The notes under the pieces: model-generated
Told to the model about the DNA's origin: nothing
Databases searched by the model: none
What the model saw: the letters and a program-made list of their open reading frames with translations, nothing else
Part shown: one piece after another, positions 1 through 64,000 of the stretch
Layout of the letters: each line of letters begins with the position of its first letter
Numbering within the stretch: the stretch's first letter is position 1
Assembly: GCA_933228675.1 (NCBI GenBank)
Contig: OW121741.1
Span: 41,030,580-41,094,579, forward strand
DNA: 64,000 bases
Reading direction: 5' to 3'
From: Stomorhina lunata
Lineage: Eukaryota; Arthropoda; Insecta; Diptera; Rhiniidae
Program-made: the position numbers and the translations under genes

Positions 1-230
1 AAATATTCCACTTCTTGTTTAACATTTTTTGTGTAGGTTCAAAAATTGGTCCACCATTAATAAATTTTTGCAAAGTAGGAAACAATCTATCCCCAAGGAA
101 TTCTTTAAATCAAAAACTTTTATCTAATAATCTTCTGGCTCCAAAGCCCAAAAGTTTCAAAATCGAAAGGTGCATGTCAAGAGTTTGCAAATCGACATTG
201 AAGAATGAAAATCTTTTTTCTAAACATATA

Positions 231-476
231 TGTCACCTTCTCCGAGAAAAGGGACCTAGTGTATGAAAATAAAGTTTTGAGAAAAACTACATTTAATGTT
301 ATTTTAATTTTTATCGATTTTTCCCAAGTTCGTTTTGTATGTTTTTTGGCAAATAAATTTTTATCAGAAATCTAACTCATTTCATCTTATTCTAAACCCT
401 TTTAGGTACCAGAATCCACTGCTAACTCTAAACCCGTTTTTTGACAACTAGGTTCCTTTTCTCGGAAAAGGTCACA
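231..476. mobile_element. MITE with 31-bp terminal inverted repeats
   Basis: The left end (TGTCACCTTCTCCGAGAAAA...) matches the reverse complement of the right end at 28 of 31 positions. Both ends are bordered by TATA, a plausible 4-bp target duplication (or TA plus chance). The 246-bp body has no coding capacity. The superfamily is not assigned; a Tc1/mariner-like or other TA/TATA-targeting MITE is possible. Confidence 0.6.
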
Positions 477-484
477 TATAATGA

Positions 485-2496
485 TTGAAAAGTTTGGGCA
501 ATTTTGTGATCAACAATATCCGCAATTGAATAAATACCGTCACTTAAATTAAATATTGTTTTAATTTAACGAATATAAAATTCTCGAAAATCTGAAGTAT
601 AATTTTTTCCAGAATTAGAGATTGTGGTCAAAGATTCATGAGCAGCGATACCATTATATCATATTCTTTAATAAACATATATATTTTATTCTGAATGGTT
701 GACTTCCCATAAGCACTGGGATTTTAAAACATACATTTTTATGTAGTTAGAATAAAAAGTTTGCATTATTTATATGCACTATTTCGATTTCGAATGGGAC
801 GCACATAAATTTATTTTTTAAAATGCAAGTTTTGAAAACTGTTAGTACTCAAAAATGACAAAAATTGAAATTACACATGAATTACACATGCAGCCAATTA
901 CACATCGGTTACACATGAAAATAAAAATTACACATGATATGTGTAATTACACCTGAAGTGGCAACACTGCAATAGACAGAGGAATGATGTAGCATAGCAA
1001 AAATAATGCCGATAATAAAGTCTGAACGCACCATTAATGGTACGCGAGTAATCGAATCTGGGTCCTGGTTAACAGGGAAGTAAAAAAGAATGTCAAAAAC
1101 TCAAAAAGCATTTGGAGTGTTTTTGTGATAGATTCAGCCCATTAACCATCATATTTTTAGATGAATCCAGGGACCGATGGGTCTTGGATAGAACTTTTCT
1201 AAGTCTAGACAGCTCATTCAACATATCAAGAGTCTAACAATAGTCTTTTTAAATTCAATAGCAAATACCAGTATATAAACATGCCTTAAGTTTAAATTTT
1301 ATTTGAAAATGTATTGACAATTAATCCTCAAGCAAAAATATTTAACTGCAAGCTCCAGGAAACTTAATTGTTCACATAAAACCAAAGTTTAAAATCTGCA
1401 AATTCAAAAGATTTTACAATTGCAAACATTTTATTCTGTACAATACAAAAAGAAAGCAAAGTTGTCTAATTTTATTAAAAAGGAAACGTTTATCCTTTGG
1501 ATTCTTTTCAAAGAAGAATTTAGCTTGATAAAGCGTTTTTCGCACTGCAACAAAGTTAATTTTTCTTTTCATTTTAAATAATCGGAAATAAAGTTTACAA
1601 AAAAAACAAGAAAGGAAAAAGAAAATCTCCACTATTGAAACTTCAGATATTAAAACAGACATAGAGTCATTCTGATATAAAGAGTTTTATCTCTATCAAA
1701 GAAATAAAAGAATATTTTTAGCACACAATTTAAAACAATTTAACTTTGTGCAACTATTTTTCTTTTTTGTTTGCATATATTTTTTTTTTTCCTTACGAAG
1801 GAGTGCAATCCTTCGTTATTCTTTTGTTTTGGAGTCTCTTTTTTTTGCCCCATTCCATTCCATGTTCTGTTCTTTATACAATTTGTTGATGCTACTAACT
1901 TATAACAAAAAAATAAAGAAAATAAGAAAACAAATAAATATCCATAGAGTGTGTAACTATCTTTTATATTTGTGAACGTGTAAATTTTAATGTTTAAAAC
2001 AAATTACTTTGCCACAGAATGCAAACCAACTGCAATCATTTCCGACAACAGCCAACAAGAACTGTAACCATGCCACTCACTCCGTGCAACCAAAATATTT
2101 TATATGCAAAAAAGTGGAACATACATGACTAGACACTAGATTAAAGGAGTTAATTCTTTTTTTTTAATGCTTAAAGCTTTTACCAACTTAAGGGTAAAGA
2201 CTTTATAATATCTGTTTAGAACTTCAGAACATTTCGGAATGAAAAATTAATCCAAATACATTTTGTATGTATCAATTTTGAACATAAAAAGTGTCTAGCA
2301 GAGATGAGATGAAATAATTATTTGAAGGTTCCAGGTCGGCACTGTTAGGTGAAAACATTTCACTTAAGCTCTTTTTTTATAATTTTATTATTAAATTTTA
2401 GTAGTAAACACCAAAAAGTACTTTCAAGTTAATTTCTTTTGAGTTGTAGTCTCCTAAGCACGAAAGTATCCCCAATTTCAAACTTTTAGGAATGTT
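485..2496. other. Anonymous non-coding DNA
   Basis: AT-rich sequence with many stops in all frames. Short open frames around 1414-1662 (minus) and 1748-1975 (plus) are low-complexity F/K/L-rich and show no recognisable domain. I see only the ATTACACATG cluster listed separately. Confidence 0.6.
868..955. repeat. Cluster of ATTACACATG motifs
   Basis: Five or so near-copies of a 10-mer (ATTACACATG and variants such as GTTACACATG) occur in under 90 bp, ending in a small palindrome (ACATGATATGTGT). It could be a binding-site cluster or a decayed minisatellite; it is followed by GGCAACACTG, a word that resembles transposon ends in flies. Confidence 0.45.
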
Positions 2497-4119
2497 TTTA
2501 TACCCACCATCAAATAGAATGGGGGGTATATTGAGATTGTCATTCCGTTTGTAATTTCCTTAATATTGGCTCAAAAACCATATATATATATACGATATAT
2601 ATTCTGAATCTTTATGAAATTCTAAGACGATTGAGCGATGTCCGTCTGTCTGTTGAAATCACGATAACGCCCAAACGAAAGGAGCTAGCTTACTGAAACT
2701 TAGCAAAAATATTCTTCATCTTTGAAAAAATTTTGGTACTGAAATTGGGCAAAATCTGTTCACATTTGACCATAGCTCCCATATAACCTCGTCTAGGCTA
2801 ATCGCTTATTTGTTAATAAATGACAAATTATAGCAGCTATGATAATAAAATTTGGTATATAGATGTTCTACATTAGCTCTAGGCAGCGTGTAAAATTGCA
2901 TCAATCGGTTCACATTTAGCCATAGCTCCCATACAAACAACTTACGAAAACAGCCTAAATTTCACCTAAAATACACTTAAATGCCAATAAATCTAAAAGT
3001 ATAACAAATATAACCACTAAATTTGGCACAAGAAAGTCTTATTTCAATGCCAGCCAGTGTGCAAAATTTTGTCACAATCGGTCACCATTTGCCCATAGCT
3101 CCCATATAAAAAACTTATGGAAACACAAAAATACATGAAGAAAAGGTTGTTTATGTCCGTCTGTCCGTCAGATAAAAGCACGATAGCGCCTTAACGAAAA
3201 GAGTTAGAGGGACAAAATTTTACAAAAGTATTTTGGATATCTTTTAAAAGATGCGTGTTGAAAATGGACAAAATCGGTTTAAATTTAGTTAGAGCTCCCA
3301 TATAACCCCTCCCCGGGAAACACGTTAATGCTGATAAATTGAATACAATTGTAATAGCTATGACGATTAAATTTAAAATAGGGAAGTTTTATGCAATTTT
3401 TGATCAGTTTATTAAATTTTATAGGAATCAGTCCATATTTGACTTTAGCTTTCATATAAAAAACACTCACGGAAACCAAAAATTTTAGCAAACTCCAGTT
3501 AAAAGCTATTAAATTAAAAACTATGATAGCTATGGCCACTAAATTTTGCAAGGATGAGCTCTATATATATACCAGCCAGTGTGTAATTTTGTTAAAATCG
3601 GTCAACATTTGGCTATAATTCTTATATATATCATCCCCTTTTTATATCTACAATCAAAAATATTTGGAGATACATTCATGATATTAAGATTGCACCTATG
3701 AAATTAGATAGGCATCAATTATGGTCAGCCCAGACTTTATATATGATGAATGCATTAGGAACTCCTAACGAAATATATGGACCTGCCGTATTACTATTAA
3801 CGTGTTTAGCCTAACTACATATTAAGCACAACGAAAAGTATTTAACAACTTATTAATGTAAAACTATACCCGGTTATGAGACCGAATTTTGATCAAAGTA
3901 AATACTGGGGAAACCACTAAAATATTTTTAAATGTTAAACTATAGAGCTACGGCAACCGAATTTAGTCCAAAGGTTTTACCAACAATACCAATTAGCTTA
4001 GCGATTTTTTCAGTTTTGGTCCAGATTTTGAATTAGCTGCACCCTGTTTCTGAATTTAACACAACTTGATGGTGGGTATATAAGATTCGGCACAGTCGAA
4101 TATATCACTCTTACTTGTT
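2497..4119 (+). mobile_element. Repeat A copy 1 (mini-me/DINE-like, non-autonomous)
   Basis: It starts with TTTTTATACCCACCATCA and ends with its inverse TTGATGGTGGGTATA, then the hairpin TTCGGCACAGTCGAA and the terminal ACTTGTT. Two internal microsatellites of GTCY type (GTCCGTCTGTCTGT near 2640 and GTCCGTCTGTCCGTC near 3153) interrupt repeated phrases such as 'TAGCTCCCATATAA'. Subterminal inverted repeats, a hairpin near one end and GTCY tracts are features reported for dipteran mini-me and DINE-1/HINE (Helentron-derived) elements. That assignment is inference. There is no coding capacity. It is the most complete of the seven A copies. Confidence 0.75.
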
Positions 4120-4127
4120 TTATTTTG

Positions 4128-4470
4128 CATTTTTGAAAAAGCCTAATTAGTATACCGTATCTTGGAAAAGACTTGTCCCATTTTATTAAAACTACAGAGA
4201 TGGATTTAGAACAAAATTGCCCTTGTGTTATGCTAAAACAAGTTTTTTGAGTGATCAACGGTTTTGAAGTTATTTACATTGCAAGGTCAAGAATTTTTAA
4301 ATTTTGAGTTTTTGAAGAAGCATAGTTAGTATACCAAATCTCGAAAGAGACTTGTCCAATTTTTTTGAAAGTACATACATAGATTTAGAACAAAATTGCC
4401 TTTATGTCATGCTAACACAAGTTTTTTGTGTGATCTAAGGTTTTGTAGTTATATACATTGCAATGTCAAA
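4128..4470. repeat. Two-copy tandem repeat, about 180 bp per unit
   Basis: The phrase beginning AGTATACCGTATCT near 4149 recurs as AGTATACCAAATCT near 4329, with the following text (GACTTGTCC...TTTAGAACAAAATTGCC...) repeated at the same spacing. The copies are diverged. The tract sits between repeat A and the gypsy remnant. Confidence 0.65.
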
Positions 4471-4512
4471 TGTATATATATATTTTATTTTGTGCAAAAT
4501 AAGAAAAATTCT

Positions 4513-5400
4513 AGTTTGGATGTCAGTCTACCGTTTAATGTCTTCAAGTTTCAGTTTGAAACAGTCGCCGATAAAAGTTTATGGGACAACGACCAGAAAT
4601 CTCTACAACTTATTTTGACTCTAAAAGATAATACAGGACTTTGCCTTTGATATTGAACGTTTGGTGGAGCTTATTTACCCAGGCGAAAATCAGACTTTCC
4701 TAGACAAGTTCAAGATTGAAGCATTTGTGAATGGTATACGAGATTCGGATATTAAATTTGCGGTTTGTGATACTCGAAAATCGACATTTGCCGAAACTGT
4801 TCCATTCGCATTGGCCCAAAAAACAGCAAAAATCATAGCTAAGCCACAAATGTGCAGGTTGTGAGGTATCGACAAAGCAGTGCGGAGCAACTGATAGAGG
4901 CAATTAGTCGAGTATAGTGATGGGACAAGGGTAAATACCGAAATGGTAAATTGGGTATTTAAAGATAAATACCCAGGTATTTACCCAAGCACTTGGGTAT
5001 TTACCCAAAATGTGGGTATAAATCAGAATAAAAAAAATGTAAAAGAAGAAGCTGTTTTGGGCCCAAAAATTCCAGGCCTTACAATTGACAAAATCTGTCA
5101 TTGCATTTATGTTTAGCACCTGTGACATTGTGTGAATGAATTGCAATGCAGGAGGTACCTCAGATAAATTCGAAAATGTTCAAAATTCTGTTGCTCTACA
5201 TAACAACGAGTATCTGTTATTCAAATGAGTATTTACCCGAAATTAGATAAATACCCGAGTATGAAGGTGGGTATAAATAGGTAAATACCCAGCGTTAGGT
5301 AAAACCCATCTCTAGTCGAGTATTTGCTGAAAAACAGAACAAGCCGAAATCCAAATTTTACAACTACGGTAAAGAAGACCATTTCAAGCGAAATTAAAGA
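4513..5400 (+). pseudogene. Ty3/gypsy Gag remnant
   Basis: The translation shows a Gag-like capsid stretch (FETVADKSLWDNDQKSLQL) followed, after a frameshift/deletion, by the capsid segment VELIYPGENQTFLDKFKIEA and the downstream block with FVNGIRDSDIKFA and TFAETVPFALAQ. Near 5350 there is a degenerate zinc knuckle (FYNYGKEDHFKRN), in which expected Cys residues have become F/Y. The frame is broken by stops and by a hAT MITE inserted at 4915-5314; the coding text resumes in register directly after that insert. It is a dead copy of an LTR retrotransposon; LTRs were not found. Confidence 0.7.
4915..5314. mobile_element. hAT MITE with 8-bp target duplication
   Basis: The 400-bp element begins TAGTGATGGG and ends CCCATCTCTA (9 of 10 matching as inverted repeats). 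It is flanked by a perfect 8-bp duplication, GTCGAGTA, at 4907-4914 and 5315-5322, the size typical of hAT elements. The body is rich in subterminal copies of GGGTATTTACCC/GGTAAATACC in both orientations, as expected for transposase-binding repeats. It interrupts the gypsy Gag remnant and has no coding capacity. Confidence 0.88.
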
Positions 5401-5599
5401 GCACTGAGAAGACAATCGAGATCTGTTTCTTCACTCGAAGGCAGCCAACAGGTGGAGCCACAAACATTTCAAGAACAATCGATGAACTAAATCGATCTAG
5501 CGCTGCCGTGCATGAGTAAGCTCCCACAATTGGTGGCCCCACAGTCTTCGTATCAGTTCTGCAACAATCTTACAGCTTGGGGATGCATCAACTGGCAAA

Positions 5600-6600
5600 G
5601 GCATGTTTTTTTAGACCCGATTTGGTGTGTGGGAACCTTGAGTCCTTGAGCGGTATACAAAGTAATAATCGGTACAGATTTTTTTAATACGAACGGCATT
5701 AGTTTACACCTGGGGCACAAAATAATGATTTGGAGAAATGTAGAGAAACCCCCGAAGTTGGTTACAAGAGCAAGCCCAATGCTAGGAAACTGATAACTGT
5801 CGAGCATGGTCAACTGCCACCACAATTAAAAACGTTGATATAGGTCCGTATGGAGGGAGATTGTGAGGACAACAATTTGTGGGTGTTAGAATCGAAACTC
5901 GAGAATGTAAGAGTTCAGACTTATCCTATATATATATATATAATTATATATAATTCCCACATAACATTCCAATTAGAACCATGGGTACCTTTCTCAGACA
6001 ATGAGTTGCATCCGACTCTATGTTTAGACTCATTGAAAATGACCTACTGCGGCTTCGAACGGCAAATGCTTTAGTTAGAGAAGTTTTACAAAGCCTAATA
6101 TCCAATAACCATTGGCTAGCTGGGTTATGAGGTAAACCTCCGCTGTTTTTTAATTTAATTTCTTTCAAGTGGGTCTGGCCGGGATCGAACTTGGGACCTC
6201 TGGTATGCAAGGCGGATGACTAACCTGCTATACAACGGAGGTTCACAAGTTTGTGGCTCACAGATTGTGGTTGGAAGAACTCAAAAATGACATCGTAACG
6301 ACAAAAGCTCTAGTGAAGCTCTGCAATCACGGAATATCACCTATCAGAGTTCTAAACTTATACCGCCATGACAAAATTATTAAACTTAACTTGGAAATTG
6401 GTCAATGCACAGCCACTGAAGCGATAATCAACTGCGAGACAAAATCAAAGCCTGTTAAAATGTCCAGAAAAGAACAACAGCAAGTGACTGAGTATATACA
6501 GAAATGGGTAGAAGGATGGACACTGTCTTACCAAAATAAAGCCAAGCAATTTCAGAAGAAGCGTGCAGCTGTATTTGCATCCAAAATCAAAGCCAGGTAA
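5600..6600 (+). pseudogene. Ty3/gypsy protease-to-RT linker remnant
   Basis: Around 5655-5740 the translation reads VIIGTDFFNTNGISLHLGHK, resembling the end of a gypsy aspartic protease domain. After a SINE insertion (5927-6243) an open stretch at 6253-6600 holds NHGISPIRVLNLYRHDKIIK, like the segment linking protease and reverse transcriptase in gypsy Pol. The catalytic D-T/S-G triad was not found. Stops and frameshifts make it non-functional. Confidence 0.6.
5927..6243 (-). mobile_element. tRNA-derived SINE, copy 1
   Basis: Minus-strand copy. The head (right end) reads AACCTCCGTTGTATAGCAGG with an A-box-like TAGCAGGTTAG and a B-box-like AGTTCGATCCC, and the tail (left end) is (TA)n. It matches the copies at 11197, 23220 and 62821 over about 270 bp. 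It sits in the gypsy remnant; I could not see a clear target duplication. Confidence 0.8.
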
Positions 6601-6639
6601 GAACAGCAATAGTAAAACACGAAATTAATATGGGCGAGG

Positions 6640-7140
6640 CGAGACAAATTAAACAAGCGCCTAGAAAGAAGTATTCCTCTGGCGAAGCTAAACGAAGTTA
6701 ATGAATTGGTGAACGAAATGGTGCCATCAAAGATGGCAGTACCAGATTTTGTGTTGACTACCAGAAGCTAAATGATGTTACGAAAAAAGACAGCTACCCC
6801 TTGCTCTTGGCAAGAATCGATGACACTCTGAACACCTTAGATGGATCGAAATGGTTTTCTACGCCGGATCTTCATAACGATTACTGGCAGGTGGAGATCT
6901 CAGAGAAAGACAAATAGAAAACAGCGTTTTCAAAAAATGAATTTAAATGACAATGTATGTTTCGGAATGAAAATTCGTCAATAAAAATAGAACATGTGGG
7001 TTTATATAAAAGTGCCCAAAATATATTTACGACGAACTCGTCGTGCTCATCGAACATGGCGATAGGTTTATTTATATTTTATATGCAAGGGGACTACGGT
7101 TAAACTGTTTTAGGGAGGCTGTATTTTCCTTTCAGATGTA
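6640..7140 (+). pseudogene. Ty3/gypsy reverse-transcriptase remnant
   Basis: Frame-broken translation contains RFCVDYQKLNDVTKKDSYPL, then DGSKWFSTPDLHNDYWQVEI (the first catalytic Asp region), KTAFSK, and further on YDELVVLIEHGDRF, where the YxDD box is degenerate. These are ordered motifs of a Ty3/gypsy RT. Frameshifts occur near 6750 and stops near 6918 and 6950. RNase H and integrase parts were not seen downstream. Confidence 0.8.
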
Positions 7141-7861
7141 AAAAATTAGATATTATAAATATGTGTTCTTGTTAATATGATCATTCAACTTATAAATTTT
7201 AAACAATGTTTTTCGTTAAAAATGTGTTCAATGGACGAATGTACACAACAAATTTTTAATGACGAATTGCCATTGTTGGACGAAATAGTCATTCGCTCCA
7301 ACTTTGATATCAATCACCTAAACTAAATCGATGCGATTCTATGTATAATAAACTAAACTATATCGTCTTCACACATTTGGGAGTATAATAGCACTTCATT
7401 CCTTTAAACATCTGACCATTCACAGTTTAATGAATGACTTTGTTCGTAGATGTACTATTTATGTGTATTTTAGTGAACGTGTGAGTATGAACGAGTATGT
7501 ATGCGAATATTTAAGTATAAATGTTGTTGCATCATAAAGATTCATAGTGACTACCACTGCAATATGTAGGACCAACATAATTCATTGTTGCTCTATCTGC
7601 AACTACAACAAGAACTATTAAATAAAATCAGCTGAAAGGGGAAAAAAATCTAGAAACACTCTCTGGTAGATACTCGTAAAAGCTCAAAACTTTTCAGGAG
7701 AAAAGAAAGAAAGAAAACCCAACCATATACAAATGTTTTTATAGCGCAATTTATACACTCGCATTCACACATAAAAGAATTACGAGTTTTCTTTAACAGA
7801 AATAAAATTTTTGTCTGTCAGGATGTGTTTTACTGATTTTGGTCTGAAAAAAGTTAAAAAA
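7141..7861. other. Non-coding spacer
   Basis: AT-rich sequence between the gypsy remnant and repeat B copy 1. I see no conserved coding frame or repeat structure. Confidence 0.5.
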
Positions 7862-8664
7862 AACAAGTAAGAAAGCGCTATAGTCGGTCAAGTCCGACCA
7901 TGCGATACCCTTCACCACTAAGGTCAAAGGTGTTATTTTTCATGTATAAAGACAAATATTTACTAAATTTTGCCATCATACAAACATTTTCTCAAAAGTT
8001 ATACATTTAACCTGTTTCCGTCATTTGGACTTTAATGAGAGCTAGGGTCAAATGTGGACCGATTATCCCGAAATTTGGCAAATTGATTACAGTTGTTACA
8101 AAAATTATGTATGCAAAAAATAGACTCAAAATTTTCAATATCTTTAGATTTACGAGCGTTTTAGTGATTTTTTTTTTGTCTCATTTAGCGCGTTTTTAAA
8201 GAAGAGTTTGTATGGGAGCTATGGTCAAATGTGGACTGATTTCAACGAAATTTGGTACAGTGATTTAAGTTTACATAAGCAGTGTTTGTTTTAAATTTCA
8301 TGAAAAAAAATTGATATTTGTGGCCAATATGTCAATTCCGGGAAGTGGGACCTATGGGAGGTACCATAAATAATGGACCTATTTTGACCAATTTCAATAG
8401 CCATGGTCCCATTATCAAAGAAATGATCTGTACAAAATTTCATCAAATTATCTTTAGAATTGCGACCTGTAGTTTGATTACAAGGTTTTCATGGGGGTCC
8501 AGCCAGCCAGACGAACGGACGGACATCGCTAAATCGACTCAGAAAGTGATTCTAAGCCTATTGGTATACTAAAAGATGGGTCTAACACAAATATTTCTAT
8601 GCGTTACATACATCAGCACAAACTTATAATACCCTTTCCACCTATGGTGGTGAAGGGTATAAAT
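7862..8664 (-). mobile_element. Repeat B copy 1
   Basis: It starts AACAAGTAAGAAAGCGCTAT, then the hairpin AGTCGGTCAAGTCCGACCA and subterminal ATACCCTTCACCAC; it ends with the inverse GTGGTGAAGGGTATAAA. A short GGACGGACGGACA tract (GTCY on the other strand) is present near 8514. The layout is the same as in repeat A, with the same AACAAGTAAG terminus but a different body. Complete and non-coding. Confidence 0.75.
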
Positions 8665-9003
8665 ATACATACATATAAAAGTAAAGAATTGTGTACAACT
8701 AACGAGTAATGTACAATGTGCATCAGTATGTAAAAAATAAAACATACAAAAGTAACATCTAATGTTTGTTGGAATATTCATATTTCTTAGCTTTTTATTT
8801 GTACTTTACATTTATAATATTTAAAGTTGTAAAAAGGCAGTATTATAAGCATTTACACTTATTTACTAGGAAGTGTATTTGTTATGTTTACAGTGGCTAA
8901 CAAAAATGTAAGGTTTTTTTCCTGGTGTTTAAGAATTGACGAAATGCTAAGAGAAGTATGTTAGCTTTTTGTCACTATTTAAAGTATCTGTGTTCATACG
9001 AAA
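8665..9003. other. Non-coding spacer
   Basis: About 340 bp between repeats B and A, with no recognisable feature. Confidence 0.5.
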
Positions 9004-10791
9004 TTTTTATACCCACCATCAAAAAAAATGGGGGGTATATTGAGATTGTCATTCCGTTTGTACTTTCCTTAATATTGGCCCAAAAATCAAAAACGTTATA
9101 TATTCTGAATCCTTATGAAATTCTAAGACGATTGAGCTATGTCCGTCTGTCTGTCTGTCTGTTGAAATCACGATAACTTCTAAACGAAAGGAGCTAGCTA
9201 ACTGAAACTTAGCAAAACCATTCTTCATCTATGAGAAAATTTTGGTAATTTTTGGAAATTGGGCAAAATCGGTTAGCATTTGACCATAGCTCCCGCATAA
9301 CCTCGTCTAGGCTAATCGCTTATTTGCTAATAAATGACAAATTATAACAGTTATGGTGACAAAATTTGGTATCTAGTTTTACATAAGCACTAGGCAGTAT
9401 ATAAAATTTCATCGAAATCGGTTCACATTTAGCCATAGCTCCCATACAAAAAACTTACGAAAACAGCCTAAATTTTACCTAAAATACACTTAAATGGCAA
9501 TAAATCTAACAGTATAACAGATATAAAATTTGGCACAAGAAAGTCTTATATCAATGCCAGCCAGTGTGCAAAATTCGCAATCGGTCACCATTTGATATAA
9601 AAAACTTACGAAAACACAAAAATTCAAAAAGAAAAGGGGATTTATGTCCGTCTGTTCGTCAGATAAAATCGTGATAGCTCCTTAACTACAAGAGCTAGTA
9701 AGACTAAATTAAGCACAAGGAAATCTTATGTTAATGCCAGCCAGTGTGCAAAATTTTGTCACAATCGGTCACCATTTCACCATAGCTCCCATATAAAAAA
9801 CTTATGGAAACACAAAAATATATAAAGAAAAGGTTGTTTATGTCCGTCAGATAAAAGCACAATAGCGCCTTAACGAAAAGAGTTAGAGGGACAAAATTTC
9901 ACAAAAGTATTTTGGATATCTTGAAAAAGATGTGTATTAAAAATGGACAAAATCGGTTCAAATTAAGTTAGAGCTCCCATATAACCCCGCCCCGGGAAAC
10001 ACATTAACGCTGATAAATTGAATACAATTGTAATAGCTATGACAATTAAATTGAAAATAGGGAAGTTTTATGCAATTTTTGATCAGTTTATCAAATTTTA
10101 TAGGAATCAGTCCATATTTGACTTTAGCTTTCATATAAAAAACACTCACGGAAACCAAAAATTTTAGCAAAGGCCAGTTAAAAGCTATTAAATTAGAAAC
10201 TATGACAGCTATGGCCACTACATGCAAGATACATGCAAGAATAAGCCCTATATATATACCAGCTAGTGTGTAAAATTTTGTTACAATCGGTCAACATTTG
10301 GCTATAATTCTTATATATATAACATCCCCTTTTTATATCTACAATCAAAAAGATTTGGAGGTACATTCATTATATTAAGATTGCACCTATGAATTTAGAT
10401 ATTCATCAATGTTCAGCCCAGACTTTTTATATGATGAATGCATTAGGAACTCATAACGAAATATATGGACCTGCCGTATTACTATTAACGTGTTCAGCAT
10501 AACTACATATTAATCACAACGAAAGTTATTTAACAACTTATTAATGTAAAACTATACCCGGTTATGAGACCGAATTTTGATCAAAGTAGATACTGGGGAA
10601 ACCACTAAAATATTTTTAAATGTTGAGGGATAAAGCTACGGCAACCAAATTTAGTCCAAAGGTTTTACCAACAATACCAATTAGCTTAGCGATTTTTTCA
10701 GTTTTGGTCCAGATTTTGAATTAGCTGCACCCTATTTCTGAATTTAACACAACTTGATTCGGCACAGCCAAATATAACACTCTTACTTGTT
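9004..10791 (+). mobile_element. Repeat A copy 2
   Basis: Near full length. It begins TTTTTATACCCACCATCA and ends at ACTTGTT. The right-hand subterminal repeat is lost by a small deletion (ACAACTTGATTCGGCACAG joins directly). GTCCGTCTGTCTGTCTGT lies near 9140. It contains an extra internal duplication of the 'CACCATTT...AGCTCCCATATAAAAAACTTA' unit compared with copy 1. Confidence 0.75.
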
Positions 10792-11196
10792 TTTTAATTA
10801 AGTGATTAAAGGTTGTATAATAAAGGGGCGGTTAAATCTAGGGCTTATTATAGAAGTTACTTTTGAATTCGATAAAATTTTATTGAAAATTTTATTAAAA
10901 ATGCGATTTTCGTATTTAACCTAAAAATAGCGCCATCTCTTAACAGAATTAAAAAACAAATAAGTTGTAAAACAAACAATATTTTTATAATCCCAGAGAT
11001 TAGTTTTCTACAATAAAAAAGTTCTTTTTCGCAAAAAGCCGTTTTTGATATATTGCTACCTATAGTGATTCGTTCCATTCTTTCTTGGTCTATTATTTTC
11101 ATAACAAAACAAGTAAGAAAGTGATATAGTCGGTCAAGCCCGACCAGACGATACTCTTCAATACTAGGTCGAAGGTGTTATTTTTTCTGTATAAAG

Positions 11197-11496
11197 AACC
11201 GCCGTGGTATAGCAGGTTAGTCATCCGCCTAGCATACCAGAGGCCCAAGTTCGATCCCTGGCCAGACTCACTTGAAAAAATAAATTTTCAAAAAAGCGGC
11301 GGTTCACCTCATAACTCAGCTAGCCACTGGTTATTGAGTATTAGGCTATGTAAAACTTCTCTAACTAATGCATTTGCCGTTCGGAGCCGGCGTTAAAACG
11401 TAGGTCCCTTTCAATGAGTCTAAAAATAGAATCGGATGCAGCTCATTGTCTGAGAGAAGTACTCCTTGTTCCAATTGGAATGTTGTCGGGGAATTA

Positions 11497-11524
<28 letters not shown>
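11197..11524 (+). mobile_element. tRNA-derived SINE, copy 2
   Basis: The full head AACCGCCGTGGTATAGCAGG, a B-box-like AGTTCGATCCC at about 11249, a 3' body ending TTCCAATTGGAATGTTG, and a (TA)n tail. It is flanked by TATAAAG at 11190-11196 and 11525-11531, a probable target duplication that can be confirmed against uninterrupted repeat B copies (TGTATAAAGACAAATATT). Confidence 0.85.
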
Positions 11525-11528
<4 letters not shown>

Positions 11529-11662
11529 AAGACAAATATTTGCTAAATTTTGCCATCATACAAACATTTTCTCAAAACTTATATATTTAAGCTGTTGCCG
11601 TCATTTGGACTTATATGAGAGCTAGGGTCAAATGTGACCGATTATGTCGAAATTTGGCAAAT

Positions 11663-12336
11663 TGTTTGTAAATTTAGTAATAATGCGAGGTTTTCGATCT
11701 GTCTAAATTGGGGATAATCCTCCTGAAGAGATGGCTTAACCAACCATCGAAACGCGTCGAGGAATTTGGTTTCTCCGCAAACATTTTTTGGCTTTTTATC
11801 AATAAATTGATCTGTTACATTAATAAATAAATGTAACAGGTTTGGGATCAAATGCAAATACACTTCTTTTTGAATAATATTTACATCCCGACTAATTTGT
11901 TATTTTTTGATAAAACTGCATGCATTCAGCTTATTTTTAAAATAAACTTGTTTATTTTAAAACATCTTACCCCCCCTTCTTCACAGCATTCTGCATATAG
12001 TAGCCGACGGCTACAGCAAGAATGTGGGAAGTGAAGGTAGATGAAAACTGAAAAATGTTTGTTTTTGTTCAGTCGATAATCTACGCTTTTACTTTTGGTT
12101 TATGAACATAATTCTTAATAGTTATGTTTGTAAATTTAGTAATAATGCGAGGTTTTCGATCTGTCTAAATTGGGGATAATCCTCCTGAAGAGATGGCTTA
12201 ACCAACCATCGAAACGCGTCGAGGAATTTGGTTCTCCGCAAACATTTTTTGGCTTTTTATCAATAAATTGATCTGTTACATTAATAAATAAATGTAACAG
12301 GTTTGGGATCAAATGCAAATACACTTCTTTTTGAAT
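11663..12336. mobile_element. Direct-repeat (TRIM-like) insertion in repeat B
   Basis: Two near-identical direct repeats of 213 and 212 bp (11663-11875 and 12125-12336), both beginning TGTTTGTAAATTTAG and differing by one indel, flank 249 bp of unrelated sequence. Uninterrupted repeat B copies read GGCAAATTGATTACAG here, so the whole block is an insertion after CAAAT. The plan looks like a terminal-repeat retrotransposon in miniature, but the repeat ends are not TG...CA and only AAT is duplicated. A post-insertion tandem duplication is the alternative. Confidence 0.6.
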
Positions 12337-12908
12337 TGATTACAGTTATTACAAAGCTTACGTATGTAAAAAATGAACTCAAAATTCTCTTTATCTTTAG
12401 GTTTCACGAGCGTTTTAGTGATATTTGTCTCATTTAGTGCGTTTTTAAAGAAGATTTTATATGGGAGCTATGGTCAAATGTGGACCGATTTTAACGAAAT
12501 TTGGCACAGTGATTTTAGTTTACAAAGCCAGTAGTTTTTTTAAATTTCATGAAAAAATATTGATACTTGTGGACAATATATAAATTCCGGGAAGTGGAGC
12601 CTATGGGAGGTACCAGAAATAATGGACCGATTTTGACGAATTTCAATAGCTATGGTCCCGTTATCAAAAAACTGATCTGTGCCAAATTTCATCAAATTAT
12701 CTTTAGAATTGCGACCTGTAGTTTGATTACAAGGTTTACATGGGGGTCCAGCCAGCCAGACGGACGGACATCGCTAAATCGACTCAGAAAGTGATTCTAA
12801 GCCTATTGGTATACTAAAAGGTGGGTCTAAGACAAATATTTCAATGCGTTACATACATCAGCACAAACTTATAATAACCTTTCCACCTATGGTGGTGAAG
12901 GGTATAAA

Positions 12909-14146
12909 TATAAAAACCAAATCTTTTTACCTTCCACAGTATTTACCTATAACCGAATAAAATTATATCTTTACAAAAATAGATGCAACGTACTCGTTAC
13001 AACAAATATGTATGGAGAAATAAAGTTACAAATGTTGCAAGGCTTAAAAGGTAAATAAGTTGCCAGTTATTTTATCTGCAAAATTTTTACAAAATAATTT
13101 TTAGAAAAAAGAAAAAAAAACAATAAGAACTACCAAAAAATAATTTACACCATAAAATAGTAAATGTACTTAACAACAACTGCAATTACATACGAGTACA
13201 CACAAGTAACACAAAATGTACAAATTTTAAAAAAATATTAGAAGGACTCGCGAAAAAAGTTCATGAACAAATTATCAAAAAAAAAAAAAATATCAAAAAA
13301 TTTCATAAACAATTTCTAGCCAACTTTAAATAAATAACATTTTAGTTCAAGCCCAACAAAATTTCGATCACTTACAAAATTATAACAAGTTCCCGAGCAG
13401 GTCTACTAAATACTCGTAAAAATACTTTGTTCACAGAAAAATTCATAAATGCAAATTTACTTTCTAACGAGAGAGTAAACAACAACAAAAAGATGAAAAT
13501 TCATATTTTAAGTTAAAAGTTATAATGGAAGATTTAAAATGTCATGTTACTTTTCACATTCAATGTACGTTCCAGACCCTGTTCAAGCACTCATGTCCAG
13601 CAACACTTACAAATACGAAACTTGTGGAGGAGATAGCACTTGGAAAAGTTTAGTCAAATAAATAAAATCATGAATATCATTTTGGTCAGGATGTGAATGA
13701 AGTTTTCATTTAAATATTTTATATAAATTTTTGTAATTAATTACATATGAGAGTAAAATATAATTTTGTAAAATTTATTTTATTTAACTAATTACTAACA
13801 AAAAAATTAATTTACAAAACTAAAAAGCTTAAAGTAATGAAGCTGTAGACCAGTGTCTGCAACCGCTATTCCCGATTAATAGAAAATGTAGCTGTTAAAG
13901 GCAACTAAACTCTGTATCAATATCAGGACTCAAAATTTACATTTCGGCTTTCTTTCAAGAAATACAAATACGGAATGGGATGCTATATCATCCCCAAGTC
14001 TTTTTAAATATCTTCCTGTCATGGTAGTCAACAATTAGTAACTATGTCTTAATAGTGGCAGCGATCGATTTTATCTGCCACATCGGCTATTTATGACTAA
14101 TGTTAACTTTTGATTACACAATCGTGAGTTTTAGCTGCATAATGAT
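12909..14146. other. Non-coding DNA
   Basis: AT-rich spacer between repeats B and A. No open frame with coding character and no internal repeat that I can recognise. Confidence 0.5.
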
Positions 14147-15108
14147 TTTTATAACCACCATCAAAAAGAATGGGGGGTATATTGAGATACCCCCCATTGG
14201 CTCAAAAACCAAAATTGAGTATATTCTGACTACTTATAAAATTCTAAGACGATTGAGCGATGCCCTTCTGTCTGTTGTCGTCACAATAAAACCTTAACGA
14301 AAGAATATAGGTCACAGAAATTTCGCATAAATATTCTTTATTTCTTTGAAAATGTTGGTATTGAAATCGGGCAAAATCGGTTTACATTTGACCATAGTTC
14401 CCATATAACCTCGTCTAGGCTAATCGCTTATTTGCTAATAAATGACAAATTATAATAGCTATGATGATAAAATTTGGTATATAGAAGTTTTACATAAGTA
14501 CTAGGCAGCATATAAAATTTCATCCAAATCGGTTCACATATAACCATAGCTCCCACACAAAAAAACTTAAGGAAACAGCCAAAATTTCACCTAAAATACA
14601 CTTAAATGCCAATAATTGATAAACTGTAATAGCTTTGTCCATTAAGTTTAGCACAAGAAAGTCTTATATGAATACCAGCTAGTGTGCAAAATTTTGTCAA
14701 AATCGGTCACCATTTGACCATAGCTCCCATATAAAAAACTTACGGAAACACAAAAATACAAAAAGAAAAGGGGGTTTATGTCCGTCAGACGAAAGCGCGA
14801 CAGCTCCTTAACTACAAAAGCTAGAGAGACAAAATTTTACAAAAGTATTTTTGATGTGTACTAACAATGGACGAAATCGGTTTACATTTAGTTAGAGCTC
14901 CCATATAACCCCGATCCGGGAAACACATTATTGTTGATAAATCGAGTACAATTGTAATAGCTATGACGACTGAATTTAGAATAGAGAAGTTTTGTGCAAC
15001 TGTTGGTCAGTATATAAAATTTTATAGGAATCGGTCCATACTTAACTATAGCTTTCATGTAAAAAACACTCCCGGAAACCGAAAAAAAATGTAGCAAAGG
15101 CCAGTTAA
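14147..15108 (+). mobile_element. Repeat A copy 3, truncated
   Basis: The left end TTTTTATAACCACCATCA and body phrases are present up to GCAAAGGCCAGTTAA near 15108; the hairpin end is missing. Internal deletions shorten the body, and the GTCY tracts are reduced. Confidence 0.7.
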
Positions 15109-16022
15109 TTAGATGAACGGAGATTGATGAACTTTGAACAAAAACTGACAATGTTGCTTGTAAACAACAAATGACATGAAAGGGTTAATTCAAAGAATCA
15201 TGTTAAAAACTTTTTGTAAAGTTTATTACTGATTTTTTTTGATCCAATTTAAAAATAACTTTAGTAGTTTTGACTTAACAAATGTATTAAAGTATTTGGA
15301 TTTTATGCCAATTTTAATTAGTAAAAAAGGAAAACCGCAGACAAACGTGGTTTTCAACTCATCCCCAGTATAAATCTCTTGAGGGCTCTTAGAATAATTG
15401 TTCATTTACAGGCCTCACTCATATGGAAGTATCAAAATATATTATTTGAAATAAAAAAAAGCAGACAAAACATTTTTAAATTGTGAGTAAAAATTTGGAA
15501 AATTCATGAATTTAAGAAAGAAACAGTTTAATTAAATTAAGTTTTGCCGTAAGAAATATTTAAGTAACAATTTCAATATGTAGTACTTTTTGCCATATGC
15601 CTTTTGAGTTTTTTTTATTGACCCATTTACTCATACATACAGAAGTTTTGTCAGCTTACAAATGAAAAGTTAACTTTGATTTTTAGATCTAAAATTCGTT
15701 TATCTAAAAATGAAAACTTTATCTCTGTCCATTTCGGTCATTAATGTCGAACTAAAACCAACAATAAACCAATGGCATTGATGTTGATGTTAACACCATT
15801 GAAATGGTCCAAATACCAAAATAACAAAGTGTTAAATCTGACAATAGCCAAATAGTGCTTATTTTACAAAATTAGTCCCACAATGGATTCAGTAATAAAT
15901 TGAATCATTAGTTTCTACAAAATTTTTCTTCCAAAAGCATTAAAATGATAGACAAAGAAAATAGTTGGAAAATGAAATATATTAGGTGTTCAAAAAAGTT
16001 GGGTTAAAAATTTGATAAAAAA
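15109..16022. other. Non-coding DNA
   Basis: Spacer without recognised features, ending next to repeat B copy 3. Confidence 0.5.
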
Positions 16023-16806
16023 AACAAGTAAGATAGTCGGTCAAGCCGACCTTTGACCTTCACCACTAAGGTCAAAGGTGTTCTTTTTCCTGTATAAAGA
16101 CAAATATTTGCTAAATTTTGCCATCATACAAACATTTTCTCAAAACTTATGTATTTTAGTTCTTTCCGTCATTTTGACTTATATGAGAGCTAGGGTCAAA
16201 TGTGAACCGATTATACCGAAATTTAGCAAGTTAATTACAGTTTTTACATTATGTATGTAAAAAATAAACTCAAAATTCTCATTATCTTTAGATTTACGAG
16301 CGTTTTAGTGCTTTTTGTCTCATCTAGTGCATTTTGACAGAAGAGTTTGTATGGGAGCTATGGTCAAATGTGGACCGATTTCAACGAAATTTGGTTTACA
16401 TAAGCAGTATACGTTTTAAGTTTCATGAAAAAATATTGCAATTTGTGACCAATAAATCAATTCCGTGAAGTGGGGCATATGGGAGGTACCATAAATAATG
16501 GGCCGATTTCGACGAATTTCTATAGCCATGGCTCCACTATCCAAAAATGGTCTGTGCCAACTTTCATCAAATTATCTTTAAAATTGCGACCTGTACTTTG
16601 ATTACATGGTTTAAATGGGGGTCCAGCCAGCCAGCCGTACCGCCAGATGGACGTACGGACGGGTTGACATCGCTAAATCGACTCAGAAAGTGATTCTAAG
16701 CCTATTGGTATACTAAAAGGTGGGTCTAAGACAAATATTTCTTTGCGTTGCATACATCAGCACAAACTTATAATACCCTTTCCACCTATGGTGGTGAGGG
16801 GTATAA
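16023..16806 (-). mobile_element. Repeat B copy 3
   Basis: AACAAGTAAGATAGTCGGTCAA hairpin end at left (with a small deletion) and GGTGGTGAGGGGTATAAA at right. GGACGTACGGACGGG lies near 16650. Otherwise as copy 1. Confidence 0.72.
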
Positions 16807-17392
16807 AAACATATCGTTGATATATTTGAAATAGTCTAATGCATTAAACACATAGGCAACAGCAGGCTACGGGCTACAACCTGTCAAAATTAGAATACAT
16901 GCATTCAAATAGAAATAAATTTTTTAGAGCCGACACGGCTACACGACTACCGACGACCATTGTAGCTGTAGCCAAATTAAACTATTTTCTATTTTTGTTG
17001 GCGACTATAAAAGATTTAGTGCTGTCAACATCATATAATATTGAAATAAATGAGCGATTTAAACCACTAGACTTTATTTATAATAAATACAATGGGGAGA
17101 ATTTATGTAAACAATTTACATACTTATCAAATATTTATATATTTACGGTCCAATTTATAAAAATGTTATATTTTGGCTTATAAGCTTACAATATTTATCA
17201 TACACTTATTGTTTTATAAGCCATTAATAAAAATTTGATTTTATAAACATGTTATGAACATATTATAACAATTACTCACTTTTATAGTTTTTGTGCTTTT
17301 ATGTTGGTAATACCACGTTTCAAATTGTCATTTTGTGCTGTTCAAATAAAAATTATATAAGTAAATTACAATTTGAAAAAATTTCGGTATAT
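16807..17392. other. Non-coding DNA with a short dispersed repeat
   Basis: Contains ATGCATTAAACACATAGGCA...CAGGCTAC (16839-16870), which recurs in inverse orientation at 23815-23846 with one mismatch in 32 bases. The 94-residue open frame at 16899-17183 has no recognisable domain and is judged fortuitous. Confidence 0.5.
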
Positions 17393-17465
17393 GAAGTAGC
17401 TCAGTGGGTAGTGTCTCCGCCTAGCAGTCGTAAGTCGTGAGTTCAAATCTCAGTGAAGAATTGAG
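17393..17465 (+). other. tRNA-like sequence (SINE head or tRNA pseudogene)
   Basis: GTAGCTCAGTGGGTAGTG resembles an A box and D arm, and GTGAGTTCAAATCTCAG a T arm with a B box. The two acceptor strands do not pair and no regular anticodon stem is visible, so this is not a functional tRNA gene. A T-rich stretch follows. It differs from the SINE family elsewhere in the window. Confidence 0.5.
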
Positions 17466-17555
17466 CAAGAAATTTTTTTTTTAATTTATTTCTTTAATTA
17501 CATTAAAAAATGTATCTTTATTGATGCCAGTGTTCAAATCGGACCAGGTCAAATT

Positions 17556-18047
17556 GTTCAAAATCGGTCCATTATTTATGGTACCTCCCATAGGTCCCAC
17601 AAATATTAATATTTTTTCATGAAATTTAAAACAGATACTGCTTATGTAAACTTAAATCACTGTACCAAATTTCGTTGAAATCGATCCACATTTGGCCATA
17701 GCTCCCATACAAACTCTTCTTCAAAAACGCACTAAATGAGACAAAAAATCACTAAAACTCTCGTAAATCTAAAGATAATGAAAATTTTGAGTTTATTTTT
17801 TGCATACATAATTTTTGTAATAATCAATTTGCCAAATTTCGAGATAATCGGTCAACATTTGACCCTAGCTCTCAGATAAGTCCAAATGACGGAAACAGGT
17901 TGAATATATACGTTTTGAGAAAATGTTTGTATGATGGCAAAATTTAGCAAATATTTGTCTTTATACAGGAAAAATAACACCTTTGACCTTAGTGGTGAAG
18001 GGTATCGTATGGTCGGCTTGACCGACTATAGCGCTTTCTTACTTGTT
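17556..18047 (+). mobile_element. Repeat B copy 4, truncated
   Basis: Begins in mid-element (AAATCGGTCCATTATTTATG) and runs to the hairpin end GGTCGGCTTGACCGACTATA followed by TTTCTTACTTGTT. The other terminus is missing. Confidence 0.72.
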
Positions 18048-19147
18048 CTTATTAAAAATAATTTTTTAATTAAAAACATTTTGAAGAAAATTTACTCCAA
18101 TCTGGTTACTTTTTTCAAGATTTTGGAAAATCGTGCCGCTAAGCAATCTACTGATTTAATATAAGATATACTGTGAAAGTATACATATGTATGTATATAT
18201 GGTAAGGCGTTACTTTAGGTAGAATCAACATATTTTTGAATAAGGAGAAATGAATTATCGATTTGTTATAAGGATCAATGAAAAATGCATGCATAAAGTC
18301 TTTTTTCTTAAATCGCAGATAAATAGTATTAAATAATATAAAAATCTTCTTCCTTTTTTTCAATTAATGTATTAAAATTTATTTATATAAAAAATCATTT
18401 TGTTTGCCATCAAATGTGTTAAAAATAAAAAAAGTCGCAATTATCAAATTTTTAAGCAACCAAACTTTTTATTGTATGCTTATAGTTGGGTAGAGGCCAC
18501 AATAAAAATTTCAAATTTTATGATAGGTTATAACAGTTTAATAAAATATTTTTCCTTTTATAAATTCAATTTTTCCCATTTTAACTTATAGTAGCTGTAA
18601 AACCTATTATAGTTTGTTTATAAATTAGGCTGTTAATGTATATAATAATATCTAATAAAATATTATGTAAAAATTTATATTTATATAACTCTAACTCAAT
18701 AGAAAGTAAAATAAAATAAAAGTTATTTTTTAAACGGTCAAACTCACACGCTACGTGTGCTAGAGCTACGTAGTTCATTTTATATAAAAGCCCAGTATGT
18801 TCTTTATAAAATTCATTATATAAAAGAGCATACTTATATCTATATTGTTTTAAGATATACGAATTTTTATAAAAAAAAAGTCGGTTGCAGAAATAAGTTT
18901 ATAGTATATTAGCTCTTAATCCATTATAAATAATATTATATAGAATATATAAGAATATAAAAGATATTTTCAGTAGCTTTTGTTTGATACCAAAAAAGTT
19001 AATATCGGATATAACTTCTAAAGTTATACCGTATTATTCTTGAAATTTAAAAAGCCCATAACTCTTAAACTATTAGAGAGCACACCAAAATCTTTCTATA
19101 ATTTTTTTTGATATAGACATACCATCAGGTACAGAAAAACCGTTGAT
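18048..19147. other. Non-coding DNA
   Basis: Very AT-rich spacer. A small imperfect hairpin lies at about 18795-18835 (AGTATGTTCTTTATAA against TATAAAAGAGCATACT). It ends at the TTTCGGAG target duplication of the exon-bearing hAT. Confidence 0.5.
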
Positions 19148-19403
19148 TTCGGAGCAGAGAAGCGCAATGAGTATCCGAAAAATGAGTAGAGTTGAATCAT
19201 GATTCATAATTTCTTGTATTCATACTCATTCATACTCATATCCATTTATACTTATATTCATTCATATCCAAAGACGGAAATTTTATTTGTATTTATATTC
19301 AGAAGCACTTACGACGTGTTTGATTCTGACTCTGCTTTACTTCATATATACAGCCTATGCAAAATAAGTATAAATAACTCTCCAATATGAATACACCCTA
19401 AAC

Positions 19404-19744
19404 TTTTTGCAACTCTAAAGCAGCCCTATGATGTCTTTCAGCCTCGTCCCATTGTTGCAGACGACCGAATATATCACCAATACGATGATAAATAACATCA
19501 CGCTTATAGTAGACATTAGGCATCTCGTGTAAAGCCTCGCGATATACGGCTAAAGCTCGCTGTAATTTTCCTTGTTCAACGAAGAGAGCACCTAACTGCA
19601 GGTACGAAGATATTCTAGCATTCTCATGAGTCGGACGATCTCGCACACCAGTACCGTCGACCTTGGAACCCTCTTGCAATACATGGGCAGCATCTTGACA
19701 TTTACCCAAGGCAATTAGGGAAATACCCAAGTTTAAATAGGCCA
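19404..19744 (-). CDS. TMTC-family TPR protein, single exon (partial)
   Basis: The 113 uninterrupted codons encode three tetratricopeptide-type segments: residues about 1-25 (YLNLGISLIALGKCQDAAHV), 46-77 (SYLQLGALFVEQGKLQRALA) and 83-112 (HRIGDIFGRLQQWDEAERHH). This matches the C-terminal TPR array of insect TMTC proteins (Drosophila CG31690/CG4341 type), ER membrane proteins linked to O-mannosylation of cadherins. A good acceptor (TTTTTATTAATAG) precedes the exon with a phase-1 junction. The 3' edge is only a weak donor (GTTTAG), with an in-frame stop immediately after, and homology appears to end right there. No neighbouring exon was found. It lies wholly inside a hAT-like element, so it may be a captured copy rather than a working exon. 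Confidence 0.8.
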
Positions 19745-19854
19745 CTATTAATAAAAATTAATATAAACAAACATAATTAATTAATTTAATCACATTTAAA
19801 TGAAGTATGAAATCTATATTTGACCCGATCTATGAAAAGGAAAAAGGTGGCTTG

Positions 19855-20036
19855 TGCCTGTATATACAAAACGGCGAGAGCCACGAAATGCAAGTCTTTC
19901 GGCTTGCATTTTTTTTGCTTGTTTCAAATACGATCGTCTTTAGGGCCTAAAGACGATCGTATTTGAAACAAGCAAAAAAAAATGCAAGCCGAAAGACTTG
20001 CATTTCGTGGCTCTCGTCGTTTTGTATATACAGGCA
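19855..20036. repeat. 182-bp near-perfect palindrome
   Basis: Arms of about 90 bp meet at TTTAGGGCCTAAA (centre 19945). The arms differ by a one-base length difference in an A/T run and one or two substitutions (CGGCGAGAG against CTCTCGTCG). Transcribed, it would form a long hairpin. It sits about 110 bp upstream of the exon (minus strand) within the hAT. No target duplication is visible around it. Confidence 0.9.
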
Positions 20037-20144
20037 TACGATTGTACATACTAACACGTGTAAATAGCAAAGAGAGTAGAGAATTTTTTTTTTTTTACTC
20101 TCTGGTTTACATTTCATTTTTAAATTTTTTGTTTTCTTCTTGTG

Positions 20145-21694
20145 TGGATGATCTGGATCAGAGAAGAGACTGAATACATTCACAAATATTGACAGCAACG
20201 TATGCATGTTGCTTTTGCATTGCCTACAAAGGCAATAACTTTTTATACAGATGCCTTCATTGATTCACACATTTTCGTTGATTGCTTTTTTATACACTAT
20301 TTTATTATTGCACTGCACGTTAATCAACGAAATAGTTTGATGTCACACTTTAAGTTAGAAAAAATTCGAACCACTCTCTCATTTTTCGTTCTGTTCGCAA
20401 AGTATTCGTATAATATGTCTGCGTTGTTATCAGTGCTGCCATATGTTTTTCTTCGCTTTCCCGCTAAATTATTGGGCTAAAATTTTTTTATTGAAAATTT
20501 TTCGATAAAAATATTTTTCTATAGAAAAATTTTTGATAAAAATATTTTTCTATGAAATATTTTGCTATAACAAATTTTCAATAAAATATTTTTCTAAACA
20601 AAAATTTTCAATACAATATTTTTTTATAGAAAAATTTTCAATAAAAATGTTTTTCCATAGAAAAATTTTCAGTAAAAATATTTTTCTATAGTAAAAATTT
20701 TCAATAAGAATAATTTTCTATAGAAAATTTTTCGATAAAAATATATATTTCTATTGAAAAATTGTTGATAAAAATATTTTTTCTATAGAAAGATTTTGTT
20801 TAGAAAGTATTTTTGTATGGAACATATTTTTCTATAGAAAGATTTTCAATAACAAAAACTGTATACAAAAATTTTTGATAAAAAAATTCATTATAGAAAT
20901 TTTTTTATAATAATAATATAAAAAAATACAATCGAAAACTTGTTTTTAAAACGAACTATATACATATTACAAAAAATTACCAATATTAGTTAAAAGTATA
21001 AAAACGGCAACTCTGCCTACGTTTTTGTTATGATTTCTTCGTACCTTAGCGGTAAATAATGCTAAAAAATTTAAATCCCGCTAACCGATAAAGCACAAAA
21101 GAAAATATACCACTCTGACTTGTTTTTGAATAGAGTTGCACAAACATATTACCTAGTAAACTTCTTACTTGTGTTAAAGAGTTTGTTTATAAATTACTTA
21201 AAACGGATTTATGAATCTAAGGTACCCTATTTTGAGGTCTGTGATTGTCCGCCCTAGTAAAAAATATGTTTTGCAAGTTCAAAACTTGATCTCCCTAACA
21301 CTTTGACGACTTTTTACTATAAATTTAACGATTTTGCATCCATTTCATCTGGCAACTTGTTTCTTTCTTTTTGCCTTTGCCCACCTATACAACTATAGTT
21401 TTGTCTTGTGCACAACTTGTCTTGTAACACAACTAAAATCATTCATAATATTTCGTAAACACTCTAGCATTCACTATTAAAAAATGAATGATTGAATGTT
21501 TTCCTATTGTATTGGTTTGCATTTAGAAACACAAGCAATGCATGCAGTAAATTTCATTATACTCTTATTTTGTGAATATGCATTGTTTCGTCTCATTAAA
21601 ATATTGCGAATTGACGGCAAGCTTTCATTTATGTGTGAATACATTCAAAGCAAGAAAACAGCCATTCAATCTCTTCTCTGATCTGGATGATCCA
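20145..21694. mobile_element. Possible nested TIR element
   Basis: TGGATGATCTGGATCAGAGA at 20145 and its 31-bp inverted counterpart ending at 21694 match at 27 of 31 positions. The interior includes the minisatellite. No target duplication was found, so it could instead be subterminal structure of the enclosing hAT. Confidence 0.45.
20479..20935. repeat. AT-rich minisatellite, array 1
   Basis: About fifteen degenerate units of roughly 30 bp built on TTTTTCTATAGAAAAATTTT plus CAATAAAAATA. The same unit type forms arrays at 58050-59015 and 59441-59802. The right flank shares TTAGTTAAAAGTATAAAAA and CGGCAACTCTGCC with the array at 58050-59015, so array and flank travel together as a dispersed unit. 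Confidence 0.8.
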
Positions 21695-22077
21695 TAGTAC
21701 TCTAAGTACTTTTTTGAATTTATGAATACAAATGGATAGTTTATGAATCATTCATATTTTGAGTTGTGTGAGTTTTAAATCAATTTGCGACTCATACTTG
21801 CTTCTAGCTGTATTTGTGAATCAACGTCGTAGTAAGTATGAGTAACTCTGGATAGTTTTTTTTAAATGACGTGTAGTCATTTATACTCTAAAATGAATGA
21901 ATCATTATAAGTGTCTTAGTATTGATCCATTGCGCTTCTCTGTTTCGGAGGTTAATTAATAAAATGAATTTATGTCGTTTGTATCAAAATTTAAATTGTT
22001 ACTTTGTCCATCTTATAAACGCGATATTGGCACCACTCATAAACAGGTCTTTCGAAATGTAGCTGCCATCTTAAGGG

Positions 22078-23215
22078 TGGATTAGTTGAACTTATCGTGA
22101 GGCTGCCTTAACGGCCAACTTAACGTCTGACTTTAGAACAGTTGTTGAACAACTTAAAAACTTAAGACGTGCCATATGATTTTGACATAAACAAACAAAA
22201 CAAATTATTTGTCGCCTGAACAGTTTGTTGTATACACAAAAAAGAAAAACAATGGATGTGAAAGAAATTTTTTGTGTTTAAATTTTTTAAAATTACTTTA
22301 AATTTTTATATTTTTATTTTTCACTTTGAATTAAATTTCTTAAAATGTTTATATTTTTGTTTTTCACTTTTGCACTTTTTTTCAACTTGTTGATATTTTT
22401 AGATTTGCTTATATGTATTTAAACAGCTGATTGTACAGTGTTGACAGTAGTGAAATATACGAAAGAGTTACAGCGATTTTTAGATCTGTTTTTAATAGCG
22501 GCTTTTTTAAATTTTATGTTTATTAAAAAACAACATATATACAGCAATATTGGGCTCTGCAGAATACATACATTTTAAACAGAGTCTAATATTTTATACA
22601 GAAATCTGTATTGGGTGGGACATTTAGGGGTGGGTCAATAAAAACTTTAAATGTTAAAATTCAAAAATCTTTTTGAAATTACGCAAATTTATTTATAAAA
22701 CTTTACTGGTAAGAGGTGGAATATTAGTTCATTCAGGTGGATGTCGCGGCCTTACCATTAACTCTTCCGAGTTGGCCAATATTGGAACACTTGTTCGAGT
22801 GTATGTGGTAGTAACTCAGCAATGACATCAGAAATGTCGGCCTTAAAGTGCTCAACTGCTTCAGGTTTGTCAAAATAAAACAGCGCCATCTCAAATCAGA
22901 GCTTTTTAAAGGCCTATTGTCATAACCACTTCGGCTATCAAACTTTCGGCTCAATAAATAACATAAAATTAACTTTTTTTGTAAAAAAAAAATTACCAAA
23001 CATATAATTTACTCTGACATTGTATAAAAACAGATAATTTATTAATATATTATATGAAAAATTAACTATGAACATTATTCATGTGAATTATGATATAATT
23101 TCAGTATAATTATAAAACTACAAATATTATTAAGTGTTTTTACAATGTATTTTTCATTTTAGCGTCCTTCCATATCAACATATTGACAACACTCGTGATT
23201 AATGTCACTTAAGAA

Positions 23216-23274
<59 letters not shown>

Positions 23275-23727
23275 CCCCGACAAAATTCCAATTGGAACAA
23301 GGGGTACTTCTCTCAGACAATGAGCTGCATCCGATTCTATTTTTAGACTCATTGAAAGGGACCTACGTTTTAACGCCGGCTCCGAACGGCAAATGCATTA
23401 GTTAGAGAAGTTTTACATAGCCTAATACTCAATAACCAGTGGCTAGCTGAGTTATGAGGTGAACCGCCGCTTTTTTGAAAATTTACTTTTTCAAGTGAGT
23501 CTGGCCAGGGATCGAACTTGGGCCTCTGGTATGCTAGGCGGATGACTAACCTGCTATACCACGGCGGTTCACTTAAGAACTTAAGGATTTTCTATTTTCA
23601 ACAGATTCAGACGTTAAGGTAAAGTGACAGCAGAATTCACTAACTGCTCTAACTGCTTTACACACAATAGAAACGATCAGCTGTGAAGTTCCGTTCCGGC
23701 GGCCTCACGCTAAGTTCAACTAATCCA
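22078..23727. mobile_element. Non-coding TIR transposon, about 1.65 kb
   Basis: TGGATTAGTTGAACTTA at the left end is repeated inverted at the right end, with 28 of 30 bases matching through CGTGAGGC. Subterminal CTTAACGTCTGA also occurs at both ends in inverse orientation. AAATGTAGCTGCC occurs in direct orientation just outside each end, offset by several bases. A SINE has inserted at 23220-23569. No transposase frame remains. Confidence 0.65.
23220..23569 (-). mobile_element. tRNA-derived SINE, copy 3, with 14-bp target duplication
   Basis: Full-length minus-strand copy. A (TA)n tail of about 50 bp lies at the left and the head (reverse of AACCGCCGTGGTATAGCAGG) at the right. It is flanked by a perfect 14-bp duplication CACTTAAGAACTTA (23206-23219 and 23570-23583), as expected for LINE-mediated retroposition. 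The long uninterrupted TA tail and exact duplication suggest a young insertion. Confidence 0.92.
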
Positions 23728-23860
23728 TGCTTTAAATGTAGCTGCCGTCCCCAAAAATTAACTAGCTGACTACGAGGCGACGATTGCAGCCAACGACTTT
23801 TGTAGTCGGTGTTCGTGTAGCCTGCTGTTGTCTATGTGTTTAATGCATAACAACGAAAGA

Positions 23861-24025
23861 AATAACAACACTTGATCACTCACATCTTTGATGAGCCAGC
23901 TTAGGGCTTGACTTGTTGTTGTGATGCATTGAGTGTATATAGCCCATATAAACTCAATACATCACAACAACTAGTCAAGCCCTCAGCTGGCTCATCAAAG
24001 ATGTGAGTGATCAAGCGTTGTTATT
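23861..24025. repeat. 165-bp palindrome
   Basis: AATAACAACACTTGATCACT runs into an inverted copy ending AGTGATCAAGCGTTGTTATT. Arms of about 75-80 bp have several mismatches or indels and a small centre near GTGTATATAGCCCATATAAA. It would fold into a single long hairpin. No coding capacity; possibly a foldback MITE. Confidence 0.85.
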
Positions 24026-24615
24026 CCTACATGATTCACTTTTCGTCGTCCGTTATCGTTTCGTTTTTGAAACTATACCATTTTGTTCCTTTTTGTAGTG
24101 AATCTTAAATGGGAATTCGGTTCACTAAATTTGGGTCCAGTTATGTGCAATATTTTCTATGATTTTCTCGACTCTTCTGGTGATTGGTACACTTTTAGCA
24201 TTGTCTGATCGAAAACTATTCCCTATTGTTCCTACAATAACAGCTTCGTTCTTTCAAAGTTTCTTTCTTTTTTAGTATAAAATGTATAATCACAATTTAA
24301 AAATGTTCATAATTTGTTAACGAAAATAACCAAACTTTTCCGAGTACCCATTTATTTTGTATTGCTTACATTGCGTGTTTTGAATGGATTACTTTTTTAA
24401 TGTAAAAAGTTAATATGTGTTGCTCAAGGATAAAAACTGCATCGGATTCTAGTCATTTATTGACATTTAGTCAATTTGGCTCATTGCTACTATTATTTAG
24501 TTCGAGAATATATATACCAAAATTTTTTTAGAATCATCGTAATAAAGTTTAACCTAATATTTAGTGTAGCAAGAAAAAAAAAAACATTTTCAGCAAAAAT
24601 ATTAAAGTTACATCT
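24026..24615. other. Non-coding DNA
   Basis: Spacer with no recognised feature, up to the start of a repeat A module. Confidence 0.5.
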
Positions 24616-25066
24616 AAAAGTAAAATTGTAATACTCGGCTGTGCCGAATCTAATATACCCACCATCAAGTTGTGTTAAATTTAGAAATACCTCTCATATA
24701 TCTAAGAGGGGGCAGCTAATTCAAAATGTGGACCAAATACGAAAAAAGTAGTTACGCTAATTGGTATTGTTAGTAAAATATTTGGACCAAATTCGGTTGT
24801 AGGAGCTTTATAGTTAAACATTTAAAAGTATGTAAGTGGTTTCCTTAGTATTTAGAACAAAATTCGGTATCGTAAAATGGTATGGTTTTACATTAATAAG
24901 TTGTTAAATGCTTTTCGTTTAGCTTAATATTTAGTTAGGATAAACATGATGATAATTATACGACATGGTCGTATAATTACCCTAGCATCTACTGTATATA
25001 AAGTCTGGACATTGGTGCAGTCTTAAAATGCTGCTTGTACCTCCGAATCTTTCTGATTGTAGATAT
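24616..25066 (-). mobile_element. Repeat A terminal module (short form)
   Basis: Holds the hairpin end (TTCGGCTGTGCCGAA-like, here CTCGGCTGTGCCGAATC), TATACCCACCATCAAG and the terminal 400 bp of repeat A. It stops at GATTGTAGATAT, directly abutting AACAAGTAAG of the next element. The same junction occurs twice at 34644-35093. Confidence 0.75.
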
Positions 25067-26247
25067 AACAAGTAAGAGTGTTATATTCGGCTGTGCCGAA
25101 TCTTATATACCCACCATCAAGCTGTGTTAAATTCAGAAACAGGGTGCAGCTAATTCAAAATCTGGACTAAAACTGAAAAAATCGCTAAGCTAATGCCGTA
25201 GCTTTATAGTTCAACATTTAAAAATATTTTAGTGGTTTCCCTAGTATTTACTTTGATCAAAATTCGGTCTCATAACCGGGTAAAGTTTTACATTAATAAG
25301 TTGTTAAATACTTTTCGTTGTGCTTAATATGTAAATAGGCTAAACACGTTAATAGTAATACGGCAGGTCCATATATTTCGTTAGGAGTTCCTAATGCATT
25401 CATCATATATAAAGTCTGGGCTGAACATTGATTGATGCCTATAAAATTTGATAAACTGATAAAAAATTGCATAAAACTTCCCTATTTTAAATTTAATTGT
25501 CATAGCTATTACAATTGTATTCAATTTATCAGCATTAATGTGTTTCCCGGGGCAGGGTTATACGGGAGCTCTAACTAAATATGAACCGATTTTGTCCATT
25601 TTCAACACACTTCTTTTTCAATATATCCAAAATACTTTTGTAAAATTTTGTCCCTCTAGCTCTTTTCGTTAAGGCGCTATCGTGCTTTTATCTGACAGAC
25701 AGACGGACATAAAAAACCTTTTCTTCATGTATTTTTGTGTTTCCATAAGTTTTTTATATGGGAGCTATGGTCAAATGGTGACCGATTGTTACAAAATTTT
25801 GCAGACTGGCTGGCATTGACATAAGACTTTATTGTGCGTAATTTAATCTTACTAGCTCTTGTAATTAAGGAGCTATCACGATTTTATCTGACGGACAGAC
25901 GGACATAAATCCCCTTTTCTTTTCGAATTTTTGTGTTTTCGTAAGTTTTTTATATGGGAGCTAGATCAAATGGTGACCGATTGCGACAAAATTTTGCACA
26001 CTGGCTGGCATTGACATAAGACTTTTTTGTGCCAAATTTAGTGGTTATATCTGTTATACGTTTAGATTTATTAGCATTTAAGTGTATTTTAGGTGAAATT
26101 TAGGCTGTTTTCGTAAGTGTTTTGTATGGGAGCTATGGCTAAATGTGAACCGATTTTGATGAAATTTTACACGCTGCCTAGGGCTAATGTAAAATTCTAT
26201 ATACCAAATTTTATTATCATAGCTGCTATAATTTGTCATTTATTAAC
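25067..26247 (-). mobile_element. Repeat A copy 4, truncated
   Basis: Begins AACAAGTAAGAGTGTTATAT with the TTCGGCTGTGCCGAA hairpin and runs through two GTCY blocks to TTTGTCATTTATTAAC, where similarity stops; the other terminus is missing. A deletion of internal text is visible near 25440. Confidence 0.75.
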
Positions 26248-27870
26248 TGTAATGCGCATTGTTTAAAATACAAATTTTACATATTTTACACCATGTCAAA
26301 TTAAAGACTTTACATCTAAATATAACTCACATCTCTAATGTACCTTAACAGAGGTTTATGTCCTCGCTATGTAATGTAAAGTAAATTACTGAGAGAAATT
26401 TATGGCTATCGAAATTCTTTAATATGTTTATTAATTAATAACAGTCATTTCTTTTACATAGTTTTGCGGGATTTTTCCATCGATGAATATTTTCAATAAG
26501 ATTTCTTTTTAAGACTTTTAACATTTAAAAATTCTTTTACCTCTAAACATCCTACGGTATAGCACCTCTTGAAAAAAAAGTTTCTTTATTTTTTTTAAAC
26601 GTGATCATAACTAAAAATTATAAATAGTGTGATTTTAGTGGTTTCATAAAAAGATTTTGTTTCAAATCAAACAAATTTAATAAGAAAATAAATTTGTGCA
26701 CTCCAAAAAGGTAATAAGTGATGTTTTAAAGAATTCAATATTTCCTAGCCTAAATAGTGTTCATATTCCAACTTTTAGGAAATTTTACGGAAATCTTATC
26801 ATTCTCGTGGTTTAAGAGCTTGGCCACCGGGAATGATTTAGATTTTTTTTTTTTAAGGTTCCAAAAGCCAACACAGCCCATAGAAAGCCTGCCATCAGAG
26901 TTTAAAAAAAAAAAAACAGTCAGATGTCACCAGTTTTGTCCGAATTAATTGTCCAGGAAAATTCGTCCACAGCAGCACCGAAAATGAATCCATAGCATCA
27001 GAAAGCTTATATAAAAAATTCGTCAAAACCACCTCATACATAGCATTTACCGTTTTCAATCATCTATCCCCAACAAATATTGAAAAGTTAACCACATTTT
27101 ATAAAGCAAATCTATAAACTATGTCTAAATTGAGGTTACCTAATCTATGTCTCAAATCAACCAGGATTGTATAACACCTCATCATCATTCTTACATCATC
27201 TGAAAATTAACCTAAGATTTAGATAAGTAATCTGAATATTACGTGCATTTGATTTTGCTATTTTGAGTATAAAAACCAAATTTTAAAATATTTCAATTAA
27301 AAAAAAATCTTAAATTCAAAATCTACATCTTATACAGTTTAATCATAATCAATTTTGTCACTAAAGTTCTTATAAAAGAAATAACTTTCAAAATAATTTA
27401 TACTTTTTCTAAATTTATACTATAAAATTTGTAATTTTTTAAAATTAATTTAAACCTAATTCCTAAAACTAAATTAAAGTTTGCTATAATTCAACTTAAT
27501 ACTTAATCATAATTCTTTTACTTAATTTTACTCCCCTATAATTATAATCTTTTAAAATTTACTATGAAATCTGAAAATATCAGGTCAACTTCGCGATTAA
27601 AGTAGAGTATTTAAAAGCCGTCTATTAACGTAACTACTTAAGAAATATCAAAGTTCCAAACCATCATATGCACAAACAAAAACAATTTACCTAATAATTT
27701 TTCTCAACCAACATCGCTAGCAGAATCATCGAGGCCTCAATGATCAACAGCAGCAACAAACATTTGTAATATTGGTGAGTGTATGTATCAAACCATTTTT
27801 TTGTTTATTTGCATATATATTTAAATAATAATAGATCAACAATGTTCGATCGAACATTGTTCATCAAACA
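26248..27870. other. Non-coding DNA
   Basis: Long AT-rich stretch with no convincing frame. The open frame at 26757-26948 is low complexity. I see no repeats. Confidence 0.5.
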
Positions 27871-28411
27871 TTAGGTCTATTCGTTTACTTTCCAGTAAAA
27901 GTCCAGTAAGCTGAGTATTTACTAAGTAAATGAACGAATTTACTCTCACCAAATCATTTGTACAAGAAAAGTAAACGAACAGAAAATTTGTAAAAATCCA
28001 GTAAGAAAATCATAACAATAAGAAAAAAACAATAAAAAAGGCAATAAATAAATAAAAAAATGACCTAAGCTTTTAATTTTTAATTAGTTATATACTTTTT
28101 AACTTTAATTTAGTTAATTTTATTTCTTTTACTTCAAATTTTTAACTTAATAAAAATTGCGGCAAATTTTCAACTGCCTGTTTTTCTTTTGTTTACGTTT
28201 TTTATTCATGTTGTTGTTGTTACTGAACTTTTACAAGCAAAAATTTTCCCCGTAACATTTTGCAAATACTCAGCAAATAAACTGTCACTTTTTCTCAAAA
28301 ATTCTCTCTGTTTACATTTCCCCTCTTACTGAGTTTTGGGTAAACGAACGACTTTCCGTAATATTTTGTAATAATTTGTACAAATTTTAACGTAAACGAA
28401 TGAATCTATTA
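27871..28411. repeat. 540-bp element bounded by imperfect inverted repeats
   Basis: TAGGTCTATTCGTTTACTTT at the left and AACGTAAACGAATGAATCTA at the right are imperfect inverted copies (about 16 of 20). Internal CTTTCCAGTAAAAG and GTAAACGAA words recur. A target duplication is not clear, so a MITE is only a suggestion. Confidence 0.45.
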
Positions 28412-29349
28412 AAAGCGATTTATTTACATTGCAAAGTAACATTTTACACAAATATGTTAATTATTGTGAGTACCTGTTACAATTGTAATGTTAATTAATA
28501 TTTGTAAGTGATTCCCAAACTTTAGTTTTGTTTCATTTTGCTATAATCGAATTCGTTATACGAATGAAGTTATTTTGCACTTAAATTTTAATTGATATTA
28601 GTTTCGCGCGCGTATAAGATTTTTTTTAATTAAACTTCTTATATTAAAATAACGTTGACTAATATGCTTTTTTCCTAGTTTAATGTAAAGTTAATATATT
28701 AAAACGAATTTGAATTTTTCTTAAAACTACTAATAAGATATTATGAATATGTATATGAATTATATTAAGTTTATTAAAAGTTTACACTTTTGTTCAATAT
28801 TTGAAATTTAATGTTTTGAATAAAAACATAATTGTAATAATGGATCTTTAAATTTAAAGAAGTTTTCTTTCGGTGAGTGAGTAACAATGTAGATTTTCTT
28901 CCTTTTGGGGTTCTATTCAGAATGTTAGCCTAAAGAACCATGGTAGGGTAGGGTGAAGAAAGGCTCAGGGCTCCAATAATATCAGGAGACCCATGAAAAT
29001 ATTTGGTAATGGTTGAATTTGTTGTTATTTGTAGTGTCTGGTCAACAGGGCGTTCTTTTGTAGTTGAACAGTTTTGTAGTAAAGTAGTCAGAGTTATATA
29101 CCCATTTACTAAACGGGAGTCTATAATATTTTTTTTTGTAACCAGGTGTTTAGAGACCATTTTGACTGAAGAGGACACGAACCCCCCGCCCTACTGAAGT
29201 TAGCCTTATCAATGGCTCCCACGTCCTCCTTTGGATTAAAATAAACTTTTTTTTTTGTTCATGTAAAACTTGTCTCTAATACCTCAACATTTGTCACTTC
29301 GATATGATTTAAGATTTTATTGATAGCAGTATGTTGGTGTACATTACAT
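28412..29349. other. Non-coding DNA
   Basis: Includes an 82-codon open minus-strand frame (28930-29178) with somewhat protein-like composition but no domain I recognise; it is not called as a gene. Confidence 0.45.
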
Positions 29350-29675
29350 AACAAATAAGCGATTAGCCTAGACGAGGTTATACGGGAGCTATGGTCAAAT
29401 GTGAACCGATTTTTCCCGATTTCATTACCAACATTTTACAAGAAATGGAGAATATTTGTTCCAAATTTTCGTGGCCTATATCCTTTCGCTAAGGTTTTAT
29501 CGTGTCGACGACAGACAGACGGACAGGCAGACGGACATCGCTCAATCGCCTTAGAATTTCATAAGTATTCAGAATATACTTCAATTTTGGTTTTTGAGCC
29601 AATATTAAGGAAATTACAAACGGAATGACAACCTCAATATACCCCCCATTCTTTTTGATGGTGGGTATAAAAAAC
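29350..29675 (-). mobile_element. Repeat A copy 5, terminal fragment
   Basis: Only the non-hairpin end of repeat A is present: AATAAGCGATTAGCCTAGAC through GACAGACAGACGGACAGG to GATGGTGGGTATAAAAA. Confidence 0.72.
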
Positions 29676-30839
29676 ATTTGTTAGTGCTTTTTTGCGAAAA
29701 TAACACACTTTTTTCTAAGTTTTAGTGCTTTTTAAAATTTTGAAAGCTGACAACGCTGGTCATCATACCTTCCAGAGCTGGGAGAAAGTGCTCTAAAGAT
29801 GGTTCCTCACAGTGCAAGTGTTTTAGAACCGCTCTATTAAATATATTTTAAAGAGCCAAGCTATTAAGTAAGTAAATTATATTAAATTAAACACAAACTT
29901 AAGCTGATACTTATTTCGACCTTAACCCACAGCAATTCACTTTTTCTTGTTCTAAAAACGGATAAGATTTAATCTTTTTTCATTACTTTCTTTAATAGAT
30001 GTTGTCGTTGTTCACATAAATTGATATTAAATGGCTCCTCTTTAATTTGACATCATGCCGCGAAATGTTGCAACATTTGAAAAGAAATAAAATCAACATA
30101 CGCTGCACGCTCTCGACAAGTACGAGTACTTGTACAACTTGAATTTAGTTTCGAGTGCTTTTAATTTAATTTTATCATGAGAAAAGTTTCATTTAATTTA
30201 TTTAGTTTAGAGGAGGTTCAAGAAAAATTAATTAAACAAAGAAATAGCCGAACGTTTTAATATCAAGCAGCGCAAAGAGTAGTTGAATGATACGGCGAGT
30301 AACTGGTGGATACTCATCTACCAAATGGCACTTCAAGACAAAAAGTCGCTGGAAATGTTCTATCAATTTAATAAGATGACATTGAGTTTTTGTCTTTCTT
30401 TTTTCCAACAGCAAGGGGTCAATATTTAATGGGGAAAGTGGTTATCATAATGATGATGACCATGATTATTATAATAATGTTGATGATTTCAGCTCAACAA
30501 CTTCAATTCTCTGTTGCAAAATTAGAATTTATATTTGCATTTCAAAATATTTTTTTAAACTAATTTCTTTCACGAAATAAAAGCAACCTTGTTTAGTTAT
30601 TCGAGTGTCAATCTTATTTGATATTTGAAAAAGGGAAAAAAATATTTAGCAAAAACTGAAAATGTACTCGTCGAGGATAAAGGAATTTCAAATAAAAAAT
30701 ACATATTTATGCATAAAAACTTTATTAAGTGTTGAATATCATTACGAATAAAAATGTTTGCATAATAAGTATTTTGCATTCATACTTTAATTGTACCCTA
30801 CACTACAATATGTGGATAGGTTATTTTAAGTTTTTGATG
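29676..30839. other. Non-coding DNA
   Basis: Anonymous sequence; short frames here lack coding character. Confidence 0.5.
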
Positions 30840-31310
30840 ACGTTTGTCTAGGTCCACATTTCTTTGAGAGCACTATGATTACCAATTACTTGTCGATGAT
30901 TCCCAATTACTTTTCAAAACTGGTTTTTACAGGACGGCAAAAAGTACCACGCAGCTTTAGACACATTGAATATTTTACTCGAATGATTTGATGGCATAGT
31001 GATCTTATGTACGTGGAAGGTATGCGAACTGTCTACCAAGATTGTGCGTTCCTTTAGACTTTCTCGTGTGGGGTATATATATAAACCTTAAAGCCAAACA
31101 ACCAATGAATTTGATTCGATCTTTAACGGTCTCATTAAAAAAAACCCTTAATTACAGAAAGGGACTAATTCTGGGCTGTTATTTCTTTGTAGACCTTGGC
31201 GATCTTGCTGAAGTATATGGTCGATTTATGAAATTTTTGGAGCGATTCGCAGACGGATCCGTTGATATATTTTTTGTTAGCTTTCATGTTAGCACAATGG
31301 ACTTTATAGT
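30840..31310 (+). pseudogene. Decayed mariner-superfamily transposase
   Basis: Several broken frames still show ordered transposase landmarks: GPHFFE, then LQDGKKYHAALDTLNILLE (second catalytic Asp block), PLDFLVWG (third catalytic Asp block) and a terminal KFLERFADGSVDIFF. There are stops and frameshifts between the blocks. The N-terminal DNA-binding half and the inverted repeats were not identified. It is much older than the copy at 33050-34354. Confidence 0.6.
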
Positions 31311-31359
31311 CTAAGTGAATTTGATGACCGACTGATATTTTAACCTAACTTTATATTAT

Positions 31360-31653
31360 ATACAATTATTGGACATTTATGGTATGTATATAGATAGAAA
31401 TAGTTGTCTGTTAATAGTCTGCTGACTAGGTAACTGGTAACAGGTTTAAATTTCTAAAAAACAGATATTTCATTTGGTAAAAATAAGTCCAATAGTTCCA
31501 ACTTCACCAATCACAGCTAGATCCCAAACAAATGTTCAAATTTATAAAGACCAATTTAGCTGAGTTTTTTTTTTTAATTGATTCACATAAGTTCTAAATG
31601 GTGTAAGGGATCGTACAATCCGGTATGAACTGCAGTAGGACTTTCTTATTTGT
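31360..31653 (+). mobile_element. Repeat C copy 1
   Basis: Matches 35510-35809 over about 290 bp (TAACTGGTAACAG, TTCATTTGGTAAAAATAA, TTCTAAATGGTGTAAGG) and ends CTTTCTTATTTGTT, equivalent to the shared ACTTGTT terminus. Repeat A copy 6 begins on the next base. Confidence 0.6.
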
Positions 31654-33049
31654 TAAACCCACCATCAAAAAGAATGGGGGGTATATTGAGATTGTCATTC
31701 CGTTTGTAATTTCCTTAATATTGGCTCAAAAACCAAAAATATTCTGAATCCTTATGAAATTCTAAGACGATTGAGCGATGTCCGTCTGTCTGTCCGTCTG
31801 ACTGTCTGTTGAAATCACGATAACGCCTAAACGAAAGGAGCTAGTTCACTGAAACTTAGTTAAAATATTCTCCATCTCTAAAAAAAAAAAATTTGGTATT
31901 AAAATTGGGCAAAATCGGTTACCATTTGACCATAGCACCCGTATAACCTCGTCTAGGCTAATCGCTTATTTGTTAATAAATGACAAATTGTAGTAGCTAT
32001 GATGATAAAATTTGGTATATAGTATTAGCCCTAGGCAGCGTGTAAAATTTCATCAAAATCGGTTCACATTTAGCCATAGCTCTCATACAAAAAACTTACT
32101 AAAACAGCCTAAATTTCACCTAGAATACATTTAAATGCCAATAAGTCTAAAAGTATAACAGATATAACCACTAAATGAAAGTCTTATGTCAATGGCAGCC
32201 AGTGTCGCAATCGGTCACCATTTGACCAAGCTCCCATATAAAAAACTTACGAAAACACAAAAATTCAAAAAGAAAAGGGTCCGTCTGTCCGTCAGATAAA
32301 ATCATGATAGCTCCTTAACTACAAAAGCTAGTATGACTAAATTAAGCACATGGAAGTCCTATGTCAATGTCAGCCAGTGTGCAAAATTTTGTCACAATCC
32401 GTCACAATAGCTCCCATATAAAAAACTTATGGAAACACAAAAATACATAAAGAAAAGGTTGTTTATGTCCGTCTGTCCGTCAGATAAAAGCACGATAGCG
32501 CCTTAACGAAAAGAGCTAGAGGGACAAAATTTTACAAAAGTATTTTGGATATCTTTAAAAAGATGTGTGTTGAAAATAGACAAAATCGGTTCAAATTTAG
32601 TTAGAGCTCCCATATAACCCCGCCCGGGAAACACATTAATGCTGATAAATTAAATACAATTGTAATTTTTGATCAGTTTATCAAATTTTATAGGAATCAG
32701 TCCATATTTGACTTTAGCTTTCATATAAAAACACTCACGGAAACCAAAAATTTTAGCAAAGGCCAGTTAAAAGCTATTAAATTAGAAACTATGATAGCTA
32801 TGGCCACAAAATTTTGCAAGAATAAGCTCTATATATATACCAGCCAAACGGTCAACATTTAGCTATAATTCTTATATATATAACGTCCCCTTTTTATATC
32901 TACAATCAAAAAGATTTGGAGGTACATTCATTATATTAAGATTGCACCTATGAAATTAGATAGTCATCAATCAATGTTCAGCCCAGACTTTATATATGAT
33001 GAATGCATTAGGAACTCCTAACGAAATATATGGACCTGTCGTATTACTA

Positions 33050-34354
33050 ATGGGTGTTTTTTTTTAGAGGTATAGAACTTCGAATTGAAATAAAACACAA
33101 GAAAATCGTTTTAATGTCCATCAATTTGGCTTTATTGGAAGGATAATTTTATGCCATTAATGTTTAAATATGATTTCGGGCATGTGGCCGCCGCGGCTGG
33201 CTCGAATAAAGCCAATTCTACAGGTCCAATTTTCAACTACTTTTTCGAGCATATGGGGCCGTATGTTGGCAATAACGCCACGAATGTTGGCTTCCAAGTC
33301 CCATAACATTTCTGGTTTGTTGGCGTAGACGAGCGACTTCACATATCCCCAAAGAAAATAATCCAGTGGTGTCAAATCGCACGATCTTGGTGGCCAATTG
33401 ACAGGTCCATTCCGCGAAATTATGCGCTCATCGAATGTTTCCTTCAATAAATCAATTGTGACGTGCGCTGTGTGGCATGTAGCGTCGTCTTGTTGGAACC
33501 ACAACTCATCCACATTCATGCCATCCAATTGGGGAACAAAATAGTCAGTTATCATGGCTCTATGCCGGTCTCCATTTATGGTAACTGACTCTCCAGCATT
33601 ATTTCGGAAGAAGTCTGGCCCAATGACTCCACCAGCCCATAGAGCACACTAAACAGTCAGTTTTTGTGGATGTAATGGCGTCTCAAGGGTCTCATGTGGA
33701 TTCTCTTCACTCCAAATGCGGCAATTTTGCTTGTTGACGTAGCCATTCAACCAAAAATGAGCCTCATCACTGAACAAAATTTTGCGATGAAAATCAGCAT
33801 CGAGATCAATCTCATTTTCGGCCCATACACCAAAATCACGACGCATTGCATGGTCTCGCGGCTTTAATTCTTGCACAAGCTGGATCTTGTAAGGTCGCAA
33901 GTCAAGATCTTTGCGCAAAATCTTCCATAAAGTTGATGGACAAAGCTCCAATTGCTGTGCACGGTGGCGAATCGATTCATTCGGGTCCTCTTCAACACTT
34001 TGCTCTACAGCGGCCATTGTTTCTTCGGTGCGCACTGTTTGACGTCGCTGCGGATGCGTATTATCACATAGAGTAAACGTAGTGCAAAAACGATCCATGG
34101 TTAACCGAATTAATTGCTCTGATGGACGATTATGTCGACCATAAAATGGACGGAGCTTGCGGTAAACTTCGCGAACTGAACCATTATTTTCGAAATAAAT
34201 TTGCGCGATTTGCAAGCGTTGTTCTTTTGTCAACCTGTTCATGATGAAATGGCAAACCAAACTAAATATTAATCACTTGACAGCTGACAAAATGGCCGCC
34301 AGTTAAAAAAGTGATGCCAACTTAAAGTTCTATACCTCAATAAAAAACACCCGA
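33050..34354 (-). mobile_element. Mariner-like element, DD41D (rosa-type)
   Basis: A 1305-bp element with inverted termini of about 29 bp (left GGGTGTTTTTTTTTTAGAGG, right end the inverse of GGGTGTTTTTTATTGAGG, both continuing TATAGAACTT). It is flanked by a TA duplication (33048-33049 and 34355-34356), confirmed by the intact host phrase in other repeat A copies. It contains one nearly full-length transposase gene. Confidence 0.93.
33157..34260 (-). pseudogene. DD41D mariner transposase with one nonsense codon
   Basis: The frame runs 367 codons and is open except for a single TAG at 33651-33649, where the family has Trp (context KLTV-stop-CALWAGG), so one TGG to TAG change disables it. The N-terminal third carries helix-turn-helix-type DNA-binding segments (KEQRLQIAQIYFENNGSVRE). 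Catalytic Asp residues are in ILFSDEAHFWL, WFQQDDATCHTA and DLTPLDYFLWG. The last two are separated by 41 residues, the spacing reported for the rosa family. An alternative start is the Met six codons in (MNRLTKEQ). Little decay suggests a recent insertion. Confidence 0.92.
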
Positions 34355-34644
34355 TATTAACGTGTTTAGCCTAACTACATATTAAGCACAACGAAAAGTA
34401 TTTAACAACTTATTAATGTTAAACTATACCCGGTTATGAGACCGAATTTTGATCAAAGCCAATACTGGGGAAACCACGAAAATATTTTTAAATGTTGAAC
34501 TATAAAGCTACGGCAACCGAATTTAGTCCAGATTTTGAATTAGCTGCACCCTTGTAGATATATGAGATATGTTTCTAAATATAAAACAACTTGATGGTGG
34601 GTATATAAGATTCGGCACAGCCGAATTTAACACTCTTACTTGTT

Positions 34645-35092
34645 ATATCTACAATCAAAAAGATTCGGAGGTACAAGCAATATATTAAGATTATGTATAT
34701 GATAGGTGCATTAGGAACTCCTTAAAAAAATATATGGACCAGTCGTATTGCCATCAACTTCTTTATCCTAACTAAAAATTAAGCTAAACGGAAAGTATTT
34801 AACAACTTATTAACCGTACCCGGTAACGATAACGAATTATGTTCAAAGTAAATAAATACTAGGGAAACCACTTATATACTTTTGAATGTTGGGCTATAAA
34901 GCTACTGCAACCGAAGTTTTTCCAAATATTTTACCAACAATACCAGCTAGCGTAACAATTTTTTTCCAATTTGGTCCACGTTTTTAATTTGCTGCACCCT
35001 CGTAGATATATGAGATATGTTTCTAAATTTAACACAACTTGATGGTGGGTATATAAGATTCGGCACAGCCGAATATAACACTCTTACTTGTT
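34645..35092 (+). mobile_element. Repeat A terminal module, second in chain
   Basis: Begins ATATCTACAATCAAAAAGAT immediately after the ACTTGTT of copy 6 and ends with its own hairpin TTCGGCACAGCCGAA and ACTTGTT. It contains only the last 450 bp of repeat A. Confidence 0.75.
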
Positions 35093-35180
35093 ATATCTAC
35101 AATCAAAAAGATTCGGAGGTACAAGCAGCATATTAAGATTGCTCCAATTAGATGCATTTGAAACTCCTAGAAATTTCGCA
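35093..35180 (+). mobile_element. Repeat A terminal module, third in chain (fragment)
   Basis: ATATCTACAATCAAAAAGAT and GGAGGTACAAGCAGC again follow the preceding ACTTGTT directly. Similarity fades near 35180, where repeat C sequence takes over. Confidence 0.65.
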
Positions 35181-35202
35181 AAAAAGAAAAAAAAAAACAT
35201 TT

Positions 35203-35809
35203 TTCCCCATACAAATGGGATCTTAAACATTGGACACGATGCCCATAGAACGTTGTCCGATTTGGGTCAAATTTTCAGAACTGAACTTTTAGGCCTAGTT
35301 TCATAATATTCTGTTGAAAAAGCCTTAAAATTCGGACAACAATTTTCTCATATACAAGGACCTTAAACTTTGGACACAAGGGAGGCCCATACAACGTTGT
35401 CCAAATTGGCTCAAATTTTCAGAACTAGACTTTTAGATCTAGTTTCATAATATTCTGTTGAAAAGACCCTAAAATTCGGACAAAAATTTTCTTACATACA
35501 AGAAATTGTCACCCTAATGTATATAGATCGATTCAGAATTGTTTTCTGTTAACAATGTCCGTCTGCGGACTAGATAACTGGTAACAGTTACCTAGTCCAA
35601 GAAAAAATTTATAAAATTTGGCACAGATACTTCATTTGGTAAAAATAACTCCTTTAGTTCCAACTTCTCGAGTCACAGCTAGACCTCAAAAAATGTTCGA
35701 AATGAACAATTTAGCATTCAAATATTTTAGAAACGATTTCCATAAATTCTAAATGGTGTAAGGTCTCAGATTGTCCGATGTAAACTACTTTTGAACTTTC
35801 ATACTTGTT
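35203..35809 (+). mobile_element. Repeat C copy 2 with internal duplication
   Basis: Its right part matches copy 1 and ends TTTCATACTTGTT. Its left part contains a 144-bp tandem duplication (CGTTGTCCGATTTGGGTCAA near 35251 and CGTTGTCCAAATTGGC near 35395), each with CAGAACT and TAGTTTCATAATATTCTGTT. ATGTCCGTCTGCGGAC gives it the GTCY word. Confidence 0.6.
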
Positions 35810-36544
35810 TTGCTTTTTTTTAACATTTTTTTCTTTACGAGTATTAAGAGCGACAAAGTCTCTACTCTGTGCATTTGAACTTTCAGTGACAACAAACGTG
35901 CCATCGCATTCAGGGTTACTTTTACTATATTTTTATTACAATATTTCCAGTTTTTGTATATATAATTTTTTTTTTTGTTTTATCAACAGATTTGCATGTA
36001 AATGACAACAAAAATTAACAGAAATTGTAAATAAGGAAAGTGAATGGATGCGAATTGCTCTGTGCGATACAACTTAATGCAAAACTGTAAACGAGTTTCG
36101 GAAACTTTGGCACAGTGCTCGATGCTCAATGCAGAGTGACACAATTGGCAAAGGCAAAAGGATAAACAAGAGTCCTTATTGTCGTCAGATGTGATTTCCT
36201 TAATTTTGTATATGAAACAAGAAAGCTGTAGTTTTTCCAATTGATTCCTTTAAAATTTCAATGACTCAGTAAAAGTTTAAAATGCATTTTAATGTTAGAA
36301 TTCTCAGCTAAAAGTTTATTTTGCTGATCTTGTGGCAGATTAAATTAAATATAAACAGATTTGAATCCAAAAGATATAAATCGAACAAATCAGTATTTAA
36401 AATATAGGTCAGGTTAGTGTGTTAGTTGGAAGTAATAGCGCAGAGGGTAGAAATTGCTTGAAAGACCTACGACGGTTACTTTTATAACGGGAAAAAGAAG
36501 GATTTTGATAGTAACAGTAATCTTATATTCTTAAACGAGCAATA

Positions 36545-36548
<4 letters not shown>
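35810..36548. other. Non-coding DNA
   Basis: Spacer before the TA microsatellite; no feature recognised. Confidence 0.5.

Positions 36549-36600
<52 letters not shown>
36549..36600. repeat. (TA)n microsatellite
   Basis: About 26 uninterrupted TA units at the start of the Helitron-like block. Confidence 0.9.
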
Positions 36601-36605
<5 letters not shown>

Positions 36606-37244
36606 GCTATCTCGAAAACGGCTCTAACGATTTTGATAAAATTTGGACAGTGGGTATCTTTTTTGATGTATAGGTCGAAGAAGAAGGGACTTTTGGAACG
36701 TTTACCTCTAAGAGGGTAAAAACGGGTAAAAAGGGGAAAAAATCGAAAACGCTATGTCTCCTAAAGTAATAGGTATAGAAACAAAATTAAAATTACGTTT
36801 TAAATAGCTTTGAAAATAAGTGGACAGGTGTTTGGTACTTCTTTGAAACTATGTCCGATAGGGGGTAAAAAAGGGTGAAAATAGTTTTTTTGGCACCTTT
36901 TTAACCCACTCTTATATTTTAAACTAAAGAATATATAATGAAACTTGGTACTGCAATCAATAGATGTAAAAAAAAACATGAAACACGTATTTGGTACTTT
37001 TTTGATTTTGGAGCCAAAATGGGTAAAAAAGGGATAAAATGATAACTTAACATCTCCAAAGTAATATGAATAGGAACATTATACATTATGTTAAATGCGT
37101 TTTAAAAAAATGTACCGAATTCAATTGGCACCAAAAAAGTACCAAATATACATATGGAACTTTTAGAAATTAGGGAATAAAAAGGGGGAAAAATTAGTAT
37201 TATTTTAAACAAATGAATGTTTGTCTGTATGTATGTTCTTTATA

Positions 37245-37912
37245 GAATAGTAAACTGTGAATTTGATTGTGTTATGCTCTTTAGCGAAGATGTTGCGGAT
37301 AAGCCGGCGAAGGTTTTAAAGTTGATAAGACTAATTTCCGACAGAAGGCGCCACTGAAAATTACTAAAAATTAATTAAATCGTAAACTGTACATTTGATC
37401 ATGCTATGATCTTTAGCAAAGTTGTAGCGCATGAGCCGACGAAGGCTTTTTAGTTGGTATGAATAATTTCCGACAGGTGGCGCTACAGAAACTTACTCAA
37501 AGTCAATTTAATCGTAATCTGTACATTTAATCATGCTACAATCTTTAGCAAAGTTGTTGCACATGAGCCGACGAAGGTTTCTTAGTTGGTATGAAGAAAT
37601 TTCGACAGGTGGCGCTACTGAAATTTACTCAAAGTCAATTTAATCGTATGCTGTACATTTAATCATGCTATAATCTTCAGCAAAGTTGTTACGGATAAGC
37701 CGAAGAAGGTTTATGAATTGGAATAAGCAAAGTCCGACAGGTGGCGCCACAGAAAACTACTCAAAATGAATTAAATCGTAAACTGTGCATTTGATCAGAC
37801 TATAATCTTTAGCAAAGTTGTTGCGCATGAGTCGACAGAGGTTTCTGTTGATATGAATAATTTCCAAAATTATTCAAAATGAGTTAAACTGTAAACTATA
37901 CAAACTATATGT
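37245..37912. repeat. 132-bp tandem satellite, about five units
   Basis: The word GTAAACTG-like marker falls at 37250, 37382, 37514, 37646 and 37778, exactly 132 bp apart; a sixth partial unit begins at 37891 after a unit shortened by a deletion. Each unit reads ATCTTTAGCAAAGTTGTTG, GAGCCGACGAAGG and TTTCCGACAGGTGGCGC. Three consecutive units keep AGGTGGCGC intact (37475, 37607, 37739). Confidence 0.93.
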
Positions 37913-38984
37913 TGGTCGGACAAAATAAATCAAATAATTCAAAATTAACTGAATATTTCTACAATGTCTTTCCTCTAAATTTATTTTAGCACTTTATAAT
38001 ATAAAATATATAAAAACTTTAAAATTTTCCTCAAAATGCTTATCATAAAGCTCCGAGCAAGGCTCGGTCTACCAGGTACTTTGTTATAATGTTTACTCTA
38101 TAAAGGGGCTATCTGAAACGTCTACATTCTAGTCGCTAAGTAGTATTTGCTTTATTGACTCTCTCTTAAAACCTCATAATTTCGTCTGCTTTACAGTGTC
38201 CTGAAATATTCCTGAAAGCTTATCGTGAGCCTATATTCAATACCGACTATGAACCAAATGAAACATTTTTTAGGAGAGGCAAAAAATTGTTTAATATCCA
38301 AAATACTTTAATAGTCAATATTTAACGTCAATATTTCCTCTACAATATATTTAAGAAAATAGCTGCCTTTATAGATTTCTTCCCTCTGATTTTTATACCC
38401 TTCACCGCCATAGGTGGAAAGGGTATTATACATTTGTGCTAATGTATGTAACGCATAGAAATATTTATCTTAGAATCACTTTCTGAGTCGATTTAGCGAT
38501 GTCAGTCCGTTCGTCCGTCCGTCCGCCTGGCTGGCTGGACCCCCATATAAACCTTATAATCAAACTACAGGTCGCAATCTATATATATTATAAATGTGTT
38601 TGTAAGTTTGTTTATTTGTTTGTTTGAAAGAGGTTGACTCCTAAACGGTTCGACCGATTTTGATGAAATTTTTAAATTAGATGGAACATTCCCTTAAGGT
38701 GATTTTAGGATATATTTTGTTTCAAAACTTGGTCCAGAAAGGGCCCAAATAGGGTAAATAGTGGACCAAATGGTGCAAAATTTAGTATTTATCATTGAAT
38801 TTGATAAACCATAAAAGTTAGAAACTTTAAACTTAACAAAAGTAAATTCATTACCAATAGCCGTACTTCAGAAAAAAATTAAAAGGATCGGAGCAGGGAT
38901 GGCTCCTTCCCCGTTACAAACACAATACCTATAACTGGGTAAATTGATTTTGATGATTTTCGAAATGTAGATAAAGTTATACTT

Positions 38985-39600
38985 ACATTCCTGAAATTTT
39001 GACAGGTATGGTGTGACCGGTGGTTAAGATAGGCTAGGTTTTTTTTGAAATCTGAAGGGGGCGTGACCCCTCCCATATAACTCATATATTAAAAATTACA
39101 AATATAGGTGACTGAGAGGCTCGATTTTTCTGAAATTTTGACAGTATGTTAAGGTGTGACCGGTGGATTGTTTTGTTTTTAAATCTCAAGATGGATGACC
39201 CTGCAGACCAATTTTTCCGAAATTTTGACAGTATGGTAAGGTGTAACCGGTGGTTAAAATTGACAAATCTCAAGTGGGCGTGACCCCTCCCATATAACTC
39301 ATATATTAAAAATGACAAATATAGATGACCGACCGGACCGATTTTTCAGAAATTTTGGTAGTATGTTAAGGTGTGACATGTGGTTAAAATAGGCTAGGTT
39401 TTTTTGGAATCTCAAATGGGCGTGACCCCTCCCAAATATTAACAATGACAAATATGAACGACCCAGCACACCAATTTTTCTGAAATTTTGACAGTATGTT
39501 AAGGTAATATAGGCCAGGTTATTTTTTTAATCTCCAGTGGGCGTGACCCCTCCCATATTAGTCAAATATAAAAATTAAAAATATGGGTGATCAAGACGAT
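38985..39600. repeat. Degenerate tandem repeats inside the Helitron
   Basis: The phrase GGGCGTGACCCCTCCCATAT recurs at about 39059, 39277, 39419 and 39540 and alternates with ATTTTTCTGAAATTTTGACA and GGTGTGACCGGTGG. Spacing varies (217, 142, 121 bp) because units carry deletions. Confidence 0.75.
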
Positions 39601-39899
39601 TTAAATAAATTAATTAAAGTTTTAAATTTGTATATTTTCATACTATAGGACAGTTTTTCGCTTTTTGAATTTTTTGAAAATGGACCAAGGAGTACCTGGG
39701 AATCGAAAAATGGGAATAAAATTCCCGTTTTCTTTAAAATTGTGTCATTTAAGAACGTCTAGACCGATCAGGCCATTTTTTTCTACACGTTTTCTTTAGT
39801 CCAAGTTAAGATTCTACATAAAGAAAATATTAGAATGTCCACTTTTACGCCCTCTTTTTTTGATTTATCTAAAATCGGAAAACGGCTGCATGGATATTG

Positions 39900-40195
39900 G
39901 AAATATGATGAATGTTTGATAATAGCTTGAATGACGATTGTTTGAAGATTTTTCATGATTATTTGATTGTTATTTGACGATTTTTTGATGATTGATTGAC
40001 TGATGACTGTTTGAGGATTTGTAATATTTGTTTCACGATTAACTGGCGATTTTATGACGGTAGTTTGATGATTTTTTGTCGATTGCTTGATAGTTGATTG
40101 ATGATTGGCTGACGACTTTTCAATGATTTTTTATGATTGTTCGATATTTGACGGTTATTTGATTACTATTTGACGATTGTTTGTTAATCTATAAA
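39900..40195. repeat. Degenerate TTTGATGATT-type short repeats
   Basis: Dozens of loosely repeated 9-11 bp words (TTTGACGATT, TTGATGATTG, TGATTGTTTGA) run through about 300 bp of the Helitron. Confidence 0.7.
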
Positions 40196-40765
40196 TATAA
40201 ACAAATATTCGCGTCTGTGTTGTATGACATTTATGGGTCCATTGCAAGCACACATTAATGTGGAGTACTGCCAATCACTAAAGTCAATTAAATACATATG
40301 CAAATACATAAATAAAGGATTCAGTTCAAAAATTAAGAAAAAATATTTCATAATTTTTAATTTTTAAAGAAATGGTTAACACAGCAATAAGTAACAAACT
40401 TTTACTATCAACCCGGGCAACGCCGGGTATAAGCAGCTAGCTCTAAAGATAATTTGATGAAATTTGGCACAGATCATTTTTTTGAAAATTGAACCACATT
40501 TGATCATAGCTCCTATACAAACTCTTCCGTCAAAATGCTCTAAATGAGACAAAAATCACCAAAACGCTCGTAAATCTAAAGATAATGAGTATTTTAAGTT
40601 TATTTTTTGCATATATAATTCTTATAACAAGTGTAATCAATTTGCCAAATTTCGAGAAAATCGGTCCACATTTGACCCTAGCTCTAAGTCCAAATGACGG
40701 AAACCTTAGTGGTGAAGGGTATCGTATGGTCGGGCTTGACCGACTATAGCATTTTCTTATTTGTT

Positions 40766-41855
40766 ATTACAAGATATGTTCTTTTATAAAAAAGCAGTTT
40801 TCCAATAAAAAGTGTTGTTAAATAAAATTGGTTCATAGGCGGAATATAGGCTCACGTTATCTTAAATTCTTTACAGTTGTGACTACATCACATGTCAGCT
40901 AATCTGCCGCTTTTGTAACGGCCAGAACTTCGGGCTGAAAACATTATTGTAATGCAACACGTAGGCTACCTATATTCAGCTGTCTTTTAGTTTTAATTGC
41001 TTGAAAGCCTGCCTAAATTTGGAGTCCAGAGCTGTCAGGAGTTTCGCATAGCCACTTATTCTTATTGTGAAAAGAATACGATACTCCTTGCCAAACAGTG
41101 GTACCACCAGAATGTAGTCAATGATGCCTGGAATGTGATCGTAACCGTTGTTCGACCATTACTTTCTTGAATTAACTGCAGCAGATACTGCAGTTTGTAT
41201 GTTAAATATGTCCTAAAATGGCGAATGGAATATTATGTTTTGTATAGCGAGGTATTTTTTATACATTTCAGACATTTTCATGATCAATAAAATGGCCAGT
41301 AAGTCCGTGTAATTAGTATTGCCTTCCTCTTTATTAAATGACAACACTGAACCTGTCAGTATACAACTGTCAAATGACCCATTTCTAAATCTGAACCAAC
41401 TTCATAAACATGGGGACTCTTCACTATCCATTTTCGTGATAAAGAAGTGAATTCCGAATTTCGGCTGTACAATCACTGAAGATGCCGAACGACATGCGCT
41501 CATTTGAAGTCTCATTCAAAACTACTGAATAAATTCTTTGTATGGCTTTAGCCGATGCTAGACCAAAAGTGGTGATGTAGGTGATGTTGGATACCCAGAA
41601 ACGGTTCTGGTTGGTCTTTACTAGGTAAGCCTAGACTTATCATGGTTGTCCTTCATCTCAACTGTGAACACTGACCTCCTCATGGTATTACCAGGCCAAC
41701 TATGTTAAAACCCGTTAAAGTAGTCAGCTAACATGTGCTGCGAGTTTTCCTATAAGAACTATAAAAATATGGGTTAGAATATCGGGCTAGTAACCTCCAC
41801 TACTGCAAAAAATAAGCAATTAGTATGAAAAAGCTAAAATTAGAACAAAAACCTC
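40766..41855. other. Non-coding or unassigned DNA
   Basis: No recognised element. A 50-codon open minus-strand stretch near 40975-41130 looks protein-like (IDYILVVPLFGKEYRILF) but matches nothing I know, so it is not called. Confidence 0.45.
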
Positions 41856-42013
41856 GCCCCTAATGTTAGAAGAGGACGTCCGAAACTTCGATGGAAAGAC
41901 CAAGACGAAATTGGAGAATATGAGCACAAGATCGAAGCACATGGAATTCTTTAATATTTTCGGCCTTTGATCTTAACAGGTTGTAAATAAGGGCCATTTA
42001 AGTAAGTAAGTAG
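41856..42013 (+). pseudogene. LINE 3' end (RTE-type), fragment 1
   Basis: Encodes RRGRPKLRWKDQDEIGEYEH near the C terminus of an RTE-like LINE, followed by a 3' UTR with CAGGTTGTAAATA and the tail TTTAAGTAAGTAAGTAG. The related fragment at 59290-59905 has the same C-terminal phrase and UTR. Confidence 0.65.
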
Positions 42014-42849
42014 ATTAAAAGTGAGAGATATTATGGAAACCATAGACATCCTAGATGGCTCAGTGCTTTAAATTTTGAATGATTATTTCGTTATGAGAAA
42101 ACTTTCCGCTAGATGGCTGCTTCATTTGCTCACAGTCAACAACAACCGTTTACCAATATCGCTTTAACGTTTAGAGTTGTTCGACACCAAAATAGACGAG
42201 TTTTTATACAGTTTCGTAACCTTTAACATAATGAGGATCTACCACAACAAATAGTAGGTTTATTGGAATGAATCAGCGGTAAAGATGGTCAAGATCATGA
42301 CGACTTTTAAAATGAAAGAACAATCGATTTGCGAATATGATACCAACTTATTGAGGATTTTTCGTAGGGAATTAAGAGAAAAAAAAAACGACCGCATTTG
42401 GGTAACAAAAAGCTCCTGTCTACCAGGAAAGTAAAAGGACGAACACATGTACAGTTCTGATTCTTCTCGTCCCGAAATTTTTTTAAACCAAGACTAAAAG
42501 TTGGATTTTTGCCTCTTACAGAAATTTATATGACTTAGAATATATTTAATAATCAACTACTCAATCAAACTTTCTGGATAAGGACTATATCCGCTCCAAT
42601 GATTCGAATGCATTCATAGAGTCGTGAAGATTTACATGAAGAAACCAGATATTAATTTGATTTATCACCCCCTAAGAGAAGATCTTTCTCACAAATTACA
42701 TTGATGTATTTTGTAATGAAGACAATTTCTTCCAGATACTCTGAGGGACCTAATGACAAATAACTTTTCCTCATGCTATCGATGAAGTTCCCAGATGTGA
42801 GTTGAATAGTTATGATTACATTCCTACATCAATTTTATTTGATCTAATT
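42014..42849. other. Unassigned DNA beside the LINE
   Basis: No clear coding similarity; it may include decayed LINE 3' sequence. Confidence 0.4.
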
Positions 42850-45060
42850 ATCTCAGTATCTACCAAGTGCTTGGCGGTCTTTCAGGTCTGCGACTACCCT
42901 GCGGGTTCCAATTAAGAGCTGATCGATGTCATCTTGGACTTTACTTGCGTCGTCTCATATCTAAGGCTATTGATTCCAGGAGCGAAGACTTCCATAAGAC
43001 ATCGTTGGTGATGGTATTTAGCTTGAAAATACGTATTATTTAACGAAGGCAGCAATTTATAATCGCTTAAAATGTCTGAAATTCTTTGCTGGATTCTTTC
43101 CATGTCTCGCAGCCGTTAGGAAGCACAGATTTAATGCTGGCATTAAGTTTTTGATTTAAGTAGTTCTAGATATAATTGTTGATCTCCATATCTTTTCGAG
43201 GGTGCTGAATGCTGATGCTATATGGATTCGGCTTCGAATGTCTTTTGCTGTCTCCCCTTTAGCAGAAATGAGGCTGCCTATGGAACAAAATGTGTTCACG
43301 TTATCTATTGGATTTTTACCAATAGATATCTTTTGGATTTTCACCAATAGATATGCGCATTAATTTTGATTTTGGTTTATGGACAGCCGTGCTAGTGCAA
43401 CATGCGCTTAAGATACCAGATAGGTCTGTCAGCTTGTGTGTAAGGAGGCAGATGTCATTGACATATGCTAGGTCACCAATCCCCTCCAAATTCCTTTATT
43501 ATTTTCTGATACGCTGACAATTACGGCATCAAGTACTATATCAGAAAGTAAAAGGAATAAGATGCATCCCTGGCGAACACTTAGTAGTTTTTGTGACGAA
43601 TTCGACAGGTGTAACCGCCATAGAAACTTTTAGTTTAATGAATAATTTTACTCGGGACTCCTTTGCATTCCATTGCCTTCAAGATTGCTCAAGGGTTCTT
43701 AGTGTCGAAAGCTTTCTTAAAGTCAATGAAATACTGGTGGAAAGGTGTGCGCCATTCGATGGACTGCTCCTCTACTTTGCGTAGTATGTTGCGCTCTCAA
43801 GCCAGCCTGTTCGTTTCTCATTTTCTGACAGTCTCTTGTTGATGATATGGGCGGCTATTTTTTTAGCCATGTTTAAGAGAGCAATACTTATCCAATTCTT
43901 ACTATCGGAGAGGTTACCTTTCTTTGCCAACAAAGTTATAATTTCTACCATGAGTTCATATGAAAGTGATTCGTCCGATATAAGCGGGTGCAGAAGTTCA
44001 GCGCTAGTGATATATCAGCGATATTTGGGCATCTTCTGTCGAACTGATTGTCCTTCTGGTGCTTAACATAAACTTGCTGTCGGCGATTTCGATGGTTCTG
44101 AGAAAAGTGTTGTGCAATATTGTTCCCGTATTTTGACTTGTTTTTCTTTTGACATGGTTCACTCTCTTAAAGATTTGGTGGTAGAAAGTGTTGAGTTCGT
44201 TAATTGACTTACTGATCCGAAGAGACCTTGAATGCGTTGGGTATCTGCTGCTGCTTATGTTTAAGTTACAATTTGTTTGCTTCTTTCTTTTTTCACTAAA
44301 AGTATTAGACGTTCGCATGCTGATTTATAAGACTCAATGCGTTATCTGTAATTCATGGCTTCTTGGATATGGTCTTGTAGCGTAAGTGTTCTTCTTCTTC
44401 TTTTTCTGCTGTTTTGTATGGTGGAAGTCTCTGATATCTTTGGTGAAGAGGGTTCCGATTGTAGCATCTTCTAGTCTGTTGATCCAGAAGATAAAAGCAC
44501 CATTTTTTGACTATGGCGATGTGGTCGATTTGGTATTCGGTTGTATAATTATATGTTATAATCGGGTGATACCTATGTCACTATATGAATCCATTTATGC
44601 AGAAAAATAATTCCCCCACTGACAAGGCTATGATTTAGGCACAAGCCGGATAAGAGTTCGCCTTTCTCTGTGATTGATCCAGTTCGCGTCCCATTATTGA
44701 TTCCATGTCAGCGTTATTGTCATCTAGTTGTGCGTTAAAGTCACCAAGAAGGATAACAATGTCTCCTCCTCCTTCTGATTGTATTTCAATATATCGGTTG
44801 ATGAAAAGCATTGAATTACAGTTATGTCCCTCACACGAGTTTAAAACTTAGCAGACATAATACGGTCTATGTGGAATTTCCACAATTTTAGAGCATCATA
44901 CGTTTTCTTCAATAAAAAAAGTCTAACGCAACTCTCTCTTCTTTTGTCTGCTCGTTTTCTCAAGAAAATAAATTTGAATCCGTTTAGCGCTGGGAATTTA
45001 CCTGAATCATGCCATCTGGCTTCGGCTATACCAATTAGTAGTAGTTTTTATTTGCAGAAT
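42850..45060 (-). pseudogene. LINE with endonuclease and RT, multiply broken
   Basis: Read right to left: endonuclease text (LIGIAEARWHDSGKFPALNG, then IVILLGDFNAQLDDNNADME, holding the GDFN catalytic motif), an RT core (IEWRTPFHQYFIDFKKAFDT, VRQGCILFLLLSDIVLDAV, LAYVNDICLLTHKL where YADD has become YVND), and a C-terminal ALNWNPQGSRRPERPPSTW. Many stops and frameshifts. The GQTP-type ALxWNPQG segment is shared with 63206-63845. RTE/CR1-like; the clade is not settled. Confidence 0.78.
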
Positions 45061-46230
45061 GTACATATTACTAAGCTGTGATAATTAATGCGCATTCAAT
45101 GTTTCAATTCGTGTTCTATGGTTCATTTTGAAGTTCGGCTATGGATTTTCGGGTTGTTTAGATTTATTATTAGTATCTTTTGGATTAAGCATAGAGTTTA
45201 TACATAAATATTAAATCTAAGAGCGAATGTAAGAATCAGTGAATGGAGCAAAAATCAAGTACTGAAATCACATACTTACTTCTGGAGATCACTCTAAATA
45301 AAACAGTCTTGTGAACATCCTATAATCATGCGGAATAAGCATTTTAATATCTAATCGAAAAATTTACAAAAGTGTCAGTTGCATATAGTTCTTTGTCGGT
45401 TTCAATATTTCTTATTATATTTCAATATCATCCCACTGTGCAATGTAAACTAAATATTAGGCAAGGTGTAAAACAAGATGCAACTTTCATATTTTAACTT
45501 TGTAAACATTTAACTTGCTTAATTCATCTTCTTATTTATTTACTCATTTTTAAATTATTATCGCGGATTTGTTTGTAAAAGTACTTAAAAGCGATAACAA
45601 TTTACATTTTAAAGTATTTCGCTTAAAATTTATGTTAATATGTACAAGACAATTCAGTTGTAATTTTAGTAGAATTGCCAAAACGCTTTAATGTTTGTGC
45701 GCCAACGAGATTATTTTCAAGTTTTTTTTTGTTTTGGCTATATTAAATATTTATTTAATTTTTAATCTTAATTCCTTCGCCATTAAAGTCAGTTTTACAA
45801 AATTGTGCAAATTTATATGAATATTAACTTGAAGTCAATTGAGTTGCGTTGCTATGCTGTTGGTGTTACGGCTACTTGTTTAGCATATTTTGCAAGTGGA
45901 AATGGATGTGGCATGCAACATAGGTTTGTTTTTGTTTTTTTTGTTACATTACAACAAAAACAATGATTATAAATATTAAAAACTACTTATTTCTTATTAA
46001 AACCATTTCCCCCTTCATTTATTTTACTTTATGATGACAGTTTTATTTGCTCTTTTCTTATCGCACAAATAGTCGTCAACTATACACTGAAAAAATTTAT
46101 AATAACATTAATTGGAAAAAATTTGTATGTTCAAATTCGTTTGTTTATAATTTGCTCATAACGCTACGTAATAGTTTTATGACGATAACGAATCAAAATG
46201 TAAAATTGTAAGCAGTATTCAAATATTATT
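45061..46230. other. Non-coding DNA
   Basis: AT-rich spacer between two LINE remnants. No feature recognised. Confidence 0.5.
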
Positions 46231-47308
46231 TTATAATAAATGTAGTAGACAGTTGGAATTTCGAAAATAGGTTATGGGAAGAAGGATAGAAGGAGTAGTG
46301 TTGGTATTTGACTTCAATTTTCCGATATTGTAAGTGAAAGGGAAAACTTCTGCAAGAAGTAAATTCCACATACAAACAGTACGGCTAAAGAACGAATTTT
46401 CTCTGTAATGTGTTGTTCGGTCTACTGGCCAATCGACCAAGAAGGGTTGAGCTCTAACAGGTTAACGTGTGTTGCGCATAAAAATTCGAGTTCCGAGAAC
46501 AAGTTCCCTGATTTCGGTGGAGCAAATTCCACGATAGAACAGTGAAACACAACCCACACTGCAACGGTGTTCAAGTGAGTCAATAGAGTTAGATACCCTA
46601 CTGTCACCAATAAGCTCGTTCGCCCTCTTCTGTACTCGGTCAAGAAGCTCCAAAATAGACTTTGAAGCACCGGCCCATACATGGGAGTTGTATTGCTTTT
46701 TCGGTCGGATATAGGTGGTGTAAATAGTTCGAAGATCAGCTGGAGTGAAGTATCTCTTACAACGTTTTAGAAAACCGAGGCACTTGAATGTTTCTTTCGA
46801 TACTTGAAAAATGTGGTTAGTCCAACGAACGTCACACTGAATTCTCATGCCAGAACATCAAGAGCGTCTGATTCCTGAATATTTACACATTCCATGAAAA
46901 CAGATGAACTAACAAGATCTGCCATGCGCTTATGCGTAAGCATACAATATTGAATTTTATATTCGCGCGGCCCCATTCAGATATTGTATTTAAATCGCAG
47001 TTTAACGATTAATTCATTTGTTGTCTCATAGCATCTACCTCAAAGAGGCTTGGTCTCTTATTGAATAAATACGAATGGCAAATGTTACTATCATCTGCAA
47101 AAGAGTATATAAGATTGGAAGTTTGACATAGAAGGTCGTTTATGAATATAAGAAATAGTGTAGGAGAAAGAAAAGAGCCTTGCGGTACCCTTGAAATAAT
47201 CTTGAACTCGTTTGATGAGATCCCGTCTACAACAACTCTTATAGTGCCATCTCTGAAGAAGCTCGATATAAATCGAGATAGGTTGTTACCGATATCAAAA
47301 GCTGTCAC
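46231..47308 (-). pseudogene. Jockey-type LINE, 5'-truncated, RT second half
   Basis: Starts within RT (NNLSRFISSFFRDGTIRVVV), followed by RVPQGSFLSPTLFLIFINDL and the catalytic SFADDSN box, then the thumb/C-terminal part (FKCLGFLKRCKRYFTPADL, WAGASKSILELLDRVQKRA) and ends near 46231 with FRNSNCLLHLL. Frameshifts separate the blocks. It is the same family as the minus-strand LINE at 54112-57425, with which it overlaps in the ISSFxxxxTIRVVVDGISS segment, so the two are separate copies. Confidence 0.82.
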
Positions 47309-48266
47309 TATGTAAGGTCAAATACCATGACATTTTGATCAGATTCCAAACGGTAGTGAAATGGATTCAGTCGGATTCCAGAACCCAAAACATTTTGTTG
47401 CCCACCGTAGTGGAACAATGGCGATGGCAATTTAAGTCCCGCGGATGAATCCACAAGGTCACAGAATTTTGCAAACGAGTATACAACTTCCTGCTGGCTA
47501 ACTGGTTTAAAATTTTTAAAAAATAAAAAGGAACCCTGGCCGAAGTTTCCAGATGACGTTAATCAATATGAGTGCCAAACCGGGAAAAGGTCCAAAAAAG
47601 CTCATCGTTAAACAGTATCACGCAAATTTTACACACCAGAACCAGTAATCCATATGCGCTACATTTTGACTGATTTTGAAGTTTTGGATACCGAGCCAAC
47701 TGGTAAGGGCATGGAAAAGAAATTGTAAAGTCTGCAAAACTATGTTTGCCAGACTATGGGGCACTTATAGGCTCTTCCCATATGTAAGAGCGTTTTATAC
47801 CTTCGTAGATTGTATTGGTCCATTTTTTGTTTCTAAAGTCCGACTAAGTGAAAAGAGATGGAAACATATTTTTACTTGTCTTACATCAAGAGCTATTCAC
47901 ATAGAGATTGCAAAACATTTGTCACTGATGCTATGATACAGGGCATTAAAAATTTCGTTAAGCGATGGACCGATAGGGGCACTAATTAAGTGGAAACAAG
48001 CAAATGCGTGTGCAGGGCGCGGTATTGAATGGATGTTTATTATCCCAGCAAATCCATCAGCAGGCAACGCTTAGGAATGTATTAACTTTCAAGTTGAAGG
48101 AAAAAGCTTCTCAAGTTAAGACCTTTCACAGTTTATTAATAGAAGCGGATAATTTAAAAAATTCACGGCAGTGAATTTAATAAATTCATCCATCTCACAA
48201 TCGATAGTTCTGAAGCAGAGCCTTTAAAAACCAACCGTTTTTTTTATTTGTTGTTCAAACATACTA

Positions 48267-48823
48267 CAGGGTGGCCCAAAAGTCGCGAACGGATTTGAAA
48301 AATTAATAACTTCTCTAATTTAATTATTATTATTATTTTTCTTTTAAGGACTTGTAAAATCAATCTGGGAGATTAATTATGAAAGGTTACCACGTTATCC
48401 AGCGAACCAAAATCATAGAACTTTATTTTGAACATCATCAACGATCAATAATTCAAACTCAACGAGCCTATCGTCGTCATTTTAATGTGCGGAATTCACC
48501 ATCCGAAACAATGATTCGACGCTTAGTGACACGTTTTCAGGAACAAGGCTCAGTGAGGAATCTTCCACGAAGCGGAAGACCACATTCTGTTATTAGTAAA
48601 GCAAATATTCAACGCGTTCTGGAGAGTGTTGAGGAGAATCCTGAAACATCAACTCGAAGGCGCTCTGCTGAGCTCGGCGGTTTTTACGCAAAATATTAAA
48701 GGGAATTTTACATCTTTTCACATACAAGGTGCAGTTAGTGCAAGAACTAAAGCCATGAGATTCCCAAGAACGATTAATTTATGCAGTTTGCTTTCCCCCC
48801 TTCGGCCTTTTTGGGCCACCCTG
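48267..48823 (+). mobile_element. Internally deleted mariner-like element
   Basis: 557 bp between inverted ends CAGGGTGGCCCAAAA (15 bp exact), flanked by TA at 48265-48266 and 48824-48825. The BEL/Pao coding text is continuous across the site if the insert and one TA are ignored, confirming the boundaries. It carries only the transposase N terminus plus a short later piece. Confidence 0.9.
48379..48699 (+). pseudogene. Mariner transposase N-terminal fragment
   Basis: The 106-codon frame holds the DNA-binding part of a mariner-like transposase (IIELYFEHHQRSIIQTQRAY, then SETMIRRLVTRF and VRNLPRSGRPHS with the GRP(H/R)-type linker). Similarity stops after STRRRSAELG. A frame-shifted VQLVQELKP follows at about 48727-48757, which precedes the catalytic core in relatives. 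All three catalytic Asp blocks are deleted. Confidence 0.85.
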
Positions 48824-48915
48824 TACAAACTCCTGCTGTATGGAAAAAAAGTATGTCTCAGAAAACAATGGCACCTAAGTTCTAAGAAAGTTTCGCTAAT
48901 TTTAATTGTGTGATT

Positions 48916-50725
48916 ATCTCTTTTATGTTTCAAGATATTTAGTGGTGAACATGTTTTTCGCATAACTTTGGCACAATTGTGTGTTTGACAAATTGTTTGG
49001 TTTGAAACCCATAACTTCTAACTTGCTATTTAGATCAAGTTTAAATTCGAAACTCTGAAAGCTCATTTCCACTTCCCTTACAGTTTCATCTTTAAACCTA
49101 ATTTGATAAGTAGTTTAAAAGTTATAGAACTAAAATTAAACCATTCGTCAAACATATAATTCTACATTATCTGAATGAAACAAAGTTTTAACGCTAAATA
49201 TCTTGAAACATAAATGAGATATTCACACAGTCAAATACAGATTTAATAGATATTTTAATGCTTTGAACGTATATTTGATTATACATTTGGAAAGTATAAT
49301 CAAATATACGTTTAGAGCATATTTAAATAGGACTTTGGTGAATTTTAAGAACGAAATTTCTTCGAGATGTTAAGCTTTGGTTTCGCGTTTGGGAGCCCAG
49401 TGGCATTCTAATAAGCCTTACTGTAGCTCTAACTTTGTGGAAACTCACCAGCTAGGTTTTCATTTTAAAAACTTTTATAGGGAAACTTTCTTAGAATTAG
49501 GCGTAGATTTCGATTTTACTATACGAATGTTCACGAGAAAAATCGACCCCCCTAACAAATGTACATATTTATGTGTTCATTTAATTTTTTTTTTTTTTTT
49601 TCAGTGTATATTTACAGAGTATATTAAGTTTGTCATCTTCTTTTCAAAACTGCTGCTGCTGTTGAATTTTGCTAAATAGTACAACAAAAAGAGCAACAGC
49701 AGCCCGACAGTAGCAGCAGCATCAATAAGTTACAGTGGAAAGGAAATGTAAAAGAAAAAATACAGACATATTGCCACGCTCCATTAATCTTTTTTAGTTA
49801 AGAGACTAAATTTCCAGAGTAGCTGAAGAACATCAACAACCACCAGGACAAGTTGTGTAGTTTGTCGGCTTCTTAGTTGTGCATCAAAATTGCTGGTAAT
49901 GGTCGTAGTCTCCGTCATTATCATTTTACAAAGTGAATATTTTCGCCGCTAAACGTTTGTGATGGCAAATATTAATGCCTCAATGATTAAGATGAGCATG
50001 AAGATTGAACTCCATAAATAACTGTGTTAATGATTCTTTATGATGCTCTTTCGTTTTTTTTTTTTACAACTTTTCGCTTCCCCATTTTCCAATATTTACA
50101 GAGACTCATATCAAATTGTTCGTCTTTTATGTGTATGTGTATGCCATATGTCCTTTTTACTTCCTTGTCAGGCTTTATTGATTTTCAAATGGCAGAAAGT
50201 TTCCATTTAAATGACATAAAATAAAAAAAATATCGTATGTATATGAATTATGACCAATTGAGACTGGCGTCTGTTTTTTGTCATATATTCTTTGGGTTTG
50301 ACTGTTCGTAAAGGAGGATGGAGTACTTAGTGCAGTGACATTGTTACTTAATGATTTCTGTAATTGCTAACGATAGAGATCCTATTGACCCCAAAGATAT
50401 GGCTGCAGATAATGATTTTTATACATACATAGATTTGTATTTTTGAAATTCCTTTACAATCAAAAATCAGTTGTAACTTTAAGAGGAGCAATTTTTGTCT
50501 TTAAGTCATGTTAAGTTCTATGAAGTACTGTTTTATTTCACGAATAACTTAAAAGTCGATGGTGGTCTTCTGCCACTATAAGTTTGTTTACAACACTTTT
50601 TCAGCATCCACCGGTAACACTAGACAGTCTGAGGACATCTCGATTTCATGTGCTATAAACATTGCATTCCAGGCTGGCTACGGAAAGAAGAAAGAAGAGA
50701 TTTATCAAATCTATTCTAAACTAAA
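48916..50725. other. Non-coding DNA
   Basis: Spacer with one good hairpin (49266-49312) and a CAG/CTG-rich stretch near 49650-49725. No gene recognised. Confidence 0.5.
49266..49312. repeat. 18-bp perfect hairpin
   Basis: AACGTATATTTGATTATA pairs with TATAATCAAATATACGTT across an 11-base loop. Confidence 0.9.
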
Positions 50726-51800
50726 AACAAGTAAGAAAGTGCTATAGTCGGTTAAGCCCGACTATGCGATACCCTTCACCACTAAGGTCAAAGGTGTTCT
50801 TTTTCCTGTATAATGACAAATATTAGCTAAATCATACAAAGATTTTCTCAAAACCTATATGTTGTAATGTATTTTGTATATGTAATTTATATTGTAGTGA
50901 TAATTTAATGTCTTAACGCCATCTATTATTTATATTATTATCATATTTAGTTTCGATAAGTTAGCCCCATCTATTAAATATAATTGTAAATACTAGAACG
51001 CCATCTAATTGTCAAAACATAAATTATAATACTTTCTGATCAACTCTGTTTAGAGACATACCTTTTAAGCGCCTCTGAATTGAGGACATTTTGTAAAACT
51101 AAAAAACATTCTAGAAGAAATAAACGTGGAGAACACAAGTATCATAAAAGCTCTTGTTTAATTTTGCCATTACAATGTATATTTATGTTGTTTCCGGCAT
51201 TTGGACTTATATGAGAGCAAGGGTCAAATGTTGTCCGATTATCTCGAAATTTGGCAAATTGATTACAGTTGTTATCATGTATGTAAAAAATAAATTTAAG
51301 ATTCTCATTATCTTCAGATTTACGAAGTGATTTTTATCACATTTAGTGACAGAAGAGTTTGTATGGGAGCTATGGTCAAATGTGGACCGATTTCAACGAA
51401 ATTTGGTACAGTGATTTAAGTTTACATAAGCAGTATTTGTTTTTAATTTCATGAAAAAATATTGATATTTGTGGCCAATATATCAATTCCGGGAAGTGGG
51501 ACCTATGGGAGGTACCATTAATAATGGACCGATTTTAACGAATTTCAATAGCCATGGACCCACGATCAAAAAAAAAAATTTCATCAAATTATCTTTAGAA
51601 TTGGGACCTGTAGTTTGATTACATGATTTATATGAGGGTCCAGTCAGCCAGACGGACGGACGGAAGGACGGATTGACATCGCTAAATCGACTCAGAAAGT
51701 GATTCTAAGCCTATTGGTATACTAAAAGGTCAAAAACAAATATTTCTTTGCGTTACATACATCAGCACAAACTTATAATACCCTTTCCATCTATGCCAAG
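50726..51800 (-). mobile_element. Repeat B copy 6 with solo LTR insertion
   Basis: AACAAGTAAGAAAGTGCTAT hairpin end at left; the right terminus fades near 51800 (CCCTTTCCATCTATG), where the subterminal repeat is lost. A 312-bp LTR lies at 50863-51174. GGACGGACGGAAGGACGG lies near 51653. Confidence 0.72.
50863..51174 (+). mobile_element. Solo LTR
   Basis: A 312-bp block starts TGTAATG and ends CATTACA (7-bp terminal inverted repeat, TG...CA ends). It is flanked by ATGT at 50859-50862 and 51175-51178, a 4-bp target duplication. AATAAA lies near 51119. Three copies of GCC(A/C)TCTAtTA-like words (AACGCCATCTATTA, GCCCCATCTATTAA, AACGCCATCTAATT) occur in its first half. No internal retroelement region, so probably a product of LTR-LTR recombination. 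Confidence 0.83.
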
Positions 51801-51832
51801 CTTCCAATTCTATTTACTTTTTATAGAATGGG

Positions 51833-53037
51833 GGTATATTAAGATTGTCACTCCGTTTGTAATTTTTTAGTATTGGCTCAAAAACCAAAATTGAAGTATA
51901 TTCTGAATCTTTATGAAATTCCAAGACGATTGAGCGATGTCCGTCTGTCTGTCTGTTGTCGGCACGATGAAACCTTAACGAATGAATATAGGTCACAGAA
52001 ATTTAGCATAAAATTTTCTTCATTTCTTGGAAAATTTTAGTTTTGAAATCGGGAAAAATCGGTTCACATTTGACCATAGCTACCGTATAACCTCGTCTAG
52101 GTTAATCGCTTATTTGCTAATAAATTTCAAATTATAACAGCTAAAATTAGGTATATAGAAGTTGTACATCAGCAGTAGGCAGCACATAAAATTTCATCAA
52201 AATCGGTTCACATTTAACCAGAGCTCCCGTACAAAAAACTTACGGAAACAGACTAAATTCCACCTAAAATACACTTAAATGCTAATAAATGATAAACTGT
52301 AACAGCTTTGGCCCTTAAATTTATTACAAGGAAGTCTTATGGCAATGCCAACCAGTGTGCAAAATTTTGTCTCAATCGGTTACCATTTGACCATAGGTCC
52401 CATATAAAAAAACTTACGGAAACACAAAAAACGAAAAGAAAATTGCGTTTATGCCCGTCTCTCCGTCTGATTAAAGCGCTATAGCGCCTTAACGAAAAGA
52501 GCTAGAGGAACAAAATTTTACAAAAGTATTTTCGACATCTTGAAATAGTTGAGAATTGAAAATAGACGAAATCAGTTCATATTTAGTTAGAGCTCCCATA
52601 TAACCCCGATCCGGGAAACATATTAATGCTGATAAATTGAAAACAATTGTAATAGCTATGACGACTAAATTTAGTATAGAAAGTTTTATGCAACTATTGG
52701 TCAGTATATCAAATTTTATAGGAATCGGTCCATATTTGACTTTAGCTTTCATATAAAATACACTCCCGGAAACTAAAAAAAAAATTAACAAAGGCCAGTT
52801 AAAAGCTATTAAATTAGAAACTATGACAGCTATGGCCACTAAATTTTGCAAGAATAGGCTCTATATATATGCCAGCCAGTGTTACAATCGGTCAACATTT
52901 GGCTATAATTCTTATATATATATTTAACATCCTCATTTCATGTCTACAATCAAAAAGATTCGGAGTTACAAGCAGCAGATTAAGATTGCACCAATGTCCA
53001 GACTTTACATACGGTAGATGCATTAGGAACACCTATT
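51833..53037 (+). mobile_element. Repeat A copy 7, truncated at both ends
   Basis: Starts at AGAATGGGGGTATATTAAG (the TATACCCACCATCA part is gone) and ends at GATGCATTAGGAACACCT. GTCCGTCTGTCTGTTG lies near 51938. Confidence 0.7.
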
Positions 53038-54111
53038 TTTGGAGTTTCCCAATCGTGTGCAAGAGAAGACGAAGGTGCCTATTGACAAGTTATAGCATAT
53101 TAATTTTTTTGCCCTTGGCTGTTCAATATAATCATTTTAAAAAATCTTCTCTTAAATAACCATTAATAATCCTTTTTCAGAAATTCCAAAGTTTTCTTTA
53201 AAATCCACTTTATCAAAATGTAAAACAAAATAAAAAAATGTATTCCAATTACAAATTTTCTAAACCACCGCAAAACCATTAAAACTTTTTGATGTCATTT
53301 AAAAAAACATAATCGTAAAATCTAAAACCTTTTAAAATAATCTTAAAATCTATGAATAGATTTGAACATAAACCAAAAGTGATTTGCATTTAATTGTTGA
53401 CATCGGTAACACCATCACCACCACTACCAGCAAAAACAACAAAAACATCAGAGATGGTTGACAAAACTTTAAAATAGATTTTACAACAATATCAGCGACA
53501 ACATATTTAACACACAGACAGACACACTCCTGGTACTTCTGTTAAGTATAAAGTATTTATTTAATTTCCGTATCCTTTTCTTCTATCTTACTCAAGGAGT
53601 AAGGCAAAAACAACAGAAACATAAACGAGATTTGTTTAAAACAATATTTGTAATTAACTTTTTTCTTCCCTTTCAATTTTCACACTTTCATAGAGAGAAA
53701 ATGTAAAATAGTCGTAAAGTTTTTCGTTTTACGTTCTTTGGTTATTCCATTTCGGTCTGCATAAATTTCATCCTATTTCATCTATCGCATTATTATTTAA
53801 ACTAACAACCAGTAAAAAAGCAAACTTTTCTTCTTCAGCTTGTTTTTCAATTTTATTATTTTTATACGTAAAACTTTTTGTTATTGGATGAAAGAGGTAG
53901 TAGAGGGCTTATCCAATGGTTTGTGAGCAGAATGTAACTTGTTCGAGTTGTAAGAATCTAAGCTCCTATATCATTTGTTGGCCAAACTCCAGTTTAAGTT
54001 ATCAGACTGCTTTCAGATCTTCGTTTTTTTTTTCTATGACTCACGAGATTTCTTTTAGAATCTCAGACTCTACACAGACTAAATTATTTGACTCTGGCGT
54101 TTGTCGATCCT
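53038..54111. other. Non-coding DNA
   Basis: AT-rich spacer without recognised features. Confidence 0.5.
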
Positions 54112-54560
54112 TGAAGGTCGTTTTTAAAGATAAGAAATAGAGTAGGGGAAAGAACGGAGAACTCGTTTGATGAGATCCCATCTACAACAACTCTTATAGT
54201 TCGATCTCCGAGAAAGCTCGATATAAATCGAGACAAGTTATTACCGACACCAAAAGCAATAAGTTTTGATAGAAGTGCTCCGTGCCACACTCTATCAAAC
54301 GCCTTGGAAATTTTTTCGAAAGGAAGGCTAGCAGGTCTCCCGTAGAGCGTCCCCTACGAAATCTATGCTGGCGGTCGCTTAGTAGGTTGTTAGATTCCAG
54401 ATATTTAACATGATGGTGGTTTACCATGCTCTCCAAAACTTTGGAGAGTACAGAACAAATTGCTATTGGGCGGTTATTTTCAGGGTTGGCAGCCTCACCC
54501 TTTTTAGGGATTGCCGTTACATTAGCAACCTTCCAACACCGAGGAAATGTACCAGCATGG

Positions 54561-56196
54561 TTTTTACACCAGCGGAAGTTGCTAAGGCCATCCGTACAGC
54601 TAAGCCTTCAAAGGCAATTGGCCCTGACGGAATTTCCATGCTGATGCTTAAACACCTAGGCGAGTGGGGAGTCGAGTTTTTCACAGGTGTCATAAATCTA
54701 TCTATGACCAGCCTCACTATACCCAATGTCTGGAAAGTGGGTAGAGTTATCCCGATAACAAAACAGCATTAACAGCCATAACCACTCAGATCGCACAAGG
54801 CTTAAACCAGCAGAGGCCTTGTGAAAGAACGGTCCTTGTGGCGCTTGACTTGTCAAAAGCCTTTGACACGGTAAGCCATGCCATCCTCTTCCAGGACATC
54901 CTGATGTCCACAATGCCAACAAATTTGAAGAGATGGATTGTAACTTATCTGAGTGGACGTCAGTCGTTTGTAGAGTTTAGAGACCAGCGCTCAAAACACC
55001 GTAGAGTCAAACAGGGAGTTCCTCAGGGCGGAGTCCTGTCGCCACTCCTGTTTAACCTCTACCTCTCTAAACTCCCAGCTCCACCGCAAGGCGTTGAAGT
55101 GATATCATATGCAGACGACTGCACGATAATGGCAACCGGCCATAATGTGCAAGACCTATGCGGTAAGGTGAATCGTTATCTCGGTACCATCCACAACTTC
55201 TTCACTGAACGTAATCTGAAGATACAACCAAACAAATCCTCAGCGACCCTATTTACCACCTGGACAAAAGAAGTAAGCATACAACTTGGCGTCGAGATCG
55301 ATGATGTACCAATTCCGATAGTGAACCACCCGAAAATCCTGGGAGTCACACTCGACAGCCTTTTTACTTCGTCAGCACATGCCACAACTGTCGCACATAA
55401 ATTGCGATGTAGAAACAAGGTCCTTAAAGCACTAGCCGGCAGTACTTGGGGAATGGACAAAGAAACCTTGCTGTCTACCTATAAAGCGATAGGTCGGTCA
55501 GTGGCAAATTATGCTGCTCCAGTATGGTCAGCGTCGCTAAGTGATACTCAGTGGAGAAATATTCAATGCTGCCAAAATGCAGCCCTAAGTTCTATTATAG
55601 GCTGCCTACAAATTACCTCACCACATCATCTTCACGAGGAAACAAAGATCCTTCCAGTAAAGGAACACAACATTATGCTATCTCAGCAGTTCCTTTTGGG
55701 ATGTCATCGGAGAAATCATCCAAACTTTAACATCACACAGTTGGCATCTTCCCCGAGGCATTTCAGGAAAGATCTTCGCGTGTATGAGGATAGCATACGA
55801 AGATATGTACATGATCCTTTAGATCATACCTCGTACATGGCAGCATTAAACAACATTCATAAAGACGCCACCAACTCCGCGATTTCAGGTTATCGCATGA
55901 ATGTTGTATTAGGAGGTCGCCCACCGCCCAGAGCAGAAGAAGAAAAGAACCTGCCGCGGAAAACAAGAGTCGTTCTGGCTCAACTGAGATGGAGCAATAG
56001 ATTAAATATCTTTTGGTCCCGCATAGACCGTGCCGTCCCTAACATATGCCCAGCTTGTGGTCAGGGTCCTCATGATACCCCCCACATTTTCAACTGTACC
56101 ACCAACCCTACTTCACTTAGTCCTGAGGATTTGTGGACTCATCCAGTTGAAGTAGCATAATTTCTTGGCCTTGATCTCCAAACAGATCCCCCATAA
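54561..56196 (+). pseudogene. Jockey-superfamily RT with deletion and late nonsense
   Basis: Contains AEVAKAIRTAKPSKAIGPDG, an internal deletion near 54757-54766 that removes roughly 60 residues of RT fingers and shifts frame, then an open run of 440 codons: LVALDLSKAFDTVSHA (catalytic Asp), GVPQGGVLSPLLFNLY, ISYADDCTI (YADD), thumb, and a C-terminal zinc knuckle CPACGQGPHDTPHIFNC. A TAA at 56158-56160 falls where relatives have Glu (context VEVA-stop-FLGL); the original end is TAA at 56194-56196. Otherwise well preserved, so a recent insertion. Confidence 0.92.
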
Positions 56197-56249
56197 AAAC
56201 AAAATTATAAAATTGTAAATGTTAGAGGTGTTACAACAACAACAACCAA
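54561..56249 (+). mobile_element. 5'-truncated LINE inserted in a LINE
   Basis: Lies in opposite orientation inside the minus-strand LINE. CATGG occurs at 54556-54560 and 56250-56254 (CAGCATGG against CAACATGG if extended to 8 bp, one mismatch), a target duplication. It begins in the RT linker and ends with a (CAA)n-type tail (TTACAACAACAACAACC), both typical of non-LTR integration. Confidence 0.9.
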
Positions 56250-57479
56250 CATGGTACAAGGTGCAGAAAAGGTTGGCTAATGGACTCGAAAGCATCGAAT
56301 AGCAATGCTTCAAGACCAGTGCTGGAATGACATCCGGCCCTGAAGACTTGTTTACGTTAAGATCCGCTTAAACCCTTTTTACAGCACGAACGCGAAAGAA
56401 TATCTTTGGCATAGTTACAGATACTCTTGCGAGCTTGTGCGGAGGTTGAGTGCTTTCCGTCAAGCGGGAATCATTTGCAAATAATTCAGCCAAAAGCTTA
56501 GCTCTGTCAACCGAGGAGCAGCAAGAATTTTAGTACCAAGACGCTGCTAATACAGAGCTTTTTCGCGTCTTAATACTTAGGTGCATGTATGCCTCGCACG
56601 TTTGTTTTGCAAATCAGTAACTGGATTTTGGTTATTACTCGTATGCCAGATTCTGAAAGCTTCCTCTCGGGATCTGACTGATGGTTTACACATCTGATTA
56701 AACCAAGTTTTTACCTTTGGTTTATTCGAAATGTTTTTTACTGGGACAAACATTTTCATTCCCAGCTTAATAATATTAGAAACCATTTCCTCCGAGGAAT
56801 TGATATTACTGTCGAGGAAACACAGTTTCCAGTTAAGCTCTACCCAACGACCTTTTTCGTATAGATAAGTTGAACGTTTCGTATCTGTTTGCTAAGTGAA
56901 GAGAGCGAAAAAGAGGCGGAAATGGTAAAATGATCGCAATTTCCGAGAGGTGCAAGAACCTTTACTTCATACTTATCAGGGTGTGAAGTAAGGAAAAGGT
57001 CAAGGTTGTTTTGTTGGTGCTTATCAATACATGGAATATGTGTTGGCTCATTCACCAGTTGCGCAAGGTGATTGTGCGCTGCAAATAACTCGACATATTG
57101 ACCTTCAGGAGTTGTGTGGCTTGAATGGCGAAGCCAGGACGAGTTGTGAACATTAAAATCACCAGCAATAACGATTTCACTGCTCGGACAACTCTCGAGG
57201 ATCTTCGAAATTGAATCGGAAAGGGCATTGAAGCCAGATAAAGTTGTATCCTTTTCCGCGTTTGGGCTTCTTTAAAAAAATCCGAAGTACAAAAGATGCT
57301 CCCTGATTCTGAATTTAACCCAGAGACAGCTTAATTCGTTATCATGCGTGTATTGCATTATATATTCGCAATGTAATTGTGTTTCAGTGGCAGCAACCCT
57401 TAGGCACGAATGATGCAGAATTTAGTTGTCAATGGATTAAATTCAAAATCAGGGCACACTATTTGCACTTTGGGTTTAT

Positions 57480-57665
57480 TTATAAAAGCCCAAAGGCGAA
57501 AAGCGTTATCAGAGCCAAGAATGTGTGCTGTCCCCATTGCTATTTAAAATAGTTCTTGATGTTGTATTGAATAACTCGATGTCTGGGCAACATGGTATAT
57601 CCTGGGGTCTTCACGACAGACTAGATGACATTGATTACGCTGATGATGTGTCTGAAATATAATGT
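57480..57665 (+). pseudogene. LINE RT fragment with YADD box
   Basis: The frame reads CVLSPLLFKIVLDVVLN, then GISWGLHDRLDDIDYADDVS: the PQGC-LSP and YADD regions of an RTE/CR1-like RT. Only about 60 residues remain. A TTACTTACTTAA tail word (inverse of the RTE 3' tail) follows near 57677. Confidence 0.7.
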
Positions 57666-57689
57666 CATCACAACACTTACTTACTTAAA

Positions 57690-58049
57690 TGGACAATATC
57701 AAGGAGTAGGCAGCCCATACCACCAGCAGCCGATGAATTTTTTTAATTTTCGTAAATACCACGATCATTAATAGAACCTATGAAAATGAATATTAAAATT
57801 ATTCAGTTGGAATTTGGATGTTAACAGAGTTGGTTGGTGCCGCCGCAAGAAACATATCAAAATCCAATTTATAGCAACAAAATACATGGTTCGAGAGAAC
57901 AAAGAAATATAATCTCGAACATTGTTGCCACGACACTATTATTTTTGTAAACATTGGGAATATTTTTGTAAATATTGGGAATATTTTTCAAAACAGAAAT
58001 AAATACAAATACTAAACAATTTTAGATTTTTATATTATTTAGATATTTT
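57690..58049. other. Non-coding DNA
   Basis: Spacer; contains a short direct repeat GGGAATATTTTTGTAAA/ATTGGGAATATTTTTC near 57957-57990 just before the minisatellite. Confidence 0.5.
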
Positions 58050-59015
58050 CAATCCAAAAAATTTTCTATAGTAAAATTTTTGATAAGAAAATTTTCATAG
58101 AAAAATTTTTAATAAAAAATTTTCCATAGAAAAATTTTTGAAAAAAAATTTTCCATAGAAAAATTAAAAAAAAAAAATTGTTTTGTAAGAAAATTTTCTA
58201 TAGAAAATTATATTTTATTATTGAATCTTTCTAAAAAGAAAATAACAATTAGTAATCAAATCTTAATCTAAAGTAATACTATATAGAGGTTGCCAGAGTA
58301 ACTCTATTTAAAATTTATTCGAACTAGGATTAAATTAATAAGAGAAAAAATTTTGATAAAACAATTTTTTTTATAGAAAAATTTTTGATAAAAAAATGTT
58401 TATAGAAAAATTGTTGATAAAAAACTTTTTTATAGAAAAATTTTTGATAAAAAAATATATAATAATTTTTGATAAACAAATTTTCTACAGAAAAATGTTT
58501 GATAAAAAATTTTTCATAGAAAATTTTTTGATAAAAAAATATGGATAAATTTAAAAAAAAAAATCTATAGAAAAATTGTTGATAAAAAATTTCTTTAGAA
58601 AAATTTTTGATAAAAAAAATTTTCTACAGAAAAATTTTTGATAGCAAAATTTAATATAGAAAAATTTTCTATAGAAAAATTTTTCATAAAAATATTTTCT
58701 AAAAAAAAATTTTCTATTTTTTATCAAAAATTTTTCTATAGAAAAAATTTTGATAAAAAAATTTTCTTTAGAAAACTTTTGATAAAAAAATTTTCTATAA
58801 AAAAAATTTTTGAGAAAAATTTTCCTATAGTAAAATTTTCTATAGAAAAGTTTTTGATAAAAATATTTTCTATAGAAAAATTGTTGATAAAAAATTTTCT
58901 GTAGAAAAAAATTTGATAAAAAAATTTTTGATTAAAACATTTTCTATAGAAAAATTTTTGATAAAAAATTTCTATAGAAAAATTTTTGATAAAAAAAATG
59001 GAGTAGAAAACTTTT
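58050..59015. repeat. AT-rich minisatellite, array 2
   Basis: Some 25-30 degenerate units of about 30 bp (CTATAGAAAAATTTTTGATA plus AAAAAATTTT), interrupted at 58210-58345 by non-repeat sequence. The K/F/I-rich open frame at 58638-58904 is an artefact of the repeat. The right flank (59062-59095) shares TTAGTTAAAAGTATAAAAA and CGGCTACTCTGCC with array 1. Confidence 0.85.
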
Positions 59016-59289
59016 TCTTTTTTAAACGTTAGAACTACACATTAAAAAACAAATACCTATTTTAGTTAAAAGTATAAAAAAACGGCTACTCTGCCGACTA
59101 TTTTTTTGTTCTGTTCTCTTTGTGCCGACCTGTTCTTGTATGAAATCATGGGCACTTGTACTGGCAGTTTTGAAAGGGAGATTATACGTAATGTCTTTGG
59201 ACCAGTCTGTGTCAACAATGCCATTGACATCGAATGAGCCATGAGTTATATGAGTTATACGCTGCAAAGTAAAACGTATTAAACAGCAG

Positions 59290-59905
59290 CGACTACTCTT
59301 TGGCTAGGACATGTTGTACGAATGGATGAAAATACTCCAGCAAGAAAAGTGTTCCAAAATGGTACTGAAGGAACTCGTAGAAGAGGACGTCCGAAACTTT
59401 GATGAAAATACTAAGTTGTGTGAAATCTTTTAAAGCTTGGACTATGAAATTTTTGATAAAAAAATTTTTGAAAAAAAAATATGGATAAATTAAAAAAAAA
59501 AATTCTATAGAAAAATTTTTGATAAAAAATTTCTTTAGAAAAATTGTTGATAAAAAAATTTTCTATAGAAAAATTTTTGATAGCAAAATTTAATATAGAA
59601 AAATTTTCTATAGAAAAATTTTTAATAAAAATATTTTCTATAAAAAAGAATTTTTGAAAAAAAATTTTCTATAAAAAAGAATTTTTGAAAAAAAATTTTG
59701 AAAAAAATTTTCTATAGAAAAATTTTTGATAAAAAAAATTTCCTATAGTAGAATTTTCTATAGAAAAGTTTTTGATAAAAACATTTTCAATGGAAAAATT
59801 GTTGAAATCTTTTAAATTGGAGAATATGTGGACAAGATCGAAGCGCATGGAATTCTAAATATGCTCAACATTTGACCTTCATCAGGTTGTAAATATAGGA
59901 GTGGC
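59290..59905 (+). pseudogene. LINE 3' end (RTE-type), fragment 2, split by minisatellite
   Basis: Left part reads LWLGHVVRMDENTPARKVFQ then TEGTRRRGRPKL; the right part resumes at 59820 with GEYVDKIEAHGIL and the 3' UTR CAGGTTGTAAATA, as in the fragment at 41856. A 360-bp AT-rich array (59441-59802) separates the parts. Confidence 0.75.
59441..59802. repeat. AT-rich minisatellite, array 3, with flanking 14-bp duplication
   Basis: Units as in arrays 1 and 2. TGAAATCTTTTAAA occurs at 59421-59434 and 59803-59816, on either side, within a LINE fragment. This looks like a target duplication and implies that the array arrived as an insertion. Confidence 0.7.
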
Positions 59906-61379
59906 AACAAAACCGAGTTATGTTATTAAAACAGAATGACATCACATCCAAATCTGAATTATCGTACGCTAGTCTAAGTTTTTAAGCTGTAGTGTCTCTC
60001 CATTCCAAAGGGTGTTTCTCATTTCACCACAACCAATCAACTCCGTTTTCCTCTAGGCATCCTTTTCTTTGAGGCCATGAGTGTGAATGGATGCGGAAGT
60101 TGAAAACTCCATATAAATACATGTCCAACAAATTTCCATACTAAAGACCACTTTGGAGTAAAATTAAAAGAATTAAATCAGGGAAATGAGTACAAAATGA
60201 ATGAGTGGAATGAATATCGGTCGTATATTTTTTTATAACAATTAAAAATATATAAACTTTATTTGCCACCAGTAAAACAATAACAGCAACAACAAAAGCA
60301 ATGAACTCAATATATTAACAACAACAAAATCACATACAACAAAAGACCCTTAAAGAAAAAGTAAAACAAAATTAATTAAAAAGTTCATTTGAATAAAAGA
60401 ACAGAAATAAAATAAAATTTAACCAATAACAACAACAACAACAATAAGCAAAAGAAAATGAAAATCAAGTGAAAAGTATCTTTAACTTTTGACTGTTTGT
60501 CTGTCAACCTCAGGCTCCCGTTCCAACGAAACCCTAGTAGGACAATCGGTGGTAGTGTTAGTTAGGCAGGAGGAGGACGAGTAGGTTTGACAGGGAGTGA
60601 GTTGTTAAAAAAGGGACCTTAGAATGTAAAAGATAAAGGAGTTTTATTTACTTAAGACAAGTGGCAACTTAATTTTGAAAACATTTCGCTCAAGTACCTT
60701 TGGATGTTAATTCTGCTACTACGGATGAGAATGATGATGACTACGAGGACGATGGTGTGTCAAGTGTCAGTGCTAAACATTTATTCCACAAAAACAAAAC
60801 AAGCAAAATGAAGAAAACACTACCAGCAACAACAAATTTATTTCCTTTTAAAACTTTTCCTCTTTTGTTGGCCGATTAGTCCTTCATAGTTTCGTTTTTG
60901 TTGTTGTTGTTGTTGTTTTTGTTGTCGTTGCCTTAGATGCAAATGATAACAATGATGAAGATGGCGATGATGAAAATGATAATTCCGTTGGAAAAGTGTG
61001 CAAATGACATGTTTAGTTAAACGGATGAAAGGTCATCTGCTTTATTAGAATAATCCTGATAGGGGTGATTTGAGATGGTGTTTGATTTCCATTTCAAATA
61101 ACTTTTACCTTTTCAAATATGATTTTCTTTTTTATTCTAGTTAAAATTTATGCAAATCAATGGATTTAATCCTTTAGAAATTGTTTTTTTAAATGCATAT
61201 TAATGTTTGTGTCACTTAATAAGCAGGACAACATTTTTTTGTTATTTTAAGCTAAAATTATTTTACTCAAGATAAATATTTATGCTAAAAATAATCATCC
61301 GGAACTTATTTGATGCAGATGATTTTGAAGGCGTTAAAGGATAAAGGTTACCAGAAATTAATTAAAAACTTTGAACTTG
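59906..61379. other. Non-coding DNA with CAA/GTT microsatellites
   Basis: CAACAACAAC-type tracts near 60285-60445 and (GTT)n near 60899-60925. No recognised gene or element. Confidence 0.55.
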
Positions 61380-61387
61380 TTGGAAAT

Positions 61388-62159
61388 CAGAGACCGGAGA
61401 TCGTTTTATTTTTTAAATCCATCAAGTATAAATATCATTGCCGATGAAAATTTATTTTCATTTCGATCGAAAAATAAAAAAAGAGGGATTTATATTTGAA
61501 ATATAAATATCCCTCATGATGAAAATTTTAAATATCTATAACGATAAATATCCGAACAGAAAAATATTAAATTGATTGTTTTATTTTTGAACTTCTGTTT
61601 TGACTTTGAAAAAATAAAATATTTATGAAATTTCAAAATTTTCAACAATGAATGTATGAATTTTTTCAATTTATTGCAATGTTTTGGGACATCGAAGTTA
61701 AAGATAATAGTTCTAATCGGAATTATTGGTGGTTTCTTTGATTTGCGTCGCTATTTCTAAAAAAAATTAACTTTTGAACGTTTTAAACGCACTTAGACAA
61801 CAACCATTTGTTGCCCAAACCCACTTCAATATAAAATTTGCAACAATAATTGAATTTATTGCTATTTAAACATCCTAAAGATGCCTTATACCCGGACAAA
61901 TACAGAAATAAAATTTGAATTTTTTCTATCAAAATTTATTTTCGGATGAAAAAAGATGAAAATTATTTTGAACTGTACTGATAAATATCCCAAACGATTT
62001 TTTTATATTTTATTTTCATCGGATTGAAAAAAGAAACAAAATTTTTGAACGAATAAAAATTATGAGGGATTTTTAATATTTTTTTAAACTTCAATGATTG
62101 TTTTTTTATGGATTTAAACATGAAAATATTGTTTTAAAAGTATTAAAATCCGGTCTCTG
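61388..62159. mobile_element. hAT MITE, 772 bp
   Basis: CAGAGACCGGA at the left and its inverse TCCGGTCTCTG at the right, flanked by a perfect 8-bp duplication TTGGAAAT (61380-61387 and 62160-62167). It contains an internal hairpin GGGATTTATATTTGAAATAT...CCC near 61483 and many GAAAAT/ATTTTC words. No transposase. Confidence 0.88.
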
Positions 62160-62167
62160 TTGGAAAT

Positions 62168-62820
62168 ATATATGATTTTTTCGACAAATGAGTTTTCTTA
62201 AAAATTTAATAAAAATCAAGAAAATAATAAGATCCTAAAAACCTAATAAGAAGGTAAGAGTGTCCCACAAAATTAAAAATGATTTTTTTAAATGCATACC
62301 CTCTTATTTTTTTCGACTTCATCGCATTCCAATCAACCACTTATTTGTGCGGGCAAAAAAAGGATAGTATTTTTATAAAAAGTTTTTCATTAGTGTATTG
62401 CACTAGGATCCCAATTTATTACAATTATTTATTATTGCAATAAATAGTTTTTTATTAAAACCTAAAAATGTTGGTAGGGACAACATATTCTCAAAGCGTT
62501 TCAACGGTTGGAGGAGTATCCCTAATTTTAGACATATCAAAAATCACGCAATACGAATTGTAATTGGGTCTTTTAATGGCCCAAATCGTATTTAACATTA
62601 CCGTATTTCTAACTGGTGGAATATATTTGAAAGCATTTATTACTCAGTGCACCAATTGTTGAAATATGTTGAATTCAATTATTTTTATCACCATTTTAGG
62701 CTTCGACAATTTTTTATTGCAAGTGCATACACATATGATGTTGGGGTCATTTTATGACCCTCTATCATTTTTGTAATATGAATAATAATAGATATATAAT
62801 GTAAAATGTCTTTATTATAT
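62168..62820. other. Non-coding DNA
   Basis: AT-rich spacer; no feature recognised. Confidence 0.5.
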
Positions 62821-63101
62821 GTGGTATAGCAGGTTAGTCTTCCGCTTAGCATACCAGAGGTCCCAAGTTCGATTCCTGGCCAGACCCACTTGAAAAAAAA
62901 TTAAAATTTTCAAAAAAGCGGTTTACCTCATAACTCACCTAGTCCCTGGTTATTTGAGTATTTGGCTATGTAAAACTTATCTAACCAATGAATTTGCCGT
63001 TCGGAGTCGGAGTTAAAACGTCCCTTTCAATGAGTCTAACAATAGAATCTGATGCAGCTCATTGTCAGAGAGAAGTACCCTTTGTTCCAATTGGAATGTT
63101 G
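62821..63101 (+). mobile_element. tRNA-derived SINE, copy 4, truncated
   Basis: Starts at GTGGTATAGCAGGTTAGTC (the first seven bases of the head are missing), with a B-box-like AGTTCGATTCC, and ends at TTCCAATTGGAATGTTG without a TA tail. No target duplication seen. Confidence 0.78.
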
Positions 63102-63205
63102 CTTGTTTTACATGACAACAAAACAAACAAAATAAGAATGACCGACAAAACGCCAAAAAAAATAACGCATGGTTGTAGAAAAAGGGTCAATAAAACCCTT
63201 TGTGA

Positions 63206-63845
63206 TCAGAATAAAACGGAAAAGGTGCAAATTTTGAGCGTCAAAAAGACATTTGTTGAGTGCATGACTTGCAAAAAACTTGTTTCTCCGTTACACCGAT
63301 ACAAAATTAGGATGGCCTCAACCATCTTTTTATATCGAACTCTATTGCGAGATGTTAGACATACATCATTCCATGAATAGTTTACTGCTTGTAACTCCGC
63401 ATCAATTGACTTCCTCCACGTTCTATCAGGTGCACCAACACGACGACCTCTTCCTTGTGGATTCCAACGAAGCGCTTGTCGAGCAATGTCGGTAGTGTGG
63501 CCTATCCACATACCTCTATAGAAGAAGGGATTTGGTTTGTAGCGTTTAGTATAACTTCATTTCTTATGCGATTTGGCCACCATATATTAAGAATTTGTTT
63601 GAAAAGGTTAGTAGGCGCTTATCGATGGCATTTGTGCATTTTCAAGTTTCGCAGCCGTAATACAAGATGGACTTGACATTCGAGTTATATATTCGTAACT
63701 TAGCTGTTGTTGATATTTGCCGAGATTTCCAAGTAGCTCGGAAAATGCCGATTCAATATCCTCGTCGGCGCCACCTTTTGTAGATACCAAACTACCAAAA
63801 TAATTAAAGGTACCTACACATCTAATAACCTCGGGTTTCAAAATG
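63206..63845 (-). pseudogene. LINE C-terminal fragment (ALRWNPQG type)
   Basis: Right to left: FNYFGSLVSTKGGADEDIES, then ILNIWWPNRIRNEVILNATN and WIGHTTDIARQALRWNPQGR, the region after the RT core in an RTE/CR1-like LINE. Frameshifts separate the pieces. Same family as 42850-45060. Confidence 0.75.
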
Positions 63846-64000
63846 GGATGCAGTTGTTGCCTGGGTTTCCGGCTAACAGGAAATAACTATATTCAATTCC
63901 TACTCACGCCTCCTCGTGGTACATCCTTTAAACCTGAGCAACCTAGCTGAAGATGTGGTAAACAATCCGAGTGGGATTCTAGGTCAGGGCTAACGTAAGA

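Follow-up and report, generated by a model that had tools for sequence, protein, structure and literature searches.

Does a locus in the fly Stomorhina lunata that resembles a hAT transposon carry part of a host gene, copied into it at the DNA level, or does a native exon happen to lie between two sequences that look like transposon ends? The locus lies within a 64,000-nucleotide stretch of contig OW121741.1 (assembly GCA_933228675.1, positions 41,030,580 to 41,094,579 of the forward strand), the whole of which we call the window and in which position 1 is the first letter. An original prediction, made from the letters of the window, held that a hAT-like transposon had taken up an exon of a TMTC gene together with upstream intron sequence. 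Our analysis favours, with a probability of about 0.86, a non-autonomous hAT-like element into which a portion of a host TPR gene was copied at the DNA level and which later received a nested insertion. The features are listed below; the truncation of the exon, the nested element at 20159-21680 and the palindrome at 19855-20036 were absent from the original prediction.

19147-19154: target site duplication TTTCGGAG of the outer element, left copy, an exact match to 21943-21950
19155-19169 (plus strand): 15-bp terminal inverted repeat, outer left end
19155-19406: outer left arm, 252 bp, with the motifs ACGACGT, TGATTCA, ATGAGTA and ATTCATA
19407-19745 (minus strand): TPR exon of 113 codons (VAYLNLG...AALELQ), truncated; its relatives have 17 further codons and a donor, both absent here
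19746-19854 (minus strand): intron-like stretch, GC 0.21, with an AG acceptor at its end; presumed upstream intron edge
19855-20036: 182-bp near-perfect palindrome with two foldback arms
20037-20150: 114 bp that separate palindrome and nested element; may be further intron, part of a hAT arm or filler of another kind
20151-20158: target site duplication ATCTGGAT of the nested element, left copy
20159-21680: nested hAT-like element, terminal inverted repeat CAGAGAAGAGACTGAAT
21681-21688: target site duplication ATCTGGAT of the nested element, right copy
21689-21942: outer right arm, 254 bp
21928-21942 (minus strand): 15-bp terminal inverted repeat, outer right end
21943-21950: target site duplication TTTCGGAG of the outer element, right copy

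An outer hAT-like element with exact ends

The outer unit spans 19155-21942 (2,788 bp), of which 1,258 bp are left when the nested element and one copy of its duplication are taken out. Its terminal inverted repeats, CAGAGAAGCGCAATG, agree at 15 of 15 positions between 19155-19169 on the plus strand and 21928-21942 on the minus strand; the original prediction had described them correctly, apart from a start at 19156 that was off by one. With up to two mismatches allowed, CAGAGAAGCGCAATG has two matches in the window, both of them the ends of the outer element, and shuffled sequence gives a mean of 0.07 matches, two being attained in 1 of 100 shuffles. The predicted 8-bp flanking duplication is likewise exact, TTTCGGAG being present at 19147-19154 and 21943-21950 and at no third place in the window. 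The ends are of the CAGAG type, which we take to be shared with hobo and Hermes.

These properties are those of a hAT element: the target site duplication is 8 bp long and exact in its two copies, and 15 bp falls within the range of 10-25 bp given for short terminal repeats in the part of PMC3942097 available to us. The Hermes target pattern nTnnnnAn, as given in the available text of PMC10368747, is matched by TTTCGGAG and also by ATCTGGAT. Together with short subterminal repeats, an 8-bp duplication of this pattern is what the outer element has in common with the Hermes/hobo group of flies, so far as the accessible portions of PMC10368747 and PMC3942097 describe it; as the window element has no open reading frame of transposase length, it is not assignable to that group.

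Within the arms, the heptamer ACGACGT occurs in inverted orientation (19311 on the plus strand, 21824 on the minus strand), and these are its only two places in the 64 kb. The arms, 506 nt together, are also enriched in the short motifs TGATTCA (5 of 11 occurrences in the window), ATGAGTA (5 of 12) and ATTCATA (8 of 32), a concentration that is merely descriptive because the motifs were chosen after counting; motifs of this subterminal type reach inward to 19386 in the left arm. When the subterminal regions were aligned locally with gaps, the score was 31, which does not exceed the best of 500 shuffles (33; mean 20.2). The predicted subterminal similarity is therefore borne out by the inverted heptamer in both arms, but not by the alignment as a whole. 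No second copy of the outer hAT family, or of either arm, was found within the window, so that only the ends, the duplication and the motifs delimit the arms.

Eight open reading frames of at least 60 aa overlap the outer unit, the longest of them (119 aa) being the exon's own frame, compared with 612 aa for the Hermes transposase (available text of PMC10368747). A hAT domain was absent from the three of these eight frames that were scanned with Pfam. Weak Pfam matches of two other frames in the unit, one to Viral_Beta_CD (E 0.0055) and one to Ndc10_N (E 0.061), fell short of the curated thresholds and are attributed to chance, and an Rfam scan of 18500-22500 returned nothing at the gathering score. 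Searches of viral contigs with end patterns gave 0 and 1 matches, and the single match, with 23 bp in common with the window, was likewise put down to chance. From its sequence, the outer element is best read as a non-autonomous hAT-like DNA transposon.

Nested and neighbouring elements

A second hAT-like unit of 1,522 bp, itself complete, is nested in the outer element and makes up more than half of its span. Its terminal inverted repeat matches at 16 of 17 positions, its duplication ATCTGGAT is exact, and it contains A/T-rich repeats and no open reading frame longer than 105 aa. A common family for the outer and nested elements was considered and rejected, as alignments of outer against inner ends were weak (scores 17-24). 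When the window was scanned for 10-bp inverted ends starting with CA and flanked by 8-bp duplications, with at most one mismatch and a spacing of 100-6000 bp, four units were found (three with an exact duplication), compared with a total of two over 60 windows simulated by a first-order Markov model.

Elsewhere in the window, a third hAT-like unit lies at 61388-62159, with inverted ends CAGAGACCGG and an exact 8-bp duplication, TTGGAAAT, that also fits nTnnnnAn. A/T-rich arrays of a AAAATTTTTCTATAGAAAA-like unit occupy 20479-20900, inside the nested element, and 58347-59803. Pfam reports a DUF4817 helix-turn-helix at 33649-34272 on the minus strand and at 48358-48699 on the plus strand, and nothing for 33157-33648; we presume that the open frames at 33157-34272 (minus strand) and 48358-48699 (plus strand) resemble pieces of mariner-type transposase. 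Reverse transcriptase/endonuclease pieces (RVT_1, Exo_endo_phos_2) are present at 54745-56160 on the plus strand and at 47009-47317 and 56840-57271 on the minus strand, and these we take to be LINE-type.

The enclosed exon and its relatives

The exon is read on the minus strand from 19745 down to 19407 (339 nt), contains no stop codon and is immediately preceded by ...TTTTTATTAATAG, which supplies the AG acceptor; Pfam assigns it to TPR. The original prediction of an uninterrupted TPR exon of 113 codons behind a splice acceptor is thus upheld. A search of 5.8 billion proteins with the exon protein returned 104 relatives, 12 of which (P0001-P0012) were aligned with the window copy. Closest to it are P0001 (90% identity across the alignment) and P0002 (88%). 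Over its initial stretch, LGISLIALG to ISSYLQL, P0104 from Sarcophaga bullata is identical to P0001 by eye. S. bullata is a calyptrate fly, and P0104 is the one match named as coming from such a fly. No relatives of the exon were found on viral contigs.

By its protein sequence, the exon matches one exon of a dipteran gene. A single relative, P0060, has the database name 'protein O-mannosyl-transferase', which agrees with the TMTC label of the original prediction, and the parent gene is probably a TMTC gene on this sequence comparison. Non-transposon host sequence (the TPR exon, 19407-19745) is enclosed by the terminal inverted repeats of 19155-21942 and a target duplication, as in a Pack-TIR.

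The 3' break lies inside the exon

In the alignment of P0001-P0012, all 12 relatives go on past the ELQ at which the window copy breaks off, with 17 further codons (PNQVAAHLSYGITLARN or variants), and then diverge. When the 104 relatives were sorted by motif, 14 passed the break and all 14 had the continuation, 87 stopped earlier at PPQ, and three (P0043, P0058 and P0104) fell in neither class; among nine additional proteins, eight continued past the break and one stopped at PPQ. In the mosquito and beetle proteins P0120, P0121 and P0125, the 17-codon stretch joins the sequence of the next exon directly. A native exon would run to a donor after ...LARN. The window copy instead reads K-V-stop after ELQ, into transposon-arm sequence that is unrelated to the exon. 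A six-frame search of the window for the 17 codons lacking after ELQ gave a best score of 31 of a possible 87, compared with 96 for a control peptide that is present.

Judged against these relatives, the 3' breakpoint is inside the exon, 17 codons short of their end, and the native donor is absent. The original prediction had placed the capture boundary at or next to the exon end, with GTTTAG as a weak donor. As the break is inside the exon, GTTTAG is not the donor of the gene, and the complete exon is not carried.

A presumed intron edge on the 5' side

Upstream of the exon, 7 of the 12 aligned relatives extend without aligning to the window, and the other 5 start at the exon. In P0118 and P0119 an open intron, about 31 residues long in the former and 26 in the latter, separates the preceding exon (...FRPNLA) from VAYLNLG, and in P0118 and P0008 about 23 and 22 residues separate LARN from the next exon; such reading through introns in proteins is biased to relatives with short open introns. 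Neighbouring TMTC exons outside the element, which the original prediction had named as evidence that would count against it, were sought upstream and downstream across the 64 kb with a set of probes that included sequences of relatives, and none were found. A match of P0055 to 11254-11144 (E 0.004, 38% over 37 aa) involves the part of P0055 before its exon, which we read as intron, and was set aside; every other match that lay beyond the exon and its upstream edge had an E value of at least 0.07 and was taken as chance.

Between the presumed intron edge and the nested element lies the palindrome, whose outer arms are 98% complementary and whose inner arms surround a 1-nt centre; its predicted DNA fold has an energy of -107 kcal/mol (z -26.7). 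It has no clear target duplication by eye and no further copy in the window, and may represent a foldback MITE or have arisen during repair. The 114-bp stretch beyond it likewise has no second copy in the window.

Taken together, the window contains an isolated piece of the gene that retains an intron edge on its 5' side. This is what a copy made at the DNA level would show, in line with the original prediction of a capture within a hAT-like unit; an RNA-derived copy would have the preceding exon at that place.

State of the captured copy

Private amino-acid changes were more numerous in the window copy than in its nearest relative in all 16 three-way comparisons, in which P0001 and P0002 were each set against eight outgroups (P0012 and P0008 were excluded from the rate comparisons). 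The difference reached p<0.05 in 2 of the 16, and when P0118 served as outgroup one pairing was equal, at 4 to 4. Given this tie and the non-independence of the outgroups, the signal is weak. In the tree, the tip of the window copy has a length of 0.078, compared with 0.008 and 0.026, and four of the ten inner branches have low support (drawn open). These comparisons give a weak hint of relaxed constraint on the window copy. Selection, too, would keep the frame open, but nine random substitutions would leave it stop-free with a probability of 0.60, so that selection need not be invoked at this divergence and the openness is no proof of it. We infer that the captured copy is a decaying fragment.

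On the minus strand 3' of the exon, in the left arm of the outer element, GTAAGT is present at 19312 and AATAAA at 19287, motifs that may occur by chance in such A/T-rich DNA. It would be a long shot that the unit is still mobile and multicopy and acts as a portable terminal-exon trap for introns. If it were so, a unit inserted into an intron in the suitable orientation would, through its acceptor, splice upstream exons onto the 113 TPR codons, followed by K-V-stop and, about 110 nt beyond and within the transposon arm, by the AATAAA at 19287; the outcome would be truncated TPR fusions in host genes.

Origin of the composite element

The capture reading is supported by the enclosure of the exon by exact terminal inverted repeats and an exact 8-bp duplication, which are rare by chance. 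In the sequence of events that we propose, a break would have occurred inside a resident non-autonomous hAT element, and its repair would have switched template to a host gene (gap filling), copying a partial exon and the upstream intron edge; the transposon ends and target duplication would have stayed intact through this repair. The second hAT-like element inserted into the outer one later, and this nesting is shown by the sequence. Repair by template switching is the probable route, and the parent gene presumably lies elsewhere in the same genome. The window, which reaches 19 kb beyond one end of the element and 42 kb beyond the other, yielded no second copy of the exon and no parent gene.

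Two other accounts would do away with DNA-level capture. The exon could be native and in place, its hAT-like ends and duplication being coincidental, and its open frame, correctly positioned acceptor and 90% identity to the nearest relative would all be expected of such an exon; yet perfect hAT-like units of this kind are rare by chance, and the exon ends early, its donor is lost, and the probes used located no adjacent exons in the window. We therefore reject this account as exceedingly unlikely. Only marginally less implausible is a processed, RNA-derived copy within a hAT element, which would accord with the fact that the recognisable part is the coding sequence of one exon only; here it is the intron edge that decides, as VAYLNLG is preceded by an A/T-rich stretch ending in AG and not by the ...RPNLA of the relatives.

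Two further accounts are versions of the capture reading, so that their odds overlap with it. The exon might have been captured at another locus, by fork switching, and the unit that bears it might have reached its present site as a whole by transposition, in which case several copies with different target duplications would exist. A recent insertion of the whole unit would leave ends and a duplication as exact as those observed, and multicopy Pack-TIRs formed in this way are described in the accessible text of Tan et al. 2021 (PMC8277862); moreover, no parent copy was found in the window, whereas 56.9% of 281 unique Pack-TIRs in that text lie within 15 kb of theirs. Multicopy cases nevertheless number only four (1.4%) in the survey as available to us, and the window has no other copy of the unit, so that we hold this history to be possible though doubtful. 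It is less probable still, and in our view unlikely, that the full exon, its donor and downstream intron were carried first and that a later internal deletion removed the 3' end of the exon. Such a deletion would also leave a break inside coding sequence, but it requires an additional step, the arms are alike in length (252 and 254 bp), and subterminal-type motifs continue in the left arm up to 19386. Direct capture of the partial exon by repair of the resident element remains our preferred reading.

Relation to known gene-capturing transposons

The capture of gene fragments by transposons with terminal inverted repeats is already known from plants and, since the catalogue of Tan et al. 2021, from animals (PMC8277862, accessible text). 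That catalogue records 370 Pack-TIRs in 100 animal genomes, 208 of them in hAT elements and most of them single-copy, which makes the statement in the original prediction that such capture is documented mainly in plants outdated. In the portion of PMC8277862 available to us, single-copy Pack-TIRs are attributed to gap filling, and microhomology at one or both breakpoints is given for 67.6% of Pack-TIRs and is thus not obligatory. For insects, the same portion lists no Pack-TIR from reference genomes and a single family, Ssk-FB4, from Drosophila populations.

The window element resembles the animal Pack-hAT elements of PMC8277862, as far as the accessible text describes them, in that a fragment of a host gene, copied at the DNA level, lies between hAT ends with a target duplication; it differs from them in its insect host, as none came from insect reference genomes, and in the nested hAT-like element inside the outer one. 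With Ssk-FB4 of Drosophila melanogaster populations it shares the presence of host coding sequence on a fly DNA transposon. In the available description (PMC8277862), Ssk-FB4 involves an FB4 element, is multicopy and has detected peptides, whereas the window element is seen in one copy with a truncated exon. The Pack-TYPE and Pack-MULE elements, as presented in the part of PMC8903248 available to us, are similar in that coding DNA has been captured by non-autonomous DNA transposons, but their hosts are plants. Among the titles and opening lines of abstracts that made up our literature search, no insect hAT element carrying a host exon was found.

By itself, the outer element offers one truncated copy, and a function of its exon would be only hypothetical on this sequence. 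A clean case from a fly, in which an intron edge is kept, the break maps within the exon and a hAT-like element was nested later, would extend this kind of capture to insect hAT elements, and would show that it is worthwhile to screen fly genomes rich in transposons.
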